Virus record (IMG/VR): IMGVR_UViG_3300035210_000189
Location: 1-64,000 of that record
Source: a virus
Length of the DNA: 64,000 nt
Strand: one strand, 5' to 3'
Part shown: piece by piece, positions 1-64,000 of the stretch
Numbering within the stretch: the stretch's first letter is position 1
How the letters are laid out: each line of letters opens with the position of its first letter
Notes under the pieces: generated by a model
Told to the model about the DNA's origin: nothing
Databases searched by the model: none
Seen by the model: only the letters and a program-made list of their open reading frames with translations
Program-made: the position numbers and the translations under genes

Positions 1-1173
1 TCCAAAATAGAAAGTTTCAAAGCGGCTGCTCAATTGGGTAACACCATTCAGAATCATAAGTATATTGGACATGAAATTCATGAACTTAATGCGGATACCA
101 TTAAAGGCTTAAAAGATGATGTAGCGGGCACTGTCAAAGTGTTTGAAAACCCATTCTGGAAAGGTAACTACATTGAAATAAATGTAACCAAAGACCAGTC
201 AAACCATTTTGTCTTTCCTAACCCTTATTCATTTGAAGCCACTTCAAAGAACTCATTATTGTTAGTTGATAACAGTGAACAAAAATTATATTACAATAAT
301 CAACAAGCCCTTGAATATGCAAAATACAGTGGAACTACCAATATTGAATTAATGACTAAATATATTGTCTACCATGAATCAGCACATGCTTCTTTTAGGC
401 AAGCATTTAGGTTAGGCTCGGATATGGATATTTTAAAAGGTGAGGTTCATTCAGATATTACAGCATTAACCATGATTGGTGTTGAAGCTAGAAGTTTAAA
501 TGAATTTAATGAAGCTGCAGATATGCTTATGGCATTAAGAGTTAAGTCCTTAGAAGCTGGTGATTATGGTCACAATGACTCTTATGCGATCAGTGAATTA
601 AAGAAAGTGATTAATGAAAACCCTGATCTATTAAAGATGAAAGTTACTGACATTGCTGAGTTCTCTTATATCTTAACTGATACTCTTTTCAAAGAAAATG
701 TTAAACAAAATAATTTACAATTATTAGAGCGACTTGGCATCACGCTTGATAGAAAAAGTATTTTCAATGATTTAAAAGCTAATAGAAATTTAGACTTATA
801 TGATTCAGTCGGTGTTAAATTGACCAATAATTATGGTTTCAGAAGTGAAACTATTACCATGAGTGGAATTGATTCAAGAATTGAAAACTTTGCTAAAAAG
901 ATAGAAAAAGAGATGAAAGACCACATGCAATTCGATGCTGTCAGTACGTTAATGTTTAGAGACAATGGTGGTGATGTTGCCAGAACGACAAAGGCTATTC
1001 ACGACAATGTGAAAAACCATCCAATCATTTCACAAGCCGTGATTGATCCTATTAAACAAAAAGTGCATATAGATGGTTTAGAATACGATTTGTCAAAAGT
1101 GAACGACATTCGTTTACAACAGATTGCAAAAGAATCTCAAACGTATGTCAACAAACAAAACTATAAGCTATAA
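1..1173 (+). CDS. HExxH (zinc metallopeptidase-like) protein, 5' end outside window
   Basis: The reading frame is open from the first base, so the gene starts upstream; the TTG at 34 is only an internal codon. Bases 373-387 encode HESAH, a match to the HExxH zinc-binding signature, and about 20 residues later comes GEVHSD, where a third ligand could lie. No signal peptide can be judged because the N-terminus is missing. The C-terminal half is charged and helical-looking with no recognised domain. A phage- or plasmid-encoded peptidase domain at the end of a larger protein is likely; substrate unknown. The motif is clear, the function is inference. Confidence 0.6.
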   Translation, partial: SKIESFKAAAQLGNTIQNHKYIGHEIHELNADTIKGLKDDVAGTVKVFENPFWKGNYIEINVTKDQSNHFVFPNPYSFEATSKNSLLLVDNSEQKLYYNNQQALEYAKYSGTTNIELMTKYIVYHESAHASFRQAFRLGSDMDILKGEVHSDITALTMIGVEARSLNEFNEAADMLMALRVKSLEAGDYGHNDSYAISELKKVINENPDLLKMKVTDIAEFSYILTDTLFKENVKQNNLQLLERLGITLDRKSIFNDLKANRNLDLYDSVGVKLTNNYGFRSETITMSGIDSRIENFAKKIEKEMKDHMQFDAVSTLMFRDNGGDVARTTKAIHDNVKNHPIISQAVIDPIKQKVHIDGLEYDLSKVNDIRLQQIAKESQTYVNKQNYKL

Positions 1174-1248
1174 CAAAGGCACTTAGGTGCCCTATTTGTT
1201 AATACATCAAAACATCTGTTGGTTATTATCTCTTTTTTCTTTAAAAAA

Positions 1249-1277
1249 TTGCGATAGATGCTTAGTTGTGGTATCAT
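1249..1277 (+). promoter_or_regulatory. sigma70-type promoter
   Basis: TTGCGA (1249-1254), 17-nt spacer, TATCAT (1272-1277). It places transcription start near 1284, which excludes an upstream ATG at 1258 and fixes the start of the next gene at 1309. Confidence 0.6.
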
Positions 1278-1308
1278 TAGTCATCTTAAACAGAACGGAG
1301 TTATCGAA

Positions 1309-1539
1309 ATGTCCATTAAGCCTAAAGACGAAGTAGTCATGAAATCGAGTGTTATTAAACGTACTCACCACTCTGACTTTGCAAAAAACTTTAAAGGCGT
1401 TGTTACGCAAATTGTTGGTAACACTGCAGATGTTCAAACTGCTACTGGTATTCGTTCAGTTCCTGTTGCTAATCTCTCTGTTGTTCGCAATGTGTTTGAT
1501 GCTAGAACTAACAAGACATCTCGCCTTATTGTTGATTAA
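1309..1539 (+). CDS. small basic protein, possible KOW/SH3-like fold
   Basis: 76 aa. The ATG at 1309 is preceded by CGGAG and lies downstream of the promoter. The middle (FKGVVTQIVGNTADVQTATG) alternates hydrophobic and polar residues as in small KOW or SH3-like beta barrels. No signal peptide or membrane segment. Its 3' end overlaps the convergent lipoprotein gene by 4 bp. Function unknown; the fold suggestion is inference. Confidence 0.6.
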   Translation: MSIKPKDEVVMKSSVIKRTHHSDFAKNFKGVVTQIVGNTADVQTATGIRSVPVANLSVVRNVFDARTNKTSRLIVD

Positions 1540-2114
1540 TTTTCCTGTATATACAACATCCTTTTGCCAGACCATACATTTTTGTTGGCGAGTAGCCTAA
1601 TAACCATGTATGTTTCTGGCTCATCATAGGAGGCCATTTTTCGAGTGGTGTATTGTGGTTGTTTGTCACTGTCTAAATCAAACGAAAAAGTGTCAATTTT
1701 TAACCCTTGTGGAATTGAAATTCGTTCAATACCTTTTGAGACTTCCTCTTTGGTAAATATGTTTTCTTCTGTATTCATTGATTCTTGTTGAAACCCTTTT
1801 TCGTTAAAGCACGCAATTAAAGTGATGTCTTGGTCAGTTTTATTTTTCTTGGAAATACAAATCTGCTCATACACATCAGTGATCGATCTCTCTCTTGTAC
1901 TAATAGATGGATTGTACATTTTTGTGTTTAAACTGACATTGATAGTTTTCTTGTTTTCAGGTATTTCAACAGCCGTCGAACCTGATTCCAATGAATAGAT
2001 TTTATACTCTGGTTCAGCATTCATTTCATTCTCTTTTGAATCCTTATGCGTTGAACAGGCTGACACCAGCATTACTAATGCACCCAGTAAGATAAGTTTA
2101 CTCATTTTCATCAT
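1536..2114 (-). CDS. predicted outer-membrane lipoprotein
   Basis: 192 aa with a lipoprotein signal: basic start, hydrophobic stretch and lipobox LVSAC with the lipidated Cys at residue 20. The mature part is charged at first and then beta-rich, with two further Cys (ICIS, LIACF) that could pair in the periplasm. AGAGG lies just upstream of tandem ATGs (2114 and 2111), so the start may shift by one codon. No family recognised. Surface or periplasmic location is secure from the lipobox; role unknown. Confidence 0.7.
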   Translation of the reverse strand: MMKMSKLILLGALVMLVSACSTHKDSKENEMNAEPEYKIYSLESGSTAVEIPENKKTINVSLNTKMYNPSISTRERSITDVYEQICISKKNKTDQDITLIACFNEKGFQQESMNTEENIFTKEEVSKGIERISIPQGLKIDTFSFDLDSDKQPQYTTRKMASYDEPETYMVIRLLANKNVWSGKRMLYIQEN

Positions 2115-2184
2115 TTAGACCTCTTTATGCTTATTTTTGCAAGTTATCATATCAATTTTTTCTTTTAAGTCAATGACAAAGTGA

Positions 2185-2213
2185 TTGATGGTATAGCAGT
2201 ATTATGCTATAAT
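2185..2213 (+). promoter_or_regulatory. sigma70-type promoter
   Basis: TTGATG, 17-nt spacer, TATAAT (2208-2213). The leader that follows, including AATAGCAC and CGGAGTTCATATG, is nearly identical to the leader of the next gene. Confidence 0.7.
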
Positions 2214-2246
2214 CTACATTCATAAATAGCACTCATCGGAGTTCAT

Positions 2247-2735
2247 ATGTTTAAATCTCTCGTTTTTTTTGTTGCAATGATTTTTTCTTCTGTTGGTTTT
2301 GCAGACGGATTTCCGCTTAAACAAGTGTCATTCAATGGAATTAATTTTACAATGAGTTTTTCAGATGTTGCAGGCAAGGGGTTTTTGTGTGATTTTAAAA
2401 AATGTAAGAAAGATAAAAATACGCTTATTTTTGATAATGAACATATGAAATCAATGTCTTTTAAAGTTGACTATAAATCAGATTTGACGTGCAATGACTT
2501 TTCTAATGATGTTGAAAAATCTATTTCTGCTAAATATGGTTTTTATCAAAATTATAATCATAAGGCATTGCGAGCACCACATCGTGTATCTCGTATCATT
2601 AATACTGATGCTGGCTCAGTTGAAATGACTGTTACTTGCAGCAGTAATGAATATTATGATGGTGTAACAACTGTTTATACTCGATTAAAATATATTGGTT
2701 TGCCGGGAAGCGACTTTTCAGCATCTCTCAATTAA
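2247..2735 (+). CDS. small secreted Cys-containing protein, copy 1
   Basis: 162 aa, ATG 2247 after CGGAG. N-terminal Sec signal (MFKSLVFFVAMIFSSVGFA, cleavage after about residue 19). The mature protein begins with a pattern shared with the next gene: VSFNxINFxM, a GxxC then C pair, a middle Cys and a late Cys, giving four mature Cys and probably two disulfides in the periplasm. It is a tandem duplicate of the gene at 2823, including promoter and leader, and resembles the gene at 38925. Family and function unknown. Confidence 0.75.
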   Translation: MFKSLVFFVAMIFSSVGFADGFPLKQVSFNGINFTMSFSDVAGKGFLCDFKKCKKDKNTLIFDNEHMKSMSFKVDYKSDLTCNDFSNDVEKSISAKYGFYQNYNHKALRAPHRVSRIINTDAGSVEMTVTCSSNEYYDGVTTVYTRLKYIGLPGSDFSASLN

Positions 2736-2762
2736 ATCAGTCTACTTTCAATAGTAAAGTGA

Positions 2763-2791
2763 TTGAATCAATATTGGAATTATGATATAAT
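2763..2791 (+). promoter_or_regulatory. sigma70-type promoter
   Basis: TTGAAT, 17-nt spacer, TATAAT (2786-2791), followed by a leader duplicated from the preceding gene. Confidence 0.7.
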
Positions 2792-2822
2792 AAAGCCTAA
2801 TAAATAGCACCTCGGAGTTCAT

Positions 2823-3317
2823 ATGTTTAAATCTCTTGTTGTTTTTGTTGCAATGATTTTTTCAGCTATCGTATCTGCCGCTAGTATTCCTGTTGAAAAT
2901 GTTTCTTTTAACGAAATTAACTTTTCTATGGATTGGTCATCTTTAAATTCTCGTGGATATGACTGCACTGTATCTCGATGCTACAAAGGCGATATGGATG
3001 TGACGTTTGAGCATAATCGAATGAAAACGATAGTTAATAAAGTTCGATACAGTTCAAATTTGGATTGTGCAAAAATGATTGATGGTATCAATGATTCTAT
3101 TTACAAACGTTATTTGACAGAACAGAATTATAATCCTATTGGGATTGAACGTCCTGATCCTACACAAACTTCTCGGACAATCAATAGTAGTGTTGGCAAA
3201 ATCACAATGAATGTTGTTTGTAAGTCAGGTGATCCTTCTAACAACATTTCAACGATTACTACTGAAATGTATTTTACTGATTTACCTGTCCATGTTTTTG
3301 CAGCTTCGCTTAAATAA
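2823..3317 (+). CDS. small secreted Cys-containing protein, copy 2
   Basis: 164 aa. Signal peptide MFKSLVVFVAMIFSAIVSAA, with the first residues almost identical to its upstream neighbour while the mature regions have diverged strongly. Shared skeleton: VSFNEINFSM, the Cys pair in YDCTVSRC, a Cys near LDC, and a late VVCKS. This fits an old tandem duplication with conserved export and disulfides and free variation elsewhere, as in surface- or host-facing proteins. The next gene starts 11 nt after the stop, so the two may be co-transcribed. Confidence 0.75.
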   Translation: MFKSLVVFVAMIFSAIVSAASIPVENVSFNEINFSMDWSSLNSRGYDCTVSRCYKGDMDVTFEHNRMKTIVNKVRYSSNLDCAKMIDGINDSIYKRYLTEQNYNPIGIERPDPTQTSRTINSSVGKITMNVVCKSGDPSNNISTITTEMYFTDLPVHVFAASLK

Positions 3318-3328
3318 GGATATTGATT

Positions 3329-3820
3329 ATGGATAACATCATTAAAAAGTCTCCTAAGTTTAATCGCCTACTTTTTGGTGATGATAACGTGCTTATTCTA
3401 AGTAACAAGCATATGCAGGTTCATATGGATGTTTATCCATTGCTTGAAGAAGCCTTATCTATGTTTACACCGACAAAAGAAACCATTCAGAAACCTGTGA
3501 TTATGTTTGATCGTATCATAGGCTCCACTATTTGTGTGAAAACAACGCCTGAAGATGAAATTGTGTATGCAAAGAGGAAGGGGCGTAAATGGAAGTCTAG
3601 AATGGTCAAAAACAGAACACCTACACCTTCTAATGAGTTGACCTTTGTTGTTAAACGATGTAAGAATAACATTTACCGTTTATTGACAGCTTATGTGGGT
3701 GGGCAATCAGAACGCGAACCTGATGATACCAATATTCGAACAGATGAAGAACATGATCGCTGTGTTGAATTTTGGAGTAATCATGCACTTCTTTACATTG
3801 AAGAAGACCTTGCTCGTTAA
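3329..3820 (+). CDS. hypothetical cytosolic protein
   Basis: 163 aa from ATG 3329, with AAGGA 10 nt upstream; a TTG two codons earlier is less likely. Basic central stretch (KRKGRKWKSRMVKNR) and an acidic tail; no signal peptide or membrane segment. Probably the second gene of a short transcript with the secreted protein at 2823, ending at a strong terminator. Not recognised. Confidence 0.6.
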   Translation: MDNIIKKSPKFNRLLFGDDNVLILSNKHMQVHMDVYPLLEEALSMFTPTKETIQKPVIMFDRIIGSTICVKTTPEDEIVYAKRKGRKWKSRMVKNRTPTPSNELTFVVKRCKNNIYRLLTAYVGGQSEREPDDTNIRTDEEHDRCVEFWSNHALLYIEEDLAR

Positions 3821-3826
3821 TTAACT

Positions 3827-3854
3827 AAAAAAGACTTCCGAAGAAGTCTTTTTT
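3827..3854. terminator. bidirectional intrinsic terminator
   Basis: 12-bp stem, AAAAAAGACTTC paired with GAAGTCTTTTTT, loop CGAA. It separates the plus-strand gene from the convergent Ig-like gene and has T-runs on both strands. Confidence 0.9.
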
Positions 3855-3866
3855 ATTTGTTTTATT

Positions 3867-6224
3867 TTAACCTGCTCTACATGTTGCACTACTTATTGCA
3901 CCCGCTCCTGAAACTTTGTAATATGTTTTACCATCGTTTCCTACCACTGATAGTATATTTTTAGCTGCTGGTGTGTTTCCAACTGTGAGTTGTTTGAAAT
4001 AAACTTGAACGCCATTCCATGTTACACTCATTTGTGGATGTGGAGTAATTATCCAAGTATTTGGAATACCATTACACGTATAAGCTGTTCCTACAATATA
4101 TTGTGCGGTTTGAGCAACACCAACAGATTGTGTTTCTGCAATAGCAGCACCATTATTTCGTACTACACCAGTGGCTGTTTCTTGTTGACGTTCTTGTCTG
4201 TAACGAACTTGAGGTTGATAACATGTGCTATTACTGTATGCACCCGTACCAGAAGGTATATCGGCAGCAGTTGGCGACCACGCTGTGCAGCTTGAATAAC
4301 CACCATTATTGGCCCAAGCTGTGTAAGTTGGAGCTATATATACCCAGTTTTCAACTTGCACATTGATTGTTTTAGAAACCGTTGTTCCTGCAACACTTGT
4401 TCCTGTTACAGTATAAGTAAATGTTCCTGCTGCTGTTGGTGTGATTGCTCTTGATAATGCTGAACCCACTGAAACACCTGTTGTTGCTATACCTGATCCA
4501 TTATTATTAGATGAAACGGCATAACTAACAATATCTTGACCTGTCCAACTAAGCGTAAATGATGTATTGATATTCACAACAGATGGAGCCGTTAAGTTCC
4601 CTAATACTGGATTGCTGGCTACGTTTACAGTTACTGATTTTACTGGACTGTATCTGGTTACACCGTTAATTGTTTTAGTTGCCGCCATGTAATAACTGTA
4701 ACTACCTATTCCCATTGGTGCATTTGATGGATGTGAAGCTACGGCATCATTAGCACTTGTTCTTGGTTGAGTAACTGCACCAACACTTGCACCTGAACCC
4801 ACAAAGGATAATGCAGCGTTAGGAGCTACCGTCACAGCCGCTTGACCATTTACAGTAAAGCTACCTAATGTTGGGTTAGCTTCAACAGCAACTGTGGTTG
4901 TCTTAACCAATTCTTTGTTAACAAGGTTAGTGCCTGTAATCGTATATTCAAAACTACCCGCTGCTGTAGGTGTAACCGTATACGTTGTTGCAGTTCCAAC
5001 ATCTTGTGAACCACTTACACCCGAGCCTGATCCATTTGCTGACAACTTGTAATTGGATATGTTACTACCTGACCAGTTGAAAACAACAGGAGCGTTGATA
5101 AAACTACTTGATGGTCCTGAGAATGATGGTAATGCACCTGCACCAACCACGTTCACACTGATAGTTTTATCAATGGTCTTTCCAGCACCGTTAGTTCCGA
5201 TTAATACATAATTTTTTGAACCTGTTGTGTCCGCAACAGCCGTGTGATGACCATTGGCAACTGTTGTTCCATTCAATGAGTAACTTTCATTATTAGAACC
5301 TGTCCATGTGAAATCTAAGGCGTCATTCTGTTCAACCGTTATCGCTGTATCGCTGTTATTAATTTTATATGAAGCAATGGTTGGAAGGCCATAAACAGTT
5401 ACATTGATTGGACTACTTATATCTTCAAGTCCGCTTAAACTGGTGGTTTTCAATGTGTAATCAAAACTACCTACACTGCTCAGTGTTACTGTTTTAGAAG
5501 TATCTATTTTATTGACTGCACCAAACGGACTTAACTCCAAACCTTCACTATCATTGACAGCCCAATTAAATGTTACGTTTTCGCCAACAGTTAGCTTCGT
5601 TTTGTCACTTGTAAAACTGTTTACTTTTGAAGTGTTTACCACATCAATAGCAACTGAACGGCTGGTGCTGTTTTCATTATTATAACCTCTGACAGACATT
5701 TTGTAAGTAGTATCTTGTGTTGGAACTACTGAGTAGTTTCCAGAAAGACTTACGTTACCAATGGCATTATCTATGCTCACTGCTTCAGCATCAGTAACAT
5801 TCCAGTTTAGTTTAACGGGTTGACCAAAACCTACTTTCAATTTATCAGCAGTGAAACTAACAACAGGTGTTGGTTGGATTACTGTAAGTTTTAATGTTTT
5901 TTCTTCTATTTTTTTATTGTTATCCAAAGTAATAATGTAATCGGTGGTTACTAATGGTGATAATGGATATGAACCAAAATAGGAAGACTCATCAAAATTC
6001 TTATCTGACGAAACAACTTTTAAACTTTTAAGATAATTGTAGTTCCAATTTAAAGCTGTTGATTCTCCACGATTAATAGTTGCAGGTGCAAACTCTATTG
6101 TTCCTGTAATTTCATCAGGAGTGTCGATACTCATGTGCTGTGGATCTAGTGGCATTCTTACCATATAACTGGCAGACGCTATTGAAACTGTCAAGGCTGA
6201 CAGAACTATTATTTTCTTATTCAT
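3867..6224 (-). CDS. large secreted multi-Ig-like-domain protein (785 aa)
   Basis: Sec signal MNKKIIVLSALTVSIASA, then about seven repeats of 80-90 aa built like bacterial Ig-like or fibronectin domains: FTxDKxKxxxGxxVxLxWxV, ending in a DTTYxxxVxGxN-type strand. Residues about 450-540 are a module beginning VNGQAAVTVAPN. The last 155 residues are a Cys/Trp-rich module (SSCTAWSP, then a CYQPQVRYRQERQQETATG-type segment) of a kind I recall at the ends of surface or fibre proteins. No LPxTG or autotransporter barrel is seen, so release or binding to a surface appendage is likely. Paralogue of the gene at 7570. Ig-like proteins are known on conjugative IncHI plasmids; a similar adhesion or mating role here is inference. 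Confidence 0.8.
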   Translation of the reverse strand: MNKKIIVLSALTVSIASASYMVRMPLDPQHMSIDTPDEITGTIEFAPATINRGESTALNWNYNYLKSLKVVSSDKNFDESSYFGSYPLSPLVTTDYIITLDNNKKIEEKTLKLTVIQPTPVVSFTADKLKVGFGQPVKLNWNVTDAEAVSIDNAIGNVSLSGNYSVVPTQDTTYKMSVRGYNNENSTSRSVAIDVVNTSKVNSFTSDKTKLTVGENVTFNWAVNDSEGLELSPFGAVNKIDTSKTVTLSSVGSFDYTLKTTSLSGLEDISSPINVTVYGLPTIASYKINNSDTAITVEQNDALDFTWTGSNNESYSLNGTTVANGHHTAVADTTGSKNYVLIGTNGAGKTIDKTISVNVVGAGALPSFSGPSSSFINAPVVFNWSGSNISNYKLSANGSGSGVSGSQDVGTATTYTVTPTAAGSFEYTITGTNLVNKELVKTTTVAVEANPTLGSFTVNGQAAVTVAPNAALSFVGSGASVGAVTQPRTSANDAVASHPSNAPMGIGSYSYYMAATKTINGVTRYSPVKSVTVNVASNPVLGNLTAPSVVNINTSFTLSWTGQDIVSYAVSSNNNGSGIATTGVSVGSALSRAITPTAAGTFTYTVTGTSVAGTTVSKTINVQVENWVYIAPTYTAWANNGGYSSCTAWSPTAADIPSGTGAYSNSTCYQPQVRYRQERQQETATGVVRNNGAAIAETQSVGVAQTAQYIVGTAYTCNGIPNTWIITPHPQMSVTWNGVQVYFKQLTVGNTPAAKNILSVVGNDGKTYYKVSGAGAISSATCRAG

Positions 6225-6253
6225 ATCTCTACATATGTTGTTTTTATAATATT

Positions 6254-6281
6254 ATTATACCATATTTTATACGCATAACAA
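6254..6281 (-). promoter_or_regulatory. promoter of the 785-aa Ig-like gene
   Basis: On the minus strand TTGTTA, 16-nt spacer, TATAAT. The stretch from TATAATAATATTA through AAAACAACA to GATATGAA is shared with the leader of the second Ig-like gene, so the two are probably co-regulated. The AGAG lies unusually close to the ATG. Confidence 0.6.
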
Positions 6282-6425
6282 TTTGTTTTTCACAAAAAAT
6301 TCACGTTTTTTTTACATAATACTCATTATTAATAATTATTTTGTATTCCATCCTATTTTATCTTTCTATTATTGTTTGAATTATTACCAATATTAAATTT
6401 AAAATATATTTTAATCTTATTATCC

Positions 6426-6506
6426 TGTTACTTTGCGTTACGACGACAAAAAATCTCGATAATGTGTTACTTTGCCATAAAAAGAACTAAAATAGTGTTA
6501 CATGTC
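6426..6506 (+). repeat. short direct repeats TGTTACTTTGC
   Basis: Exact 11-mer at 6426-6436 and 6465-6475, with a degenerate copy TGTTACATGTC at 6496-6506 and further GTGTAAC/TGTAAC words up to 6610. Spacing 39 and 31 bp. Could be binding sites for a regulator or a few iteron-like sites; too few and too irregular to call an origin. Confidence 0.5.
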
Positions 6507-6539
6507 TGAATTGTGTAACTATATGACACATTTTGGTAG

Positions 6540-6567
6540 TTGATTTCCCTGAAATACTTGATATAAT
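6540..6567 (+). promoter_or_regulatory. sigma70-type promoter
   Basis: TTGATT, 16-nt spacer, TATAAT (6562-6567). Start near 6574 gives a leader of about 118 nt before the gene at 6693, longer than usual in this window. Confidence 0.6.
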
Positions 6568-6692
6568 GTGGTTACAAATTAGCGAATTTCTAATTTCTCT
6601 CGAAAAATGTAACTATCTAATATAATTTATTGAGCTGTTGGTATAACCATAGTTCTGCTTGATTAACTAAACTAAAAAATAAAGGTGATAAA

Positions 6693-6944
6693 ATGTTCTT
6701 AAATACTATCAGTATAACTAAACAACTTTTGAAGACTGGCCGTCTTGAAATGAACTACAACGAAAAGAATTTTCGTAAAAAGTACGAACTTGGTTTCTGG
6801 GAAGTTTATCAAGATGTTCATTCAGTTTCAAAAAATATTATCAGTGGTCCATACAGAGTCTTCAGACCTATCTACAAAACTGGAACGCTTGATAAGTTGA
6901 ATTCAAAACTTGAAAAATTGACAGCTCAATCTTCTCTTTATTGA
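6693..6944 (+). CDS. small basic hypothetical protein
   Basis: 83 aa from ATG 6693, preceded by AAAGGTG. Rich in Lys, Tyr and Phe (NFRKKYELGFWEVYQD), no signal peptide and no hydrophobic helix. Monocistronic between its own promoter and a strong terminator. The long leader suggests post-transcriptional control. Not recognised. Confidence 0.6.
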   Translation: MFLNTISITKQLLKTGRLEMNYNEKNFRKKYELGFWEVYQDVHSVSKNIISGPYRVFRPIYKTGTLDKLNSKLEKLTAQSSLY

Positions 6945-6970
6945 GATGATTGTTCTTTTATTGTATAACA

Positions 6971-6996
6971 AAAGACCCTTTTCGAAGGGTTTTTTT
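6971..6996 (+). terminator. intrinsic terminator
   Basis: ACCCTT-TTCG-AAGGGT hairpin followed by seven T. Confidence 0.9.
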
Positions 6997-7066
6997 GTTG
7001 ACTTAAAAACAAACAAATGATATTATAACGCCTCTTAATAAGTCAACCACTCAATAAGGAAGCATA

Positions 7067-7273
7067 ATGAAAATTAAAGAAACTTACAAGGTGTTAGGCG
7101 ATGATTGGTGGAAAGTTCCGAATGGTTCATTTGTTGTCACCACGGATACGCTTATTGTTACTGATGTCACCGATGAGAAAACAATCTTTGATGTTTATCG
7201 TAACGAGTCCGTAATTGGACAACTTCGTGTTCAACATGCTTTTGTAAAAGAAGACTTTGAAAAAATTAATTAA
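7067..7273 (+). CDS. small acidic hypothetical protein
   Basis: 68 aa, start ATG 7067 after AAGGAAGC. Likely a small beta-rich domain (DDWWKVPNGSFVVTTDTLIVTD). No export signal. First gene of a two-gene unit with the Cys-rich protein 15 nt downstream. Function unknown. Confidence 0.6.
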   Translation: MKIKETYKVLGDDWWKVPNGSFVVTTDTLIVTDVTDEKTIFDVYRNESVIGQLRVQHAFVKEDFEKIN

Positions 7274-7288
7274 ACTGAGGATAACCAT

Positions 7289-7522
7289 ATGAGTGTTGGT
7301 TGCTGCAATATTTCAGGTGTTAAATACATTTCCGAAAACGGTGAAATGATTCAGTCTGTTTTTCAAAAACATTATGGTGTTTCTGCAAGCTTGTCTGATT
7401 CAGAAGAAATCAATATGTTCACACAAAAAACAGTCCCCATTAAATTGATTCATGTAAATGGAAGCTCCAGTAAGTTTTGCATGTGTGGTTGCCACAAGGT
7501 TGGCATTTACATGGATCATTGA
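7289..7522 (+). CDS. small Cys-rich protein, probable metal-binding tail
   Basis: 77 aa, RBS GAGGA, ATG 7289. The C-terminus carries CMCGCH (Cys-x-Cys-x-Cys-His), and another CC pair sits at residues 5-6. Clustered Cys and His in a cytosolic protein without a signal peptide suggest zinc or iron binding. Co-transcribed with 7067-7273 and closed by a terminator. Family not recognised. Confidence 0.6.
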   Translation: MSVGCCNISGVKYISENGEMIQSVFQKHYGVSASLSDSEEINMFTQKTVPIKLIHVNGSSSKFCMCGCHKVGIYMDH

Positions 7523-7526
7523 CAAC

Positions 7527-7550
7527 AAAAAAGACGCTTAGGCGTCTTTT
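7527..7550. terminator. bidirectional intrinsic terminator
   Basis: AAGACGC-TTAG-GCGTCTT hairpin with A-run before and T-run after; serves the plus genes and the convergent Ig-like gene. Confidence 0.9.
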
Positions 7551-7569
7551 CTATTTTTCAGTTATGGTA

Positions 7570-10461
7570 TTAACCATTTCTACATGCATACCATCTTAAA
7601 CTACTTACTTGTGCTCCTTTTGTATAAGTATAACCATCCCAACCTGCCATTTGTGTTATGTTAACAGCACCCGGAAATGCAGTGGATGTTGCTTTCGAAC
7701 CGCCCTCCCATACAACCTGAGCACCGGTATTACCGCCCTGAAATACAACAACAACCCAGTAGTTACTTGCGTCATATCGACATGTTGTGGTTGGTTTTGT
7801 TCCCACAGCATATTGTGTATTTGGCTGGTTTGTTAACGTTTGTGACTCGCCTACGGCTGTTGTATTTCTCACTTCACCCGTTGCTACTTCTTGTATACGA
7901 TCTTGGCGAGTTCTTGATTGGTTCAAGTAACAGTATTGTGTTTGATAAAAACCTGTTCCTGCGTTAACAGTGCTGGCATCTGGGGAGAATGCACTACAAC
8001 TGTAAAAACCACTACTATTTACCCATCCAGTGTAAGTAGGTGCAATTGCTACCCACTGTTCTACTTTAACGTTTCCAGATACTTTTGCTGTTGCAGCACC
8101 AATGGAGTTTGTTGCTGTTACTGTGTAATTATAGGTGCCAGCCGCTTGTGGTGTTACTGACAGTGCAGCACCCGTTCCTGTTGATACACCTGCAACTGCG
8201 ACACCAGAAGCCGCCACGTTTCCTTTAACTGTATAGTTTGCTACGTCTGTCCCACTCCATGATAATGTAAATGCAGAACCATAGTTAATTACTGTTGGAG
8301 CTGATATTGTACCAATGGTTGGTGCATTCACAACAGAAACTGTTACTGATCTTAATGGGCTATACTTATTTACTCCATTTAATGTTTTAGCTGCAGCCAT
8401 ATAGTAAGTATAAGTTCCAGCCGTGGAAGGAGCTGTTGCTGGGAACGTTAAATTACCATCATTTCCATTGGTTCTTGCTTGTCCGATTGCTCCTGAACTT
8501 ATACCACTGCCTACAAATGATAATGCAGTGTTAGGAGCTACACTTATTGCCGTTGAACCATTTACAGTAAAACCGCCTAGTGTTGGTATATTTTCAACGA
8601 TTACAGTATAATCTGCATCCAATGTTGCACCAGCCATGTTTGTTGCCACTAATTTATAAGCGTATGTACCTGCTGTGTTTGAACTGGTAGAATAACTTGT
8701 GCTTGTACCTAAATCAACACCGCTTGGACTTACACCAGAAGCAGCAACATCACCGTATAATGTATATTTAGAAACATTAGTGCCTGTCCAGTTAGTATTA
8801 ATAGGCTCATTAACGAATACAGCGGCTGGTCTATTTAAGCCACTCATTTTTGGATAATCAACTGTTGTAACCGTTACACTTTTTAATGCACTGTCTCTTG
8901 TTACTCCATTGATTGTTTTAGAACCTGCACCATAGTAAGTGGCTGTTCCTATTGTTGCAGAGGCTGTTGATGGTAATGCACTTGCAGTACCACTTGATGT
9001 TTTACCTATCAATGTTGCTCCGTTACTTAACCCTGTTCCCACAAATGACAATGCTTGGTTTGGACTTACTGATACAGATGATTGACCATTGACTGTCATT
9101 GATGACATTGTTGGGTCAGCTTCCACCACAACACTGGTTTTCTTCACTGTTGTTTTGCTTGCCGCATTGGTTCCTGTTAATGTGTATTCTAAACTTCCCA
9201 CTGAGGTTGGTGTAGCTGTATAGGTTAAATCAGTTCCTAAATCTTGTGATCCTGTTACGCCTGAACCTGCAACACCTGATAATTTATAGTTACTAATATT
9301 AGATCCTGTCCAGTTTAAAACAATAGGTGTATTGGCAAATGTTGTTGAAACTGTTGAGAACGATGGAATGTTACCTGTACCAACGACATTAACACTGACT
9401 GATTTATTGATTGTTTTACCGGCTCCATTTACACCAGTTAAGACATAGTTCTTAGTTCCTGTTGAAGTGTCTGCATTCAACGTATAGGTTCCATTTGAAA
9501 CCACTACCCCATTGATGTCATAACTCACATTGTTTGCACCAGCCCATGTGAAAGCTAATGGATCATTGGCTTCAACTGTTACTGATGTGTCACTGTTGTT
9601 AACTTTATATGACGTGATGGTTGGAAGACCATAAACACTCACAGCAATAGGGTTTGATGTTTTTGTCATTCCACTAAAACTGGTTGTTTTCAATGAATAG
9701 GTAAAGTCACCTACTGTCCCCATTGTGACTGCTTTACTGGTTGATGTTTTATCGACTATACCGAATGGAATCAACTCTAATCCTTCACTGTCATTAGTTG
9801 TCCAGTTAAAGGTGATATCATCACCAATGCTTACTTTCGTTTTATCAGATTGAAAACTGCCTATTGTAGAATCCTTGACAACATCAATTGAAATTGATTT
9901 GCTGGTGTTATTCTCATTGTTGTAACCTGTCACGTTGAGCTTGTAGGTGGTATCATTAACCGGCGAAACGGTATATGAACTATTTAACCCACTGATTCCT
10001 GTATTTTCAAGTAAAGCTGATTCCGCATCTGAAACATTCCATGTAAGTTTAGAAGACTGGCCTTCACCAATTTTTGTTTTATCCGCCGTAAAGTTCACCA
10101 CTGGATTAGGTTGTATAACTGTAAGTTTTAGAGTTTTTTCTTCAATTTTTTTATTATTGTCTAAGGTGATATCGTAATTAGTCGTCTTCAATGGCGATAA
10201 AGGATACGAACCAAAAGAAGCGGTTTCATTAAAGTTTTGATCGGATGATACAACTTTTAAACTCTTTATATAATTATAATTCCAGTTCAAAGCTGTTGAT
10301 TCACCACGATTGATGGTTGCAGGTACTAATTCAATAACCCCTGTAATTTCGTCAGGTGTGTCAAGGTTGATATACTTTGGGTCTAATGGGAACTGAACCA
10401 TGTAACCAGCAGACGCGATTGACATTGCCAATGCTGACAGTAATATTATCTTTTTGTTCAT
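7570..10461 (-). CDS. large secreted multi-Ig-like-domain protein (963 aa)
   Basis: Paralogue of the protein at 3867-6224. The signal peptide (MNKKIILLSALAMSIASA) and first 350 residues are highly similar, with the same WNxNYxKSLKVVSSD and TLDNNKKIEEKTLKL segments. It is about 178 aa longer because a pair of Ig-like modules (about residues 535-715) is present in addition. The VNGxxxxxVxPNxALSFVGxG module occurs twice here and once in the shorter protein. The tail has the same Cys/Trp-rich module (FYSCSAFSPD, RTRQDRIQEVATGEVRN). Domain gain or loss between paralogues is typical of modular adhesins. Secreted; partner unknown. Confidence 0.8.
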   Translation of the reverse strand: MNKKIILLSALAMSIASAGYMVQFPLDPKYINLDTPDEITGVIELVPATINRGESTALNWNYNYIKSLKVVSSDQNFNETASFGSYPLSPLKTTNYDITLDNNKKIEEKTLKLTVIQPNPVVNFTADKTKIGEGQSSKLTWNVSDAESALLENTGISGLNSSYTVSPVNDTTYKLNVTGYNNENNTSKSISIDVVKDSTIGSFQSDKTKVSIGDDITFNWTTNDSEGLELIPFGIVDKTSTSKAVTMGTVGDFTYSLKTTSFSGMTKTSNPIAVSVYGLPTITSYKVNNSDTSVTVEANDPLAFTWAGANNVSYDINGVVVSNGTYTLNADTSTGTKNYVLTGVNGAGKTINKSVSVNVVGTGNIPSFSTVSTTFANTPIVLNWTGSNISNYKLSGVAGSGVTGSQDLGTDLTYTATPTSVGSLEYTLTGTNAASKTTVKKTSVVVEADPTMSSMTVNGQSSVSVSPNQALSFVGTGLSNGATLIGKTSSGTASALPSTASATIGTATYYGAGSKTINGVTRDSALKSVTVTTVDYPKMSGLNRPAAVFVNEPINTNWTGTNVSKYTLYGDVAASGVSPSGVDLGTSTSYSTSSNTAGTYAYKLVATNMAGATLDADYTVIVENIPTLGGFTVNGSTAISVAPNTALSFVGSGISSGAIGQARTNGNDGNLTFPATAPSTAGTYTYYMAAAKTLNGVNKYSPLRSVTVSVVNAPTIGTISAPTVINYGSAFTLSWSGTDVANYTVKGNVAASGVAVAGVSTGTGAALSVTPQAAGTYNYTVTATNSIGAATAKVSGNVKVEQWVAIAPTYTGWVNSSGFYSCSAFSPDASTVNAGTGFYQTQYCYLNQSRTRQDRIQEVATGEVRNTTAVGESQTLTNQPNTQYAVGTKPTTTCRYDASNYWVVVVFQGGNTGAQVVWEGGSKATSTAFPGAVNITQMAGWDGYTYTKGAQVSSLRWYACRNG

Positions 10462-10492
10462 ATCTTATTTAATTGTTGTTTTTTTTAATATT

Positions 10493-10520
10493 ATTATATA
10501 TCACCATGCAAAAAAAACAA
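10493..10520 (-). promoter_or_regulatory. promoter of the 963-aa Ig-like gene
   Basis: On the minus strand TTGTTT, 16-nt spacer, TATAAT, then a leader matching that of the shorter paralogue (TATAATAATATTA, AACAACA, GATATGAA). Confidence 0.6.
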
Positions 10521-10540
10521 CCTATAGTCTTATATTTTTA

Positions 10541-10569
10541 TTGAAAACATCATGAAAATGATATATAAT
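10541..10569 (+). promoter_or_regulatory. sigma70-type promoter
   Basis: TTGAAA, 17-nt spacer, TATAAT (10564-10569). It lies downstream of the ATG at 10552, so translation must begin at 10603. Confidence 0.75.
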
Positions 10570-10602
10570 CTAAGTCTAAAATTCAGAAAACGGAGACGGC
10601 TT

Positions 10603-10860
10603 ATGTCAATTAACACAAACACTCACAAACCTAAAAATTTAGTTCGATTTATATTTTGGGGATTTTGTGCTATGGTTTTCTTGTTTGTTCAAAATTTCTT
10701 TTACCATATATACTACAATGGTAAGCATAAACTTAAACAAGGAAAAGCTCCTTTCTGGAAGTTTGTTGGTTTTACAATTGTTACATTGAATCTGGCTTGC
10801 CTTGTTAGTTTCTGGGATCAAGCAAAAGACATGGTTCCCAAGATTTACCACATTAGCTGA
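10603..10860 (+). CDS. small two-helix membrane protein
   Basis: 85 aa from ATG 10603 (RBS CGGAG). Two hydrophobic segments, around LVRFIFWGFCAMVFLFVQNF and FVGFTIVTLNLACLVSFW, separated by a basic loop (KHKLKQGK). Inner-membrane protein by prediction. Followed after 20 nt by the next gene, so part of a short operon. Not recognised. Confidence 0.6.
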   Translation: MSINTNTHKPKNLVRFIFWGFCAMVFLFVQNFFYHIYYNGKHKLKQGKAPFWKFVGFTIVTLNLACLVSFWDQAKDMVPKIYHIS

Positions 10861-10880
10861 TATTACGGATAGGTGACGAG

Positions 10881-11216
10881 ATGCGATTAAAGTTTCTTTG
10901 GTTAAAATTTATGCTCAAATTCATGGGATTTAAAGTCGTTGAAGTTCGGATGGTTGATTCCGATAATAAGGTGTTGAGTTATACTTTGAACAATGACTAC
11001 AACCAAAAATCAGGTTCGTATGCCAACTATCCTTTTCTGAGTATTTCTATTGACCCTACTGGGTTTTATTCGACGCAAATACATCAACACAATCCGATTA
11101 TTAAAAATGATGTCTATACATCACGATCACCGTATAAACTCATTAAGTTGTGGTTGGTTGCGTTTCATCATTTCAAAGCCACATACAAAATTAAAATACA
11201 GGAGTCTTTGTATTGA
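10881..11216 (+). CDS. hypothetical protein
   Basis: 111 aa, RBS AGGTGACG, ATG 10881. Basic N-terminus (MRLKFLWLKFMLKFMGF) that could be amphipathic and membrane-associated, then a polar beta-rich region. Its stop overlaps the TTG start of the next gene (TTGA), implying translational coupling. Function unknown. Confidence 0.55.
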   Translation: MRLKFLWLKFMLKFMGFKVVEVRMVDSDNKVLSYTLNNDYNQKSGSYANYPFLSISIDPTGFYSTQIHQHNPIIKNDVYTSRSPYKLIKLWLVAFHHFKATYKIKIQESLY

Positions 11217-11617
11217 ATAACTCACATGCTGAAATCATTAATTTGAAGGTTTTACGGCCTTATCATAGCCATAACGAAAGATTGTTCAATAACCTCCGTG
11301 AAGCTCATGATTTTGCACCAAAAGTAGCTCAACAGATGGCTTATGAAGCTTTGTTAGTTGAAGATCGAGCTTTTGATGGATTGTTTCGTAAAATTAGAAG
11401 TTTTGTTTTAAAAACAGACTATGAACCATTAACCAGTATTGAGTATTCTATTTTTGATGGAGCTATCAAATTTTACAAAAAAAGCATTGAAGAATCAAAA
11501 GTAGATTTAGCCGCTCGGATGGTGACGCAACCTGTGATTGAGGCGTATATCGAAAGTCAACAAACCACTGTTGAATTGGCTGACAAAATATTGAATAAGA
11601 TTCTCAAGTTAGAATGA
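11213..11617 (+). CDS. hypothetical helical protein with TTG start
   Basis: 134 aa. Start TTG 11213 with GGAG 8 nt upstream and a 4-nt overlap with the preceding stop; no ATG fits the long conserved-looking frame. Predominantly helical and charged, no signal peptide. Last gene of the 10603-11617 operon; its 3' end overlaps the convergent gene by 14 bp. Not recognised. Confidence 0.55.
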   Translation: MNNSHAEIINLKVLRPYHSHNERLFNNLREAHDFAPKVAQQMAYEALLVEDRAFDGLFRKIRSFVLKTDYEPLTSIEYSIFDGAIKFYKKSIEESKVDLAARMVTQPVIEAYIESQQTTVELADKILNKILKLE

Positions 11618-12059
11618 TTTCAAGTGACAATTTTTCATTATCGACATCTTTGAATAGTTGATTGAAGTCAAATACTATTTTAGGTATGTCGATAATTTTA
11701 TATATTTTATCCATTCCCATTTTTTCATAACAAGATAGGTTCATTCTAGGATTTATATGTTCTTTATTTTGATCTATAATGAAAACGTCTCCATAATGAT
11801 CATCTCCCTTATATACTTCATGGAGGTGTCCACGTCCGGTTATAACACGATAACCATCATTTTCTTTAAAGATATGTATTCCAAAATAATGATATAATTC
11901 TAAGTCTTCATGCATTTCAACTCTTGATAAATCTAGAATTTTTTCATAATAGTTTAATTTAAGTTGAATATAGAGATCATTAATCATCTGGTCTTCATCT
12001 GTATCTTGCATGTTTGTGTACTTAGAAATCATAGGCTTAACTTTCATAACGGATCTCAT
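11604..12059 (-). CDS. hypothetical protein
   Basis: 151 aa from 12059, or 147 aa from the ATG at 12047, which has GAGAT upstream. Mixed alpha/beta and acidic, with an HYFGIHIF segment; no export signal. It ends in LEIILT, unlike the M-x-x-I tails described elsewhere. Function unknown. Confidence 0.55.
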   Translation of the reverse strand: MRSVMKVKPMISKYTNMQDTDEDQMINDLYIQLKLNYYEKILDLSRVEMHEDLELYHYFGIHIFKENDGYRVITGRGHLHEVYKGDDHYGDVFIIDQNKEHINPRMNLSCYEKMGMDKIYKIIDIPKIVFDFNQLFKDVDNEKLSLEIILT

Positions 12060-12120
12060 TGTTTTTCTATAACCTTATCATTTTTTAATCCATTGTAAAC
12101 CCGTATATTTTCTAAATAAA

Positions 12121-12149
12121 TTGATATTTTTTGAGAAATGTTGTATAAT
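12121..12149 (+). promoter_or_regulatory. sigma70-type promoter
   Basis: TTGATA, 17-nt spacer, TATAAT (12144-12149). It rules out the upstream ATG at 12138. Confidence 0.75.
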
Positions 12150-12200
12150 AACGTATCTAATCCATGCAAATGCTGGATATTATTATCTTGGAGATTTCAA

Positions 12201-12695
12201 ATGACTTTGAGTAAAAAAGAGCAGACTATACAAGTGATTGATGCGGCGTTTGAAGCTGCTATTAAAGAGCAACATTCAGGATTTGCATGGGAGCTTTTTT
12301 GGCAATTTGGCGTTGTATCTAAACTTCAAGATTTTAATTTTAAGTTGATGTCTGAGGCTATTTCCACTGGTAACATGAAAGATTTTGATAAGCTCCCAAT
12401 TATTGATGTTAATACTGAAGAAACACTTGAAGTAATCAAAGAACGCCAAAAAGCACTGAATAACGAACACAAAATTAGAAGTGTGACGTTTGCTGATTAC
12501 CGTGAACGTATTGTTACATTCTTCAAAGATAAACGTGATATTGATTTTGATTCATTAGATGAAGACAGTGCTAAAAAAGCTCTTCAAAATGAAGATATTA
12601 TGAGTTACCCAGATACTATTTATGAAGCTTTGTCCATGACTCATATGCAGTATAAGTATCTCTATCAACGAGGTAGTGTACAACTTAAGGCTTAA
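12201..12695 (+). CDS. hypothetical acidic helical protein
   Basis: 164 aa from ATG 12201 with TTGGAG upstream. Helical and acidic, containing EETLEVIKERQKALNNEHK, which may form a coiled coil; no export signal. Monocistronic between the promoter at 12121 and an unusual inverted repeat at 12707. Not recognised. Confidence 0.6.
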   Translation: MTLSKKEQTIQVIDAAFEAAIKEQHSGFAWELFWQFGVVSKLQDFNFKLMSEAISTGNMKDFDKLPIIDVNTEETLEVIKERQKALNNEHKIRSVTFADYRERIVTFFKDKRDIDFDSLDEDSAKKALQNEDIMSYPDTIYEALSMTHMQYKYLYQRGSVQLKA

Positions 12696-12706
12696 CACAT
12701 TGTCTT

Positions 12707-12762
12707 TTGTTGATAACTTATTGACTTTAAGGTTCGATGCCTTAAACTTTAGTTATCAACAA
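12707..12762. repeat. nested inverted repeat between two genes
   Basis: Outer arms TTGTTGATAACT (12707-12718) and AGTTATCAACAA (12751-12762) are perfectly complementary over 12 bp. Inner arms TTTAAGG and CCTTAAA add 7 bp around a TTCGATG loop. No T-run follows, so it is not an ordinary terminator; it lies in the leader or promoter of the lipoprotein gene. Operator or RNA structure. Confidence 0.75.
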
Positions 12763-12776
12763 GAGATTGCTATTTA

Positions 12777-13298
12777 ATGTTAGAATTATTTATTAAACTT
12801 ATATTAGTCAGCTTTTATGCCATTATTTCTGGATGTAGCCCTAATGGTCATTTAACTGAAAACCTTGAGCCACAAGGTAAAGCAATGTTCGATCCCGAAA
12901 ATAGAACGATGTTGGGTTATAAGTTATATGACAAGATAGATAACATTTCAAAAGATCCTAATTATACATTTTTGAAAAAAGAAGACGATGTGACTTATTA
13001 CACCGTTAAAAATCAAAATAACGACCCAAGACAGATCTCAATTGTGGTCAGTGTCCGCAATGATAAAATCTATTCAATAGAAAGCCGCTACCAATACCCG
13101 CATTTCAGAAGCTGTAATGCTGCAGCCGAACAAATCTACAATGAAACTAAAGACGTTTTCCCACTTGAAAAACGCCCTAATGTCAATGATAAAGGCTATC
13201 ACTTCGATGGTGTACTGAAAAATTACATCTTTATTACAGCTTGCACTGACTTATTAGATACTGATAAAATAATTCATAGTACAACCTACATGCGATAA
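12777..13298 (+). CDS. predicted lipoprotein
   Basis: 173 aa from ATG 12777, which has only a weak AAGAGA upstream. N-terminal hydrophobic segment ending in lipobox ISGC (Cys 20), so a membrane-anchored lipoprotein. Two later Cys (SCNAA and ACTDLL) may form a disulfide. The mature part is polar with no known motif. The start lies 15 nt after the large inverted repeat, suggesting control at that structure. Confidence 0.65.
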   Translation: MLELFIKLILVSFYAIISGCSPNGHLTENLEPQGKAMFDPENRTMLGYKLYDKIDNISKDPNYTFLKKEDDVTYYTVKNQNNDPRQISIVVSVRNDKIYSIESRYQYPHFRSCNAAAEQIYNETKDVFPLEKRPNVNDKGYHFDGVLKNYIFITACTDLLDTDKIIHSTTYMR

Positions 13299-13392
13299 GT
13301 GGTTATTGACGGATTTGATAACTGTATAATACTAATTCAATATTGACGACAGCTTGTTAATTGTTTATAGTGTCAGATAATTTTTCAAATAT

Positions 13393-13469
13393 CTCTGCGT
13401 AGCTCAGTTGGATAGAGTGCTCGCTTCCGAAGCGAACGGTCGTTGGTTCGAATCCAACCGTAGAGGCCA
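13393..13469 (+). tRNA. tRNA-Arg (anticodon CCG)
   Basis: 77 nt with encoded CCA. Cloverleaf: acceptor CTCTGCG/CGTAGAG with one G-U, D stem GCTC/GAGT, anticodon stem CTCGC with loop TTCCGAA (anticodon CCG, reads CGG), a 5-nt variable loop and T arm GTTGG-TTCGAAT-CCAAC, discriminator G. The anticodon stem has a C-A mismatch at 27-43. A TATAAT at 13325 lies upstream. The next CDS begins 21 nt downstream, so the RNA is probably cut from a tRNA-mRNA transcript. Confidence 0.93.
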
Positions 13470-13490
13470 TATAAATATAGGAGACTATTT

Positions 13491-13835
13491 ATGAGTATTC
13501 AGAAATATCTATACCTTGCAGTTATTATTGATACATCACAAGACGTTGTTTGTGTTGCAGCCGTCACAAAAGATACTTGGGATACTCATAAAATGTATGA
13601 TGACCCTAATGATATTGAAGACATTGTTTCTCGGATTAGTGTGAATGGTTATTTTATGGAGTCCAGTGGAATGGATTACTCACTGCTGGATGTTATTGAA
13701 AAAGATGGAATGCCATTAACCGCTAAAGATGCTCACACTCTTGTGAATGACCTTGAATCAAATGGTTTTACCATTAACAATGAATTTGCAAAGAACATTC
13801 ATGAGTTATCAGATGGTCTGTATCAGATGGCTTAA
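13491..13835 (+). CDS. hypothetical acidic protein downstream of tRNA
   Basis: 114 aa, RBS ATAGGAG, ATG 13491. Acidic alpha/beta protein (YLYLAVIIDTSQDVVCVAAV start) with no signal cleavage site; the N-terminal beta strands look like a small regulator fold but no family is recognised. Shares a transcript with the tRNA and ends at a terminator. Confidence 0.6.
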   Translation: MSIQKYLYLAVIIDTSQDVVCVAAVTKDTWDTHKMYDDPNDIEDIVSRISVNGYFMESSGMDYSLLDVIEKDGMPLTAKDAHTLVNDLESNGFTINNEFAKNIHELSDGLYQMA

Positions 13836-13850
13836 CTGTCAATTAAAAAT

Positions 13851-13870
13851 AAAGCACCATCAGGTGCTTT
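13851..13870. terminator. bidirectional intrinsic terminator
   Basis: AAAGCACC-ATCA-GGTGCTTT, with T-rich tails on both strands; ends the tRNA transcript and the convergent five-gene operon. Confidence 0.85.
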
Positions 13871-13878
13871 TATTCTTT

Positions 13879-14673
13879 CTAAATACCTGCCATTTTTACA
13901 ACATGAAGGTTTTCAGATAATCCAGTATCAAATATGCCCTTGTTATAGGCTTCTTTCAACTCTTTGTAAAAAACCTCTAGTGTTTCGTTACTGTTTACTT
14001 GTTTCACACTGAAATAGGGATACATCGTCACAAATGCTTCTGATGATTTTAGGATATCGTTGATGTGAACATTGAAAAAATCATCAAATTCAGAAAGTTC
14101 AAAGCCATTATCAATGTCTAGTATTAATGATTCTTGATTTACACAGTCGAATAAGGCTAAGTGATCTTTCTTTTGAGCATCCTTGTAAAATACATATCGA
14201 ATTAGATAGCCTAATGTATCATTTTTATAAACATCAATGGGTCGATTTATAAAATAACCATCAAGTTCATTTTCCTCATCTAATGCAAATTGAAGATCAA
14301 AAAAATGACTTGAATTTGGAAAATTTAGATGATCAAAAACACCCGATTTTATTTCTAATTCAAGATCAACTTCAATAAAATTATTATTATCATCATAATC
14401 ATATAAGAATATTATATGTCCATCACTATCTTTTAATTTATATTTTGCATTTACTTGTTTATTTTTTCCAATAACATATTGATCGATTTTGATGTTTTCA
14501 AAATTAATAGTTGGATCATTTTTTTCATTAACTTGATTAAGCCAATGAATAATTCTATGTTTAAAATAGAAGATATGCTCTGGTAACATATCTGCAGTTG
14601 TTCGACGTTTATCTTTTAAAATAGAAAAGTCTGGTTTTAAATAATCAAATGTAACACTTTTATTAATTGTCAT
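13879..14673 (-). CDS. paralogue family A, copy 3, with M-x-x-I C-terminus
   Basis: 264 aa. Shares with the next two genes the N-terminal signature DYLKPDFSIL, PExxFYFKHRIxHWLNQxN and a DFFNxxIxxIL segment near residue 210. Cytosolic: no signal peptide or membrane segment. Ends HVVKMAGI, one of twelve proteins here with Met at -4 and a terminal hydrophobic residue. Last gene of the minus operon 17515-13879. No known family; the recurrent tail suggests a targeting signal. Confidence 0.65.
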   Translation of the reverse strand: MTINKSVTFDYLKPDFSILKDKRRTTADMLPEHIFYFKHRIIHWLNQVNEKNDPTINFENIKIDQYVIGKNKQVNAKYKLKDSDGHIIFLYDYDDNNNFIEVDLELEIKSGVFDHLNFPNSSHFFDLQFALDEENELDGYFINRPIDVYKNDTLGYLIRYVFYKDAQKKDHLALFDCVNQESLILDIDNGFELSEFDDFFNVHINDILKSSEAFVTMYPYFSVKQVNSNETLEVFYKELKEAYNKGIFDTGLSENLHVVKMAGI

Positions 14674-14696
14674 TCTGCATTCCTGTTTATTTCTAG

Positions 14697-15485
14697 TTAA
14701 ATAGTCATCATCTTGATAATCGTAAGATTTTCATCGAAGCCTTTATTAAATACACCATCTTTATACATTTTTTTCATTTCGGCATAAAAAAGGTCAAGCG
14801 TTTCATTGTTGTTTACAAGACCCATACTAAATTGTGGATACATGTCGATGAACGTCTCTAATGATTGTAAAATAACATTTATATTTTTATTGAAAAAATC
14901 ATCAAAGTTTTCTACACTTTCAACCTCAGCATTAATAACCATGTTCTCATCTTTCGATTTGTAATCATACAGAATTAATAAATCTTTTGTTTTCTGTCCA
15001 TCAGCAGTAAACGAATACTTTACCATGAAATCGTCATATGAGGTATCTGACATGTCTAGTGAACGCTCTACAACATAATCGAGCATTTCATTGTGTGTAT
15101 TCATATCAGCAGTCACAGTAAAGAATTGACTGGTAGATGGAAACTTTAACTGATTGTTATAAATACCGACCTCAGTCGAAAAGCTTATATTTTTAAAAGT
15201 TCCAATTTTATCATAATTGAAGTGAAGGGTGCCAGCAAGATTTTTAAAACCATAGACGATTAGGGCAGTCCCTTTGTCACCTACCATATAACGTTCAATT
15301 TTTACCGCATCAAAATTGGTTTCTGGATCAAACGATTGATTCATTTGATTGAGCCAATGAACAATCCTATGTTTGAAATAAAATTGATATTCAGGTTGAA
15401 GATTAACCATAACGATTCTTCTACCTTTTAAAATAGAAAAGTCTGGTTTTAAATAATCGAATGTTACCGTTTCATCAGTTTTCAT
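14697..15485 (-). CDS. paralogue family A, copy 2, with M-x-x-I C-terminus
   Basis: 262 aa, clearly homologous over its whole length to the 13879 product (shared TVTFDYLKPDFSILK, YFKHRIVHWLNQMN, DDFFNKNINVIL) and more distantly to the 15502 product. Ends TIIKMMTI. No export signal. Starts 16 nt after the stop of the preceding operon gene. Function unknown. Confidence 0.65.
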   Translation of the reverse strand: MKTDETVTFDYLKPDFSILKGRRIVMVNLQPEYQFYFKHRIVHWLNQMNQSFDPETNFDAVKIERYMVGDKGTALIVYGFKNLAGTLHFNYDKIGTFKNISFSTEVGIYNNQLKFPSTSQFFTVTADMNTHNEMLDYVVERSLDMSDTSYDDFMVKYSFTADGQKTKDLLILYDYKSKDENMVINAEVESVENFDDFFNKNINVILQSLETFIDMYPQFSMGLVNNNETLDLFYAEMKKMYKDGVFNKGFDENLTIIKMMTI

Positions 15486-15501
15486 TTATTTTCCTTTTCA
15501 A

Positions 15502-16302
15502 TTAAATAGCAGCCATTCGAACAACTTCTAAATTGTTTTCTAAATTTACTAGAAGACCTTTGTCATGTAAATCTCTTAGCTCATCGTAAAAAATAGAGAA
15601 AGATTCACTGTTATTTATTTTTTTGATACTAAATGTTGGATTGAGTTCTAAAAATGTATTGGGTGACAAAAGAACAGTATCAATTATTGTGTTGAAAAAA
15701 ATGTCAAAACCATACGTGTTCTCGATGTTTTCTTTTTTTAATTTCAATAGATCAGTATCGAAACCCTTATTCATATCATCAACAATTAAAAATAGCATAT
15801 CTCTTAATTTGACACTATATCTATCAAAATCGTAATATATAGATAACGATAAATTATCAAGAGTCTCAACATTACGAGCTAATCTGTAACCATTAAACTC
15901 CATTTTATTATTTATTTTAATTGTTAATCGAAACAAACAATCATGGTCAGGATATTTTTCTTTATTTTTGTATACATTATGGAGAAAAACAAGCTCAGCT
16001 TCTTTAAATTTGTTCTCTTGATCGTAATCAATATAAATCGTACCTGCACCTGCTGGTGTATGGATATTTACAGAAAAATGATCACTGCCTCTTAAAGTAG
16101 TGTCTGCCACTGCTATGGTTTCAAAGTTAAATGCCATATCGGTGGATTCGTTTACTGCATTTAACCAATCAATAGTTTTATGAACTAAAAAGAACTGAAA
16201 TTCAGGTGGCACAAAAAATGTAACAGGCTCACCTTCTGTCTCTGTTTTAAAATCTGGATTTAAGAAATCAAATTTAAAACCCGATTCTTCTATTTTATTC
16301 AT
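15502..16302 (-). CDS. paralogue family A, copy 1, with M-x-x-I C-terminus
   Basis: 266 aa, the most diverged of the three paralogues. Keeps KFDFLNPDF, PEFQFFLVHKTIDWLNAVN and the FDIFFNTIIDTVLLS segment. Ends EVVRMAAI. Separated by only 3 nt from the upstream gene, so translationally linked. Triplication followed by divergence suggests selection for variants of one activity, perhaps different targets. Confidence 0.65.
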   Translation of the reverse strand: MNKIEESGFKFDFLNPDFKTETEGEPVTFFVPPEFQFFLVHKTIDWLNAVNESTDMAFNFETIAVADTTLRGSDHFSVNIHTPAGAGTIYIDYDQENKFKEAELVFLHNVYKNKEKYPDHDCLFRLTIKINNKMEFNGYRLARNVETLDNLSLSIYYDFDRYSVKLRDMLFLIVDDMNKGFDTDLLKLKKENIENTYGFDIFFNTIIDTVLLSPNTFLELNPTFSIKKINNSESFSIFYDELRDLHDKGLLVNLENNLEVVRMAAI

Positions 16303-16305
16303 GAT

Positions 16306-16998
16306 TTATTGGACCTTTAAAACAAAATCGTTTGATTTAAAATCGCTAAAAAAATCATTGAAATTATTAGTATTCATGACGAGTTCGTATTTTTTATTCA
16401 GAATTGCTTTTGCTCTTTGTAAATTTTCAACACCTACTTTTACAAAGCTATTCATATCCAAATCAAGCGTAGCAATATAACCATTCTTGTTACCAAATGA
16501 AGCTTGGATTTGATAACCACCACCCGCTAATACCCAAATAGGTTCATCAGTTTTGGAGATTAAATGATTATGGATAGTCTTGATGCGTGCATGATAATGA
16601 GTGCTAAGTAGTTTAAAATGCTTGATAGCATGTTCAATACTGTTTTTATCCTTTTCCAATGCATAGCGGCCACGATCATCAAGTCCATATTGAATACCAT
16701 CATGATTGACCGCTACCATTGATTGAGTATGCCATGCAGACCCTTTGACGGGTTCGGCAATAATCCCAAAATCAGAGTAAGCCGCAATAATATATTCAAT
16801 TGGAGGTCTAGTAGAAATATAATACCCTAACTCAACCAATGTTTTACAGCCATTATCAGCTTGAAACTCTGCCCATTCATAATCACCCGCCATGAAACGG
16901 GCAAATAGGTTCTTTTGTTTATACGTTGCAACAGAAAGTTTGGCTTTCACGTTTTTAATTTCTTCTGGTGTTTCTGGATGTCTGTAATCATATTCCAT
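16306..16998 (-). CDS. hypothetical protein in family A operon
   Basis: 230 aa, ATG 16998. Contains a His-rich stretch (HAIKHFKLLSTHYHARIKTIHNH) and a glycine turn VLAGGGYQIQASFG; cytosolic. Unlike its operon partners it lacks the M-x-x-I tail and ends FVLKVQ. It could be a chaperone or partner for the three paralogues that follow, but that is a guess from gene order. Family unknown. Confidence 0.6.
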   Translation of the reverse strand: MEYDYRHPETPEEIKNVKAKLSVATYKQKNLFARFMAGDYEWAEFQADNGCKTLVELGYYISTRPPIEYIIAAYSDFGIIAEPVKGSAWHTQSMVAVNHDGIQYGLDDRGRYALEKDKNSIEHAIKHFKLLSTHYHARIKTIHNHLISKTDEPIWVLAGGGYQIQASFGNKNGYIATLDLDMNSFVKVGVENLQRAKAILNKKYELVMNTNNFNDFFSDFKSNDFVLKVQ

Positions 16999-17035
16999 GA
17001 TATAACCCCTTTATTTAATGAGTTTTGTAAATTGA

Positions 17036-17515
17036 TTAAGCACCATCAAGATCTTCAAGCTCAGATTCATCATTAAGACTTTCTTCTAGTGATTGACGAA
17101 ACTTTGCCACCATCACATCAATGGCATCAGGGTTATTTTTGAAGTGGGCTTCGATACGTTCCATGTTGATTTCTTCATCACCTTTACGGTCATAAAACAA
17201 AATGTTGGAAACTGCTTGATCAACCAATCCGGTAACATCATCATCAGTGAGTGGAAATACTGCCAATGCATCATGCAGTTTGTGAGAGTGAGCGAATTCA
17301 TTAATCGACCTAATCACAAGCTCGCTACCATTTTCGACGTAGTAAGAATAAAGCATGGAAATCTCACTTTTATCTTTTTCAGATGTTACCAAAGCTAAGA
17401 CTTCTTGAATGAAAGATTCTCCATTTTTTTTCAAGTTACGTTTGATGAGGGTAGTGTCATACAGACCATCCAGAAATTCTTTCAAATCTTCAAAGCTCTT
17501 TTCAGTGGTAGTCAT
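17036..17515 (-). CDS. acidic hypothetical protein, first gene of operon
   Basis: 159 aa, helical and very acidic (tail SLNDESELEDLDGA), RBS TAGGAG. Read from a strong promoter at 17543-17571. The five-gene unit 17515-13879 has gaps of 37, 3, 16 and 23 nt. Not recognised; the acidic, small character would fit a chaperone or antitoxin-like partner, unproven. Confidence 0.6.
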   Translation of the reverse strand: MTTTEKSFEDLKEFLDGLYDTTLIKRNLKKNGESFIQEVLALVTSEKDKSEISMLYSYYVENGSELVIRSINEFAHSHKLHDALAVFPLTDDDVTGLVDQAVSNILFYDRKGDEEINMERIEAHFKNNPDAIDVMVAKFRQSLEESLNDESELEDLDGA

Positions 17516-17542
17516 GGTAAATCTCCTAAATAATTTCAGTGA

Positions 17543-17571
17543 TTATAGCAGATTCTGCACAACTAGGCAAG
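17543..17571 (-). promoter_or_regulatory. sigma70-type promoter (minus operon)
   Basis: Minus strand TTGCCT, 17-nt spacer, TATAAT. Divergent to the promoter at 17584, with only about 12 bp between the two -35 boxes, so they may be co-regulated. Confidence 0.75.
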
Positions 17572-17583
17572 GATAAAGAATGA

Positions 17584-17612
17584 TTGACATATGCCGTCAA
17601 TTCCTTTAAAAT
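17584..17612 (+). promoter_or_regulatory. sigma70-type promoter
   Basis: Consensus TTGACA, 17-nt spacer, TAAAAT (17607-17612). Confidence 0.75.
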
Positions 17613-17642
17613 AAGCACTCAATATTACTAGGATACTTAATA

Positions 17643-17972
17643 ATGTCTCAATTAATTAATCTCGCTCTGAAGGATACTTCTGATAATTTGGGTCGTTCAT
17701 CTTCTGCTCAATATCAAGTTAAGCATTATTTTGACAGCACGCTTCGAGGACTTCAAGAAGAATGTGTTACACTTAATAATGTTATTGCTATGCTCAAAGA
17801 GAATGAAACTGATAATGCCAAAGCATTGGATAAACTGAACAAAGCAGTAGATGTTAATCGTGCTCGTTATACTGAAACCATTAAGACGGCGGGGCAGATA
17901 GACGTTGCTATTGACTCACTTAACCGTGCTAGCACTTGGATTTCTGCTTTGGAAGTTGAATTGAAAGCTTAA
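17643..17972 (+). CDS. coiled-coil hypothetical protein
   Basis: 109 aa, RBS AGGA, ATG 17643. Almost wholly helical with heptad-like spacing in LQEECVTLNNVIAMLKENE and a second long helix; no membrane segment. One strong promoter and a terminator make it a monocistronic, probably abundant protein. Function unknown. Confidence 0.6.
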   Translation: MSQLINLALKDTSDNLGRSSSAQYQVKHYFDSTLRGLQEECVTLNNVIAMLKENETDNAKALDKLNKAVDVNRARYTETIKTAGQIDVAIDSLNRASTWISALEVELKA

Positions 17973-17993
17973 CTTAAAAAATTGTAAACAAAT

Positions 17994-18018
17994 AAAAACC
18001 ATCCTAGGATGGTTTTTT
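17994..18018. terminator. intrinsic terminator
   Basis: Palindromic AAAAACCATCC/GGATGGTTTTT with a TA centre and T-run; serves both converging transcripts. Confidence 0.85.
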
Positions 18019-18019
18019 G

Positions 18020-18826
18020 TTATTGTCTTATTGTAGTTTTTTGTCCAAATACATTGATGGTTGTTACAATTTCTTTTAAGCTTTCTGGTAGTGTTTTATT
18101 TTCTTCTATATTAGCAATAAGTTGTTTATATTCATATAACTCACGTCTAGTCACAAATTTATCTTTATAGATTTCATCAAACTTCGCTTTTGATTCAGGT
18201 TGCTTTGTGATTTCATTGACACTAATCAGACCAGTCAATAATGTGTTGGGTATACTGAGTAAGTTCTCTTTGTCTTTGATGTATTCTTGTAGTTTACTTT
18301 CGTCACTTGCCAATTTATCAGTAGATATTTGCTTGTATAGATCACTTTTACTATAATCTTGATGGCTGTTAATTTGAAGATATTTTGACAGATCTTTATA
18401 TCCTTTATTAATTTCATTTATTTTCTCAGTATTAAAAAACATCACTTGATAAAAAATTTGCATAATAATAAATAAAGAAACTGTGGCAATTGCAATTTTT
18501 TTGGATTTATTGGTCATGTCATCTAGGATAATTGAAAAAACACCCAATAACGTTAGCAATGTGCCAAATATTGTAGCCAAAATCAAAACATTAAAACTTT
18601 TTGCATCATTAATTTGATAACTATAATCCAATCCTGCAAAAGAAAGTACAACATCTTAGTACATTTTTGCAGTACAATAAAAACCAAATAAAAATAATAG
18701 GCTAGCAATAACAACTCGTTTTTGAGTTAATTTAAATGGTTTATTTTGTGTAGGTTCTACTACTTCCATTTTTTCTTTTGTACTCTCCATTTTTTTCGAC
18801 CTTACTGTTAATTTTACCTTTTCCAT
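18020..18826 (-). pseudogene. membrane-protein gene interrupted by an in-frame TAA
   Basis: Reading from ATG 18826 the frame encodes a basic N-terminus, a hydrophobic helix (RVVIASLLFLFGFYC), then KMY and a TAA at about 18654-18656. The same frame continues without a shift through a second and third helix (NVLILATIFGTLLTLLGVFS, IAIATVSLFIIMQIFYQVMF) and a 120-aa charged domain. The only start for the downstream part is a TTG at 18631 without an RBS. One nonsense change therefore splits a gene of about 268 codons. Layout (N-terminal helices, charged C-terminal domain) resembles the larger family at 20193 and 57882-60994. Recent inactivation is likelier than readthrough. Confidence 0.65.
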
Positions 18827-18968
18827 TGTTTTAACCTTATTATTATACTAATAAGATTATTCCATGATGAATATAAAAGTCAAACCAAAATAATTCATTG
18901 TTTAAAAGAAAAAATATAATATCAACAACCAGTCAAAAAGTAAATTTTCATTTATTGAGACGAAAAAA

Positions 18969-18990
18969 AAGGAACTCTTTCAAGTTCCTT
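18969..18990 (-). terminator. intrinsic terminator (minus strand)
   Basis: AAGGAACT/AGTTCCTT hairpin followed on the minus strand by eight T; ends the gene at 18989. Confidence 0.85.
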
Positions 18991-19381
18991 ATTGTTGTGT
19001 TACTGATACATCCACTGATTCGCCGTAATACCCATTTGAAGACCCGAAGAATCGTAATACCACCAATCCTCTCTCAGTCGCCATTCGATAATAAGTCCAA
19101 GTGAAAGATTCTCCTTGATAACATGACGACCCAACAATCAAATCGCTGTTAGAAGTTTCCTCAGCCATAACGACAGTGTGTCCGATTAAATCATCAATGT
19201 CGCCAATGATCTCTTCCAAATACACATCCTCACAGCAATCTTGGTTATGATAGAACGTAAACACTAAACCACTTGTTGTACGCACTATAAACTCTTCATC
19301 GTTACGGTTACCGCTCACAGACTCGATAGTTTCACCCACCATTCTGTTCAATGTTGCATTTACTTCGTTTTGCATATTCAT
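18989..19381 (-). CDS. phage-type hypothetical protein with HNQDCCE motif
   Basis: 130 aa. Contains YHNQDCCEDVYLEEIIGDIDDLIG followed by AEE, a pattern I recall from small phage and plasmid proteins annotated as DUF7448; that name is from memory and untested. Adjacent CC could bind metal or form a disulfide. No signal peptide. RBS AGGAG at 19386. Monocistronic. Confidence 0.65.
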   Translation of the reverse strand: MNMQNEVNATLNRMVGETIESVSGNRNDEEFIVRTTSGLVFTFYHNQDCCEDVYLEEIIGDIDDLIGHTVVMAEETSNSDLIVGSSCYQGESFTWTYYRMATERGLVVLRFFGSSNGYYGESVDVSVTQQ

Positions 19382-19732
19382 TAGTAATTCTCCTGTTGGT
19401 AATTAGTACCAAGCCACAAGAGTCATTTATTACTATTGAATGTCGCCATTCTATCATGTGATCCTTATTAAATCAAGACTATATTTAAAATAAATCTATT
19501 ATATGGCAATCTTTGAGCGATACGGTGTTCAGGCTTATAAGCAATAGCCTTATTATTCATGAATATCCGACCGTTGGATTGCTCATAAACCTTGCTATTT
19601 CACTGCATTTCATCTATAATTCCAACAGAATTGAGCGTGAGGTTATTGATGAAAAAACCGGCTTATTTCTAAAATTAAAGCTGATCTTGACAACTTTAAA
19701 ATATAAACTTAACTTATTTGGAGACATACACT
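19382..19732. other. 350-bp intergenic region with divergent promoters
   Basis: Holds the promoter area of the minus gene (start 19381), a hairpin-like GGCTTATAAGCAATAGCC followed by TTATTATT near 19530-19556, and the plus promoter at 19592. A TTG-initiated 96-codon frame (19513-19803) begins upstream of that promoter and overlaps the next gene, so no gene is called here. Confidence 0.55.
19592..19620 (+). promoter_or_regulatory. sigma70-type promoter
   Basis: TTGCTA, 17-nt spacer, TATAAT (19615-19620); the leader to the gene at 19733 is about 107 nt, unusually long for this window. Confidence 0.65.
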
Positions 19733-20140
19733 ATGTATCAATCATTTCAAGACTTCATCAAGAAAACAGAAGAATCCCATGCGGCTATGGTCGCTACTGC
19801 TAATGAGAAACCAAGTTTGGAATCTTACCGTGATACAGTGGCTAAATTGCTAGGTCATGATGATGTTCATGCTCTGGAAGCTGCTTTGGATAACAACTAT
19901 CAACCCAGCTATGTATTGGTCTACATGTGGCAAGGTGTGACTGATACTATTCGCACCTATAAACCGACTGACGCTGGTAAAGAACAGATGTTGGAAGAGT
20001 TCTCTGAAAAGGTTAAAGATCGACTTGGTGTTCTTCCTGATGGTAGTTTATCAGATGAAGCACAGGCTCTGTTAGATGCAGCGATTGATGATATGTTTTA
20101 TGAAGATTCAAAAGTCACTATTACTTGTTACAAAGTTTAA
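19733..20140 (+). CDS. acidic hypothetical protein
   Basis: 135 aa from ATG 19733 (TTTGGAG upstream); an ATG 15 nt earlier lies inside the RBS. Acidic, helical, cytosolic (SYVLVYMWQGVTDTIRTYKP). Monocistronic with its own promoter and terminator. No family recognised. Confidence 0.6.
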   Translation: MYQSFQDFIKKTEESHAAMVATANEKPSLESYRDTVAKLLGHDDVHALEAALDNNYQPSYVLVYMWQGVTDTIRTYKPTDAGKEQMLEEFSEKVKDRLGVLPDGSLSDEAQALLDAAIDDMFYEDSKVTITCYKV

Positions 20141-20151
20141 ATCGTGTCAAC

Positions 20152-20179
20152 AAAAAAGCCATCTTTTGATGGCTTTTTT
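20152..20179. terminator. bidirectional intrinsic terminator
   Basis: AAAAAAGCCATC-TTTT-GATGGCTTTTTT, 12-bp stem. Confidence 0.92.
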
Positions 20180-20192
20180 CTTTTAACGCTAC

Positions 20193-21236
20193 TTAGCTAC
20201 ATTTTGTAATCAATAAACCATGATCTTTATTGAATTTAACACTGTCTTTATTTTTCAATATTAATATTTGTTGTAAGTTAGTTAATGATTCTGTCTGGTT
20301 ATTAATCAGTTCAGCCACCGCATTGACACCACCTTTCTCGAAAGCCTTAATAGTTGCTATGTCACGAGTTAGTTGACCGTCAGTTATATTCCTTCTAATT
20401 GCCAGTATAGATTTCTTATACTCTTCTGGATATTTTGTTTTTATATAGTCTGATTTATTGGCTGTATAGTAATTTAAAAATTCTTTTTTCAATCCTATTA
20501 ACTCTTCGTTAGTAAATTTTTCATAATTATTTTTAAAATAGTTAATTTCACCTAAACCGTCTAGTTTTTCAATGTAGTCATTAACAACCACTTCGGTCAC
20601 TTCTATACCCAGAGCACCGGATATTTTATTATAACTGGGAGCACCACATAGACTTGCAGAAATTTCATGTCTTTTGTTTATTTTGTCATTTTCAATTTGT
20701 TGTTCTGTTGCAACAATGAGTGCCGCAATAACACTAAATGACACGGCTAGTTTTAAGAAGCCTTTGTTAACACTCATCTCATCATGAAAAAACTTGTTAG
20801 CACAAAAGAATGTCAAAAGAATAATTAAGGCATATGTTATGTAGGTTACTGTGAGTATTGTTTCTGTCTTTTCAGGATTCCAGTCTATTACTATTTTTCC
20901 TACTGAATACGTGATGAGGCATAGCAGTATTGATTTTGACGTTAATTGTAGATATGCCGTTTTATACGGTTTCCCTAACACATAGTATTTGAAAGCCATT
21001 AAAAATATGAATACCATCGCATACATCAAATTAAGTTGACTTCTAAATAAATCCGTTGCTGAGCCTGTAGTTAGATTTAAATATTTGGTATAACTATTAT
21101 CATCATTCTGGAATAATGTAACAATTTCCATAACTCCATTTGTCAAACCCATGCCGAAACTCATTAGACATGCGTATAAAAATATACCTATAAAACAGCC
21201 AAATAATAGTTTTTGTTCTCTTTTGTTTTCGTTCAT
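20193..21236 (-). CDS. multi-TM membrane protein with soluble C-terminal domain (family M)
   Basis: 347 aa from ATG 21236 with AGGAG upstream. About five hydrophobic helices in residues 10-190 (FGCFIGIFLYACLMSFGMGL, LNLMYAMVFIFLMAF, SILLCLITYSVGKIVI, YITYALIILLTFFC, LAVSFSVIAALIVA), then a charged helical domain of about 150 aa. This layout, and a conserved DxxxIxxxExGGVNAVAELI-like end, match the three proteins at 57882-60994 (KDGVKAAMQAL, TQGLEAALKEI). Inner-membrane; role unknown. Monocistronic here. Confidence 0.7.
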   Translation of the reverse strand: MNENKREQKLLFGCFIGIFLYACLMSFGMGLTNGVMEIVTLFQNDDNSYTKYLNLTTGSATDLFRSQLNLMYAMVFIFLMAFKYYVLGKPYKTAYLQLTSKSILLCLITYSVGKIVIDWNPEKTETILTVTYITYALIILLTFFCANKFFHDEMSVNKGFLKLAVSFSVIAALIVATEQQIENDKINKRHEISASLCGAPSYNKISGALGIEVTEVVVNDYIEKLDGLGEINYFKNNYEKFTNEELIGLKKEFLNYYTANKSDYIKTKYPEEYKKSILAIRRNITDGQLTRDIATIKAFEKGGVNAVAELINNQTESLTNLQQILILKNKDSVKFNKDHGLLITKCS

Positions 21237-21375
21237 GAAAATTCTCCTTTGCATAATTAGACCACTATCCTATTAAATGTCAATAATGATGAAAATATTA
21301 AAATTTTAGTTTATTTTTTGTTATAAATATGGTATTCTATCAAAATATTTATTACTATTTTAAGAGGCGGTATTA

Positions 21376-22287
21376 ATGAGAATCATTCAACATAACAAAC
21401 TATATGTTCCGCAATCTTTTACACACCGTTTATCTGACAATTTAATCGCATTTGTTGATGAGAATAGTAAAAGATTTTCTTTTGATAATGCCAATGTCTA
21501 TCATTTAAATAATAATAACTTAGTAGAATATAAAGATATTATTACATCAAGCATTAAGGCTAAATTAATAAAAAATCACAGAAGCACTGGATCGGATATG
21601 ATGAAGGATATCATTAAGGCGGTAAATGATTACTATGAGAATCTTCAAAATAAACTACCAACATCTATGATTGTTTTTGAACATGTTTATTCATCGTTAA
21701 CTGAAACGTCTATGTTATTTTTCAAAGAGCATCATGATATGTTGCTTATTGATACCACTACGTCTACTTTGGAGTTTGCTATAACTAAAAATATGTTTAG
21801 TTACCTTCCTCTTAATGATAATTATGTTGCGAGAGCTGTTACACAATCAGTTGGTTATGAAAGCTCCAGTACCAAAGGAGTTTTTCCTTTTACTACTTTT
21901 TTACTTCCTTTTAATGAAAATTCTTTTAAAATTGACTTTGAAAAATCTCAAACTAAAAGTCTTGAGTTACAAGTTAGAATACTTCAAGCAGGACAAGATA
22001 AGTTTGAAAATCTTAATATTTCAGATGATAAAATTTTAAATACTAGCCTCAAGAACATTGATATTGTTAATACTCGGTTACTTCATAATAACATTATTAT
22101 TTTTAATGAATATGCTCTTTCTGATTATAATGTTCGTGACCTTATTTCGTCATATTTGATGCCTTTCATTGATGATTTAAACTCTAAATATGAAATCATT
22201 GATGAAATTCCCGTGGCACTTACAAAAGAATATTATGACCATTTTAAAGCCAATATTAAGCCCGTTATTGACATGGCAATCTGCTAA
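21376..22287 (+). CDS. hypothetical protein with Met-at-minus-4 C-terminus
   Basis: 303 aa, RBS AGAGGCGG, ATG 21376. Cytosolic, no recognised domain; N-terminus resembles a small beta unit (MRIIQHNKLYVPQSF). Ends PVIDMAIC: the same hydrophobic-D-M spacing as the other eleven tailed proteins, with Cys instead of Ile at the end. Longest member of that group. Function unknown. Confidence 0.6.
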   Translation: MRIIQHNKLYVPQSFTHRLSDNLIAFVDENSKRFSFDNANVYHLNNNNLVEYKDIITSSIKAKLIKNHRSTGSDMMKDIIKAVNDYYENLQNKLPTSMIVFEHVYSSLTETSMLFFKEHHDMLLIDTTTSTLEFAITKNMFSYLPLNDNYVARAVTQSVGYESSSTKGVFPFTTFLLPFNENSFKIDFEKSQTKSLELQVRILQAGQDKFENLNISDDKILNTSLKNIDIVNTRLLHNNIIIFNEYALSDYNVRDLISSYLMPFIDDLNSKYEIIDEIPVALTKEYYDHFKANIKPVIDMAIC

Positions 22288-22359
22288 TAAGTTAATGACA
22301 ACAACATCAATTTTGTGATATACTTTGCTAATATTATGACCATTTAAGAGGATTTAATA

Positions 22360-22920
22360 ATGATTACGAAAGACATGTCTGTTCTTGAAGCAGTGACAGT
22401 TGTCAATAATTATGTAGAAAAAGCCGAAGAATTTTATTTGACATACCATGAGGCTGTTCGCTCACTTCGTAAAGCTGCAGTGTTCATTCGCAATGGTGAT
22501 ACTAAACAGCTTGTGCTGAAAGAAATTAAAGCTTATGAGAATGACGATCATGAATTTGTCCGTCGATATCAACCGTTGGTATTTTCATTTATCTATTACA
22601 TCTTCAACCATCCAGAGAAAGAATCGCTTTTTGTTAGCGAAATTGTTCCTAAATCGGATGATGATTTCTACAATTACAAGTTTTCTGGTCATTTGGGTGG
22701 TCCCTTGGCACGTTTGCTTGAACTTGAAAAAGAAGAGATTGAATTTAATCTCGGTGGTTTCTATGAAGATATGCCAACTGAAAACCTAATCAATGGTAAT
22801 ATGACGCCATCAGAATTCATTAAAGCGATCAGAAAATATGTGGAAGACGAACAGACTTTCAATTTTGATACGATTGCAAAAAATCATAAAGATGTTGTCG
22901 ATTCCTACGAAAATAAATGA
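22360..22920 (+). CDS. acidic hypothetical protein
   Basis: 186 aa, RBS AAGAGGA, ATG 22360. Helical N-terminal half, then a glycine-containing segment FSGHLGGPLARLLELEKEE; no signal peptide. Monocistronic, directly upstream of the large non-coding RNA. No family recognised. Confidence 0.6.
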   Translation: MITKDMSVLEAVTVVNNYVEKAEEFYLTYHEAVRSLRKAAVFIRNGDTKQLVLKEIKAYENDDHEFVRRYQPLVFSFIYYIFNHPEKESLFVSEIVPKSDDDFYNYKFSGHLGGPLARLLELEKEEIEFNLGGFYEDMPTENLINGNMTPSEFIKAIRKYVEDEQTFNFDTIAKNHKDVVDSYENK

Positions 22921-22939
22921 TTTTTTGATGAAAAAGGTG

Positions 22940-22968
22940 TTGCCAAAAACCATGAATTGTCGTATAAT
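22940..22968 (+). promoter_or_regulatory. strong sigma70 promoter of the non-coding RNA
   Basis: TTGCCA (22940-22945), exactly 17 nt, TATAAT (22963-22968); start expected near 22975. No ORF follows. Confidence 0.8.
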
Positions 22969-22974
22969 GGCCTC

Positions 22975-23449
22975 GTTGTAAAGCAATAAGGTAATCTTGG
23001 AAAGTGGGCTTAAAAGCAGCCATCTTTTAATGAGTAGAGCGGTTGCCACAGGTGTTTGGGATACAGTGATGGTAAGCATCGGGTTCAAGTAATTTAGCAG
23101 TTATTTGAAGGTATCGGTGACAAGTGAGCCACGGTTTGTCGAAATTGAATCCACATTAAAGTAGATTTTGCAGATCAAAACGTCTCAGCCAAAAACGCCC
23201 AGTTCTTGCAATAATGTAAGAATTTGCCGTGGTTGTGGTCTTGGTACAGTAATGAGACACCCCAGAAATGGTAAGGTCGAGTTCTCTTTTGGCGTAATAG
23301 CACACCATGATTATGATTGTTTTTTGCAACAAATCTGCCGCTAAGGCTGACCTTGGCCCTCTAAAAGCTAAAGGGAACGGTTCGACTCCGTTGCGGTGGA
23401 CCAATTTAAGATAATGCCAACTCATAGTGATGTGATGTTGGCATTTTTA
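22975..23449 (+). ncRNA. large structured non-coding RNA with tRNA-like 3' domain
   Basis: A gene-free stretch bounded by a near-consensus promoter and an intrinsic terminator. The 3' part folds like a tRNA: T arm AACGG-TTCGACT-CCGTT (23376-23392), acceptor CTGCCGC (23335-23341) paired with GCGGTGG (23393-23399), discriminator A and encoded CCA (23401-23403). The D arm is tiny (AGG-CTGA-CCT) and the anticodon arm has an 11-nt loop, so it cannot be a normal decoding tRNA. The 360-nt body has helices AGCCACGG/CCGTGGTT, TTCTTGCA/TGTAAGAA, GTCTC/GAGAC and GCCAAAA/TTTTGGC, the last two forming a possible pseudoknot. Canonical tmRNA hallmarks (GATTCGACG, ALAA tag) are absent. A diverged tmRNA, or a GOLLD/ROOL-type element RNA, remain alternatives. 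Confidence 0.7.
23413..23449 (+). terminator. terminator of the non-coding RNA
   Basis: Perfect 9-bp stem AATGCCAAC (23413-23421)/GTTGGCATT (23437-23445), 15-nt loop, followed by T-rich sequence. It abuts the next promoter. Confidence 0.85.
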
Positions 23450-23478
23450 TTGTTTTTATTTTATTTATATGATATAAT
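23450..23478 (+). promoter_or_regulatory. sigma70-type promoter
   Basis: TTGTTT, 17-nt spacer, TATAAT (23473-23478); begins inside the T-run of the preceding terminator. It places the first usable start at ATG 23505. Confidence 0.6.
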
Positions 23479-23504
23479 TGTCCAAATTTTTGGAGATCTA
23501 TTCA

Positions 23505-24161
23505 ATGCCTAGTCCAGATAGAATTGCTCAGGTAACTGTAGTGGCTAATATGAGCCAGCTTGATAAAATTGAGCGGTTGACGACTACAATTAAAAAATTC
23601 TATGATATTGATGTGTCGGATGTAAAATTGGTTAAGAATCAAACAACCCATTACACTGCTAATACGTCACTTGGCCGTGCTCGCATCTATGTCTATTCAC
23701 AATGTATTGATATTAAATTCACTTCAACCGTTGCTTTTGATGGTCAACAACTTACCTTAAAAAAATCAACGAGTGTCATTCAATCTATTTTTGATGACAT
23801 CAATAAACGAACAGTTATTTTTCATGCAGTAAAATTAAAAAATGGACAGAATAAAGACCTTCATTTTTATGAGAATACAAAGTTTAGTATCAAAATAGTA
23901 GTGAGATTTCTTGCCACTAATCCACAACTGTATTTTAAAGCAACACCCTATTCGAAATATTCTTTCTTTAACTACATGAATGAAACTGCTCGTTCTGGTT
24001 ATAATAAAACGCTTGAATTGTATTATCTGAAAGATGAATTTGATTCCATCACGGGTGTTGACCAAGCTTTTTCATTTATAAAAGATTATTTTAAAGGCCG
24101 AAACCTTACATTAGAGGATGCAAAACGTTTAGGTGACTTACATGACATGGTTAAAATATGA
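23505..24161 (+). CDS. paralogue family B, copy 1, with M-x-x-I C-terminus
   Basis: 218 aa from ATG 23505, RBS TTGGAG. First of three tandem paralogues. Ends RLGDLHDMVKI; the two following products end RLGVLTDMITI and KLGILSDMLTI, so the tail is the best-conserved part of the family while the bodies are very diverged. Cytosolic, no known domain. Its stop overlaps the next start (ATGA). Confidence 0.65.
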   Translation: MPSPDRIAQVTVVANMSQLDKIERLTTTIKKFYDIDVSDVKLVKNQTTHYTANTSLGRARIYVYSQCIDIKFTSTVAFDGQQLTLKKSTSVIQSIFDDINKRTVIFHAVKLKNGQNKDLHFYENTKFSIKIVVRFLATNPQLYFKATPYSKYSFFNYMNETARSGYNKTLELYYLKDEFDSITGVDQAFSFIKDYFKGRNLTLEDAKRLGDLHDMVKI

Positions 24162-24805
24162 ACGGCTACCACGAACCTGATCCCATCCATCTTGCCAGTA
24201 TTGAAACTGCACGGAAAATTCTGTTCACTAAATTTGGCATTGATTTTACTAATGTGACTCGTGAAAGCCACGGCGACTATGTGGCTTCTGGTGCATATTC
24301 TGTTGATATTTATGCTCTAAATCATACGGATCTCTACATTGGCTTTAAAACTTTAATCCATCTTGAAAATGGCCTTTTAGTTTCGAAACTCAACGATCCA
24401 ATGATAAATGACTTTGTAAAAGACATGAACTCTTTCTTTTATATTTTCGACGCCTTACGTTTTACAACATGGGATCAAGACGTATTCTATCCTATTTTAG
24501 ACAATATCAGACCTTCTATTATTTTCAAATATAATATTGAGTGTGATGATATGATGATTCATATTGATTTACACCCCACTATTGAATCAGAAGAGTCTAT
24601 TTACATCACAACAAAAGATATCATTATTCAACATGGTTATGAACCGGCTGGTTTTAAAGCCATCTATCATTTAAATGGTTCGCACTATCTCAGTGATTTG
24701 TTGACTTACAAAACTAGACTTTTAAAAGTTTGGAATATTGATGAAAATAGTAGTGATATTGACTATAAACGTCTTGGTGTTTTAACTGACATGATTACAA
24801 TTTGA
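24158..24805 (+). CDS. paralogue family B, copy 2, with M-x-x-I C-terminus
   Basis: 215 aa, start ATG 24158 overlapping the preceding stop by 4 nt, so translationally coupled. Shares FGIDFTNVTxxxxGDYVA and the DIDYKRLGVLTDM tail with copy 3 (LGISITDIRPNGxSQYIA, NVDYKKLGILSDM). No export signal. Function unknown. Confidence 0.65.
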   Translation: MNGYHEPDPIHLASIETARKILFTKFGIDFTNVTRESHGDYVASGAYSVDIYALNHTDLYIGFKTLIHLENGLLVSKLNDPMINDFVKDMNSFFYIFDALRFTTWDQDVFYPILDNIRPSIIFKYNIECDDMMIHIDLHPTIESEESIYITTKDIIIQHGYEPAGFKAIYHLNGSHYLSDLLTYKTRLLKVWNIDENSSDIDYKRLGVLTDMITI

Positions 24806-24816
24806 GTATGAATTAG

Positions 24817-25464
24817 ATGAATACTATTGAAAATAAAAAACCAATAATTGAACATATTAAAGATGGTAATTCATTAATTTTTGATTATCTTGGTATTTCC
24901 ATCACTGATATTAGACCAAATGGCACTTCTCAATATATTGCTGATTGTGATTATGGCGATATTGTGACTATATGGGCTTCTATTTTAGGTGATATTTGGT
25001 TTACTTTTGATAATGTACTTCAACTTAGTAACGAAACATTAACTACACAGACTAGTTCACCACTTATTCAAGTTATTTTGAAAAATATCAATGATTCTCT
25101 CTATGTTTTAGATGGTTTGCGACTAACAAATGATAATATATTGTATTTTACTGTTTTGTCTAAACTGTCACCTAACCTTGTTGTTAGGTATAGTCAAAAA
25201 ACTAAGCATACATCTGTTGAGATTAGATTCCAGATTACTGAACAGGCTATTAACTCATATCATTTCACAACAAAGCAAACAAGCATTCAACATGTCAATG
25301 AATGTGAAGGTTTCACATTTGTTTACTCTATTTCTGGTGATTTATTGAAAAATGACCTTGAAAAATATTGTTCACGAATGCTTGATGTTTGGGAAATTAC
25401 TGAAGATAAAAAAAATGTTGATTATAAAAAATTAGGTATCTTGTCTGACATGCTTACTATTTGA
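24817..25464 (+). CDS. paralogue family B, copy 3, with M-x-x-I C-terminus
   Basis: 215 aa, same length as copy 2 and 11 nt downstream. Shared DGLRLTxxNILYF / DALRFTTWDQDVFY core and the DYKKLGILSDMLTI tail. Last gene of a three-gene unit with no clear terminator after it. Function unknown. Confidence 0.65.
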   Translation: MNTIENKKPIIEHIKDGNSLIFDYLGISITDIRPNGTSQYIADCDYGDIVTIWASILGDIWFTFDNVLQLSNETLTTQTSSPLIQVILKNINDSLYVLDGLRLTNDNILYFTVLSKLSPNLVVRYSQKTKHTSVEIRFQITEQAINSYHFTTKQTSIQHVNECEGFTFVYSISGDLLKNDLEKYCSRMLDVWEITEDKKNVDYKKLGILSDMLTI

Positions 25465-25519
25465 TTGATTGTTTTGATATTTTCTGTTAGACTTATGCAC
25501 CTTATTGGAGATATTTGAT

Positions 25520-25669
25520 ATGAAAAAATCACTGTTAGTTCTTGGCCTTATCTTTGGTGTGACTCAAGTACAGGCTTCTGAACGTATCGTTTTGGATATT
25601 TTTATTCCCTTAACTGTCTGTACTCCGGTTCTCAAGCCCGCACCACAATTGAAAAAATGTGAGATCTAA
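25520..25669 (+). CDS. 49-aa secreted peptide
   Basis: Start ATG 25520 with TTGGAG upstream; stop TAA is followed immediately by the ATG of the next gene. Textbook Sec signal (MKKSLLVLGLIFGVTQVQA) leaves a mature peptide of about 30 aa with two Cys (TVC and KKC), able to form one disulfide. Could be a bacteriocin-like or signalling peptide, or a small envelope factor; no immunity or transporter gene is adjacent. Small size makes the role uncertain. Confidence 0.6.
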   Translation: MKKSLLVLGLIFGVTQVQASERIVLDIFIPLTVCTPVLKPAPQLKKCEI

Positions 25670-26161
25670 ATGCATAGTTACATTTCATTCAAAGAACTTC
25701 TAGAACAACCTATTCAGGCTATCGTTTCAGGCGATTATGAAGTTGAAGACTATTTGTCTATTCAAATCGGTGAGCTGGTTGATTTCCCAATGGATTTTAA
25801 AAACAATGAAACCATCAAAATTCATATTTTTGAAGACTTTTGTTATGATGGCCGTCGAGTATGGCAACTTTTTTATGTTACGTTTAAAAATAAAATTGTT
25901 ATGGCTTGTTATGCCGCTGGTCGAGAAGGACAAGACAGCTATGCATCCAGAGTATTTGACTTACAAGCTTTGTCTGAGATGGTTATGTTTATTGCCGAAC
26001 AGCGTGATTTTTATGATATTGAAACGTTAAAAAATGATGAATTGAATAAAATTAGAAAAAAAGTTGCCGCCATTGATCGAGCTACTGAGTTTGATGACAG
26101 TGCGAATGATTTTATCAATTTTTATAGCAATAAATTCAATGATGTCTTTAGTAATTGGTAG
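25670..26161 (+). CDS. hypothetical cytosolic protein
   Basis: 163 aa, ATG 25670 directly abutting the stop of the 49-aa peptide gene, so translation is coupled. Acidic alpha/beta protein with a beta-rich middle (FEDFCYDGRRVWQLFYVTF) and no export signal. If the upstream peptide is toxic, this would be the natural immunity candidate; no direct evidence. Family unknown. Confidence 0.6.
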   Translation: MHSYISFKELLEQPIQAIVSGDYEVEDYLSIQIGELVDFPMDFKNNETIKIHIFEDFCYDGRRVWQLFYVTFKNKIVMACYAAGREGQDSYASRVFDLQALSEMVMFIAEQRDFYDIETLKNDELNKIRKKVAAIDRATEFDDSANDFINFYSNKFNDVFSNW

Positions 26162-26205
26162 CCTTGTGATATAATACAGGCCACACATGAGAGTAGAGGC
26201 TTATC

Positions 26206-26730
26206 ATGACTTTATCAATACGCAAAGAATACGAAACCTTGGGGGTTGATACCTATTACAGCGATCATGCTGAAACGTATCATAATCCGCATGCTGTCTT
26301 CGCTTTGAACTGTCTTGACCAACTTTGGCAAAAAGACTTTAAAAGCGTGCTTGATTTTGCTTGTGGTGATGGCCTTGTCTCCAAACACCTTGTTAAAACT
26401 CAATCCGTAGATAGCATTGTTGGGTGTGACAAATTCATGTTTTCCCGTTATATAAAAGAAACCCATAATGAGTGCTTCCAATATTCTTTCGAGGATATTG
26501 CTAATGGAAACTTTGAAATGCCCAAGGTTGATGTGATTGTTTTTAGCTATGCCATTGACCTTGTTGAATCGTCTTACTTGAATACTATGCTTTATGGGCT
26601 TTCAACGGTGGCAGATAATTTGATTGTTATTCGTCCTAATAACCATGTTGTAGAGCATTTTGCTTGGACATTAAGTAAATCTGTAAAAGTAGAAAAATCG
26701 CGTGGCATGTTGTATACAAAAACCATTTAA
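26206..26730 (+). CDS. SAM-dependent class I methyltransferase
   Basis: 174 aa, ATG 26206. Residues 48-56 VLDFACGDG are methyltransferase motif I (SAM-binding glycine loop), and GCD at 73-75 is the acidic motif II end. DVIVFSYAIDLVE resembles motif IV. Closest in style to small Methyltransf_11-type enzymes, but the C-terminal substrate part is short. Substrate cannot be told. Own TATAAT promoter upstream (about 26170). Confidence 0.75.
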   Translation: MTLSIRKEYETLGVDTYYSDHAETYHNPHAVFALNCLDQLWQKDFKSVLDFACGDGLVSKHLVKTQSVDSIVGCDKFMFSRYIKETHNECFQYSFEDIANGNFEMPKVDVIVFSYAIDLVESSYLNTMLYGLSTVADNLIVIRPNNHVVEHFAWTLSKSVKVEKSRGMLYTKTI

Positions 26731-26744
26731 CTAGGAGCTTTAAA

Positions 26745-27164
26745 ATGATGAAGAAAATTGTTGGTCTAATGCTAATGTCCTTGTGCTTAATGAGCTTTGG
26801 CACTTATGCTAATACTGCAGTTAGCACGGCTATTATCAATACAGTTGCCGCGTCAAGCATTATTGATGATCCTGAGACTGAACACGTAGATGAACCTGTT
26901 GTCTCGGTAAAGATTGAAGCAAAAGAAAAGTCATACAATGTAGAACCAGCCGGTAGTTATATGTTGACTATTTGTAGTCGTGAACAATCACAGACAGCCC
27001 TTGCTTGGCAAACAGTTTGTGTAGCTGACAGGAACCGTTCATTCGTTTCTACTGTTTGTCCTATCATGTCTTATTTGCGTTATTGCCAGCCTGCTACTGC
27101 ACAGGAAGTCAAAGGACTGAAACCTTTGAAAGCGAACTACAATAACGTTTTTCTACGAGAATAA
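26745..27164 (+). CDS. small secreted Cys-rich protein
   Basis: 139 aa (138 from the second ATG), RBS CTAGGAG. Signal peptide MKKIVGLMLMSLCLMSFGTYA, an acidic linker, then a C-terminal domain with four Cys (TICS, TVCV, TVCP, RYCQ), probably two disulfides. Periplasmic or secreted. Second gene after the methyltransferase with a 14-nt gap, so likely co-transcribed. No family recognised. Confidence 0.65.
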   Translation: MMKKIVGLMLMSLCLMSFGTYANTAVSTAIINTVAASSIIDDPETEHVDEPVVSVKIEAKEKSYNVEPAGSYMLTICSREQSQTALAWQTVCVADRNRSFVSTVCPIMSYLRYCQPATAQEVKGLKPLKANYNNVFLRE

Positions 27165-27175
27165 GGTATTTTATC

Positions 27176-27688
27176 ATGAATAAGACTCCATTAATGTATT
27201 CGATTACATTCACTCAACAGGGTGAAAAAACTATTAGTCATGATGATTTGAAACGAGTGACTAATCTGGTCATTACGCAATGGGCGGAAGAAGGTGAGCA
27301 GGGACGCAAAAATGCAAAACCAGAACAGTTCAACAATCCTTGGAATTATGTTGACCTTAATCGTCCTGTGATAGCTGACAGAATGTTACGTTATGACAGT
27401 ATGGTGGTTGGTGATGATTTGGTCATTGAATTCAACTTGAATGATGTTCTTGATAATCCTTTTAATATTAAGGCTGATTATTGGGAAGATAAGTATCTTC
27501 AAAATTACAACGATGATGAAAAAATGTTTCATCCGCTTGTTGATGGATTTTTCAATAATTTTGGTGGTCAACTGACCTTTGCTTTCTTCAAAGAAATGTC
27601 GGCCAGCAAAGATTTTAAAGATGTGCCTGTTTTAAAAAATAAATTGTTCAACAAAAGAGCTGCTAATCAATTAAAAGGTTCTAAATGA
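27176..27688 (+). CDS. hypothetical protein
   Basis: 170 aa, ATG 27176, 11 nt after the preceding stop. Cytosolic, acidic in the middle, with a basic C-terminus (NKLFNKRAANQLKGSK). Segment FNNPWNYVDLNRPVIADRMLRYD has no motif I recognise. Lies in the run of co-directional genes 26206-28330. Confidence 0.6.
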   Translation: MNKTPLMYSITFTQQGEKTISHDDLKRVTNLVITQWAEEGEQGRKNAKPEQFNNPWNYVDLNRPVIADRMLRYDSMVVGDDLVIEFNLNDVLDNPFNIKADYWEDKYLQNYNDDEKMFHPLVDGFFNNFGGQLTFAFFKEMSASKDFKDVPVLKNKLFNKRAANQLKGSK

Positions 27689-27706
27689 TGAATAAAGGTG
27701 AATGAC

Positions 27707-28330
27707 ATGACCACTGAAAAAGAATACCCTTTGATTGAAAACCTTGAAAGGGTGAAATGCAAAAAGTTCGCAACATCAGAACAACGCCTTCACGCCATTA
27801 TTACTGTGCTTGATGAAGAAGAAGCATCTTCTCGTTGGGTAGAACGGGATTCTGCCGCAACTGTGCCAGTTGAAATGCGTCGTCAGTCTACTTATCGTTG
27901 GGATGTGGCAGGTTCCATATTCAAGGATGACGATATTCTGCACATGATGCGAGTTAAAAAATTGACCAATACAGCCACTCAAAGTCATTTGATGTGTGTG
28001 TCTTTATCAGAAATTTTCTACGATATGGCCGCAAACTTGCTTTACCTTTCTTATTCCAAGGACAGTGGAAGTCAGTTAACCGCAGAAGAAAATAATGAAA
28101 TCATCAAAACTATTTTTGGTGAGCAATTTGCTCGTTTGGATCAAGCTTTTCATGAATGGATTATTGAGCATGTTCCAAAAATGCTGGTTCCACATCCTGC
28201 ATGGGGCGATGTAGATCCTGTTAAATACCTTGAACAACAAACCCAGCATTATCGCACAACCTACGAAGGTGCCTTTTTTATGCCACACATTGAAGAAGCT
28301 ATTCAAAATGTGACAGGTAAGATGGATTAA
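27707..28330 (+). CDS. hypothetical protein
   Basis: 207 aa from ATG 27707 with AAAGGTG upstream; a GTG three codons earlier overlaps the RBS. Mixed alpha/beta, with a conserved-looking C-terminal stretch VPKMLVPHPAWGDVDPVKYLEQQ. No signal peptide. Last gene before a terminator. Not recognised. Confidence 0.6.
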   Translation: MTTEKEYPLIENLERVKCKKFATSEQRLHAIITVLDEEEASSRWVERDSAATVPVEMRRQSTYRWDVAGSIFKDDDILHMMRVKKLTNTATQSHLMCVSLSEIFYDMAANLLYLSYSKDSGSQLTAEENNEIIKTIFGEQFARLDQAFHEWIIEHVPKMLVPHPAWGDVDPVKYLEQQTQHYRTTYEGAFFMPHIEEAIQNVTGKMD

Positions 28331-28348
28331 AAACAACTTATAAGCTAT

Positions 28349-28372
28349 AAAGCCTCTTGTGAGGCTTTTTTT
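28349..28372 (+). terminator. intrinsic terminator
   Basis: AAAGCCTC-TTGT-GAGGCTTT then a T-run. Confidence 0.9.
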
Positions 28373-28440
28373 ATGAATTTTTTTTAACTTGATTTTTTCT
28401 GTAATAGTGATAGTCTTTTATTTACACTAATGGAGCCATC

Positions 28441-29022
28441 ATGTTCAATAAATTTATTAATTATATAAAATTAGACAAAACAACTATTCTTATACTTGTT
28501 GCTATCTTATCCTTCAAGTCTTTCGCTTATAATCCATCTTATGTCCCTACTGGCTCAATGATACCTACCATTGATGAGAAATCATTTATATTGGTTGATG
28601 TTCATAGCTATGGTCTGAAAATACCTTTTACTAAAATTGAAATTTTAAAAACAGGTCATCCAGAACGTGGTGATATTGCTGTGTTTAGAATGCCACTGGA
28701 TGAAAGCACCAATTATGTAAAACGTATTGTGGCAGTAGCGGGTGATACTGTTTACTTCAACGACCATTCATTTAAAATTAATGAAATGCCTACTGATATG
28801 CCTAATATGAAGAAAGCTGTTGTTCCAGTCGGTTACTATTTTGCCATTGGTGATAACATTAATCACTCTTATGATAGCCGTTTCTGGGGTTATGTTCCAG
28901 AGAGTAACTTGGTAGGGAAATACGTCACCACATTGCTCAGTTTGAATAAGATATTACCTAACTCAGATAAGCCTGCAGAACATGAAAAGCATGGCGAAGA
29001 AAAACTCAATTTGCAAAAATAA
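28441..29022 (+). CDS. lepB: signal peptidase I (S26 family)
   Basis: 193 aa. One N-terminal membrane helix (residues 12-29), then the catalytic serine in PTGSMIPT (Ser 39), the catalytic lysine in YVKRIVAVAGD (Lys 94) and the late box GDNxxxSYDSRFWG. It cleaves Sec signal peptides on the periplasmic side of the inner membrane. Shorter than housekeeping LepB (about 320 aa) and with one rather than two TM segments, like the S26 enzymes of conjugative elements (TraF-type). The many exported proteins in this window are plausible substrates. Own promoter region; no operon partner. Confidence 0.9.
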   Translation: MFNKFINYIKLDKTTILILVAILSFKSFAYNPSYVPTGSMIPTIDEKSFILVDVHSYGLKIPFTKIEILKTGHPERGDIAVFRMPLDESTNYVKRIVAVAGDTVYFNDHSFKINEMPTDMPNMKKAVVPVGYYFAIGDNINHSYDSRFWGYVPESNLVGKYVTTLLSLNKILPNSDKPAEHEKHGEEKLNLQK

Positions 29023-29063
29023 TAAAACCTGCTATAATTGGCTCCAACAACGGAGCCTTTTTT

Positions 29064-29339
29064 ATGTCCAATAAAACTTTTATTGCATTTGTTAACTTGG
29101 TTGACAAATATGAAAAAACATTAAATGAACTCGATGATCCAGAACTCATGAAAACAGATAAGTTGTTTTCAATGACAATGGCTGACTTCAAAAAAGAATT
29201 TGTCAGTTACTGGTTACTGATTGAGCAGTATGCTCGACTTAAAGTGTTTGGCAATGAAGAAGAAATGCTAGCGACTTTGCATGAAATGCAAATCATTATT
29301 GATAAAAAGAACGAACCAGTGTCAGAATTTTTTCTTTGA
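29064..29339 (+). CDS. small helical hypothetical protein
   Basis: 91 aa, RBS CGGAG, preceded by TATAAT at 29033. All-helical, charged, cytosolic (YEKTLNELDDPELMKTDKL). Monocistronic or paired with the tiny gene at 29385. Function unknown. Confidence 0.6.
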   Translation: MSNKTFIAFVNLVDKYEKTLNELDDPELMKTDKLFSMTMADFKKEFVSYWLLIEQYARLKVFGNEEEMLATLHEMQIIIDKKNEPVSEFFL

Positions 29340-29384
29340 CATTTAATAGATTTCTCTTATCTTTAATGTAATAAGGAGATTTCT

Positions 29385-29516
29385 ATGAGCGATGACAAAA
29401 CCAAACCAATACCACCTATCAGGCCAGAAGGCCCACCTATTCGAAGAGTCGTCAATGAAAAAGTTATCAATAAAAAAGAAATTGATGACTGGAGTAATAG
29501 CCGTAAAAGTAAGTAG
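29385..29516 (+). CDS. 43-aa proline-rich microprotein
   Basis: ATG 29385 after AAGGAG, stop TAG 29514. Proline-rich front half (KTKPIPPIRPEGPPIRR), then a charged helix. No membrane segment or signal peptide. The strong, well-spaced RBS supports translation. Proline-rich segments of this kind often bind partner proteins; function unknown. Confidence 0.5.
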   Translation: MSDDKTKPIPPIRPEGPPIRRVVNEKVINKKEIDDWSNSRKSK

Positions 29517-29581
29517 TCTTTGTAGACGAAACCCTTCATTCATGGTATAATAGCTCCATATTTCAAGCAGAGTGATTAACC

Positions 29582-30475
29582 ATGAAAGCTTCCGATTTCA
29601 ACAAAAATTTTATCAAAGACCTTAAACTGCCGATTGCAGTCGATAAGGCTCCCTATTTTGAACATTATCTTGAACTGACCAGCCCTTACTATGGTTCCGT
29701 TGAAAAATACGAAACCTTTAAGCGTGACTTTGAATCGTTCGGTAGTCAATTCTTCTTTGAACACAACCGTAAAACAGTGAATGGCACACTTGATATGATC
29801 TCGGCTTCGCCTGAATACGCTCGTTTTAACGCAATGGATATGAGTGTGTTCAACAAAGAAATCAAAATCAGTGCAAAAGACCTTTACAAGTCGGATAAGG
29901 CTGATAAAAAGTTTTACAGTATTGATTTGGTTAAAGCCAACTTTCAGTCGCTGTTGCTTGTAGAACCAACCATTTTTGGTGGTCATACCGATTATGCAGA
30001 ATTTGCGATTAGTCGTGGTTTTAACGAATACATGCTCATCAGTAAAATTACTCGCCAAATCTTGTTTGGTAACTTGAACCCGAAACGTCAACAAAAGGTT
30101 CAATACTTCATGATGAACCAGATTGCTGATAAGTTGATTAAAGCCGGTGTGGATGTTTCGTGTGTGTATAGCCTTTCTTCTGATGAACTGGTCTTTGAAC
30201 AAGGCGACTACAAGAAAGAGGCCATTTTGGACGCTATTGCACCACTTGGTTATAATGTTCGTCTGGAAGCTTTCACGCTTCGTAAACCCTTTGATAAGCC
30301 TTTCTACGTGAAGGAAAGGGATGATGGTAGTGTAGAGTTTAAGATGGTTCCAACGGCTGTCATGGCTGAGTTCATTAAACGCTTTGAAGGTCGTGCTGTT
30401 GAGGATATTGACCTTTACTTCTACGATGAAAGTAAACGTCTTGCAAAATTCGTTGAACCTGCCATCGAAAATTAA
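29582..30475 (+). CDS. hypothetical protein with polymerase-palm-like motifs
   Basis: 297 aa, ATG 29582, TATAAT at about 29549. In order: FYSIDLVKANFQSLL (Asp 115), resembling palm motif A; KITRQILFGNLNPKRQQK (around residues 155-172), like the K..x..FG fingers motif B; and VYSLSSDELVFE (Asp 201), like motif C. Order and spacing (about 85 residues A to C) suit a minimal family-B or reverse-transcriptase-type palm. The match is by eye; loss of the second catalytic acid could make it inactive. A long minus-strand frame opposite is a shadow. Next gene follows a terminator. Confidence 0.6.
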   Translation: MKASDFNKNFIKDLKLPIAVDKAPYFEHYLELTSPYYGSVEKYETFKRDFESFGSQFFFEHNRKTVNGTLDMISASPEYARFNAMDMSVFNKEIKISAKDLYKSDKADKKFYSIDLVKANFQSLLLVEPTIFGGHTDYAEFAISRGFNEYMLISKITRQILFGNLNPKRQQKVQYFMMNQIADKLIKAGVDVSCVYSLSSDELVFEQGDYKKEAILDAIAPLGYNVRLEAFTLRKPFDKPFYVKERDDGSVEFKMVPTAVMAEFIKRFEGRAVEDIDLYFYDESKRLAKFVEPAIEN

Positions 30476-30486
30476 TATTGATAGTT

Positions 30487-30514
30487 AAAAAAGCAGTCTT
30501 CGGGCTGCTTTTTT
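30487..30514 (+). terminator. intrinsic terminator
   Basis: AAGCAGTC-TTCG-GGCTGCTT with T-run. Confidence 0.9.
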
Positions 30515-30575
30515 CTTTCCATAACTCTTATACTATGGTATAATCACTATCTTAATTAAACAAATAGGTGACAAC

Positions 30576-31286
30576 ATGATCGGTAGAAAAGCATATTTCC
30601 GTTATGGTAATAAAGTCATGGCTATTGAAGTCTATGCTGAGACTCCAGAAGCCTTTAAAGAGCGGACTGGCATTGATGTTATTGACCACACCGTTGCACA
30701 AGTCGCCAGTTTGGTTGATTATACAGGTGTTGTATCCGAAGTTCGTGTTGGAAAGTCTGTTGAAAAACTTCGTTATGCAGAAGGTATTGCAGAAGTCATT
30801 ACACGTCCAAGGTTGATGATGGCTCAACAAGATATTGATGATGCGATTGCTCGCTCGACCATTTCTTTGGAATTGAAACAAATTACCGACATTCCCGATA
30901 TGCCTGAACATTTCAAAGATTATTTGACTCCTTCATTCTATTTTGATACAGATGACCGCAAAGCTGGTAAAACAAGTTTCGTGGGGTTTGTTGAAATACC
31001 TAACGAAAACCATTTTATTTTGAATAATTTGATTACGTTGCATTCTGCTGCATTTAGTATGCCTGATAAAAGGGAGTTTGTTTCTGTTCATATTTTTAAA
31101 AGTGGAACTTTTGAATTTGACACAGAGAAGGACATTCTTGCAAAAGGTGAGTGGATTGTCTTGATTTATGGTGTTGATAACTATTCGTTAGGAAAACGCT
31201 TTCATACCGAACAGGAAGCAAATGATTTTGTTCGTCTTGGTTGGAAGATGGAACTTGAAAATGACTTGCTTTACTACAATTCATAA
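30576..31286 (+). CDS. hypothetical protein
   Basis: 236 aa, RBS AGGTGACA, ATG 30576, TATAAT at about 30538. Two parts: residues 1-110 with alternating strands and helices (VTVEVYAETPEAFKERTG-like start), and a C-terminal beta-rich half ending in a segment FHTEQEANDFVRLGWKMEL. No signal peptide. Monocistronic. Not recognised. Confidence 0.6.
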   Translation: MIGRKAYFRYGNKVMAIEVYAETPEAFKERTGIDVIDHTVAQVASLVDYTGVVSEVRVGKSVEKLRYAEGIAEVITRPRLMMAQQDIDDAIARSTISLELKQITDIPDMPEHFKDYLTPSFYFDTDDRKAGKTSFVGFVEIPNENHFILNNLITLHSAAFSMPDKREFVSVHIFKSGTFEFDTEKDILAKGEWIVLIYGVDNYSLGKRFHTEQEANDFVRLGWKMELENDLLYYNS

Positions 31287-31302
31287 GTATTAAAATACGA
31301 CA

Positions 31303-31328
31303 AAAGGCTCATTAGTGGGCCTTTTTTT
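31303..31328 (+). terminator. intrinsic terminator
   Basis: AAAGGCTCA-TTAG-TGGGCCTTT (one G-U pair) with T-run. Confidence 0.85.
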
Positions 31329-31401
31329 ATTGACGATTTTTGATAAAAGTGGTATAATTCTTTCCAATAACTACCATATAAGGTAGTATGGAGGATGGAA
31401 A

Positions 31402-31581
31402 ATGCGTATGTTACTGTTGAAAGTTCTCATTGTTGTTAGCGTTTTGACACTTGTTGTAACGGGGAGTATTTGGGCTGCTGTTCTTTCAGTTGCCTTTGGT
31501 TCTTTGTTGGCATTAGAGAAAAATGAAGTTACACATTTGTGTCACAAACAATGCACTTATAAATTTAGCCAAAATTATTAA
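31402..31581 (+). CDS. 59-aa membrane microprotein
   Basis: ATG 31402 after GGAGGATGG, a very strong RBS; stop TAA 31579. Residues 4-40 form one long or two short hydrophobic helices (LLLKVLIVVSVLTLVVTG, then IWAAVLSVAFGSLLAL), ending with HLCHKQC, a possible Cys/His metal site outside the membrane. A bitopic membrane peptide such as a holin-like or type I toxin-like protein is possible; no antisense RNA is evident. Separated by 12 nt from the next gene. Confidence 0.6.
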   Translation: MRMLLLKVLIVVSVLTLVVTGSIWAAVLSVAFGSLLALEKNEVTHLCHKQCTYKFSQNY

Positions 31582-31593
31582 GGATATCAAACA

Positions 31594-31920
31594 ATGACTA
31601 TTCAATATATTATGACTCATGATGAATGGCTGGCCCATGTAGTTAGCTTGATTCCTGATGCTTGTGCCAAAGATGAAACCAAGGCTAATATTGCTTTTGA
31701 TTTGGCAATGGAGTTTGGTATTTTGAGTGGTCTTGTTCCAAGCGGTTGGTATCCTGATGAAGCTGTTGGTCATTTGGTGGATCGAGAAGAAGAAAAAGGC
31801 AATCTTGACGAAAGCGACCTTGTTGAATTTGATGCAAAGGTGGATGCTTATCATGACAAAATGAAAGCCAAATATGAACAAGAACAAGCCGAAGCGTCAA
31901 TTAAACAAGGAAATGTGTAA
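31594..31920 (+). CDS. acidic helical hypothetical protein
   Basis: 108 aa, RBS AAGGA, ATG 31594. Helical, acidic, with a C-terminal charged coiled-coil-like helix (DAYHDKMKAKYEQEQAEAS). Its stop overlaps the next start (TAATG), showing translational coupling to the 386-aa protein. Function unknown. Confidence 0.6.
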   Translation: MTIQYIMTHDEWLAHVVSLIPDACAKDETKANIAFDLAMEFGILSGLVPSGWYPDEAVGHLVDREEEKGNLDESDLVEFDAKVDAYHDKMKAKYEQEQAEASIKQGNV

Positions 31921-33080
31921 TGACTACCAGCACCAACCAACAAGTTGTTTCCATCGTTAATGCTCTGACCGATTATCTGTTTTCGGATAAATTCGATCAG
32001 AGCATTGTCGAGTTCAAAAAATATACACCCATCGAAGAACCTGTTGTCATGACAATGGAATTGATGCGGGCTGTCATTGATAAAACAGCGACACCTGAAC
32101 AACTTGAATTGGTCAACAAGTTGACAATGCAAACCATTCGTAAAGTTTCAGAAGAAGATGCAACCAATTCTCTTATTTTTAACATTGATGGATTTCGCTA
32201 TCATGTTAAACAATCAGTTAAGGACTACACTGTCTATTCAAAATATAAAGCTCCCGATTTTTCTGCACTTCCAGATAAATTTAAAGAGCCTCTTATTTAT
32301 GATGTTGATCTTATTCATGAGCGTTTCGTTGAATTGACTAGCCTTTATCCACAACAATCGTTTATTACCTTTACGAACAAAGATCGTTATAGTTCTAATG
32401 AGTTTAGTGAGTATGGCATTGCTCGCCTAAGCACTTACTATCCAGTTGCGTATGTTTCCAAAGACCTTCTTGATCTGTGTGATAAATTTCCAGAAGCTTT
32501 TAATGAAGAACAGCTTTCATTTATTGATGAGAACAAAAAAAGTAGTTTTCAGAAAGTAGAACGTTCCCAAAAAACACTGGAAGATGCTTTTAATGCATGG
32601 AAAAACTTGCTTCGCAAAAAGAAGGCTACTGCTGATAAACAGTTCGCTTTTAATGATTCTGACAACTATGCGTATCTTGAAGAAACAGAAACTCACCTGC
32701 TGATGTCACAGCGTAGCCAGAACACTTTGTATGCTTATGTCTTTGAGAAAGCCACTGGGCGTTATAAAGTTTGGAAAGCCGCCCGAGAAGTGAAAGCTGA
32801 GCATGATGATTTCTACTATTCTGAAATGGTTGAGGATTGTACGAATTATTTGGAAATGGCTCAGTATTATATTGGTTGTTCCTATGGGCCAACCAGCTAT
32901 CCAGTGATGATTGATCATAAAGGTTATGATAAGTCGGCTCTCTATTACCTTCATCACTTTGAAGATGATAATGGCTTGGTTTATGATTCATTGCGTGGTT
33001 TTAACCTGCAATCTAATGACGCTGGCAATCTTCTTAGTGATTTTGACCTGTTGCTGACTGTCATTCATCATTATAACTAA
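31920..33080 (+). CDS. hypothetical protein, 386 aa
   Basis: ATG 31920, coupled to the preceding gene. Helical N-terminus, central mixed region, then a basic helix (KAWKNLLRKKKATADKQ-like) near residue 235. It ends LLLTVIHHYN, similar to the end of the protein at 50461 (ICYIIHHNLV), which may be coincidence. No export signal or catalytic motif recognised. Ends at a terminator shared with the prepilin gene. Confidence 0.6.
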   Translation: MTTSTNQQVVSIVNALTDYLFSDKFDQSIVEFKKYTPIEEPVVMTMELMRAVIDKTATPEQLELVNKLTMQTIRKVSEEDATNSLIFNIDGFRYHVKQSVKDYTVYSKYKAPDFSALPDKFKEPLIYDVDLIHERFVELTSLYPQQSFITFTNKDRYSSNEFSEYGIARLSTYYPVAYVSKDLLDLCDKFPEAFNEEQLSFIDENKKSSFQKVERSQKTLEDAFNAWKNLLRKKKATADKQFAFNDSDNYAYLEETETHLLMSQRSQNTLYAYVFEKATGRYKVWKAAREVKAEHDDFYYSEMVEDCTNYLEMAQYYIGCSYGPTSYPVMIDHKGYDKSALYYLHHFEDDNGLVYDSLRGFNLQSNDAGNLLSDFDLLLTVIHHYN

Positions 33081-33096
33081 TATATTTTGAAGATAA

Positions 33097-33121
33097 CAAA
33101 AAAGCCCGTGAGGGCTTTTTT
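33097..33121. terminator. bidirectional intrinsic terminator
   Basis: AAAAAAGCCC-GTGA-GGGCTTTTTT between converging genes; overlaps the last codon of the prepilin gene. Confidence 0.88.
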
Positions 33122-34628
33122 ACTTATAAGGTAAGCATATATAGGCTGAAACGTCCCATTGTGTGTATTGGAAGGCTTGTCCACTTAGGAAGCCAAAAGA
33201 TCCCGCTTCACAAGAACAATTACCCGTATAAGGGTTTGCCACTCTGCAACCACCACCAAAGGTATTTAACCAATAAGCTCCACCTACTGTTGGTGAACCA
33301 CTTGGTTTCCATTGATAACCTTGGCAAGAGAATATTTTACCCGTGCTATCGGTACCAATTAAACCTATTTTTGCACAAGAACCGTTGCTGACAACTTTCT
33401 TTGTTGAATCGAAAAATTCGTTCGTTGTAATTCTTGAGTCAACTGTCAAATCACCTACCATATGGCTTTTTCCACCCACATCTAAGCTATTTTTAACCTT
33501 AATATCAGTTGTCGTCGTCAAGCCAGCAACATCTAAATCTTTTTTAACGTTTAAGAAGTTAGTATTGATTTGTTCAGATACGACATCGGTTGCATAAATA
33601 TTTCTAATGGTTCCATTATCTGCAGTGATTCCATTGGTGAGTTGATAAATGGTATTGGTACCGTCTAATTTTACCATTCCACATGGAGCTTTTTCACCAC
33701 TGTCTACTATTTGAGCACCATTATATTTGTAAACAATACACAACTTGTCTAAGAGTATTTCTTTTTGTGTTGTATAGTCTACTGCTACGTCTACCGTCAC
33801 TGGATAGCCAGTTTCTTTATGAATACCTACACCACAATCTACTACTCTTGATTCCCATTTAGCTGCATCGTCTACTTTAACCCACTTTACACATTGTTTG
33901 TTAGCTGATGTTCTTGTGTCTTTAAAGGTGACTGCAGATCCAACCATTGAGTTTTTTCCATCAATTCTTAAAAATTCAGCTCCACCACTTCTGTAGTATT
34001 CCGCAATGATTACACAGGCTGAACCTAACGTATAACATTTTGTTGAAGTAATCTTAGTATCAGGAGCAGCAGCATCCGCAAAATAAAAATTGTTAGATCC
34101 TGTTGTGCCTTCTTTGTTATTGTGTCTGGCTGACATTAACATCTTGTTAAGGTAGGGAAAGAGTTCTTTGAAACTGGCATCATTATCAAGTTTTAACATC
34201 ATTCTGAATGAGTTAACAAATCCTTCTGAATCAGTGCCTATTACCGCTTCTGGCTTGAAGCTGTACGGTATTCTTGCCCACAATCCACAGTCGATTAATT
34301 TAGCATCTTTTTCAGTGGCTAATTGTGGAACCCACCCGGAACCCTTACCACAATTGGCTGTTCTTGATATTAACTCTTTGGTTAATAAATCTTGTATGTT
34401 TGAATTATTCCATGTTGTACCATTTTTGAAGTTTGAGACATCTAAACCATCTATGCTTAGTCTTTTATCAAAGCCTTCTACAATTGATGATAATTCTTTG
34501 CCATATTGAACTGCGAATTGGTTTCTTTGTGCTTCCATCATCCAGTAAAAGATTCCTGTCACTATGACTAGGAGTATCGAAAGAGTCATTAACGTTTCAA
34601 ACAATGAAAGTCCTTTATTTTTTCTCAT
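33120..34628 (-). CDS. pilV: PilV-like type IV prepilin / pilus-tip adhesin
   Basis: 502 aa from ATG 34628, with GGA 8 nt upstream; an in-frame ATG 12 nt earlier is possible. Short class III leader MRKNKG cleaved before LSLFE, with the conserved Glu at +5 and the hydrophobic pilin helix TLMTLSILLVIVTGIFYWM. A long variable body follows, with several Cys (SCAKIG, FSCQGYQW), and a Cys-rich end (YTGNCSCEAGSF, YICLPYK), as in PilV tip adhesins of IncI-type thin pili. Length fits PilV (about 450-520 aa) rather than a major pilin (about 200 aa). No other pilus gene and no shufflon repeats are in the window. It should need a prepilin peptidase encoded elsewhere. Confidence 0.82.
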   Translation of the reverse strand: MRKNKGLSLFETLMTLSILLVIVTGIFYWMMEAQRNQFAVQYGKELSSIVEGFDKRLSIDGLDVSNFKNGTTWNNSNIQDLLTKELISRTANCGKGSGWVPQLATEKDAKLIDCGLWARIPYSFKPEAVIGTDSEGFVNSFRMMLKLDNDASFKELFPYLNKMLMSARHNNKEGTTGSNNFYFADAAAPDTKITSTKCYTLGSACVIIAEYYRSGGAEFLRIDGKNSMVGSAVTFKDTRTSANKQCVKWVKVDDAAKWESRVVDCGVGIHKETGYPVTVDVAVDYTTQKEILLDKLCIVYKYNGAQIVDSGEKAPCGMVKLDGTNTIYQLTNGITADNGTIRNIYATDVVSEQINTNFLNVKKDLDVAGLTTTTDIKVKNSLDVGGKSHMVGDLTVDSRITTNEFFDSTKKVVSNGSCAKIGLIGTDSTGKIFSCQGYQWKPSGSPTVGGAYWLNTFGGGCRVANPYTGNCSCEAGSFGFLSGQAFQYTQWDVSAYICLPYK

Positions 34629-34858
34629 ATTAAAATCCATTATTGTTATTTTCAATATTAAAATATTGATCTTATCTTTTAAATATAACATACAATAATA
34701 GATAATAAAGATTGTATTAGATTTTTTATTTTGGTTCTTTTTAGTGGTTATATTTAGACATTTACATATGATGATATTTCGTTTTTTTATTCATTAAAAT
34801 ATAGACAATTCTTCAATAAAATGCTATCATAATCCTTTAATTTCTAGGAATTTTACAC

Positions 34859-35290
34859 ATGTCAAACGTCTATAATGGTGGCATTTATACATTCTCTTTT
34901 ACATTGAGTGGTTCATTATCAATTGAAAATATTTCAGATTCTTTTTTTAAGAAACTTCATTCAAGCGACGACTTGAAGTCATTGCTCACAGACCATCAGT
35001 ATTCAGTTTATGAAACGATTCTTCTGTTTAAAGAGCATGAGGAAGAAGGCTATAACTATAAGACGATTGACGGACTAGAACGCATTGTTGATAATGAAGA
35101 CGGCGAATTCTCCATTGGTTTTGCATGCTCCAGACGATTCACAACCGATGAATTAAAAGATCTTTATGTTCATGTTGTTATCCCTATTATGATTGCTTCT
35201 GATGTCGCCTGTACGCCTACTGGTGGGTTTTCAGAGCACCATGAAGTTATTGAACGAACGTATCAAAATCATACGATTTCATTCTCTTAA
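34859..35290 (+). CDS. hypothetical acidic protein
   Basis: 143 aa, RBS TAGGA, ATG 34859. Alpha/beta, acidic, no signal peptide: first strand YTFSFTLSGSLSI, later VHVVIPIMIASDVACTPTGGFSEHHE. Divergent from the prepilin gene across a 230-bp intergenic region. Not recognised. Confidence 0.6.
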   Translation: MSNVYNGGIYTFSFTLSGSLSIENISDSFFKKLHSSDDLKSLLTDHQYSVYETILLFKEHEEEGYNYKTIDGLERIVDNEDGEFSIGFACSRRFTTDELKDLYVHVVIPIMIASDVACTPTGGFSEHHEVIERTYQNHTISFS

Positions 35291-35349
35291 ACTGTTGAAT
35301 CTCCTAAATTTTGATGGTATAATTACCCCATATTTAGGAGACATCTTTT

Positions 35350-35592
35350 TTGAAATCTTCATATCAAAATCCTAGCTTTTTATTGCTTAAAGCACCTTAT
35401 TCTCTTTTCACTAAGATATCAGGTGCTTGCTATAGTAAAAAAACACTAATTTTGGGAACTTATCGTATTGTTGATGATAAAATCACGTATACTGATATTG
35501 AAAAGGGTGTCGTACACAGGTTGTTTGGGTTTCCTGTTTTAGCCCATGCTGGAAAGCTTACTGATGAGGATTGGAAGCTTATTATCTCTTAA
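35350..35592 (+). CDS. small hypothetical protein with TTG start
   Basis: 80 aa. TTG 35350 preceded by TAGGAG and by a TATAAT at 35319; no ATG is available in the first part of the frame. Basic, beta-rich (SKKTLILGTYRIVDDKITYTDIEKG), no clear export signal. A terminator-like hairpin lies 56 nt after the stop. Function unknown. Confidence 0.5.
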   Translation: MKSSYQNPSFLLLKAPYSLFTKISGACYSKKTLILGTYRIVDDKITYTDIEKGVVHRLFGFPVLAHAGKLTDEDWKLIIS

Positions 35593-35611
35593 CATTTTTA
35601 GGTATCAACCA

Positions 35612-35821
35612 TTGGCTCATTTTATCAAAAATTATTTAATGCTCATTGAATCCCATGCTGGGATTTTTTTTATTGCCTTCTTCCTCTGTCTTGCAGTCTT
35701 TTACAATTTGCCTGAAAAAAGTGTATTGATGTTCTTCGGCGTCTTTAGTATACCGTTCGTCGTCATTCCATTTTTTTTCAAAATTCTATTGTTTTTCTTC
35801 GAAAAAAACGAGTTTAAATAG
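35612..35821 (+). CDS. possible small membrane protein
   Basis: 69 aa from a TTG at 35612 with AGG about 9 nt upstream; an ATG at 35639 lacks an RBS. Two hydrophobic helices (AGIFFIAFFLCLAVFYNL, SVLMFFGVFSIPFVVIPFFF). A terminator-like hairpin, AATCCCA-TGC-TGGGATTTTTTTT at 35648-35671, sits inside the frame, which argues against efficient expression. It may be real but weakly read, or the hydrophobic frame may be accidental. Confidence 0.4.
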   Translation: MAHFIKNYLMLIESHAGIFFIAFFLCLAVFYNLPEKSVLMFFGVFSIPFVVIPFFFKILLFFFEKNEFK

Positions 35822-35986
35822 TTGATTTTTATGTTGTTTTTTAGACCTTAAAAAATATTGAAAAAAGATTAAAAAAGTTTGTAAGTTGTTGATTTATAAG
35901 GATTTAAAATCTTATTTATTTTTAGAAAAATTTGCTTTTTTGTTATTTTCTTGGTATAATACTCACACACAAACAGGAGAGCAAAT

Positions 35987-36196
35987 ATGACTATCAAAAT
36001 GAATACTGTAGAATCCAGCTCAATTTTTCAAGTTGGCTATCGTCGTCGCACTCTGCAAGTTCAGTTCAATTCCGGTCGTCTTTATGAGTTCCGTAAGGTG
36101 CCGCGTGCAACGTATGACCAACTTTTGAAGTCTCCATCGAAAGGTGAATTCTTCAACCGTGAAATCAAAGGTTCTTATGTAGAAACTGAGATTTAA
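35987..36196 (+). CDS. KTSC-domain protein
   Basis: 69 aa, RBS AGGAG, TATAAT at 35954. Whole protein is a KTSC domain: SSSIFQVGYRRRTLQVQF, GRLYEFRKVPRATYDQLL, SKGEFFNREIKGSY. The family is named after conserved residues including the KTSC end of some lysyl-tRNA synthetases and occurs as tiny stand-alone proteins in phages and plasmids; RNA binding is suspected but unproven. Monocistronic. Confidence 0.85.
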   Translation: MTIKMNTVESSSIFQVGYRRRTLQVQFNSGRLYEFRKVPRATYDQLLKSPSKGEFFNREIKGSYVETEI

Positions 36197-36207
36197 GGAG
36201 GGTTTAT

Positions 36208-36230
36208 CAAAGGGCACTTCGGTGCCTTTT
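36208..36230 (+). terminator. intrinsic terminator
   Basis: GGCAC-TTCG-GTGCC core with an A/T extension and T-run. Confidence 0.88.
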
Positions 36231-36290
36231 GTTATTATTGTAAATTTTAAAAATCATGCTATAATAGCTCAAATTTCGTAGGAGACTACC

Positions 36291-36617
36291 ATGTCCAATT
36301 CCAGTCCTTGTGTTGAATGTCCGTTCAAGCAATCTATTCCCGGTGATTGCCATGTGGCATGTGGTCATCCTGTGGCTAATGGGGAGCGTCAAATGATGCT
36401 TTTAATGATGGTGATGGCAGGTCAGTTAAGCACCATTGAAAAAGCTCTTGGTCTTACAATTAATCCACATGGGGCAGCTTCTGGTTGGGCTAACTTCCCC
36501 GTCAATTACGATCCAATCTGGGTGACTGGCACTTGTTCAATGCTGGAAAACTACAAGACGGCTTTGGCACTTCATCAAGAAAAACAAGCCGCAGAGCTTA
36601 TCCATAAAGAAGTGTGA
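36291..36617 (+). CDS. Cys-rich zinc-binding-type phage/plasmid protein
   Basis: 108 aa, RBS AGGAG, ATG 36291. N-terminal CxxCPF (residues 7-12), then IPGDCHxxCxHP, then GWxxFPVNYDPIWVTGTC: seven Cys/His positions in an arrangement I recall from unnamed phage proteins, most likely a small zinc-ribbon-like fold. Cytosolic. Its stop leads straight into a terminator and the next promoter. Molecular role unknown. Confidence 0.65.
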   Translation: MSNSSPCVECPFKQSIPGDCHVACGHPVANGERQMMLLMMVMAGQLSTIEKALGLTINPHGAASGWANFPVNYDPIWVTGTCSMLENYKTALALHQEKQAAELIHKEV

Positions 36618-36644
36618 ATGCTTATTACTACACCGTTAACAATT

Positions 36645-36673
36645 AAAGACTTGAGCGATCAGGTCTTTTTTGT
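36645..36673 (+). terminator. intrinsic terminator overlapping a promoter
   Basis: AAAGACTTGA-GCGA-TCAGGTCTTT (10 bp, one U-G pair) and T-run. The -35 box and spacer of the next promoter lie inside the hairpin. Confidence 0.75.
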
Positions 36674-36679
36674 TATAAT
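36651..36679 (+). promoter_or_regulatory. sigma70 promoter embedded in terminator
   Basis: TTGAGC, 17-nt spacer, TATAAT (36674-36679). It moves the start of the next gene to ATG 36714. Confidence 0.75.
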
Positions 36680-36713
36680 GCGACTATCCAATTCCTATAA
36701 CGGCTTATTGACA

Positions 36714-37172
36714 ATGAATGATGGTATTACTCACAAAGAACGACTTCATATTGAGAAGGTCGTAAACTTTGCTAAACATATTGATGACAATGGTTTTCAG
36801 CACAAAGTGGCTGCAGCGATTGTTTATAAAAATAAAATCATCAGTCTTGAACACAATGTCGATAAAAGCCATACCTTTCAAAAGCGTTTTGCTAAAAACG
36901 AACATGCCATTTTCTTTCATGCCGAAACCAGTGCTATTCATAAAGCATTAAAAATCATCGGTGCGGATAAGCTCAGCAAAGCTACGCTGCTGGTGGTTAG
37001 GTTGTCTTCGGTTAAGAGTAAGTATCGTCAACGACTGTTGCACCACACCTTAGCTACTAGCAAGCCTTGTGAGGGCTGTTCGTCGTGTATTAACCATTAT
37101 GGCATCAAGAAGGTTATTCACAGTGTTATCAATGGTTTTGAAGTGTACAATAAGTTAGAAATGGTTGCTTAA
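36714..37172 (+). CDS. cytidine/deoxycytidylate deaminase-like zinc protein
   Basis: 152 aa from ATG 36714; the ATG at 36618 lies upstream of the promoter. Residues 69-71 are HAE and 118-122 PCEGC, the zinc-binding and catalytic signatures of the cytidine deaminase fold. KVAAAIVYKNKIIS upstream of HAE is the usual first strand pair. Such enzymes deaminate dCMP, cytidine or other bases; some deaminase-fold proteins act on RNA, DNA or as toxins. The basic middle (KSKYRQRLLHH) is unusual for a dCMP enzyme and may indicate a polynucleotide or other substrate. No clear RBS is seen. Confidence 0.75.
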   Translation: MNDGITHKERLHIEKVVNFAKHIDDNGFQHKVAAAIVYKNKIISLEHNVDKSHTFQKRFAKNEHAIFFHAETSAIHKALKIIGADKLSKATLLVVRLSSVKSKYRQRLLHHTLATSKPCEGCSSCINHYGIKKVIHSVINGFEVYNKLEMVA

Positions 37173-37224
37173 ATAAAACTATTGTGTTATTATAATGTCT
37201 CAAAAATAAACTAGGAGTTCTGCA

Positions 37225-37815
37225 ATGAAGCGAATTATGTTTACCCTCATGTTGTTCCTCAGTATGAGTTTTGCAGCTTATGGAGCACCATCTAATACGG
37301 GTTGTAATATCTCAACCGATGGTCTTTCACCCGAAGTTGTAAAACAAATGATGGATCTTTGTGTAAAAGACAAAGAGAAACAAGCATCAATCACTGGGGT
37401 AGCGTCTGAAAATATCAAGAACCTTGGCGAGTTTGCTGCTGTCTCCAAAGCGTTTGCAAGTTCTCTTGGTGTTGCAGCTAATGAACTGGGTGTGGCCGTA
37501 AATACCTTTTTGGCTTCGCCTGCAGGTATGTTAACGGCTGGTGTGATTATTTGGAAAGTGTTTGCCATGAATATTCTTGGTCTTTTATTCATTCTCGTTA
37601 CTATTGGTATTTGGATTTTCATGTTGCGTGCTGTTATGACAGAAAAATTTGAAACTAAAATGGTTGAAGGTTGGGGTAAAACACAAAAAGAAAAACGCAC
37701 TCGTGTTTACATTGATTTTGGTGACCTCTCTGGTGAACGTGTAGGATCTCTCTTTGTTGTAAACGCTGTCCCAATTATCTTAATCATTATTATTGTGGCT
37801 AACATGATGCACTAA
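37225..37815 (+). CDS. inner-membrane protein with signal peptide
   Basis: 196 aa, RBS TAGGAG, ATG 37225. Signal sequence MKRIMFTLMLFLSMSFAAYG, a periplasmic region with two Cys (TGCNIS, DLCVKD) able to form a disulfide, two close helices (ASPAGMLTAGVIIWKVFAM, LGLLFILVTIGIWIFML), a basic cytosolic loop (WGKTQKEKRTR) and a C-terminal helix. Topology would suit a subunit of a membrane machine such as a conjugation apparatus, but I do not recognise the family. Monocistronic. Confidence 0.65.
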   Translation: MKRIMFTLMLFLSMSFAAYGAPSNTGCNISTDGLSPEVVKQMMDLCVKDKEKQASITGVASENIKNLGEFAAVSKAFASSLGVAANELGVAVNTFLASPAGMLTAGVIIWKVFAMNILGLLFILVTIGIWIFMLRAVMTEKFETKMVEGWGKTQKEKRTRVYIDFGDLSGERVGSLFVVNAVPIILIIIIVANMMH

Positions 37816-37828
37816 TGATTTAATGATG

Positions 37829-37852
37829 AAAAGGCACTTAGGTGCCTTTTTT
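37829..37852. terminator. bidirectional intrinsic terminator
   Basis: AAAAGGCAC-TTAG-GTGCCTTTT. Confidence 0.9.
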
Positions 37853-38321
37853 AGTTTTGCGTTTTATTATTTTTGATTACGGTAAATCCTAATTTCACTT
37901 CTTTTTTAATACCTTGTGCCCTTTCAGCTAAAACAGCATTTACGTCAGCCAAATCATAATTAATTTCATGAATTACAATTCTTGTAGGGTTTAATTTTGC
38001 TCTTTTTTCTGCTGTATACTCAATTTTTTCAGATTCACTCATTTTAGCCATTTTGTCATATTCTTCATCAACTAATCGTTGGACAGAATTAACAACCATA
38101 TCATCAAAAGATTTTTTTGGTTGAGTTGGTTGAGCTTCTGATAAACTCATGTTTATCATGAGTGCAGTAGGAAGTGCAAGCCCAGCTATCAAGAGTTTAT
38201 GGTTAGCACAAAAACTTTTGAAACTTTGAAAAATCCCTTTTGTATTTTCAAACTTATCGGATTGATTAAGATTCTTATAAAATTCTTCTTTGAGTTCTTT
38301 TATCTCTGAGATCTTGGACAT
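37851..38321 (-). CDS. single-TM hypothetical protein
   Basis: 156 aa. Charged cytosolic N-terminus of about 40 residues, one helix (LLIAGLALPTALMINMSL), then a charged helical domain (VQRLVDEEYDKMAKMSESEKIEY) presumably periplasmic. Type II membrane topology. The minus-strand leader contains GGAG 6 nt before the ATG. Function unknown. Confidence 0.6.
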   Translation of the reverse strand: MSKISEIKELKEEFYKNLNQSDKFENTKGIFQSFKSFCANHKLLIAGLALPTALMINMSLSEAQPTQPKKSFDDMVVNSVQRLVDEEYDKMAKMSESEKIEYTAEKRAKLNPTRIVIHEINYDLADVNAVLAERAQGIKKEVKLGFTVIKNNKTQN

Positions 38322-38422
38322 AATTTATCTCCATCATGAGTGTTATTTTTTACATTTTAACATATTAAAATAATAATTATAGAGTTCACCTTTAAAATTT
38401 GGTCGCACAAAGAATAAAAACA

Positions 38423-38451
38423 TTGCTTGTTTATAGATTATTTGCTATAAT
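38423..38451 (+). promoter_or_regulatory. sigma70-type promoter
   Basis: TTGCTT, 17-nt spacer, TATAAT (38446-38451). Confidence 0.72.
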
Positions 38452-38482
38452 TTAAGCCTATTAATTCAGTGAGAAAATAATT

Positions 38483-38677
38483 ATGTCTTTTTTTGAAGGT
38501 GGTGGTAAATCGCGGATTCATGATGATGTTGCTGATGTTCATAAACGTTTTGATGCGGCTGTTAAATCTGCCAAAACCGACAGTCAGAAGCGTAACCTTG
38601 AAATGGAACGTTCTGCGGCTGTAAGTGCTGTTTGTAAGCGTTATGGTCAATCTGGTCGTGGCGGTTTTCTAGAATAA
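38483..38677 (+). CDS. small basic protein
   Basis: 64 aa, ATG 38483, weak RBS (GTGAGA). Basic helix-rich centre (KRFDAAVKSAKTDSQKRNLE) flanked by glycine-rich ends (FFEGGGKSR, GQSGRGGFLE), a composition often seen in nucleic-acid-binding proteins. Starts a four-gene run 38483-39500. Unrecognised. Confidence 0.55.
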   Translation: MSFFEGGGKSRIHDDVADVHKRFDAAVKSAKTDSQKRNLEMERSAAVSAVCKRYGQSGRGGFLE

Positions 38678-38714
38678 TATATTAAATCCGTTCACTTACT
38701 ATAAGGTGCTTAAC

Positions 38715-38912
38715 ATGTCGTATACGTTTGATGAAAAAAACAATGTCTATCTCATTGAAAGTAATCTTGAAGAAAACGATCTTTATGATGTTCTTTTGTC
38801 GATAGCAAAAGAGAATGATCTTATTGAAGCTAACCAAGCATCTGATTCTTCCCATATCAGGTTTATTTTATCAAATAACAGTGTTGATGTTGAGTTTTTA
38901 CCAGAAGAATAA
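38715..38912 (+). CDS. small acidic protein
   Basis: 65 aa from ATG 38715 with AAGGTG upstream. Acidic alpha/beta (NNVYLIESNLEENDLYDVLL). Stop abuts ATG 38913, but the next gene probably starts at 38925. Part of a short operon with the secreted protein. Function unknown. Confidence 0.55.
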   Translation: MSYTFDEKNNVYLIESNLEENDLYDVLLSIAKENDLIEANQASDSSHIRFILSNNSVDVEFLPEE

Positions 38913-38924
38913 ATGGAGATTATT

Positions 38925-39500
38925 ATGCGTAAAATAATGTTTACTTTGTTGGGCTGTTTGTTATTTTCTTCTGCTTTTGGTGAAGAATTTAAAAGCATTC
39001 GAGACTTCACCTATAAAGGTATTAGTTTTTCTTCGTCTATTGATGATTTGAAGGCAAAAGGTTTTTCTTGTGTTGATAAAACTTGTATCATGGGAGATTC
39101 ATTTTTTAAATATACGTCACCGGGATTTTTTTCAACTGAACAATTTGCTCGTAATGGTAAAACAGTGACTTTCCATGAAGGACATCCGCTTAAAATTACT
39201 ATTGATCAACTGTATCCTGATACTGGTGAAGAGTGTAGTGTTATTATTAAAGATATTAAAACTAGATTTAATGATAAATACAAAGCTGATATAACGTTTA
39301 GAACTTATCCTAGTCGTTATGGTTCTGCTACTGATTATGACACGCTGTTAGGATCTGTTAAATTAGGTGAAGATGTTTTGCGAGTTAATTTTTCTTGCAA
39401 TAAGATTCAAAACCCGACAACTTCTGAACGGTTGACATTCATTCACGCTCTTTTTCACTATGAAAACTTAGCATCAAGATTACTTATTGATGATATTTAA
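38925..39500 (+). CDS. small secreted Cys-containing protein, distant relative of 2247/2823
   Basis: 191 aa from ATG 38925 (GGAG 9 nt before). Signal peptide MRKIMFTLLGCLLFSSAFG. The mature part shares with the proteins at 2247 and 2823 the order FTYKGISFSSSIDDLKAKGFSC, a nearby second Cys (KTC), an EECS Cys and a late SC. So a dispersed periplasmic family with two probable disulfides. Ends at a TTCG terminator. Confidence 0.7.
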   Translation: MRKIMFTLLGCLLFSSAFGEEFKSIRDFTYKGISFSSSIDDLKAKGFSCVDKTCIMGDSFFKYTSPGFFSTEQFARNGKTVTFHEGHPLKITIDQLYPDTGEECSVIIKDIKTRFNDKYKADITFRTYPSRYGSATDYDTLLGSVKLGEDVLRVNFSCNKIQNPTTSERLTFIHALFHYENLASRLLIDDI

Positions 39501-39522
39501 AAAAGCCTTCGCGGGCTTTTGT
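39500..39522 (+). terminator. intrinsic terminator
   Basis: AAAAGCC-TTCGC-GGGCTTTT with T-rich tail. Confidence 0.8.
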
Positions 39523-39570
39523 TTGTTTGCGTTATACCTGTCATTTAAATTTTAATAATGGAGAATACTT

Positions 39571-39870
39571 ATGACTGTAGATGATTTAAAAAAGTTTTTT
39601 TACGAGTATGGCGAAACTGATGAACCCCATAAATTCGATAGGATTCCAGTGAAATTTAGTAAGCGTGATGATCTTCATGCCTTCATTTTGCTGGATAACA
39701 TTATGCCTGATGGTCACACTATGATTTCAGCCGCTGAACACGATGAAATTTATTTGGATGTTGATATTGAAGAACTGGCAAAAGTAATTACCCAAGAACA
39801 GATTCTGGAATTGGTTCGTTGCGGTGTGTCTTTTGACGGTCATCATGACTGTCTATATATGTTCGTTTAA
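39571..39870 (+). CDS. small acidic hypothetical protein
   Basis: 99 aa, RBS GGAGAA, ATG 39571. Very acidic, helical then beta, with His-rich turn FDGHHDCLYMF at the end. No export signal. Monocistronic. Not recognised. Confidence 0.6.
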   Translation: MTVDDLKKFFYEYGETDEPHKFDRIPVKFSKRDDLHAFILLDNIMPDGHTMISAAEHDEIYLDVDIEELAKVITQEQILELVRCGVSFDGHHDCLYMFV

Positions 39871-39939
39871 ATATAAGTTGATTAAAAGTGGCTCATTTGG
39901 TATAATGGGCCTTCTTAATTCACAGTAAGGTGTTTTACC

Positions 39940-40374
39940 ATGTCTCTTAAACTGATTACAACTCCTGATACTCTCAAACTTCACCCAACCAGCTATGAGC
40001 GTGGTGTTATGATTGATTGTTTTGATAAGTTGGCACCTACTGATATGGAGCGTAAACAGTACTTGTCAGACGCCGTTGTCAAAAAAATGCGAGATTTTGT
40101 TGAATCGCACTACATTGTTTTCTACTTTGTAGATTCTTACACTTATTCTGTCAAAGACTATAATGACAGTGATGGCGATTACACTCATTCTGACTCTGAA
40201 ACCAACCGTTATCCTGTTCCAATGGAAGAAATGGTTGCTCAATTGACCGAAATGGGCTATAATGATGCCACTAAAATGATAAAGGATGCGGTTATCATAG
40301 ACCACGATATTAACCTTTATTACGGTGAGCGTATCTCACTTCAATCCTATGCCATTAAAGTTGAAGGAATTTAA
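39940..40374 (+). CDS. hypothetical protein, paralogue pair member 1
   Basis: 144 aa, RBS AAGGTG, TATAAT at 39902. Contains IVFYFVDSYTYSVKDYNDSD and a SYxDxDGxYxHxS-type acidic loop that recurs in the next gene (IYYPVIETAPVDSYRDEGGG), followed in both by VPxxEM/EIRELxxE. Stop and next ATG are separated by 1 nt, giving translational coupling. Cytosolic; function unknown. Confidence 0.62.
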   Translation: MSLKLITTPDTLKLHPTSYERGVMIDCFDKLAPTDMERKQYLSDAVVKKMRDFVESHYIVFYFVDSYTYSVKDYNDSDGDYTHSDSETNRYPVPMEEMVAQLTEMGYNDATKMIKDAVIIDHDINLYYGERISLQSYAIKVEGI

Positions 40375-40375
40375 T

Positions 40376-40888
40376 ATGTCTATCCACTACGTTGCAGGGC
40401 ACAATGCTGATCAAGGTGAAGCCTTCGTTTGGCAAATTGAAAATGGTCTTTTGCATGAAGACATCAGTTATATGCTTAAAGAAATTTTCCCTGAGCTTCG
40501 TTCTATGCTGGATTATGCACCAGAGGACGCCTACAACGCAGAAGTTCATGTGGCTAACAAGATTAAATTTCACGATAAAATTGTGGAAGACTACTTGTTG
40601 ATTTATTACCCAGTCATTGAGACGGCTCCTGTCGATTCTTATCGGGATGAAGGTGGTGGTTATTGCCATAAGTCTACCACTGACGTAGACATTGAGGTTC
40701 CACTTTACGAGATTCGTGAACTCATTCGTGAACACTATCCACAAGTAGAAAATGTTGAGGCTTTTGTTGACAACATGCTTAAAATTCATGCGAATGACAC
40801 TTATTGGCATAATGACTATTATGGCAGTAGTGTGACTTACGCTTACATTAAAATCAAAAAAGATGCTGACCTTAGTCGCTATCTTTAA
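40376..40888 (+). CDS. hypothetical protein, paralogue pair member 2
   Basis: 170 aa from ATG 40376, directly after the stop of member 1; the longer frame from 40325 would overlap it. Shares the aromatic strand, Asp/Gly/His loop and following amphipathic helix with its neighbour but is longer at the N-terminus. Cytosolic, acidic. Unknown function. Confidence 0.6.
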   Translation: MSIHYVAGHNADQGEAFVWQIENGLLHEDISYMLKEIFPELRSMLDYAPEDAYNAEVHVANKIKFHDKIVEDYLLIYYPVIETAPVDSYRDEGGGYCHKSTTDVDIEVPLYEIRELIREHYPQVENVEAFVDNMLKIHANDTYWHNDYYGSSVTYAYIKIKKDADLSRYL

Positions 40889-40905
40889 TCTATAAGGAAA
40901 CTGTT

Positions 40906-41208
40906 ATGAGCCGTATGACTGTTCGTTTTGACCGCGTATTTAATAAGAAAGGCAACTTTAACCTTAAAGAGTTTGGAATCGAATATTTTGACCCTTATCG
41001 TAGCAGTGATAATGAAAATCATGTTGAGTTGTTTGAACTCTTGTTTGATAGCAATGGTAACGTGCTTGATGAAGTTCGTCGTGAACTTGAAAGTTACATC
41101 AAGTTGAAAAACTTTCCAGCCTTATCCGATGCAGTCAAACTGTATTATGCTGGTATCCACGGTAGCAACACCAAAGGCTCTTATCCAGCGATTTATATGT
41201 ATCGTTAA
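40906..41208 (+). CDS. small hypothetical protein
   Basis: 100 aa, RBS AAGGAAAC, ATG 40906, 17 nt after the preceding stop, so the third gene of an operon. Basic N-terminus (MSRMTVRFDRVFNKKGNFNL), central acidic helices. No export signal. Unrecognised. Confidence 0.6.
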   Translation: MSRMTVRFDRVFNKKGNFNLKEFGIEYFDPYRSSDNENHVELFELLFDSNGNVLDEVRRELESYIKLKNFPALSDAVKLYYAGIHGSNTKGSYPAIYMYR

Positions 41209-41315
41209 TTAAAAAAAATTTCAAAAATAAATTTAAAAATGTTAAAAAAGTAGTTGTTTTAAAATAAAAACGTTGATATAATAACCCCACACTAACTAAA
41301 TAAGGAAACACAATC

Positions 41316-41441
41316 ATGGCAACAGTAAATTCAGCAAAAAAAGAACAAGAAATCGAACAAGCCTACGCACAGGTTGCTGAAACCAAGCGTCGTCAAGAAG
41401 AAAAAATGTGGTCGCAACACGAAAAAGCACGCAAGCGTTAA
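41316..41441 (+). CDS. 41-aa charged coiled-coil microprotein
   Basis: ATG 41316 after TAAGGAAACA, stop TAA 41439. Nearly all helix, rich in Lys, Glu, Gln and Arg (KKEQEIEQAYAQVAETKRRQ), ending KARKR. TATAAT at about 41277 gives it its own promoter. The next gene follows after 28 nt. Likely an RNA- or protein-binding helix; function unknown. Confidence 0.5.
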   Translation: MATVNSAKKEQEIEQAYAQVAETKRRQEEKMWSQHEKARKR

Positions 41442-41469
41442 TTCCCTTCATTTTCCAAAAGGATTTACA

Positions 41470-41805
41470 ATGTTACGTGTTAATTCAGTAATTGAGTTCG
41501 ACAGCCTAAATGACCCACCAGAAGGGTTCTATGCTTCTGCAATGGGTTGGTATTTTCATGGTGAGCTTCAAGATATGGTAGGCTTTGATATTCCATCCGC
41601 TTCTGTTGACTTAATGGAAGTTCCCGATGGTATCTATGCTGGCTCTTACAAAGGGCTGGATTGCACCTTCTTCAACTGGTCTTATGTTGATGAAGATACC
41701 TACAGTAAGCAGCGTCGGCATCGTGGTTTTATTGTCCTTAATTCGGATAAAACAGCTTATGAATTTGCTCAGTTATCTTATGATGCAAAACGTAGATATC
41801 TTTAA
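41470..41805 (+). CDS. hypothetical protein
   Basis: 111 aa from ATG 41470 with AAAGGA upstream; the longer frame from 41374 overlaps the microprotein and lacks an RBS. Beta-rich with aromatic residues (ASAMGWYFHGELQDMVGFDIP), a basic C-terminus. Ends at a terminator. Function unknown. Confidence 0.58.
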   Translation: MLRVNSVIEFDSLNDPPEGFYASAMGWYFHGELQDMVGFDIPSASVDLMEVPDGIYAGSYKGLDCTFFNWSYVDEDTYSKQRRHRGFIVLNSDKTAYEFAQLSYDAKRRYL

Positions 41806-41821
41806 TCGTTAAATAACAATG

Positions 41822-41851
41822 AAAAAGGTCAAGTTCGCTTGATCTTTTTTT
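41822..41851 (+). terminator. intrinsic terminator
   Basis: AAAGGTCAAG-TTCG-CTTGATCTTT with eight T. Confidence 0.92.
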
Positions 41852-41906
41852 TGCCTTTATTTTCTTGTCATGTTATACTAAACCATTACTTATTCGGAGT
41901 GTCACC

Positions 41907-42338
41907 ATGCATAATATTGTAGCGTCCAAACTTATTAATGACCTTATACTGAACACTGATGACAGTAGCCATCTTATTCTCGATGAAATCAAAAAAAACC
42001 AAAGCCTTGTTGGTGTTCGTCAACTCTTGATTGAAATTGATACAGATGATGATTTTGCCGTTGATGGTTCATCTGATTTTTCGAAAACATTTGATTTGGG
42101 TGAACGTGATATTGTTGAAGTCTACAAAGAAGCTATTAAGAGTATCAAGTTTGGGCATGATAACGTCAAAAATTATAAGGTCGATAATTTCTTGGAATAT
42201 ATCTTGTCAGAAGACGCATTGAATGAAGTGGCTACTGGTCATCTTTCAACAGGCGGTAATCAGACAATTTATGTCACCGTTGTCGATGCTCCTAGAAATA
42301 TGTATATTGGTTCATTAGTTATTGATTTGACCCGATAA
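41907..42338 (+). CDS. acidic hypothetical protein
   Basis: 143 aa from ATG 41907 (CGGAGTG upstream); a TTATACT box at about 41872-41878 excludes the frame start at 41865. Acidic, alpha/beta. The C-terminal strands (GGNQTIYVTVVDAPRNMYIG) resemble a beta sandwich edge but no family is recognised. Cytosolic. Confidence 0.6.
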   Translation: MHNIVASKLINDLILNTDDSSHLILDEIKKNQSLVGVRQLLIEIDTDDDFAVDGSSDFSKTFDLGERDIVEVYKEAIKSIKFGHDNVKNYKVDNFLEYILSEDALNEVATGHLSTGGNQTIYVTVVDAPRNMYIGSLVIDLTR

Positions 42339-42395
42339 TGCTTTCATTATTCATTCAGTTGTGATAAAATAGGCCCACTTGAGGGCTTATTTTTT

Positions 42396-43043
42396 ATGAG
42401 AAAACCAATTAATGTCAATACTATTGAGGAACTGAAAGCAGTTGCATTTGATTATAATGCTCCTGTTTTCGTTGCTCCTGAGCTTTTGATGAATGAAATC
42501 ATTGAGACTGATGAAGAATGTGATAAACTCTTGGCTAACTTATCCCATTATCATAAAAGTGTCATCGCCTTCTTTTTCAGATGTGAAGGATTTAGGGTTT
42601 ATTTTTTGGTGATTGATAGCTTTGTTGTCGTAAAAAACTATGTTCTTGATAATGTAACGATTGCTAATTTGAAAAAATTTGTCATTCAATCCGTTCGCTT
42701 TGATTCAGGCAGTCACCAGTGGAATGAAAAACAATTTTATTCTTACAAACGTGGAAATAAACCTGACAGTGTGGAACGCAGTTACGGTTCTTTTATTGCT
42801 AGGTATAGCCATGTTTATGATAAAACCTATGTGAGCCAAATTAGAGTCACTGATCAATCACAATACCTTATTGACATGACCTTTAAACGCAATGGTCGGC
42901 AAATCACATTGATTGAACTGTCAGCAGACTATCCAGAAATTGCATCCGCTTTGAGAGGTAAAGTTCGGTCAATTGAAAACCTTACAAACAAAAGCAAATT
43001 GATTAAATCTTATCTACCTATTATTGATATGATTCTTATTTAA
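42396..43043 (+). CDS. hypothetical protein with M-x-x-I C-terminus
   Basis: 215 aa, ATG 42396, GAGGG upstream. Resembles the next gene in layout: short acidic N-terminal domain, a middle beta region, a Lys/Arg-rich stretch and a helical end. Terminates LPIIDMILI with Met at -4. Length equals that of family B proteins. Cytosolic; function unknown. Confidence 0.63.
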   Translation: MRKPINVNTIEELKAVAFDYNAPVFVAPELLMNEIIETDEECDKLLANLSHYHKSVIAFFFRCEGFRVYFLVIDSFVVVKNYVLDNVTIANLKKFVIQSVRFDSGSHQWNEKQFYSYKRGNKPDSVERSYGSFIARYSHVYDKTYVSQIRVTDQSQYLIDMTFKRNGRQITLIELSADYPEIASALRGKVRSIENLTNKSKLIKSYLPIIDMILI

Positions 43044-43052
43044 GGAATAACC

Positions 43053-43682
43053 ATGCTATTAATCAATACCATTGACCAATTAAAAGAATGTTTGTTATCA
43101 GTTGAGCAAACTGGACGATTTGTCACACCTGTTAAAGAATTCGTTAAGGCTGGTCAGATTATTAAACCCGAGAACCGAAATGAATATATTTACGTTCTGG
43201 ATGATCTTCATACTATTTATTTTCAATTGAGTGAAGATCTTATTGTCTTCAAAGGGTTTCAGATTAAGCCAGAAAAACACTATATTTTCCATAGACTAGA
43301 TAACCTTCCATGCTCTCTATTTTATCTTAAAAATGGTAATTTAAACACTACAAGTTGGTATGTGAATGGTATTGCTGTTCGTGACAATCCTATGCAACCT
43401 GTCGTCGTAGATCGTCGTGATGGTGATTTCTGGACGTTTCAGTATGCAACCTCAGATGATGGTTGCTTTGAGATGTCTCATATTATCTATGACAAGCGTA
43501 AGAAAGGTGAATGGCGTGTCATGGACATGTTGGCTAGGCGTCGTGGACAAAACATGAATTTTAAAGAGATTAAAAAACAATTTCCTTTTGTTGAAGATAT
43601 TACATTTGAGGATTGTTATGATCTTAGTAAAAACATCTTTACTGCAGATCAAGTGACATTGATGAGAATGATTGATATTTGA
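43053..43682 (+). CDS. hypothetical protein with M-x-x-I C-terminus
   Basis: 209 aa, ATG 43053, AAGGAA upstream, 9 nt after the previous stop. Starts LLINTIDQLKECLLSVEQ, similar in role to VNTIEELKAVAFDYN of its neighbour, so the pair is probably paralogous. Ends QVTLMRMIDI. Cytosolic; unknown. Confidence 0.63.
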   Translation: MLLINTIDQLKECLLSVEQTGRFVTPVKEFVKAGQIIKPENRNEYIYVLDDLHTIYFQLSEDLIVFKGFQIKPEKHYIFHRLDNLPCSLFYLKNGNLNTTSWYVNGIAVRDNPMQPVVVDRRDGDFWTFQYATSDDGCFEMSHIIYDKRKKGEWRVMDMLARRRGQNMNFKEIKKQFPFVEDITFEDCYDLSKNIFTADQVTLMRMIDI

Positions 43683-43687
43683 AATCG

Positions 43688-43785
43688 GCAATATAATACT
43701 GCTTAATATTAAAAGATGGCACCTAATCGGCATTATATTGCAGATTTAGGTGCTTTTTTGTATTCTTTTATGCAATATAATGCAG
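43688..43785. repeat. inverted-repeat cluster with embedded terminator
   Basis: Three related words: GCAATATAATACTGC (43688-43702), GCATTATATTGCAG (43730-43743) and TGCAATATAATGCAG (43771-43785). The second and third are reverse complements. The second lies in the loop of a terminator-like hairpin, GCACCTAA (43719-43726)/TTAGGTGC (43746-43753), followed by TTTTTT. Located exactly between two converging pairs of M-x-x-I genes. Confidence 0.75.
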
Positions 43786-43790
43786 TTTGA

Positions 43791-44603
43791 TTAAATTTCG
43801 ATCATTTCAATCAGTTTTAAGTAATCCATAAAAGCCACTTTGTTATCACCATTAAAATTATCATAAAATGACTTATTGACCACTTTAAACCAATTGTTAT
43901 CTTCCAAGTCAATATTTTTAGGATCGAAGAAGCTTGAATCTACTTCTTCTTTTACATTCATGACGTGTTTAGTAAATCTTAACAACATTAGTTCTGATGC
44001 AACATCACCATTAGAGTTGAGTGAGTAACTTGTAGCATTAGATTTAACTATATTTTTCAATTCAAATGTCTTACGGCAAATTTTATGATTTTTGTCAAAG
44101 AAATATGTCATGCTCGACATCTTTCTTAAATGCAACAAGATCACCCAGTGTTTCTGCTTGATGGCATAGGCTGAACCGTAGTAATCTTTTTGTAGATGAA
44201 ATTCTAATTCATTACCTTCTTTATTGAAATGATTTAAGTTCAGATGATTGATTAATGTTGATTCGAATGATTCACCCTTATACAGAGCACTGTAATGCGT
44301 TTGTTGACCTTTTTCATTATAATACACATAAATAGGCAACTCAAACTCACAGTTAAACAATTCAAATAAGTTAAATTTAAAGGTAATGACAATGCAATCA
44401 CTTGATTTTCCAGATACATAAAAAGAGGTTTCGTCTTTTACCAAATCAAGATGTTCTTTAATTAACTCTTTGGTTAAATTTGGATTATTGTTAATTGCTA
44501 TTAATTTTTCACACATCATGGCACGAACAATTTCAAAGTGCTTGTCTTTGAGCTTATTATTCTTAGATAACTCTTCAAAATTTGGAAAGTATAATTTCAT
44601 CAT
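43791..44603 (-). CDS. paralogue family C, copy 2, with M-x-x-I C-terminus
   Basis: 270 aa. Shares with the 44619 product YFPNFEELSKN / SFPNYEELSSN at the start, LNxNHFNxxxxxLEF, SYSLNSNGDVASELMLLRFTKHVMN / YSMEGFEKFETELMFLKFVKHVTN and a DSSFxxxKDID end region. Ends KLIEMIEI. Cytosolic. Starts 15 nt after the upstream gene; operon 45410-43791. Confidence 0.67.
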   Translation of the reverse strand: MMKLYFPNFEELSKNNKLKDKHFEIVRAMMCEKLIAINNNPNLTKELIKEHLDLVKDETSFYVSGKSSDCIVITFKFNLFELFNCEFELPIYVYYNEKGQQTHYSALYKGESFESTLINHLNLNHFNKEGNELEFHLQKDYYGSAYAIKQKHWVILLHLRKMSSMTYFFDKNHKICRKTFELKNIVKSNATSYSLNSNGDVASELMLLRFTKHVMNVKEEVDSSFFDPKNIDLEDNNWFKVVNKSFYDNFNGDNKVAFMDYLKLIEMIEI

Positions 44604-44618
44604 TCACCCTGTATTTTG

Positions 44619-45410
44619 TTAAATTGCTATCATGTCTATTACATTCATATAATCCAAGAATGCAGTGCGTTTGTCACCTGTTAAGCTTCTGAAAAAGTGT
44701 TTATGAACTTCCCGCATCCATTCTGATTGGGTGAAATCTATATCTTTGTAATTAATAAATGATGAATCAACAGAATCTCTTTCATTTGTGACATGTTTTA
44801 CGAACTTTAAAAACATAAGTTCAGTTTCAAATTTCTCAAAACCTTCCATTGAATAATTAGAACTTGAATTATTAATTTTTGATTCAAAACCACGCAAATA
44901 AACCTTATGCTCAGTGTCAAAACGATATTTTAAAGTAGTCCTTATTTTTGGATATTCTGGTGTTTTTATATAATTTTCTTTGATGATTTCATATACAGTT
45001 TTATTGTTTGCATCTTCATCTAATGAAAACTCTAATTTAGACAAATCGTCATTAAAATGATTAATATTTAAAAGATTCATTAAACTTAAATCATTTTTTG
45101 ATCCCATATATGTTGAATGCCATCTATTGTATTTTCCATGTTGATTAAAATATAAATGTACAGGTATTACAATATAACAATCGAAAAAATTAACAGCAAA
45201 GTTAACTGTACAGTAATCCTTAGTATTATAAAATTTGGTAGTTGTTCCATAAATCCCAAGGTTACTTTGAATATCTTCATCTGTGATATTTGGGTTATTA
45301 TTCATTTTTACGAATTTTTCATACAATAATTCCCACACCTTACCTTCTTGGTCTTTCGCAAGGTTTGGGTTGCTTGATAATTCTTCGTAATTTGGAAATG
45401 AAAGATACAT
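44619..45410 (-). CDS. paralogue family C, copy 1, with M-x-x-I C-terminus
   Basis: 263 aa, paralogous along its full length to the 43791 product. Ends NVIDMIAI. Conserved FLKFVKHV and the last 15 residues (TAFLDYMNVIDM compared with VAFMDYLKLIEM) are the strongest shared blocks. RBS AGGATG. No export signal. Confidence 0.67.
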   Translation of the reverse strand: MYLSFPNYEELSSNPNLAKDQEGKVWELLYEKFVKMNNNPNITDEDIQSNLGIYGTTTKFYNTKDYCTVNFAVNFFDCYIVIPVHLYFNQHGKYNRWHSTYMGSKNDLSLMNLLNINHFNDDLSKLEFSLDEDANNKTVYEIIKENYIKTPEYPKIRTTLKYRFDTEHKVYLRGFESKINNSSSNYSMEGFEKFETELMFLKFVKHVTNERDSVDSSFINYKDIDFTQSEWMREVHKHFFRSLTGDKRTAFLDYMNVIDMIAI

Positions 45411-45563
45411 TTAACATCCTCAATTTATATATCTTTTGATTATACCTTATTTTGTTGTTTTAGTCTATGATTTTGCCTATTAAATGTTCATAAAAAAGAC
45501 ATAATTTTATTGATTTTATTTTTAAAATATGTTAAAATACTTGCTCTTTAAGAGGTGATTTTT

Positions 45564-45998
45564 ATGGAGTTAGATATTAAAGTTTTGAGAGAATTAGGCC
45601 CGCATGTCGGCCAAAAAGTTTGGATTTGTGATTATCGTCAACCTGACTTGGATAAGAAAGCTATCCGCCATGTCCCGCCAACAGAAGTTATTATTGTTTC
45701 GAACGAAGAAAACAAGCCAACTAAGCCTATTCATTACTCAGATACCCATTTTAGAACTTTGACAAAAACGGGTGAAGCAGGCAGTAAAGTGATTGGTATT
45801 TTCGACAATACAGGTTATCGGTTTAATACAGGCACAGCTTTGCATGTTTTCGACAATAAGGAAGAATGTGTTGAGTTTTATAACGATCAAGCTGATAAAA
45901 TTATTTCAGCACTTGATGACAAGATCAGTTGGGTTGTGGTAGGATTGAACAATGCTAAAAAAGAAGTCCTCGATAACAAGCTGAAATCAAGGAAATAA
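45564..45998 (+). CDS. phage/plasmid-type hypothetical protein
   Basis: 144 aa from ATG 45564 with AGAGGTG upstream. N-terminal LRELGPHVGQKVWICDYRQPDLDKKAIRHVPPTEV and a YSDTHFRTL block look like a conserved family I have seen among phage-borne proteins, but I know no name for it. Cytosolic. Followed by a terminator. Confidence 0.62.
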   Translation: MELDIKVLRELGPHVGQKVWICDYRQPDLDKKAIRHVPPTEVIIVSNEENKPTKPIHYSDTHFRTLTKTGEAGSKVIGIFDNTGYRFNTGTALHVFDNKEECVEFYNDQADKIISALDDKISWVVVGLNNAKKEVLDNKLKSRK

Positions 45999-46005
45999 CA
46001 ATATC

Positions 46006-46030
46006 ATGGATGGCTTCGGTCATCCTTTTC
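46006..46030 (+). terminator. intrinsic terminator
   Basis: GGATGGC-TTCG-GTCATCC then TTTTCTTT. Contains the ATG at 46006, which is therefore not a start codon. Confidence 0.8.
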
Positions 46031-46047
46031 TTTCGGAGAGCCACCTG

Positions 46048-46377
46048 ATGATTAATTTTCTGTTCAAAAAAGTGATTGTTGTGGAATATGAACATAGTAT
46101 CAGTATTTATGATACCTTTGAAAAAGTAACCAATAATGATGCCCTTTTACCCTATGTGAACAAAAATATGACGCTTAAAAATGGAGTCTCTTCCATCAAA
46201 GCTGATTTGCACACTGGTGCTGAATATCATTATCCTGTTACTATTTATGCAGCTCACCGTTTTAATTTCTTGCACCTGAGTGACGCCGCTTCTTGTGCCT
46301 ATCATCAATTTAAATCTATTTTGACACGTTCTTCGTGTGATTGGGACAGCTTTTCGGCTTACTCTTTCAAAAAATAA
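46048..46377 (+). CDS. hypothetical protein
   Basis: 109 aa from ATG 46048 with CGGAGAG upstream. Beta-rich N-terminus (MINFLFKKVIVVEYEHSISIYD), a central His (HTGAEYHYPVTIYAAHRFNF) and a polar end. No cleavable signal. Monocistronic. Function unknown. Confidence 0.58.
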   Translation: MINFLFKKVIVVEYEHSISIYDTFEKVTNNDALLPYVNKNMTLKNGVSSIKADLHTGAEYHYPVTIYAAHRFNFLHLSDAASCAYHQFKSILTRSSCDWDSFSAYSFKK

Positions 46378-46411
46378 TATATCTTTAATTTTTTAAAATG
46401 AGGTATTTGAC

Positions 46412-46855
46412 ATGCGTATTGAAAACCAGAATCCTGATACATTTGAAAGAATTCTTTTAGCAGTTATGGGGGTAGCTATGATTGCGTTGGCATTCCTTTT
46501 TTTGAGTTTGTTTATTTTTGAGGTGCCATCTTCAGAAACAACTTATAATGTTCGGAAAGACATCTTTACAATCAATCGAGCATTTGATCAAAATTCCAAC
46601 ACATGGGTGGTTGGCGTCATGGATGCTGATAATATCAAACTGGGATCATTTGTTTGTGCATCAAAACCTATGAATGCGAATCCTGAACTTTACTATAAAA
46701 TGACTAGAGAAGACATGTTCTTTGGACCTTCTAAATACGCTTTTTCTTTTAGTTATGTGGAAAACTGTACAAGTGTGAGTGGTTCATCGGCTATAACGCA
46801 AATGCCAAACGTGCAAAATAGAACGCCACGTAAAAAAGGCGAATTCATACTGTAG
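46412..46855 (+). CDS. single-TM membrane protein with periplasmic domain
   Basis: 147 aa, RBS GAGGT. Residues 14-37 form one helix (ILLAVMGVAMIALAFLFLSLFIF); the remaining 110 residues, with two Cys (FVCAS, VENCTS), would be periplasmic and possibly disulfide-linked. The acidic N-terminus and position of basic residues favour N-in topology. Not recognised. Confidence 0.62.
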   Translation: MRIENQNPDTFERILLAVMGVAMIALAFLFLSLFIFEVPSSETTYNVRKDIFTINRAFDQNSNTWVVGVMDADNIKLGSFVCASKPMNANPELYYKMTREDMFFGPSKYAFSFSYVENCTSVSGSSAITQMPNVQNRTPRKKGEFIL

Positions 46856-46915
46856 TGGTTGATTTTTTCTTATTTTATGATATAATGACCTTCTTAATTT
46901 AAAGAGGTCATTATC

Positions 46916-47395
46916 ATGGGTGTTACCTTCCAAGCTCAAATCAATCACGATGATTACCCACAACAGAAGGTGTTCATGGCTGATCTTTATCCTGATTTGG
47001 ATGAAGAGTATTTCAAGCTTGAAGGTTATTGCCCATTTGATGAAGAAACTCAACGCCATTACCAGATGGAGCGTGTCATTGACTTCAAACAAAGTCGTGA
47101 TTTCAGCTACGCTAATTTCTACTTGTTATTGGATCTGGTAGATCGTAATATCCGTATTGCCACACAAGCTGATGGTGGCTACTATGCTATCAATCATGCT
47201 GATATTCAAGTGTTCCGTAAGAAAGTCTTCATGGCCTTGAATAAGGTCAACGAAGGCCATGCTGTTGAGCCATCACAAAATGGAAACTTCTATGATTGTG
47301 GTGCATCTATGGATTATATTCATGGTGCTCTCAGTGATATGCTTGAAATCATTGATCAGGCATATAAGAAAAACTTAAATATTTTTTGGGCTTAA
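46916..47395 (+). CDS. acidic hypothetical protein
   Basis: 159 aa, RBS AGAGGTC, TATAAT at 46880. Acidic, helical, with SRDFSYANFYLLLDLVDRNIR in the middle and a C-terminal amphipathic helix. Cytosolic. Followed after 2 nt by a two-TM protein gene, so co-transcribed. Confidence 0.6.
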   Translation: MGVTFQAQINHDDYPQQKVFMADLYPDLDEEYFKLEGYCPFDEETQRHYQMERVIDFKQSRDFSYANFYLLLDLVDRNIRIATQADGGYYAINHADIQVFRKKVFMALNKVNEGHAVEPSQNGNFYDCGASMDYIHGALSDMLEIIDQAYKKNLNIFWA

Positions 47396-47397
47396 TT

Positions 47398-47745
47398 ATG
47401 ATCAATTCAAAACAAGTCTTTAAAGCAGGATTATGCAGTGTCTTCGGAGCTGCGACATTCTCACTCTTCTTCTGGAATAGTTACATGCTTTCCACAGGTC
47501 GGTTTATGGTCTGGAAAGCTTTTGAAGGGGATTCTCATTTCCTCATGTTCGCTTTATTCCTTATGCCATTACTGATTGGTTTTACAGCCGGATTTGGTAT
47601 GATTTTTTACTCGTTTCGTCTAGAAAGTAAAGAAGCTGACAAAAGAATGCAAGATCGAATCGCGGACAGAGACAAGCAATTAGAAGATACCACATTAACC
47701 AGTCTAGAAAGAATTGATATAATTCTAGGCAACCACCGAACTTAA
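47398..47745 (+). CDS. two-TM membrane protein with cytosolic coiled coil
   Basis: 115 aa from ATG 47398, directly after the previous stop. Helices at about VFKAGLCSVFGAATFSLFFW and FLMFALFLMPLLIGFTAGFG, then a charged helix of about 45 residues (SKEADKRMQDRIADRDKQLE) likely to form a coiled coil in the cytoplasm. Function unknown. Confidence 0.6.
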   Translation: MINSKQVFKAGLCSVFGAATFSLFFWNSYMLSTGRFMVWKAFEGDSHFLMFALFLMPLLIGFTAGFGMIFYSFRLESKEADKRMQDRIADRDKQLEDTTLTSLERIDIILGNHRT

Positions 47746-47766
47746 CCAGCCTATGGGAGTCCTCAT

Positions 47767-48150
47767 ATGACAATAGCTCAGAAAGACAATGAAAGTTTTG
47801 TTAACGCTATACGTTCAATGACTGAAAAGTTTATTGCTCTGGTTGAATCCCATTCAGTATCCAAAGATTTTTCTTGGTTTACATTTCGTGATGATACCCT
47901 TTTGACCGCAATTCAGCATTCTTTTGGTGAATTGACCCAAGAAGAACTGCAAGACTATCATCTTGTATTTAATCAAGTTATGGTTGAGCATGGCTATAGC
48001 ATCACTTCCGTAAATCATCTTGACGATAAAGTCGAATTATGGCATAATACACCTTCATTAAATATGGAACTTCACGAATATCTTGGCATTGCTTGGGGTG
48101 ATTATCATCATTTTATGTTTGGTCGTGATGTTTATTTGAAAAATAACTGA
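47767..48150 (+). CDS. hypothetical protein
   Basis: 127 aa, RBS GGGAGTCC, ATG 47767. Helical, acidic; no export signal. Follows the membrane protein by 21 nt, so probably the third gene of the 46916-48150 unit. Not recognised. Confidence 0.58.
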   Translation: MTIAQKDNESFVNAIRSMTEKFIALVESHSVSKDFSWFTFRDDTLLTAIQHSFGELTQEELQDYHLVFNQVMVEHGYSITSVNHLDDKVELWHNTPSLNMELHEYLGIAWGDYHHFMFGRDVYLKNN

Positions 48151-48210
48151 ACTAGCTGTTTCGCTGGGTCAGGGGTTTTATAATTTCAACTCTTAGTTAC
48201 GGATCAAGAT

Positions 48211-48834
48211 ATGAATGTCAATTCGGCTGAAACAGATAGCTTTAAAGAACTGTTTACTGTGTTCGCTAAGGAACACGATATAATGGTGGGGCGTTATTGT
48301 GCCGTAAAACTTCTCAGTTTCTACAATCATAATTTTGATCCTGTTATGCTCTTCCAGCTTGATGCTGATGTCGTTGCACCCTTGGTTTTAAAACCTTTTA
48401 AACATTTTCATGTAAAAAAGTTGGTCACACGATTAACCGATTTTTTGAGTGAAGTCGTTGAAGATAGTTTAGAGGGGTTTCTTGCTGCCAACTTCTTTGA
48501 TCAATTCACCCTTCACAATATTCAAAATATTGTCTTGAAAGAAGGTTATACCAGTGTTCATGATGTGGCTTATTATCAATTAGAATTGCTCAGCACATCC
48601 ACCCGACTTATGGTGAATTTTCATACTGAACCTGTTCAGCCTAGATTTTACAGAAATACAGAAATGAAGGGAACTATTAAATATCTCAATCTGGATGTTT
48701 ATTATCGAGATTTTGAATCACTCAGAGAACCCATGTTGGAACATTATGCTGATGAAATTGGTAAATTTCTCAATATTCCAGTGAATGAAATTGATGATAA
48801 TGTTTTAAAACTTGTTGAAATGGTTAAAATCTAG
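48211..48834 (+). CDS. hypothetical protein with M-x-x-I C-terminus
   Basis: 207 aa, ATG 48211 with a weak GGATC upstream. Helical and acidic, cytosolic. Ends LKLVEMVKI, matching the shared tail with Met at -4. It is not obviously paralogous to families A, B or C, which makes the tail match more notable. Monocistronic. Confidence 0.62.
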   Translation: MNVNSAETDSFKELFTVFAKEHDIMVGRYCAVKLLSFYNHNFDPVMLFQLDADVVAPLVLKPFKHFHVKKLVTRLTDFLSEVVEDSLEGFLAANFFDQFTLHNIQNIVLKEGYTSVHDVAYYQLELLSTSTRLMVNFHTEPVQPRFYRNTEMKGTIKYLNLDVYYRDFESLREPMLEHYADEIGKFLNIPVNEIDDNVLKLVEMVKI

Positions 48835-48914
48835 CACGTTTCTCGTTTTTTCTTGACGTGGAGTGATTTCTTTAGTATAATTACGAGATTGAAAATAAAA
48901 GAGGATTACACAAA

Positions 48915-50000
48915 ATGTCTACGTTTAAAGCGACAGTTCTTCCAGTCATTGTTGAGCCACATCCTAACGCTGATGCGATTGAACTGGCTCGCGTCGGGGA
49001 TTTCTTCTCGATCATTCAAAAAGGATACCTGAAAACAGGTGACTTGGCTGTTTATATTCCAGAAGGTGCCCTTGTTCCTGATTTCATTCAAGAAGAAGTG
49101 GGTTGCCTTGGTAAATTGGCAGGTTCCAAGAAAAACCGTTTGAAGCCTTCCATGCTTCGTGGTGTTCTTAGTCAAGGTCTTTGCTTTAAAGCCCGTGATG
49201 GCTGGGCTATCGGTGACGATAAAGCCGAAGAATTGGGTATCATCAAGTATGAAGCTCCTATTCCAGCCTCCATGAATGGTGAGATTTCTAACGTGGGCAT
49301 TGAAAACACTTTCCACTTTGACATTGAAAACGTCAAGCGTTACCCTGATGTATTGGTTGATGGTGAGCTTGTATCCATGACTGAAAAACTTCATGGCACG
49401 TTCACTATTGCTGGTAGCGTTTATGGTAAAGACCCTATTCCACATGTGGTTGATGGTCGCTCATTCGTGAGTAGCAAAGGTTTCTTTAACAAAGGCTTGG
49501 TGCTTCGTGACAACGAACAAAATGCTCATAACATTTACATTCGTGTTGCTAAAAAGTTCAATCTTTATGAGATTACAGCCATCCTTGCAGATCGCTACAA
49601 AACCAATGCTTATATTTCGGGCGAAACATTTGGTGCTGTTCAAGATTTGACTTACGGCTTGGATGCTGGCGTATTTGATTTCCGTGTCTTCAACTTGTTC
49701 CTTGGTTCGCGTAGTGATGCAAAAGGCGTGTTCCCAGTGGATGATGATGTGCTTGAAGCCTTGCTCACTGAGTTCAACTTGAAACGTGTTCCTGTGCTTT
49801 ACAAAGGCCCATACAGCAAAGAAGTCATGTTGAAATACACTGATGGGTTGGAAACTTACTCTGGCAAAGAAACACACATTCGTGAGGGTCTTGTTGTGGA
49901 ACCGCTTGTTCAGCGTCGAGATCCAGCCATTGGCCGTGTTGTCTTAAAAAGCGTTTCAACTGCTTACCTTTCTCGCAAAGGCGGCACAGAACTAAACTGA
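48915..50000 (+). CDS. ATP-dependent RNA ligase, Rnl5 (DraRnl)-like
   Basis: 361 aa, RBS AGAGGA, ATG 48915. N-terminal OB-fold-like domain with PHPNADAIELARVGD (residues 15-29) and LKTGDLAVYIPEG, then the nucleotidyltransferase: motif I EKLHGT with lysine 158 accepting AMP, YISGETFG (motif III region), REGLVVEP (motif IV) and VLKSVSTAYLSRKGGTE (motif V). This arrangement is that of the Rnl5 family, which seals RNA nicks or ends. In mobile elements it probably repairs RNA, for example tRNA cut by host defence nucleases. Monocistronic, strong promoter region (TATAAT-like at about 48878). Confidence 0.88.
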   Translation: MSTFKATVLPVIVEPHPNADAIELARVGDFFSIIQKGYLKTGDLAVYIPEGALVPDFIQEEVGCLGKLAGSKKNRLKPSMLRGVLSQGLCFKARDGWAIGDDKAEELGIIKYEAPIPASMNGEISNVGIENTFHFDIENVKRYPDVLVDGELVSMTEKLHGTFTIAGSVYGKDPIPHVVDGRSFVSSKGFFNKGLVLRDNEQNAHNIYIRVAKKFNLYEITAILADRYKTNAYISGETFGAVQDLTYGLDAGVFDFRVFNLFLGSRSDAKGVFPVDDDVLEALLTEFNLKRVPVLYKGPYSKEVMLKYTDGLETYSGKETHIREGLVVEPLVQRRDPAIGRVVLKSVSTAYLSRKGGTELN

Positions 50001-50001
50001 T

Positions 50002-50027
50002 AGGAACCTTCGGGTTCCTCTTTTTTT
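50002..50027 (+). terminator. intrinsic terminator
   Basis: AGGAACC-TTCG-GGTTCCT with T-run; ends the RNA ligase transcript. Confidence 0.93.
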
Positions 50028-50037
50028 GAGGTATATC

Positions 50038-50376
50038 ATGAGTAAACTAACCTGTACACAAATTAAAGCGGCTGTTGGCTTAGTCGCATTGAAACATAAT
50101 TTGCAAGTGGATTGGAGTTCAGAAGACTCCTTTACATGGATTACCATGTGGCGTGATGGTGTTAAATTTAAAGCCGAAGAAGCTGCATTGATTTCTCAGG
50201 AAATTGCGAACGCCAGTGGTTTTGACTTCTACCTGAATAAAATCATTGCTGATGGTTTTGAAGGTGCGTTGGATGCGTATATTCGCAAAGTAACTCCCGA
50301 TGAAGTTCCACAGCGTTATGTTGAACATGGAAATACCAAAATTGATGACTACGGTGAGCAGTTCGTTGCTCAATAA
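50038..50376 (+). CDS. small hypothetical protein
   Basis: 112 aa from ATG 50038 (GAGG in the terminator tail just upstream). Alpha/beta with a basic-aromatic stretch TWITMWRDGVKFKAEEAALI. No export signal. As no promoter lies between terminator and start, it may depend on readthrough from the ligase gene. Unrecognised. Confidence 0.58.
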   Translation: MSKLTCTQIKAAVGLVALKHNLQVDWSSEDSFTWITMWRDGVKFKAEEAALISQEIANASGFDFYLNKIIADGFEGALDAYIRKVTPDEVPQRYVEHGNTKIDDYGEQFVAQ

Positions 50377-50385
50377 TGCAGACAG

Positions 50386-50409
50386 AAGGAGCCGAAAGGT
50401 TCCTTTTTT
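50386..50409 (+). terminator. intrinsic terminator
   Basis: AAGGAGCC-GAAA-GGTTCCTT with T-run. Confidence 0.9.
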
Positions 50410-50460
50410 CATTCTACTATGGTATAATGCCTTATCAAAAAATCAAAGGTGTTATTACTC

Positions 50461-51060
50461 ATGAACGAAAAAATTGTTAAGCTTCTCAACTCCTTTTACA
50501 ATATTGGTTTTGATGGCGTTGATTATTTCTCCGTATTCCCAACGGTTCCTAATGACCAAATTTCAGAATTCGCTATCTGTATTGCTCATGACTGCGATAT
50601 TCATGTGATGCCTTGCATTAATCCAGATGTTCAAACACTTCGTGATGCCGATGGTAATATGAATGATATTTATCAAGACATGTTCTTTTCCTTTGAACAA
50701 TATCCTACACTGACTGGCTTCTTGAAAATCGCCGCTCGGGGTATTGGCATGGACAACATGTTGGGGCGTATTTCCAGTGGTGTGGATTTGAAAAATCCAA
50801 TTGAACTCATCAATGCCATTGTTAAAGAACAAGACTACCCAGAAGTGCTGGATGGTTTTGTTTACTCTCGCCTACAAGATGATAATGATGGTGAAGACAC
50901 GTCTACACTGGATATCAGCTTTGACAGTGTGGGTGCCTATGTGAAGGTTCGTTCGCTGGACAGTCTTCGGTATCGCACCAGTTATGGTGGTGGTAAAAGT
51001 GACCGTCTTCGTAATTCTTTGCTGTTGATTTGCTATATTATTCATCATAACCTTGTTTAA
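50461..51060 (+). CDS. hypothetical protein
   Basis: 199 aa from ATG 50461 with AAAGGTG upstream; TATAAT at 50422. Alpha/beta with two Cys near residues 40-50 (YIAHDCDIHVMPC-like) and an acidic loop DDNDGEDTSTLD. Ends IIHHNLV, slightly like the end of the 31920 product. Cytosolic; unknown. Confidence 0.6.
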   Translation: MNEKIVKLLNSFYNIGFDGVDYFSVFPTVPNDQISEFAICIAHDCDIHVMPCINPDVQTLRDADGNMNDIYQDMFFSFEQYPTLTGFLKIAARGIGMDNMLGRISSGVDLKNPIELINAIVKEQDYPEVLDGFVYSRLQDDNDGEDTSTLDISFDSVGAYVKVRSLDSLRYRTSYGGGKSDRLRNSLLLICYIIHHNLV

Positions 51061-51110
51061 AACGCTCTAAACTGCTATAATAGACCATACTTTTTCATCG
51101 GAGATACATT

Positions 51111-51539
51111 ATGACTACTTTGCACAAAGGCTTCAATAAAATCATGGAACAAGAAAGTATCCAGAGTGGTAATGCTTTTACCAGTGTGCAGACTTCCATG
51201 TATGTTCGTGGCATTAATACGCTTGAATGTAACAATCATGATTTTAAAAAAGGTGAGCTTCATCAGCGAGACATGAACATTTTTACAGATTGGATGCAAC
51301 GAAATGTTCAGGCTGATTATTTGACTCGTGATGACTTCTACAAAAAAGTTTCTGATTTGGCGTTTACTGGTGATCTGTGCCTTTATATTTTTCATAGTTC
51401 GCCAAAATCGGCTGCCATTGCCATTGCGATTGCTGATAAGAGTGGTCTGCAATATTTTTACGAACTCAAAGGTGATATTAAAAACCGTAGCATCGTTAAT
51501 TACATTAAAGATGAACTCAATCGGAGAGGTTGGTATTAA
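51111..51539 (+). CDS. hypothetical protein
   Basis: 142 aa, RBS CGGAG, TATAAT at 51076. Mixed alpha/beta; central strand KSAAIAIAIADKSGLQYFY and a C-terminal helix ending ELNRRGWY. No signal peptide. Monocistronic. Not recognised. Confidence 0.6.
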   Translation: MTTLHKGFNKIMEQESIQSGNAFTSVQTSMYVRGINTLECNNHDFKKGELHQRDMNIFTDWMQRNVQADYLTRDDFYKKVSDLAFTGDLCLYIFHSSPKSAAIAIAIADKSGLQYFYELKGDIKNRSIVNYIKDELNRRGWY

Positions 51540-51571
51540 TTAACCTTTCATCATACTCTTAGTTGTTAATT

Positions 51572-51599
51572 TTGACTTTCAGTCAGATTATAGTATACT
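51572..51599 (+). promoter_or_regulatory. sigma70-type promoter
   Basis: TTGACT, 16-nt spacer, TATACT (51594-51599) upstream of the secreted protein gene. Confidence 0.65.
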
Positions 51600-51635
51600 G
51601 AACCGAAGTTAAAAGAAAAACAACTAGGAGTTTAT

Positions 51636-52136
51636 ATGTTAAAGAAAACCTTATTAGCGTGTCTTTTGATCAGTAGTTCCTTAGCTGTTCATGCAGCAGA
51701 TTTTGCACCCTTTGGAATCAAAATTGGAGAGCAAAGTTCGTTTTATCCAAAAAATCTCCAACCCACTGTTCTTGAACCTGTTAAGGTTCAGCCACCACAA
51801 CCTGTTGACGATTTCTTCAATGAATACAATGTCTATTTTAATGATGATCAACTTGTTCGCAAAGTAGAAGCCACTGGTGATTTAACCTCGGGTAAATACA
51901 GTTGTGTCGATATTGCTAATTCATTAAATGACACTTTTTTGAAGACCTATACCAATGCTCAGCCTAGTGTGCAAAATGGTGCCATGTATGCGTATACAGT
52001 TGAAGAAGGTACTGATAGTTATTCAGCCTATATTGCTTGTGATGAAACTTCAATTCATTATGTCATGTTTAATCCTGCACTTGAAAAGATAAGAGATAAT
52101 GTTGAAAGTACAAAGAAAGTAGACGTTCAATTATAA
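51636..52136 (+). CDS. small secreted Cys-containing protein
   Basis: 166 aa, RBS TAGGAG. Signal peptide MLKKTLLACLLISSSLAVHA (cleavage after about residue 20). The mature part begins ADFAPFGIKIG, has a proline-rich linker (PVKVQPPQPVDD) and two Cys (KYSCVD, IACDE) probably forming a disulfide. The layout with NDQLVRKVEATG and SCVDIANSLNDTF is reminiscent of the 2247/2823/38925 proteins but similarity is weak. Periplasmic. Confidence 0.68.
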   Translation: MLKKTLLACLLISSSLAVHAADFAPFGIKIGEQSSFYPKNLQPTVLEPVKVQPPQPVDDFFNEYNVYFNDDQLVRKVEATGDLTSGKYSCVDIANSLNDTFLKTYTNAQPSVQNGAMYAYTVEEGTDSYSAYIACDETSIHYVMFNPALEKIRDNVESTKKVDVQL

Positions 52137-52155
52137 TTCTTTAAATTTGTGAAAT

Positions 52156-52183
52156 CAGCCAGCACTTGTGTTGGCTTTTTTAT
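52156..52183 (+). terminator. intrinsic terminator
   Basis: AGCCAGCAC/GTGTTGGCT, 9 bp with one G-U, then TTTTTATTTTTT. Confidence 0.85.
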
Positions 52184-52220
52184 TTTTTCTGCTATATTAA
52201 ATCTTTTAAGGAGAATTAAA

Positions 52221-52613
52221 ATGGCTGGAATACCTAAACTATCAGTTAGATTATCGGACAGTTACAAAGCAGCACTATCAGAAATAACCACCACTATTGA
52301 AAATTTTAGAGCACTCGATGAATTGTATGATGCATACTCAGTTGAAATGACAATCAGAACAGCATGCATGGTTGATGATGAAGACATTTTTCCAGAAGAT
52401 TACGAGTTTGATTTAGATCCAGAATCACTTTATCTTAACATTTCTGACCTTCACAGTTTACAATCATGTAAGCCATCCGTTCTTAGTTTGTTGGAGTATG
52501 CGTTTAAAGATTCAGATTTAAAATTATGGCTTTATATTACCGATGATGACAAAACGTTTGTTTTTGTTCAAGCACCGTTGTCCCATCTCGCAGAGAATGC
52601 AAGGCACTATTGA
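52221..52613 (+). CDS. acidic hypothetical protein
   Basis: 130 aa from ATG 52221 with AAGGAG upstream; the longer frame from 52149 lies in the preceding terminator. Acidic, helical (ISDLHSLQSCKPSVLSLLEYA), cytosolic. Stop overlaps the next start by 1 nt. Confidence 0.6.
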   Translation: MAGIPKLSVRLSDSYKAALSEITTTIENFRALDELYDAYSVEMTIRTACMVDDEDIFPEDYEFDLDPESLYLNISDLHSLQSCKPSVLSLLEYAFKDSDLKLWLYITDDDKTFVFVQAPLSHLAENARHY

Positions 52614-53035
52614 TGACTGATATTGTTCCTTTGCTTCCACAGCTAACACATACACCGGAGATCGTTAAGGCCATTGATACCATCACTGGCTTGATTAAAA
52701 AAGTGAAAACAGCTCATGACCTTTTTTCAAAAAGAGACATGATAGAGCGAGCCACAGAGCTTGACTATCGTCTTCATTATGAAAAAAAGTTGCCTAATGA
52801 TATGTTGTTCATTCCAATACCTTATCAGGTGCTTAATCTATCCAGTGCTGAACTTGAAGTGATAAAACGCCACTTTGAGATTAGATCTGGCATCGTTTAT
52901 TCAATCAAGAATTTAAAAATCAAACACGAATATAATCATTGTATTGGTTTTAAACTTGATGTCTTATATCCTGCACCTGTTGAAGTTGCACCCGTAAAAG
53001 AAGATGTTAAGCCACCTGTTAAAAAAGCCAAATAA
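52613..53035 (+). CDS. hypothetical protein with Lys/Pro tail
   Basis: 140 aa from ATG 52613, overlapping the preceding TGA, so translationally coupled. Helical start, beta middle (DMLFIPIPYQVLNL), and a low-complexity C-terminus of Pro, Val and Lys (VEVAPVKEDVKPPVKKAK) that may be flexible. Immediately followed by a minus-strand terminator hairpin. Unknown. Confidence 0.58.
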   Translation: MTDIVPLLPQLTHTPEIVKAIDTITGLIKKVKTAHDLFSKRDMIERATELDYRLHYEKKLPNDMLFIPIPYQVLNLSSAELEVIKRHFEIRSGIVYSIKNLKIKHEYNHCIGFKLDVLYPAPVEVAPVKEDVKPPVKKAK

Positions 53036-53374
53036 AAAACCCCGCTCTTTCGAGCAGGGCTTGGTAATAGGTAAGAGCGGCGATGAATTGCCGGATAAAG
53101 AACCCCTATTGATCCCGTGTTATAATTGCCCTTGGTGGCTACTATATCACTGGTTATTTTCACAACTCCCTCCCAGATCAACCACACCCAGTTAGAATGT
53201 CAGATTTTCTATTATCTACTGTTAACGAGGAAAAAATCTTCGAGACGAAAAAAACCTTTCAACAGTGAGTTTTTTTTTACAACAAAAAGTATACGGCATG
53301 AAACTACTCAATAAAAAAATCCGATATACCCTACCAAGATCTAAATAGTATTACATTTAATACTATTTGTCAAG
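53036..53374. other. 340-bp non-coding island flanked by terminators on both strands
   Basis: Noticeably less AT-rich than its surroundings. On the minus strand it ends in GCTC-GAAA-GAGC inside CCCTGCTC/GAGCGGGG, followed by TTTTTTATTT (about 53066-53030), a good intrinsic terminator for RNA leaving the island leftwards. On the plus strand an extended -10 (TGTTATAAT at 53130-53138) precedes a hairpin ACTGTT (53218-53223)/AACAGT (53261-53266) and a T9 run (to 53278). AATAGG...CCTATT with an inner CGGC/GCCG forms a further stem at 53066-53118. At least one small RNA is likely; strand undecided. Confidence 0.5.
53343..53368. repeat. perfect inverted repeat
   Basis: AAATAGTATTA-CATT-TAATACTATTT, 11-bp arms, 7 nt from the end of the convergent gene. 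May be an operator or the 3' hairpin of the minus gene; no long T-run. Confidence 0.7.
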
Positions 53375-54010
53375 TTAGCTATAACCTAATATAACATTTG
53401 TTGGTGCATACTTTGTTTTATTCAATGATGGTAAATGAGCAATAACCTCATCAGGTACCGAAACTTGAATCAAATAGCATGATTCGTTTTCAGTCATCAT
53501 AAAATTTTGAAGCAAATTTATGAACTCATCATTGTCAAATAAGTTGTTGGGAACAAAGACAGCCTTACTTTCCAGTTTTCTGAAAGCGGGTTTATTGATT
53601 TTTTCATTTTCAATCAACGTCAAATAGGTTTCATGGCTTCGTTTTTCATGAAGGCAGACACCCATGTTTTTACAAGCAGCCCAGTATGCATCTTGAATAA
53701 CGCTGATTTCTTCAATTTCGGCTGGCAGTTTAAAGACAAATGTTTTCTCACTCTCACCTTGGCCTAATGAAACAGTAAAGTGTTCGTCATATTCTTCGTT
53801 GATTAGTGCTTTTATAGAGCAATAGTTCATCGCTTTATCAATCACGTTGTTGGGCGTTTCACCTGTCAGTACATGATGTTTTGATTCACACCAGAACCGA
53901 ATCCAAAAATCATGTTTAGAACCTTTATTGACGGCTCTTTCGTCACATTCAATGGTCGGTTTTTTCGCCACTGTCCAAGCGAGACGTTCAGCATCGGTGT
54001 AGGTTTTCAT
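53375..54010 (-). CDS. hypothetical protein
   Basis: 211 aa, ATG 54010. Alpha/beta protein, cytosolic, with a Trp/Cys stretch HDFWIRFWCESKHHV and a later AYWAACKNMGVCLHEKR. His and Cys are frequent but form no known motif. Single minus gene among plus genes. Unrecognised. Confidence 0.6.
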   Translation of the reverse strand: MKTYTDAERLAWTVAKKPTIECDERAVNKGSKHDFWIRFWCESKHHVLTGETPNNVIDKAMNYCSIKALINEEYDEHFTVSLGQGESEKTFVFKLPAEIEEISVIQDAYWAACKNMGVCLHEKRSHETYLTLIENEKINKPAFRKLESKAVFVPNNLFDNDEFINLLQNFMMTENESCYLIQVSVPDEVIAHLPSLNKTKYAPTNVILGYS

Positions 54011-54156
54011 TGTGTTTACCTTATTTTGGATATTGAGTGATTATACCTAAATATGGTCTAGATGGCAACCAATATTGTTTAAATTCAAATTAGCAATTTG
54101 CTTTTATTTTTTTTGTGATTATGTTATAATTAGACATTCTTTTAGAGAGCGTAATT

Positions 54157-54744
54157 ATGTTCGACATTAAGTATACGGAAATTCACGACAACCGCAAAAT
54201 GGCTAATCTCATCAAGCGTCATAAGCTTTTCGAGAAAGAACACCGCTCTAGCCGTTTTGAGAACAACGCTTTCTATATTTTGGAAGGGGATGAAGTTCGC
54301 CCTATGGGTGATGTTACCTTTATCAAAGTTAGTCATTTTTCTACAGTGGTTTGTCGTGTTGACAAGAAACCCGTGGGACTGCTTGTTCTGGAACACTACA
54401 TTGTTAATGATACCATTGATCCAAAGTTTACGTTGAACAACAAAAAACGTCGTTATACGATGATTGGTTTGGTCGGCACTTATGTTAAACCAGAGTTTCG
54501 TAAGAAAGGTATTGGACATGCTATGATGAGCGTGTTAAACGAGCAGCTTCAAGATCTTTATGTCAGTGATGATACGCATGTTCACATGTTAGCCGCTACT
54601 GGGAAAACGTTTGACCTTGTTCAAGCTGAAATGCCATCGTTCTGCCCTGTTGTGGCACCTTATAATTCTAACAAGTGGAAAGATACCGCAAAAAGCTGGT
54701 ATACTTACAGTCGTCATCATGAAGGTATGGTGGAATTCGTTTGA
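54157..54744 (+). CDS. GNAT-family N-acetyltransferase
   Basis: 195 aa, RBS AGAGAGCG. The segment LVGTYVKPEFRKKGIGHAMM (about residues 107-126) is GNAT motif A with the acetyl-CoA pyrophosphate-binding R-x-x-G-x-G/A pattern (RKKGIG). The preceding strands (KKPVGLLVLEHYIV) fit motif D. Acetyl-CoA-dependent transfer to an amine; substrate unknown, and the C-terminal part (WKDTAKSWYTYSRHHEG) is unusual. Own TATAAT at 54122. Confidence 0.78.
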   Translation: MFDIKYTEIHDNRKMANLIKRHKLFEKEHRSSRFENNAFYILEGDEVRPMGDVTFIKVSHFSTVVCRVDKKPVGLLVLEHYIVNDTIDPKFTLNNKKRRYTMIGLVGTYVKPEFRKKGIGHAMMSVLNEQLQDLYVSDDTHVHMLAATGKTFDLVQAEMPSFCPVVAPYNSNKWKDTAKSWYTYSRHHEGMVEFV

Positions 54745-54784
54745 TTGTGGTATAATACTCTACACACATTTGAGGATAATGACG

Positions 54785-55063
54785 ATGATGAGCAAAATTC
54801 TGTTTGGCCTTGGTGCTGCATGGACTTGGTTCTGGTATAACACCGTTACTCGCCTGTTTGTTGTTCTTATTCCTACCTACATGGTCTTTGTTATCCCCTT
54901 TTTCAAGTATGTTCTGAAAGTTCCAGACTCTGACATGGCAAACTCTCTTTCAGCACTCTATATCCTCATTTTTATGATTGCTGTCTATGACAATGATTTT
55001 TCCAAGCGTAAAAAATATGGCATTCCCGACCGTTTGTTTTTCAAGAAAAAAAGTAAATCTTGA
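54785..55063 (+). CDS. small two-helix membrane protein
   Basis: 92 aa from ATG 54785 with GAGG 9 nt upstream; TATAAT at 54752. Two to three hydrophobic segments (KILFGLGAAWTWFWYNTV, FVVLIPTYMVFVIPFF, ALYILIFMIAVYD) and a basic C-terminus (KRKKYGIPDRLFFKKKSKS) that would stay in the cytoplasm. Function unknown. Confidence 0.62.
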   Translation: MMSKILFGLGAAWTWFWYNTVTRLFVVLIPTYMVFVIPFFKYVLKVPDSDMANSLSALYILIFMIAVYDNDFSKRKKYGIPDRLFFKKKSKS

Positions 55064-55117
55064 TCTAAACAGTATTTTTGTGTATAATACACGAACTTAA
55101 TTGATTCGGAGTCTGTC

Positions 55118-55882
55118 ATGTCCACTGTAAAAGCCCTTGTTATGAGCGACCTTCACCTTGAATACAGGAACAATATTAATATTCCTGTGATTGATGGTGT
55201 GAAGTTTTTGATCTTGGCTGGGGATATTGGTAGTAACCAGTCTCACCTTGAATTTATCAAAGACTGTGCCAGTAAATACACGGTCATTTATATCTTGGGT
55301 AACCATGAATTCTATGGCTTCACCTTGAAAGAAGTCCGTGACTTTTGGAACTCTGTCAAGATTGATAACTTTCACTTTTTGGATAACTCATCTGTGGTTA
55401 TTGACGACATTGAGTTTATTGGTTCTACTTTGTGGGTCGATTTTAATCGCCAAGATTTTCACACCATGTATAATGCGGCTATTGAGATCAAAGACTTTCA
55501 AAAAATCTTGAATGCTAATAATGATGAATATATCACTGCACAAGAAATTTATGAAGAGTTTGAAAAGTCATATGATTATTTGAAAAATGCTTTGTATGAT
55601 GACAATGGTTATGTGAAAGTTCTGGTGACTCATTATGGTTTTTCTCACCAAAGTGTTCACACAAGCTACCGTGACCATCCAGCAGATTTAAAGATGAACC
55701 ATTACTTTACCAATCATTTGGACAACTTTATTGGAAATTCGTTGGCTAAGGTTGCTATTCATGGTCATATGCATACTTCGGCTGATTACATGTTGGGCGA
55801 TGTTCATGTGGTGTGTGAGCCTGTGGGATATCCAGACAGTGTTAACCCAGAATTTCACTTTAAATTGGTTGACTTGAAGTAA
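55118..55882 (+). CDS. calcineurin-like metallophosphoesterase
   Basis: 254 aa, RBS CGGAG, ATG 55118, TATAAT at 55083. All signature blocks are present in order: DLH (residues 11-13), GD (35-36), GNHEFYG, VTHYG and GHMH, forming the two-metal centre. Family members are phosphomonoesterases, phosphodiesterases or nucleases. The substrate is undetermined; with an RNA ligase 5 kb away, end processing of RNA is one possibility. Confidence 0.85.
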   Translation: MSTVKALVMSDLHLEYRNNINIPVIDGVKFLILAGDIGSNQSHLEFIKDCASKYTVIYILGNHEFYGFTLKEVRDFWNSVKIDNFHFLDNSSVVIDDIEFIGSTLWVDFNRQDFHTMYNAAIEIKDFQKILNANNDEYITAQEIYEEFEKSYDYLKNALYDDNGYVKVLVTHYGFSHQSVHTSYRDHPADLKMNHYFTNHLDNFIGNSLAKVAIHGHMHTSADYMLGDVHVVCEPVGYPDSVNPEFHFKLVDLK

Positions 55883-55915
55883 CCCCTTATTACCTTAATT
55901 TTTGGAGTATATACA

Positions 55916-56176
55916 ATGATTTCAGAACCGTTGAACTATTATGATGAACAAGTCATTGCATTGGACTTGACACGCCTTTACAGAAAAGAACAAGAACTAT
56001 TGGCCGCTATGATTAAGAATCAAGCTTCTGCTACGTCGATGGCTGAGCAAAAACAGGTTATGAAAGAATATCAAGAGCATGAAGATGTGGTCAAATTTTC
56101 AGAAAGAAAAGCTGAAATCATGCGTCGTCAACAGGTGTGTCAAGACCGAAAAGAAGAAGCAAAACTCAAAGCTTAA
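55916..56176 (+). CDS. coiled-coil hypothetical protein
   Basis: 86 aa, RBS TTGGAG, ATG 55916, 33 nt after the phosphoesterase. Almost entirely helical and highly charged (RKEQELLAAMIKNQASATSM, KAEIMRRQQVCQDRKEEAK). Likely co-transcribed with the phosphoesterase. Function unknown. Confidence 0.6.
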   Translation: MISEPLNYYDEQVIALDLTRLYRKEQELLAAMIKNQASATSMAEQKQVMKEYQEHEDVVKFSERKAEIMRRQQVCQDRKEEAKLKA

Positions 56177-56240
56177 CAGTTGCTTTAATTTTCGATTTTT
56201 GCTATAATTAGGCACATTCAAAAAGAACGAGATATTAATC

Positions 56241-56615
56241 ATGAAAATTGCACACGTAGTTATTCAAGAAGCTGTCACTCATTTTCTGGCTAACCAGCCT
56301 ATTAATAAGTTGATCAATCAACTGTTTCGTGGTGGTAAACAAGTTCAAGATGACTTTGAACCCATTAAACAAGTTTCGTGTCTTATGTTTAAAGATGGGG
56401 TAGGCACCATGCGTTTGCATTGGAATGATGTTGTTCCGCGTGCTTTGCAAGATATTGAAAAAACAGAAGACCTTGATACAATCTTTACGATTTCTGTAAA
56501 AGGTCTGGAAGCAGAAATTTTTGTAAGCTATGATAAGTCTTCGATGTGGTTTAATATCACTTCGAAAACATTTGATAACCTTTTTGCATTGGCCGTGGAG
56601 AGGTCAAAGGAGTAA
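56241..56615 (+). CDS. hypothetical protein
   Basis: 124 aa, ATG 56241, weak RBS (ACGAGA), TATAAT at 56202. Basic helical N-terminus, then strands LMFKDGVGTMRLHW and a helix near VVPRALQDIEKTED. Cytosolic. Two nt separate it from the next gene, whose RBS lies in its end. Confidence 0.6.
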   Translation: MKIAHVVIQEAVTHFLANQPINKLINQLFRGGKQVQDDFEPIKQVSCLMFKDGVGTMRLHWNDVVPRALQDIEKTEDLDTIFTISVKGLEAEIFVSYDKSSMWFNITSKTFDNLFALAVERSKE

Positions 56616-56617
56616 GT

Positions 56618-57046
56618 ATGGAATTTAGAGAATTTGTTGAAAAAGCTTTCGAAGCTGTTACTTTATATCAAGATACTCAGGCTGTATATGGTACAGTTTC
56701 TAGAAAAGAACTGCCTTCACTGAGCGATAGTGAATTGGAATCGCTTTTCTTTGAGCGTACTTGGGTTTCTGGTGGTCATACAGGTAAAAGCTGCTGGGGT
56801 GGTGAAGGTTATTCACGTAGTGGTGATACGCCAGAAGATATCACGCCTGATGTGGCTAAGGTTCTGAAAGCCGTTGGCCGGTCTGATATTAGTTTTGTTG
56901 ATTATATGGCAACTGTTCAGCCATTGGTTAAATCGACTGACCTGAGTGATTCAAGTGATTATTATGGTAACTATACCAACTATGCACGGCTTTATGTAAA
57001 TTTGAAAGAGTTGTATGATGTGGTGTATTGCGACAATGATGAGTAA
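56618..57046 (+). CDS. WVSGG-motif protein, copy 1
   Basis: 142 aa, ATG 56618, RBS AAAGGAG. Paralogue of the next gene: EFVEKAFEAV, TWVSGGHTGKSCWGG, a middle acidic segment, SDYYGNYTNYARLYVNLKELYDV. The W-SGG-x-x-G-x-x-C block resembles one I recall from small phage or prophage proteins of unknown role. Cytosolic, acidic. Confidence 0.65.
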   Translation: MEFREFVEKAFEAVTLYQDTQAVYGTVSRKELPSLSDSELESLFFERTWVSGGHTGKSCWGGEGYSRSGDTPEDITPDVAKVLKAVGRSDISFVDYMATVQPLVKSTDLSDSSDYYGNYTNYARLYVNLKELYDVVYCDNDE

Positions 57047-57107
57047 GCAATAACAATTAATAATTATATCCTATGAATCTAGTGACGATTATATAAGGAG
57101 AAAAATT

Positions 57108-57527
57108 ATGATTGAGTTTACAGAGTTTGTAAAAAAAGCAGTAGTGTTTGCAAATGTGTCCGTGGATGTTTTAACTTCGCGTGATTACTCGTTAACCGAA
57201 CAGTGTATTGAAGCGTTAGATGACAAAGTGCTGGAAACTGCTGTGATCGAAAAAGTTTGGGTTTCTGGTGGTGTCTCAGGCAACGATTGCTATGAGTATT
57301 TGAATAGAACCGTAGACAGTGAAGGTGAACAAGAGATTATTCCAGAAGTTTTGGGATTGTTGAGAAGTCTAGGTCGTGATGACGTTGACAGTTCAGTAAT
57401 AGAATCAATGGTTCAAAGGCATTCATTTGATGAAGAACCAGATTACTATTTTAACTACTACGAGTATTCAAAAGTGTATGTGAACCTGAAAGCGTTGTAT
57501 GATAAATTTTTGGTGAAAGCTGAATAA
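57108..57527 (+). CDS. WVSGG-motif protein, copy 2
   Basis: 139 aa, RBS AAGGAG, ATG 57108. Same order of blocks as copy 1: EFVKKAVVFA, VWVSGGVSGNDCYEY, PDYYFNYYEYSKVYVNLKALYD. Sequence identity is moderate, so the duplication is not recent. Ends at a TTCG terminator. Function unknown. Confidence 0.65.
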   Translation: MIEFTEFVKKAVVFANVSVDVLTSRDYSLTEQCIEALDDKVLETAVIEKVWVSGGVSGNDCYEYLNRTVDSEGEQEIIPEVLGLLRSLGRDDVDSSVIESMVQRHSFDEEPDYYFNYYEYSKVYVNLKALYDKFLVKAE

Positions 57528-57550
57528 TTTAATCTTAGCATTATGTTATA

Positions 57551-57578
57551 AAAAAACCTCACTTCGGTGGGGTTTTTT
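57551..57578 (+). terminator. intrinsic terminator
   Basis: AACCTCAC-TTCG-GTGGGGTT with A-run before and T-run after. Confidence 0.92.
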
Positions 57579-57651
57579 ATTGTTTAATTATTATGGTTCT
57601 GTTATAATGAGGCTAATGACTTGCATTGCTTTGAGGCAAAGGAGATAACAC

Positions 57652-57885
57652 ATGAGTCGCGGCGAATCCACTGAAATGATTTCAACTACCTTCTATATTG
57701 GATGGTATTACTTACGGACTGTTCGTCAATACTTGGATGATATTATTGAAAATAAGGGCTGGCCTATTCAATATCAAGAGTCCATGTGGATTTTCGAAAA
57801 CAAGTTTGTTTTGTATGGCCCACAAGGTGATATTATGTATGTTAAAACAAAAATCGAAAAATATTTGAGTGAGTTGCAATTTTAA
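57652..57885 (+). CDS. small hypothetical protein
   Basis: 77 aa, RBS AAAGGAG, ATG 57652, TATAAT at 57603. Aromatic-rich alpha/beta (FYIGWYYLRTVRQYLDDI); no signal peptide. The last 4 bp overlap the end of the convergent membrane-protein operon. Unrecognised. Confidence 0.6.
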   Translation: MSRGESTEMISTTFYIGWYYLRTVRQYLDDIIENKGWPIQYQESMWIFENKFVLYGPQGDIMYVKTKIEKYLSELQF

Positions 57886-58898
57886 ATTAAAAAAGGATTT
57901 TCAAGTTCTTTCACATTTTCAACTGTCTTAATGAATAGATAAATAATGGATTGTTTCTTGTCTTTTTTCATCTTTTCAATTTCGTTCATTGCAACCGCCA
58001 ACCCTTTATTTTTATAGACATCAAGCAAATGTAAATCGTTGTCTTTATGTTGAAGTAGACGATTGTATCTACCTACTTTTGTCCCTTCATAATACTTACC
58101 CAACTTTTCTTTTAAATATTCATTATTTATTGTTTCATATTTTGCATAAAAAGTTTCGACTATCTTAAAAATTTCATCATTAGATGGTTTGTTAGTTCTT
58201 ACATATATGAACAGCCCCATAAAATCTTTATAATCATTAGATGATCTTTCCACTGACATCAATCCATCATTATAGAACTCAACATTTAATAGGTTGACTT
58301 TTGCTTTAATGACAGGTGTGCCTGCGGTTGTGTATTTACTGATTGCCTCAATTACTCTGTTATACATGTTTACTCTTAAAATATTTACATGTAAATTCAT
58401 GATCAGTGTTAACAACATAAAAGACACTGAAATTGTTGCTATCATTTTTATGTTTTTGAGGTCTTTCCTGTATACGAATAACACACTCAAAATAGAAATA
58501 ATGATGTAGTAATATTCAAAACTCATTGACTTTGTATCTGTGATTAATTCTTCGCTATACTGTGTTAAAAAATTAGACGTTGTAAGAAATTTAATCAATA
58601 TCAGTAAAACAATTTGAACCTTTAATGCTGTTGCTACTTTTTGACTAGTTTCACCTGACCCAGTATACAGAATAATGGTGATAATATTTAGTATTGGAAG
58701 CATAATATAAGTTACACTGAAATAATAACTTAATGTCACTCTCCAATATTCAGTTGGAGTTCCTGTTAACATTTCGTCTTGATACAATACTTTATTTATA
58801 TAGCCTGTTGTATCTAACCAGCCAAAATATCCAATAATAATGTATATGATATTAATAGCTAATATGTTGAGCATTACTTTCGTTGTTATTATTTTCAT
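57882..58898 (-). CDS. multi-TM membrane protein, family M copy (third in operon)
   Basis: 338 aa from ATG 58898 (AGAGAG upstream). About five helices: LNILAINIIYIIIGYFGWL, LSYYFSVTYIMLPILNIITII, KVQIVLLILIKFL, YYYIIISILSVLFVY, KMIATISVSFMLLTLIMNL, then a 150-aa soluble domain with KPSNDEIFKIVETFYAKYETINNEYLKEKLG and YNRLLQHKDNDLHLLDVYKNKG. It shares GTPxEYWxxxxxYYFSxxYI and the whole C-terminal plan with the next two. Inner-membrane; function unknown. Confidence 0.72.
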   Translation of the reverse strand: MKIITTKVMLNILAINIIYIIIGYFGWLDTTGYINKVLYQDEMLTGTPTEYWRVTLSYYFSVTYIMLPILNIITIILYTGSGETSQKVATALKVQIVLLILIKFLTTSNFLTQYSEELITDTKSMSFEYYYIIISILSVLFVYRKDLKNIKMIATISVSFMLLTLIMNLHVNILRVNMYNRVIEAISKYTTAGTPVIKAKVNLLNVEFYNDGLMSVERSSNDYKDFMGLFIYVRTNKPSNDEIFKIVETFYAKYETINNEYLKEKLGKYYEGTKVGRYNRLLQHKDNDLHLLDVYKNKGLAVAMNEIEKMKKDKKQSIIYLFIKTVENVKELENPFLI

Positions 58899-58962
58899 TT
58901 TTTTTCTCTCTATCACAATGATCATAAACCAATCAGGCAGATTGGTTTATTTTTTATTCTTA

Positions 58963-59979
58963 TTAATTATTGACAATTTCTTTCTTTTCTTCAACTTTCT
59001 TTGGTTCCTGTTTCTCGGCACTAATAAGTAATCTTAATATCGAACCTTTCTTTGATATTTCTATTTCTTTTAGTGCGGCTTCTAAACCTTGTGTTTTATA
59101 AATATCAATAATTTTCATGTCATTTTCTTTATACAAATGCATTTTGTTATTAAGAGCTAACCTCGTTTGTTTGGCATCATCACCCATTTTTTCTTTTAAA
59201 TAGGTTTCATCATAATGAACGTGATTAGCATAAAAGTTTTCTACCATTTTAAATAGTTCTTCATTACTTGGCTTATTTATTCCAGCATAAACCAAGAGAT
59301 CAAGGTAATTAGTTTGGTTCTCCGTCAATCTATCTAAGGTAGATACACCGTCTTCATAACTTTCAGCCCCGAATAAAGTGACCTTATGTTTCATAAGTGG
59401 TGAGCCAACAGGTTTTAGTTTACTCATAACAATTGCTGATTTGTTTGCCAAATCAACTCTTAAAATATTATTTTCTATATTCAAAATAAATGAAACCAGT
59501 AAACATGCTGAGGTTACAGCAACTAGACCTACTTTGTTTTTGAAATTAAAGTTATAGACTAATATGGCACTAGCAATTGCTACAATGACATAATAAATAC
59601 CAAATGTAGAAGGTTCAAATGCTTCAATTGGCGTTTTATTATAGCCGTCAATAATAAACACTGTGATTATACTGATCACGGTGGTGATAAACAATTGTAG
59701 GATTAAAGCGGCTGACACCTTTCGCATGATTTCGCCTTGTCCTCTATAAAAAAGGATTACTAGGTAGTTAATCACAAAAAAAGCTATAAAAACGATACTA
59801 AAATAATAATCTTTTTTTGCTGTCCAATACTCTTCTGGTGTGCCTGTTGTTAAATCGGCTGTTGCTATCAGACCATTTAAAAATCCTGCAGAGTTCATTA
59901 CTCCAAAATATCCAATTGTAATCAATGCCATATTTATGAGCAAAAACGCTAATGCTACTTTATTACCTATTATTTTCAT
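58963..59979 (-). CDS. multi-TM membrane protein, family M copy (second in operon)
   Basis: 338 aa, same length and topology as the previous entry. Shared: TTGTPEEYWTAKKDYYFSIVFI, KPSNEELFKMVENFYANH, YDETYLKEKMG, MKIIDIYKTQGLEAALKEIE. Overlaps the upstream gene by 17 nt and carries GGGG before its ATG. Three tandem diverged copies suggest a hetero-oligomer or variants with different specificity. The C-terminal tail is Lys/Glu-rich. Confidence 0.72.
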   Translation of the reverse strand: MKIIGNKVALAFLLINMALITIGYFGVMNSAGFLNGLIATADLTTGTPEEYWTAKKDYYFSIVFIAFFVINYLVILFYRGQGEIMRKVSAALILQLFITTVISIITVFIIDGYNKTPIEAFEPSTFGIYYVIVAIASAILVYNFNFKNKVGLVAVTSACLLVSFILNIENNILRVDLANKSAIVMSKLKPVGSPLMKHKVTLFGAESYEDGVSTLDRLTENQTNYLDLLVYAGINKPSNEELFKMVENFYANHVHYDETYLKEKMGDDAKQTRLALNNKMHLYKENDMKIIDIYKTQGLEAALKEIEISKKGSILRLLISAEKQEPKKVEEKKEIVNN

Positions 59980-60994
59980 TTTTTTCCCCTAAGTTAATAT
60001 TTTCTTTATTTTTCTTTATTTTTATTAAAGCTGACAATAATGTTTTATTCTTTGTTTCATTTAGTGCTTGCATTGCAGCCTTAACACCATCTTTTTTGTA
60101 TATATTAATTAACCTTATGTCTTCATCTTTATATTTCATTAAATTATTATATTGATGTATTTTTGTTGCTTTTATTTCATAACCAATTTTACTTTTCAAA
60201 TACGCTTCATCTTTTGGTATAAAATTATCATGAAACTTTTCCATTATCTCAAAGATGTCTTCATTACTGAATTCATTATATGTAAGATAATGAAATAATT
60301 TAACATAATCAGTATAGTTTTCTGTTGCTCTTTCTATGGTGACTACACCATCTGGTAGGCTCTCTCCACTTAGCAACGTAGCCTTGTGTTTATAAAGTGG
60401 TGTTCCTTCTTTGTTAAATGCCATACTATGTTCAGTGATTATATTTGTGATACTAGCACTTAAAATATTTCCTTGAAAGTTAATTAAAATTGCTACGCTT
60501 AGACAAGCAATAGCTGTTAGACTCATCATTCTGACATTCTTTAAGTTATTAATATTTGAGAGATAGACAGCAATCGCTGCTATTATTAAACAATAAATAT
60601 TAAAAGATGTTGGATTGTATTCAGTTAAAACTCTTATTTTATTTTCTGATAATGATTGTATGGCACCATAAAAAATAAATATAATGCTGTAAATCAATAT
60701 TTGAACTTTTAAAGCAAATGCTATTATTCTTGTTGTTGCTGTTTTTCCAAAATATAATAATATTAACAAATAGCTTACGATATAAAATAATATGTAGACT
60801 ATACTGAATACTAAATTCGTGTTTAGTTTTATATATTCTGATTCTGTTCCAGTTATATATTTGTAAGGACCAGCAGTACTGTATAAAAAACCAGCCGCTT
60901 CTGTTATTCCCATGTAACTTAATGCAATTAGTATTACGTTTATTAATGCTATTGCGATCACAAGTTTACCGCTTATTATGTTTTCAATTTTCAT
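59963..60994 (-). CDS. multi-TM membrane protein, family M copy (first in operon)
   Basis: 343 aa, most diverged of the three but with the same blocks: SGKLVIAIALINVILIALSYMG, TGTESEYIKLNTNLVFSIVYI, FSNEDIFEIMEKFHDNFIPKDEAYLKSKIG, IRLINIYKKDGVKAAMQAL. Its ATG overlaps the stop of the DUF1643 gene (ATGA), so translation is coupled to it. Also resembles the 20193 protein in layout. Confidence 0.72.
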   Translation of the reverse strand: MKIENIISGKLVIAIALINVILIALSYMGITEAAGFLYSTAGPYKYITGTESEYIKLNTNLVFSIVYILFYIVSYLLILLYFGKTATTRIIAFALKVQILIYSIIFIFYGAIQSLSENKIRVLTEYNPTSFNIYCLIIAAIAVYLSNINNLKNVRMMSLTAIACLSVAILINFQGNILSASITNIITEHSMAFNKEGTPLYKHKATLLSGESLPDGVVTIERATENYTDYVKLFHYLTYNEFSNEDIFEIMEKFHDNFIPKDEAYLKSKIGYEIKATKIHQYNNLMKYKDEDIRLINIYKKDGVKAAMQALNETKNKTLLSALIKIKKNKENINLGEKNENNR

Positions 60995-61479
60995 TTTTCT
61001 TCACTTAATTTAAATTCTATGAATGTCTGATCGCCTTTTATGTACAATGGGTGTTTTGGCATACCGGCTTTGGTAGTCCCTAAACAATACATTTCAACGC
61101 CTAACTCACTCAGCATGTTGTAGACTTCAATCACTCTATTCATCTTGGCATTTCCACCCCAAGCACAAATGATTTTTTTATTACTGGTAAATAAGTTCTT
61201 CAAATATTCATCATTTTCACAACCCACCGGATCTTCGGTTAACCAGAGACTTTTTGGTGTGGGTGAACGATACGCATAAAGATTGACTACTTTGAGTGAA
61301 TCGTATCCATTATCTTTCGCAAATTGAATACATCGTCTAATCGTGGGATCATCAAGCATGGCATCTGCAGTGCTTGGATTTAGCATACAAAATATGGCGG
61401 GATTATTGGCGTTTTCTACGAAGTCTCTACCTAGTTCATAACGGTATTTTTGACACTGACTAATGATGGCTGTTTTCAT
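60991..61479 (-). CDS. DUF1643-family protein
   Basis: 162 aa. CQKYRYELGR near the start, FCMLNPSTADAMLDDPTIRRC, GYDSLKVVNLYAYRSPTP, DPVGCENDEYL, CAWGGNA and MYCLGTTKAGMPKHPLY cover the complete DUF1643 family pattern. Cytosolic; biochemical role unknown in the family, common in phages and mobile elements. Heads the operon with three membrane proteins; its promoter should lie at about 61490-61560. Confidence 0.87.
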   Translation of the reverse strand: MKTAIISQCQKYRYELGRDFVENANNPAIFCMLNPSTADAMLDDPTIRRCIQFAKDNGYDSLKVVNLYAYRSPTPKSLWLTEDPVGCENDEYLKNLFTSNKKIICAWGGNAKMNRVIEVYNMLSELGVEMYCLGTTKAGMPKHPLYIKGDQTFIEFKLSEEK

Positions 61480-61569
61480 ATTTAAATTCTCCTTATCGCA
61501 TAATATAACAAAGAAAACTTAAGTCAAAAAATCAGGTTATATTTTATTAAATAATGTTGATTTATAAGT

Positions 61570-61643
61570 AATACACAATGTATTAGCATTATAGTGTATA
61601 TATACAAAGTATGATTGCTTTATTTATTTTAATACTATACACT
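61570..61643. repeat. palindromes in divergent promoter region
   Basis: AATACA-CAA-TGTATT (61570-61584), GTATATATAC (61596-61605) and the pair AGTGTATA (61593-61600)/TATACACT (61636-61643). Located between the DUF1643 operon and the secreted protein genes. Operator sites for a dimeric regulator are plausible; AT-rich chance palindromes cannot be excluded. Confidence 0.45.
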
Positions 61644-61666
61644 GTCTTGCAAAATAGGAGCACCTT

Positions 61667-62176
61667 ATGAAATATTTTCTAATCCTGATTATTGTGCTTT
61701 TGAGTGGTATGTTGGTCAATGCTAACGATCCTGACATCGTATCCCCTAACTATGACATAACGGTCACTGATAAAAATAAAACGGTTAATCTTGTTATTCC
61801 ATCCAGTCTTGGACAAATATCCTATGCATCTATCGGAGAAGGAAAAGAAGATACCTTAATAGACTGTCTGATCAGTTTAGGTGAAATTGATGATTTAAAT
61901 GTCAAAACATCTGTTTATAACATTAAACGAATTGGTGCTGACATCTCTATTTACACATTATCTAAGAATAATGATCAATTTAAAGTAATGGTGGTCTACA
62001 CCAAACCAGAAATCAGATTAGACGATAATTTAACCAATAACGATCAGCGGTGTGATTTCTTAAACAGTGTTTCACCTACTATTAAATGGCTTGGTAACCT
62101 TAATATTGGACAAACTACAATTATTGTGACTCCTGATGGTAACGAGTTATATTTACAGATAACTAAATCTAAATAG
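61667..62176 (+). CDS. small secreted protein, paralogue family E copy 1
   Basis: 169 aa, RBS AGGAGC, ATG 61667. Signal peptide MKYFLILIIVLLSGMLVNA. Mature: beta-rich, with VNLVIPSSLGQISYASIGEGKED, a Cys at DCLIS and another at RCDF (probable disulfide), then WLGNLNIGQTTIIVTPDGNELYLQIT. The last block is shared with the next two genes. Periplasmic or secreted; family unknown. Confidence 0.72.
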   Translation: MKYFLILIIVLLSGMLVNANDPDIVSPNYDITVTDKNKTVNLVIPSSLGQISYASIGEGKEDTLIDCLISLGEIDDLNVKTSVYNIKRIGADISIYTLSKNNDQFKVMVVYTKPEIRLDDNLTNNDQRCDFLNSVSPTIKWLGNLNIGQTTIIVTPDGNELYLQITKSK

Positions 62177-62236
62177 AAGTCCATTGTATATTTAAGTTAA
62201 GAGAGTATAATACTTGTAAACTTCGGAGACTTCATT

Positions 62237-62758
62237 ATGTTTAAATCATTATTGGCTATTGGTGTATTGTTGGCGTCAGGATTAATACATGCAGCAGAAA
62301 TAGACGATGCTGTCTATACTGTTAACTTTACTGACAAACATAACAAAATTATAGGATTTGAAGAGCTTGAGGTAGGTAATATGTCCTATGGTGGTATTGG
62401 TTCAATGAAAGATAAGAATAAGATTTCTAATTGTGTTATTGACGTTGATGATCCTTTGGCTCCACCTATACCTATTGAAATTTATTCAGCAACCGACTCA
62501 GATACGTTCGTTTCTGTTTTTACGATTTCAAAAATTAGAGATACATTTCATATGATTATATCACTTAAATATGAAGAAGATTTTTCAACCGAAAACTCTA
62601 TTAAAATTAATGACAAATGTACAATTGCTAATAATGTAGCCACTTTAATTGATGTTAACTGGGCTGGTGATATTAATGTTGGTGAAAAGAAAACTATAAA
62701 ACTTCCTAACAATAATGAACTTTATATGGAAGTTATTGAAGGTTATCCAGAACCATAA
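62237..62758 (+). CDS. small secreted protein, paralogue family E copy 2
   Basis: 173 aa, RBS CGGAG, ATG 62237. Signal peptide MFKSLLAIGVLLASGLIHA. Shares with copy 1 the order xVNFTDKxxxI, MSYGGIGSMKDK, Cys (NCVI), Cys (KCTI) and WAGDINVGEKKTIKLPNNNELYMEV. Its leader resembles that of the 2247/2823 genes (CGGAG and MFKSL). Function unknown. Confidence 0.72.
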   Translation: MFKSLLAIGVLLASGLIHAAEIDDAVYTVNFTDKHNKIIGFEELEVGNMSYGGIGSMKDKNKISNCVIDVDDPLAPPIPIEIYSATDSDTFVSVFTISKIRDTFHMIISLKYEEDFSTENSIKINDKCTIANNVATLIDVNWAGDINVGEKKTIKLPNNNELYMEVIEGYPEP

Positions 62759-62828
62759 AATCCATATTTTAATATGATTGCAATTCTCTTTTTAAAAGAT
62801 ATAATTTATACTTTATAGGAGAATTACA

Positions 62829-63362
62829 ATGTTAAAACAAATTTTTATTGCAGGATCTTTATTGATCGCTTCGATATCCGCTTATGCTGTTGATGAAATA
62901 CCAAAATTATATAACTTTGATTTTAAAGATGACAAGGGAACCATTTCTTTTTCGTTAACGACACCCATTGGTAAAATGATCCCTATTCAAATCGCACAAG
63001 AAGATAAAGATAAAAGTTCTACATGCTTTCTTACATTAAATGATGAATTTGAAACTTCAACGCTTGAAGCTAAACAAAAAGTTAATCTTGGTATAACTGC
63101 GACTATTTATCCTTCCACTATCAAAGATGATGATATTAAATTGATGTTAGTTCTTAACAAACAAGAATACATTGCTTCAGAATCTCCACATGACCCTGTT
63201 AAACTTGGTGATACTTGCGATTTTTCTAACAGTCTTTCTGTAGTAGAAAATACTAACCTGCAGTGGATTGGCAATATTAAAGTGGGCAAAAAAGTAAAAG
63301 TTAAGTTATCTAACGATAATACTCTCTTTATTACAGCGACAGAAGTTAAACCAGACGCTTAA
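62829..63362 (+). CDS. small secreted protein, paralogue family E copy 3
   Basis: 177 aa, RBS AGGAGA, ATG 62829. Signal peptide MLKQIFIAGSLLIASISAYA. Shared blocks: YNFDFKDDKGTISFSLTTPIGKM, two Cys (TCFL, TCDF), WIGNIKVGKKVKVKLSNDN and TLFITATEV. Each copy has its own RBS and a 60-70 nt gap, so the three are separate or weakly linked transcripts. Confidence 0.72.
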   Translation: MLKQIFIAGSLLIASISAYAVDEIPKLYNFDFKDDKGTISFSLTTPIGKMIPIQIAQEDKDKSSTCFLTLNDEFETSTLEAKQKVNLGITATIYPSTIKDDDIKLMLVLNKQEYIASESPHDPVKLGDTCDFSNSLSVVENTNLQWIGNIKVGKKVKVKLSNDNTLFITATEVKPDA

Positions 63363-63367
63363 TTATT

Positions 63368-64000
63368 ATGAACGAACATGTTTGTAAAATTAAACAAACA
63401 CTGCGTCAATTAGGCTTTTCACTATCAATTGTGGAGAGTCTAACTGATTCACACTTCCATTATTCAACTGAAAACGAACATTTCAAACACTCAAAATATA
63501 TTATTTCAGATTCTTCTAATATAAAAATTTTTGAATTAGAACTCTATGAATATAATGACTATAATACAATTAGTTTAAAGTTTGAACAGCAGCAAGAGAT
63601 TCTTAAAAGAATTAATCTTACAACTTATGATAAAAAAAATCTTTATCGTTACTGCACTCTTCATTTCGATAAAAAGTATGACTTCTTACACCTCAGCATC
63701 AGTGATGGCTTGGACATTATTACTGATAAATTAAAATATTCGTTTGACATTTTTATATGGTTTGACTTTGACATTAATTTAGATTTACAACGAATTAAAG
63801 TTTCTGGATACACTCATTCTGGAACTGAACTTTTATTTGATATTAGTAAGAATAAAGAAAATATACTTCCTATTGATGATGAACTCTTGTTGATTGAATT
63901 TCTTCAATATCAATATAATGATGATATTATTGGTTACGTTCCTGAGTTCTATATACCAGCCGCCTATGATTTCAATTCAGATGAATTTAACATCCGTATT
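63368..64000 (+). CDS. hypothetical protein, 3' end outside window
   Basis: ATG 63368, 5 nt after the previous stop; open to the last base (211 codons and continuing). Cytosolic, acidic, alpha/beta with FDIFIWFDFDINLDLQRIKVSG in the second half. Size and style resemble the M-x-x-I tailed proteins, but the C-terminus is not in the window, so this cannot be tested here. Confidence 0.6.
   Translation, partial: MNEHVCKIKQTLRQLGFSLSIVESLTDSHFHYSTENEHFKHSKYIISDSSNIKIFELELYEYNDYNTISLKFEQQQEILKRINLTTYDKKNLYRYCTLHFDKKYDFLHLSISDGLDIITDKLKYSFDIFIWFDFDINLDLQRIKVSGYTHSGTELLFDISKNKENILPIDDELLLIEFLQYQYNDDIIGYVPEFYIPAAYDFNSDEFNIRI

Follow-up and report, generated by a model that had tools for sequence, protein, structure and literature searches.

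A phage RNA predicted to rebuild the GTPase-associated centre of bacterial 23S rRNA

Sequence comparison indicates that positions 22975-23331 of the window (the whole 64,000-nt stretch of viral DNA that was analysed) encode a structured RNA of their own, in which the GTPase-associated centre (GAC) of bacterial 23S rRNA is rebuilt. This centre, made up of helices 43 and 44, is the site of L11 and thiostrepton, and translation factors dock there as well. Relatives of this RNA occur in more than 100 diverse, mostly large phages, which suggests that it is used to interfere with host translation or to hitch onto it.

A copy of the GAC in a gene-free region

The region is bounded by the ORFs 22360-22920 and 23478/23506-24161, and the stretch between them is empty, as a sequence-only reading of this DNA had claimed; the flanking genes have no PHROG match. 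With Rfam 15 no family reached its gathering cut-off at the region, a permissive search (E<=10) returned only noise, and the covariance models named for checking by that reading (tmRNA, GOLLD, ROOL, and tRNA) all stayed below cut-off. Its claim that the RNA matches no known class is thus upheld by Rfam, and a new class is probable. It had also remarked on missing tmRNA hallmarks, and indeed there is no tmRNA D-loop, tag ORF, RF00023 match or ARAGORN match. Of its own candidates, the derived tmRNA is ruled out by ARAGORN and Rfam, the tRNA-like part being a neighbouring gene; the GOLLD or ROOL relative is likewise ruled out, since neither covariance model matches in the window and GOLLD occurs elsewhere in the same phages.

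Sensitive BLAST against phage records gave short matches in unrelated phages, mostly in unannotated DNA and in the best cases at two distinct spots of the region, GTGGGCTTAAAAGCAGCCATCTTTTAATGAG and GGCGTAATAGCACACC. Each of these sequences is one strand of the GAC of 23S rRNA. In a BLAST comparison with the E. coli rrn operon, window positions 23007-23030 correspond to 23S 1062-1085 (22/24 identical, E 4e-4) and the 3' strand matches 23S 1091-1100 at 10 of 10 positions; both strands are collinear with 23S, and the operon gave no further meaningful match. The 5' strand is identical to E. coli 1057-1088 at 27 of 32 positions, whereas 200 random 64-kb sequences with matched dinucleotide composition gave a best of 23/32; the 3' strand agrees at 13 of 14. 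In 23S rRNA the strands are almost adjacent; in the window RNA 252 nt sit between the equivalents of positions 1090 and 1091.

From these comparisons and from folding we derive the following layout, all on the + strand. A closing stem, P1, has its 5' strand at 22975-23000, in a position like that of h42 and beginning about at the expected transcription start; it is predicted (cofold, MFE) to pair with 23305-23330, within a 3' strand that spans 23305-23331 and is also supported by family pairing. The 5' strand of the GAC mimic (23000-23035, equivalent to E. coli 23S 1055-1090 by BLAST, identity, and covariation) covers helix 43, the junction, and the start of helix 44, with the equivalent of A1067 at 23012. 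It is followed by the inserted domain (23036-23287), closed by a helix named Pi (AGAG/CTCT), and by a UUUG linker (23288-23291) that is a family signature foreign to 23S rRNA (T 125, T 125, T 125, and G 120 of 126 members, TTTGG having belonged to one of the search patterns). The 3' strand (23292-23305, equivalent to 23S 1091-1104) carries the helix 44 hairpin GC-GUAAUA-GC and places the equivalent of A1095 at 23296.

Folded alone, the window RNA is only modestly more stable than shuffled sequences (z -2.2), and because this single-sequence signal is slight, comparison had to decide. The minimum free energy is -97.3 kcal/mol versus -85.4 kcal/mol with the GAC pairs enforced, so that another helix 43 pairing is favoured by about 12 kcal/mol in a nearest-neighbour model that ignores tertiary stabilisation. 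A search of the insert for further parts of rRNA gave only 9-13-nt matches to the E. coli rrn operon, at chance level. An intron of a 23S gene was considered and rejected, because the flanks carry the GAC alone and a non-ribosomal stem closes them.

Covariation and spread of the family

Comparison of sequences across the family establishes the GAC sequence, the identity of its tertiary pair, the helices P1 and Pi, and the spread among phages, as well as the common location in tRNA arrays and the lack of the cassette in a sister phage. At least 126 distinct relatives were collected from IMG/VR contigs, GTDB genomes, and cultivated phages. Scanning IMG/VR with the 3' strand gave at least 120 loci and with the 5' strand 45. 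Among the 120 viral loci listed from the scan with the 3' strand only, the 5' strand was recovered upstream, within 470 nt and on the same strand, in 104 and downstream in none; this is an independent test, and it supports the GAC reading.

In helix 43 (1057-1081), 1058-1080 is paired in 124 of the 126 members (55 when shuffled), and the tertiary junction pair 1082-1086 in 119 (76 when shuffled), as U-A, C-G, or A-U; deliberately wrong partners (1082-1085 and 1083-1086) pair no more often than in shuffled data from the same 126 members. The P1 positions 1050-1054 are paired in 101-125 members compared to 51-94 in shuffles, with a median of 9 gap-free pairs versus 1 in the control, and the first three pairs of Pi form in 123, 121, and 116 members against 77, 72, and 55. 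U1060-A1088, G1063, and the 1056-A1103 mismatch are retained across the family. A1084 is present in 123/126 members, A1085 in 126/126, A1095 in 122/126, and A1067 in 110/126 (G in 12/126), an invariance of letters that is partly built in, since sequence patterns were used to collect the members; the letters of the helix 44 hexaloop GUARNA also belonged to one of these patterns, and the covarying positions reported here lie outside the 3'-strand pattern. Signatures specific to the family are GAGU-Pi-UUUG-GCGUARNAGC, A1101, and a U1090-A1101 pair. That the element is a captured piece of rRNA without function, as its derivation from rRNA would allow, is scarcely credible: it is already contradicted by the covariation, with compensatory changes across 126 members, as well as by the wide spread, the UUUG linker, and the U1090-A1101 pair.

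Helix 44 is interrupted between 1090 and 1091 in all members. The insert belongs to at least two conserved subtypes and ranges from a few tens of nucleotides (26-63 nt in some members) to more than 360 nt, with a nearly constant GAC around it. The window insert is of subtype A, with a conserved GNRA-hairpin module (GNC-A-CC-CCR-GNRA-YGG-UAAG-GNC; 23256-23278, from a 28-member alignment and RNAalifold) followed by UAAGG. This combination of a variable insert and a constant GAC would also be expected if the GAC were a mere handle to L11 or to pre-50S particles and the insert the effector; we consider this a serious rival, though an unlikely one, since the smallest inserts leave little room for an effector.

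The members in GTDB (at least 13 of 19 genome hits, counted whether or not they lie in prophages) span Clostridia to Nitrospirota, Bacteroidota, Bdellovibrio, and Parcubacteria. Cultivated carriers have genomes of 98-385 kb and comprise phages of Pseudomonas (Astolliot, Milchi, pf16, and UNO-G1W1), Aeromonas (4_4572), Cronobacter (GAP32), Pectobacterium (CBB), Serratia (BF), Erwinia (the pEa_SNUABM phages and Kaldavass), Xanthomonas (XacN1, XaC1, and XbC2), Acinetobacter (ME3), and Vibrio (2.275.O). None of the cultivated-phage records examined has an RNA annotation at the site, and some give a short hypothetical ORF there; only 14 of the 126 elements are contained in long open frames. Because the family lies unannotated in such well-known cultivated phages as GAP32, CBB, BF, XacN1, ME3, and pf16, it can be put to the test at once.

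Hits in short Staphylococcus, Listeria, Salmonella, and Escherichia records labelled 'phage', together with Paenibacillus Pd_22F, are genuine 23S or contamination and were left out of the family; one of them (L008) reads straight through the GAC. The match in Enterobacter SonariX (L007) lies inside a coding gene, has no 3' strand, and is attributed to chance. In Astolliot and Milchi (L002 and L190) there is a tandem pair of GAC RNAs: about 300 nt upstream of the subtype-A copy, which is followed by tRNA-Met, lies a diverged copy of subtype B (GGGCTTAGAAGTAGCCAT...GACCCGTAGAGCATTTGGTGT).

The transcription unit, its tRNA-like gene and neighbouring RNAs

The sigma70-type promoter claimed by the sequence-only reading as near-perfect (TTGCCA-17-TATAAT, 22940-22968, 11/12 matches) ranks first among 38 promoter-like sites in 5 kb. 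The intrinsic terminator it had proposed is also found, as a terminator-like hairpin at 23413-23445 (AATGCCAAC/GTTGGCATT) that appears in the MFE fold, is followed by T-rich DNA, and is kept in L102 and in the syntenic phage L163; a strict terminator scan missed it because of its loop.

Between the GAC RNA and this hairpin lies a degenerate tRNA-like gene with encoded CCA (23335-23403, + strand). Its 7-bp acceptor stem with G3-U70 and A73, its T arm, and the CCA had been described before and are real: compensatory changes occur among its three to four relatives, one in each of the acceptor and T stems, where a lack of covariation had been named as the sign of error, and one in the anticodon-like stem. 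The anticodon arm drawn earlier (a 4-bp stem with an 11-nt loop) did not survive comparison, only 8% of cells being paired; the conserved arm is TTGGC/GCTAA with an extended 9-nt loop. Infernal instead aligns the gene to the tRNA model with a TGGCC-CTCTAAA-AGCTA arm and the loop CUCUAAA, at 18.1 bits versus a cut-off of 29. A canonical tRNA was found here neither by ARAGORN nor by RF00005 (below cut-off), and no D stem is conserved. G3-U70 and A73, which give tRNA-Ala and tmRNA their alanine identity, are constant in all three to four relatives. The anticodon loop is CUA-like although the phage does not recode TAG: recoding was considered and shows no sign, TAG being the stop codon of 5 of the 75 ORFs in the window that reach 120 aa. 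The same phage also has an ordinary tRNA-Arg(CCG) (13393-13469), a signal peptidase S26 gene (28441-29022), and an RNA ligase gene (48915-50000).

L163, which is 81% identical to the window upstream and 75% downstream, has the same promoter (as TTGTCA...TATAAT) leading directly into the tRNA-like gene, with the GAC RNA absent. The GAC RNA is therefore a cassette that a tRNA transcription unit may carry or lack, and this comparison separates the first ~357 nt from the tRNA-like part. Of the earlier picture of a structured RNA with a tRNA-like 3' end, the structured RNA stands and the single molecule does not. A single RNA whose 3' end works as a tRNA-like domain, either tmRNA-like or as an aminoacylation decoy, would fit the promoter and terminator common to both parts and the constant alanine-type acceptor; we regard it as very improbable given that the tRNA-like gene stands on its own in L163, that in 90 of the 126 members no tRNA follows within 120 nt, and that the tRNA, where present, is usually an ordinary one.

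Across the family a tRNA begins within 30 nt downstream in 30 of the 126 members, as against 2.7% of random positions, and a tRNA gene lies within 120 nt on either side in 58 (46%); these tRNAs have mixed identities. Other RNAs were seen in the same phages. GOLLD forms a locus of its own in 8 of the 44 phage records with a GAC RNA, XacN1 has two GOLLD copies of equal score near its genome ends, and in one case (L129:1582-2307) GOLLD precedes the GAC RNA by about 85 nt. Another viral contig with a GAC RNA carries a 79-nt tmRNA tRNA-like domain without the mRNA-like part (L154:3380-3458, GGGGATTATCTGGATTCGAC...GGGGGTTCGACTCCCCCTATCTCCA), possibly a TLD-only phage tmRNA; it scored 54.8 bits with RF00023, over cut-off, in a scan of the whole locus and was not reported from a scan of 221 bases. 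In 5 of 40 GAC-RNA phages (L198, that is UNO-G1W1 96300-96383, and four other records) larger proteins partially match the C-terminal domain of ribosomal protein L7/L12, two of them over cut-off.

Possible function and comparison with known systems

The earlier suggestion that the RNA may act on translation is shared here as a possibility, although it was made without noticing the copy of the 23S GTPase centre. We propose, and rate as about evenly balanced, that the phage RNA captures host L11 or other GAC ligands and thereby changes host translation. The ~357-nt RNA would have a core that folds like the GAC of host 23S rRNA; P1 would clamp the two GAC strands, a task that otherwise falls to the remainder of the ribosome, and the lineage-specific insert would split helix 44. 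Transcription would start at the promoter at 22940-22968, and RNase P may free the GAC RNA from the tRNA-like gene. The product could then bind the ligands of an autonomous GAC fragment, host L11 first, and perhaps translational GTPases or tRNA elbows by way of its A1067 and A1095 loops. The 44 GAC-RNA phage records contain no phage-encoded L11, so the partner would be that of the host. Either the occupation of these ligands or the use of L11 as a handle would alter host translation in the infected cell. A second activity, specific to the lineage, presumably comes from the insert.

Several published observations bear on this proposal. The isolated 58-nt GAC folds autonomously and binds L11 (PMC4409310), RelA activation by starved ribosomes requires L11 (PMC7058999), in ribosomes with bound RelA the elbow of the tRNA is in contact with A1067 (PMC5829649), and another 23S rRNA fragment is known to change termination in vivo (reviewed in PMC6337102). 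Capture of host L11 is the simplest mechanism and would affect (p)ppGpp signalling and factor-dependent steps, either changing translation or blocking RelA activation. The most plausible consequence would be the loss of L11 function on ribosomes, so that RelA is less strongly activated and factors or termination behave differently. L11 titration would need a high copy number of the GAC RNA, and the insertion at 1090/1091 might disturb L11 binding. The G at 1067 in 12 of 126 members and the alternative helix 43 pairing favoured by energy minimisation also count against the proposal. The wider idea, that large phages of many phyla keep a free-standing GTPase centre which strips L11 or its ligands from ribosomes and so produces a relaxed-like state with RelA silent, is speculative and rather unlikely. 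Were it true, RelA would be unable to signal, translation would be re-tuned for the phage, and the RNA would to our knowledge be the first viral rRNA mimic that acts in trans.

The exposed A1067/A1095 surface, rather than L11, might be what works, trapping EF-G, EF-Tu-tRNA, RelA-tRNA, or, by their elbow, phage tRNAs from the same transcript. The retention of A1095 and A1067 (122 and 110 of 126) and the tight association with tRNA genes speak for such a trap, as do the stacking of A1067 on the tRNA elbow (PMC5829649) and EF-G's binding to oligonucleotides that mimic the thiostrepton domain, as that article reports from its reference 27. It is a serious rival, but we hold it to be unlikely, since a free GAC is expected to have a weak affinity for factors in the absence of L11 and a sarcin-ricin loop, and nothing resembling that loop turned up in the window RNA. 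Alternatively, the RNA might be an anti-defence or antibiotic decoy that absorbs a nuclease, toxin, modifying enzyme, or thiopeptide attacking the ribosomal GAC, which seems distinctly improbable. Phages carry many RNA and tRNA counter-defences, but we know of no defence system that targets the GAC, and a single rare enzyme fits poorly with the presence of the RNA in phages of very many phyla. In favour of a decoy, enzymes and thiopeptides do act on isolated 58-nt or 29-nt GAC RNA (PMC4409310). If a viral RNA does copy a functional centre of the ribosome, phages would have a new route to the host translation apparatus; L11 titration, blockade of the stringent response, and factor trapping become directly approachable questions, and the GAC RNA may also bear on the clustering of large structured RNAs with tRNA genes in big phages.

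No description of the GAC RNA was found in the open literature, preprints and most subscription journals lying outside the search. The neighbouring tRNA-like gene resembles tRNA and tmRNA in its acceptor, T arm, CCA, and G3-U70 but differs in having no ARAGORN call and a tRNA-model score below cut-off, and it is a separate unit. Like the phage RNAs GOLLD and ROOL, the GAC RNA is large, structured, and often near tRNA genes; unlike them it has no Rfam match, and it occupies a locus separate from that of GOLLD, which is reported from pull-downs to bind ribosomes (PMC12286853). Like the leaders of r-protein operons (e.g. the L10 leader) it is an extra-ribosomal RNA that appears to copy the rRNA site of an r-protein, but these leaders act in cis on r-protein genes whereas the phage RNA has no such gene attached. 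Compared to the bacterial 23S GAC itself (the L11-binding 58-mer, E. coli 1051-1108), the phage RNA stands alone with the free stem P1, a helix 44 opened by a large insert, a UUUG linker, A1101 instead of U, and no other 23S homology in the window RNA; yet both hairpins are alike in sequence and secondary structure, and the two RNAs share the tertiary pair 1082-1086, with covariation, U1060-A1088, and the A1067 and A1095 loops.
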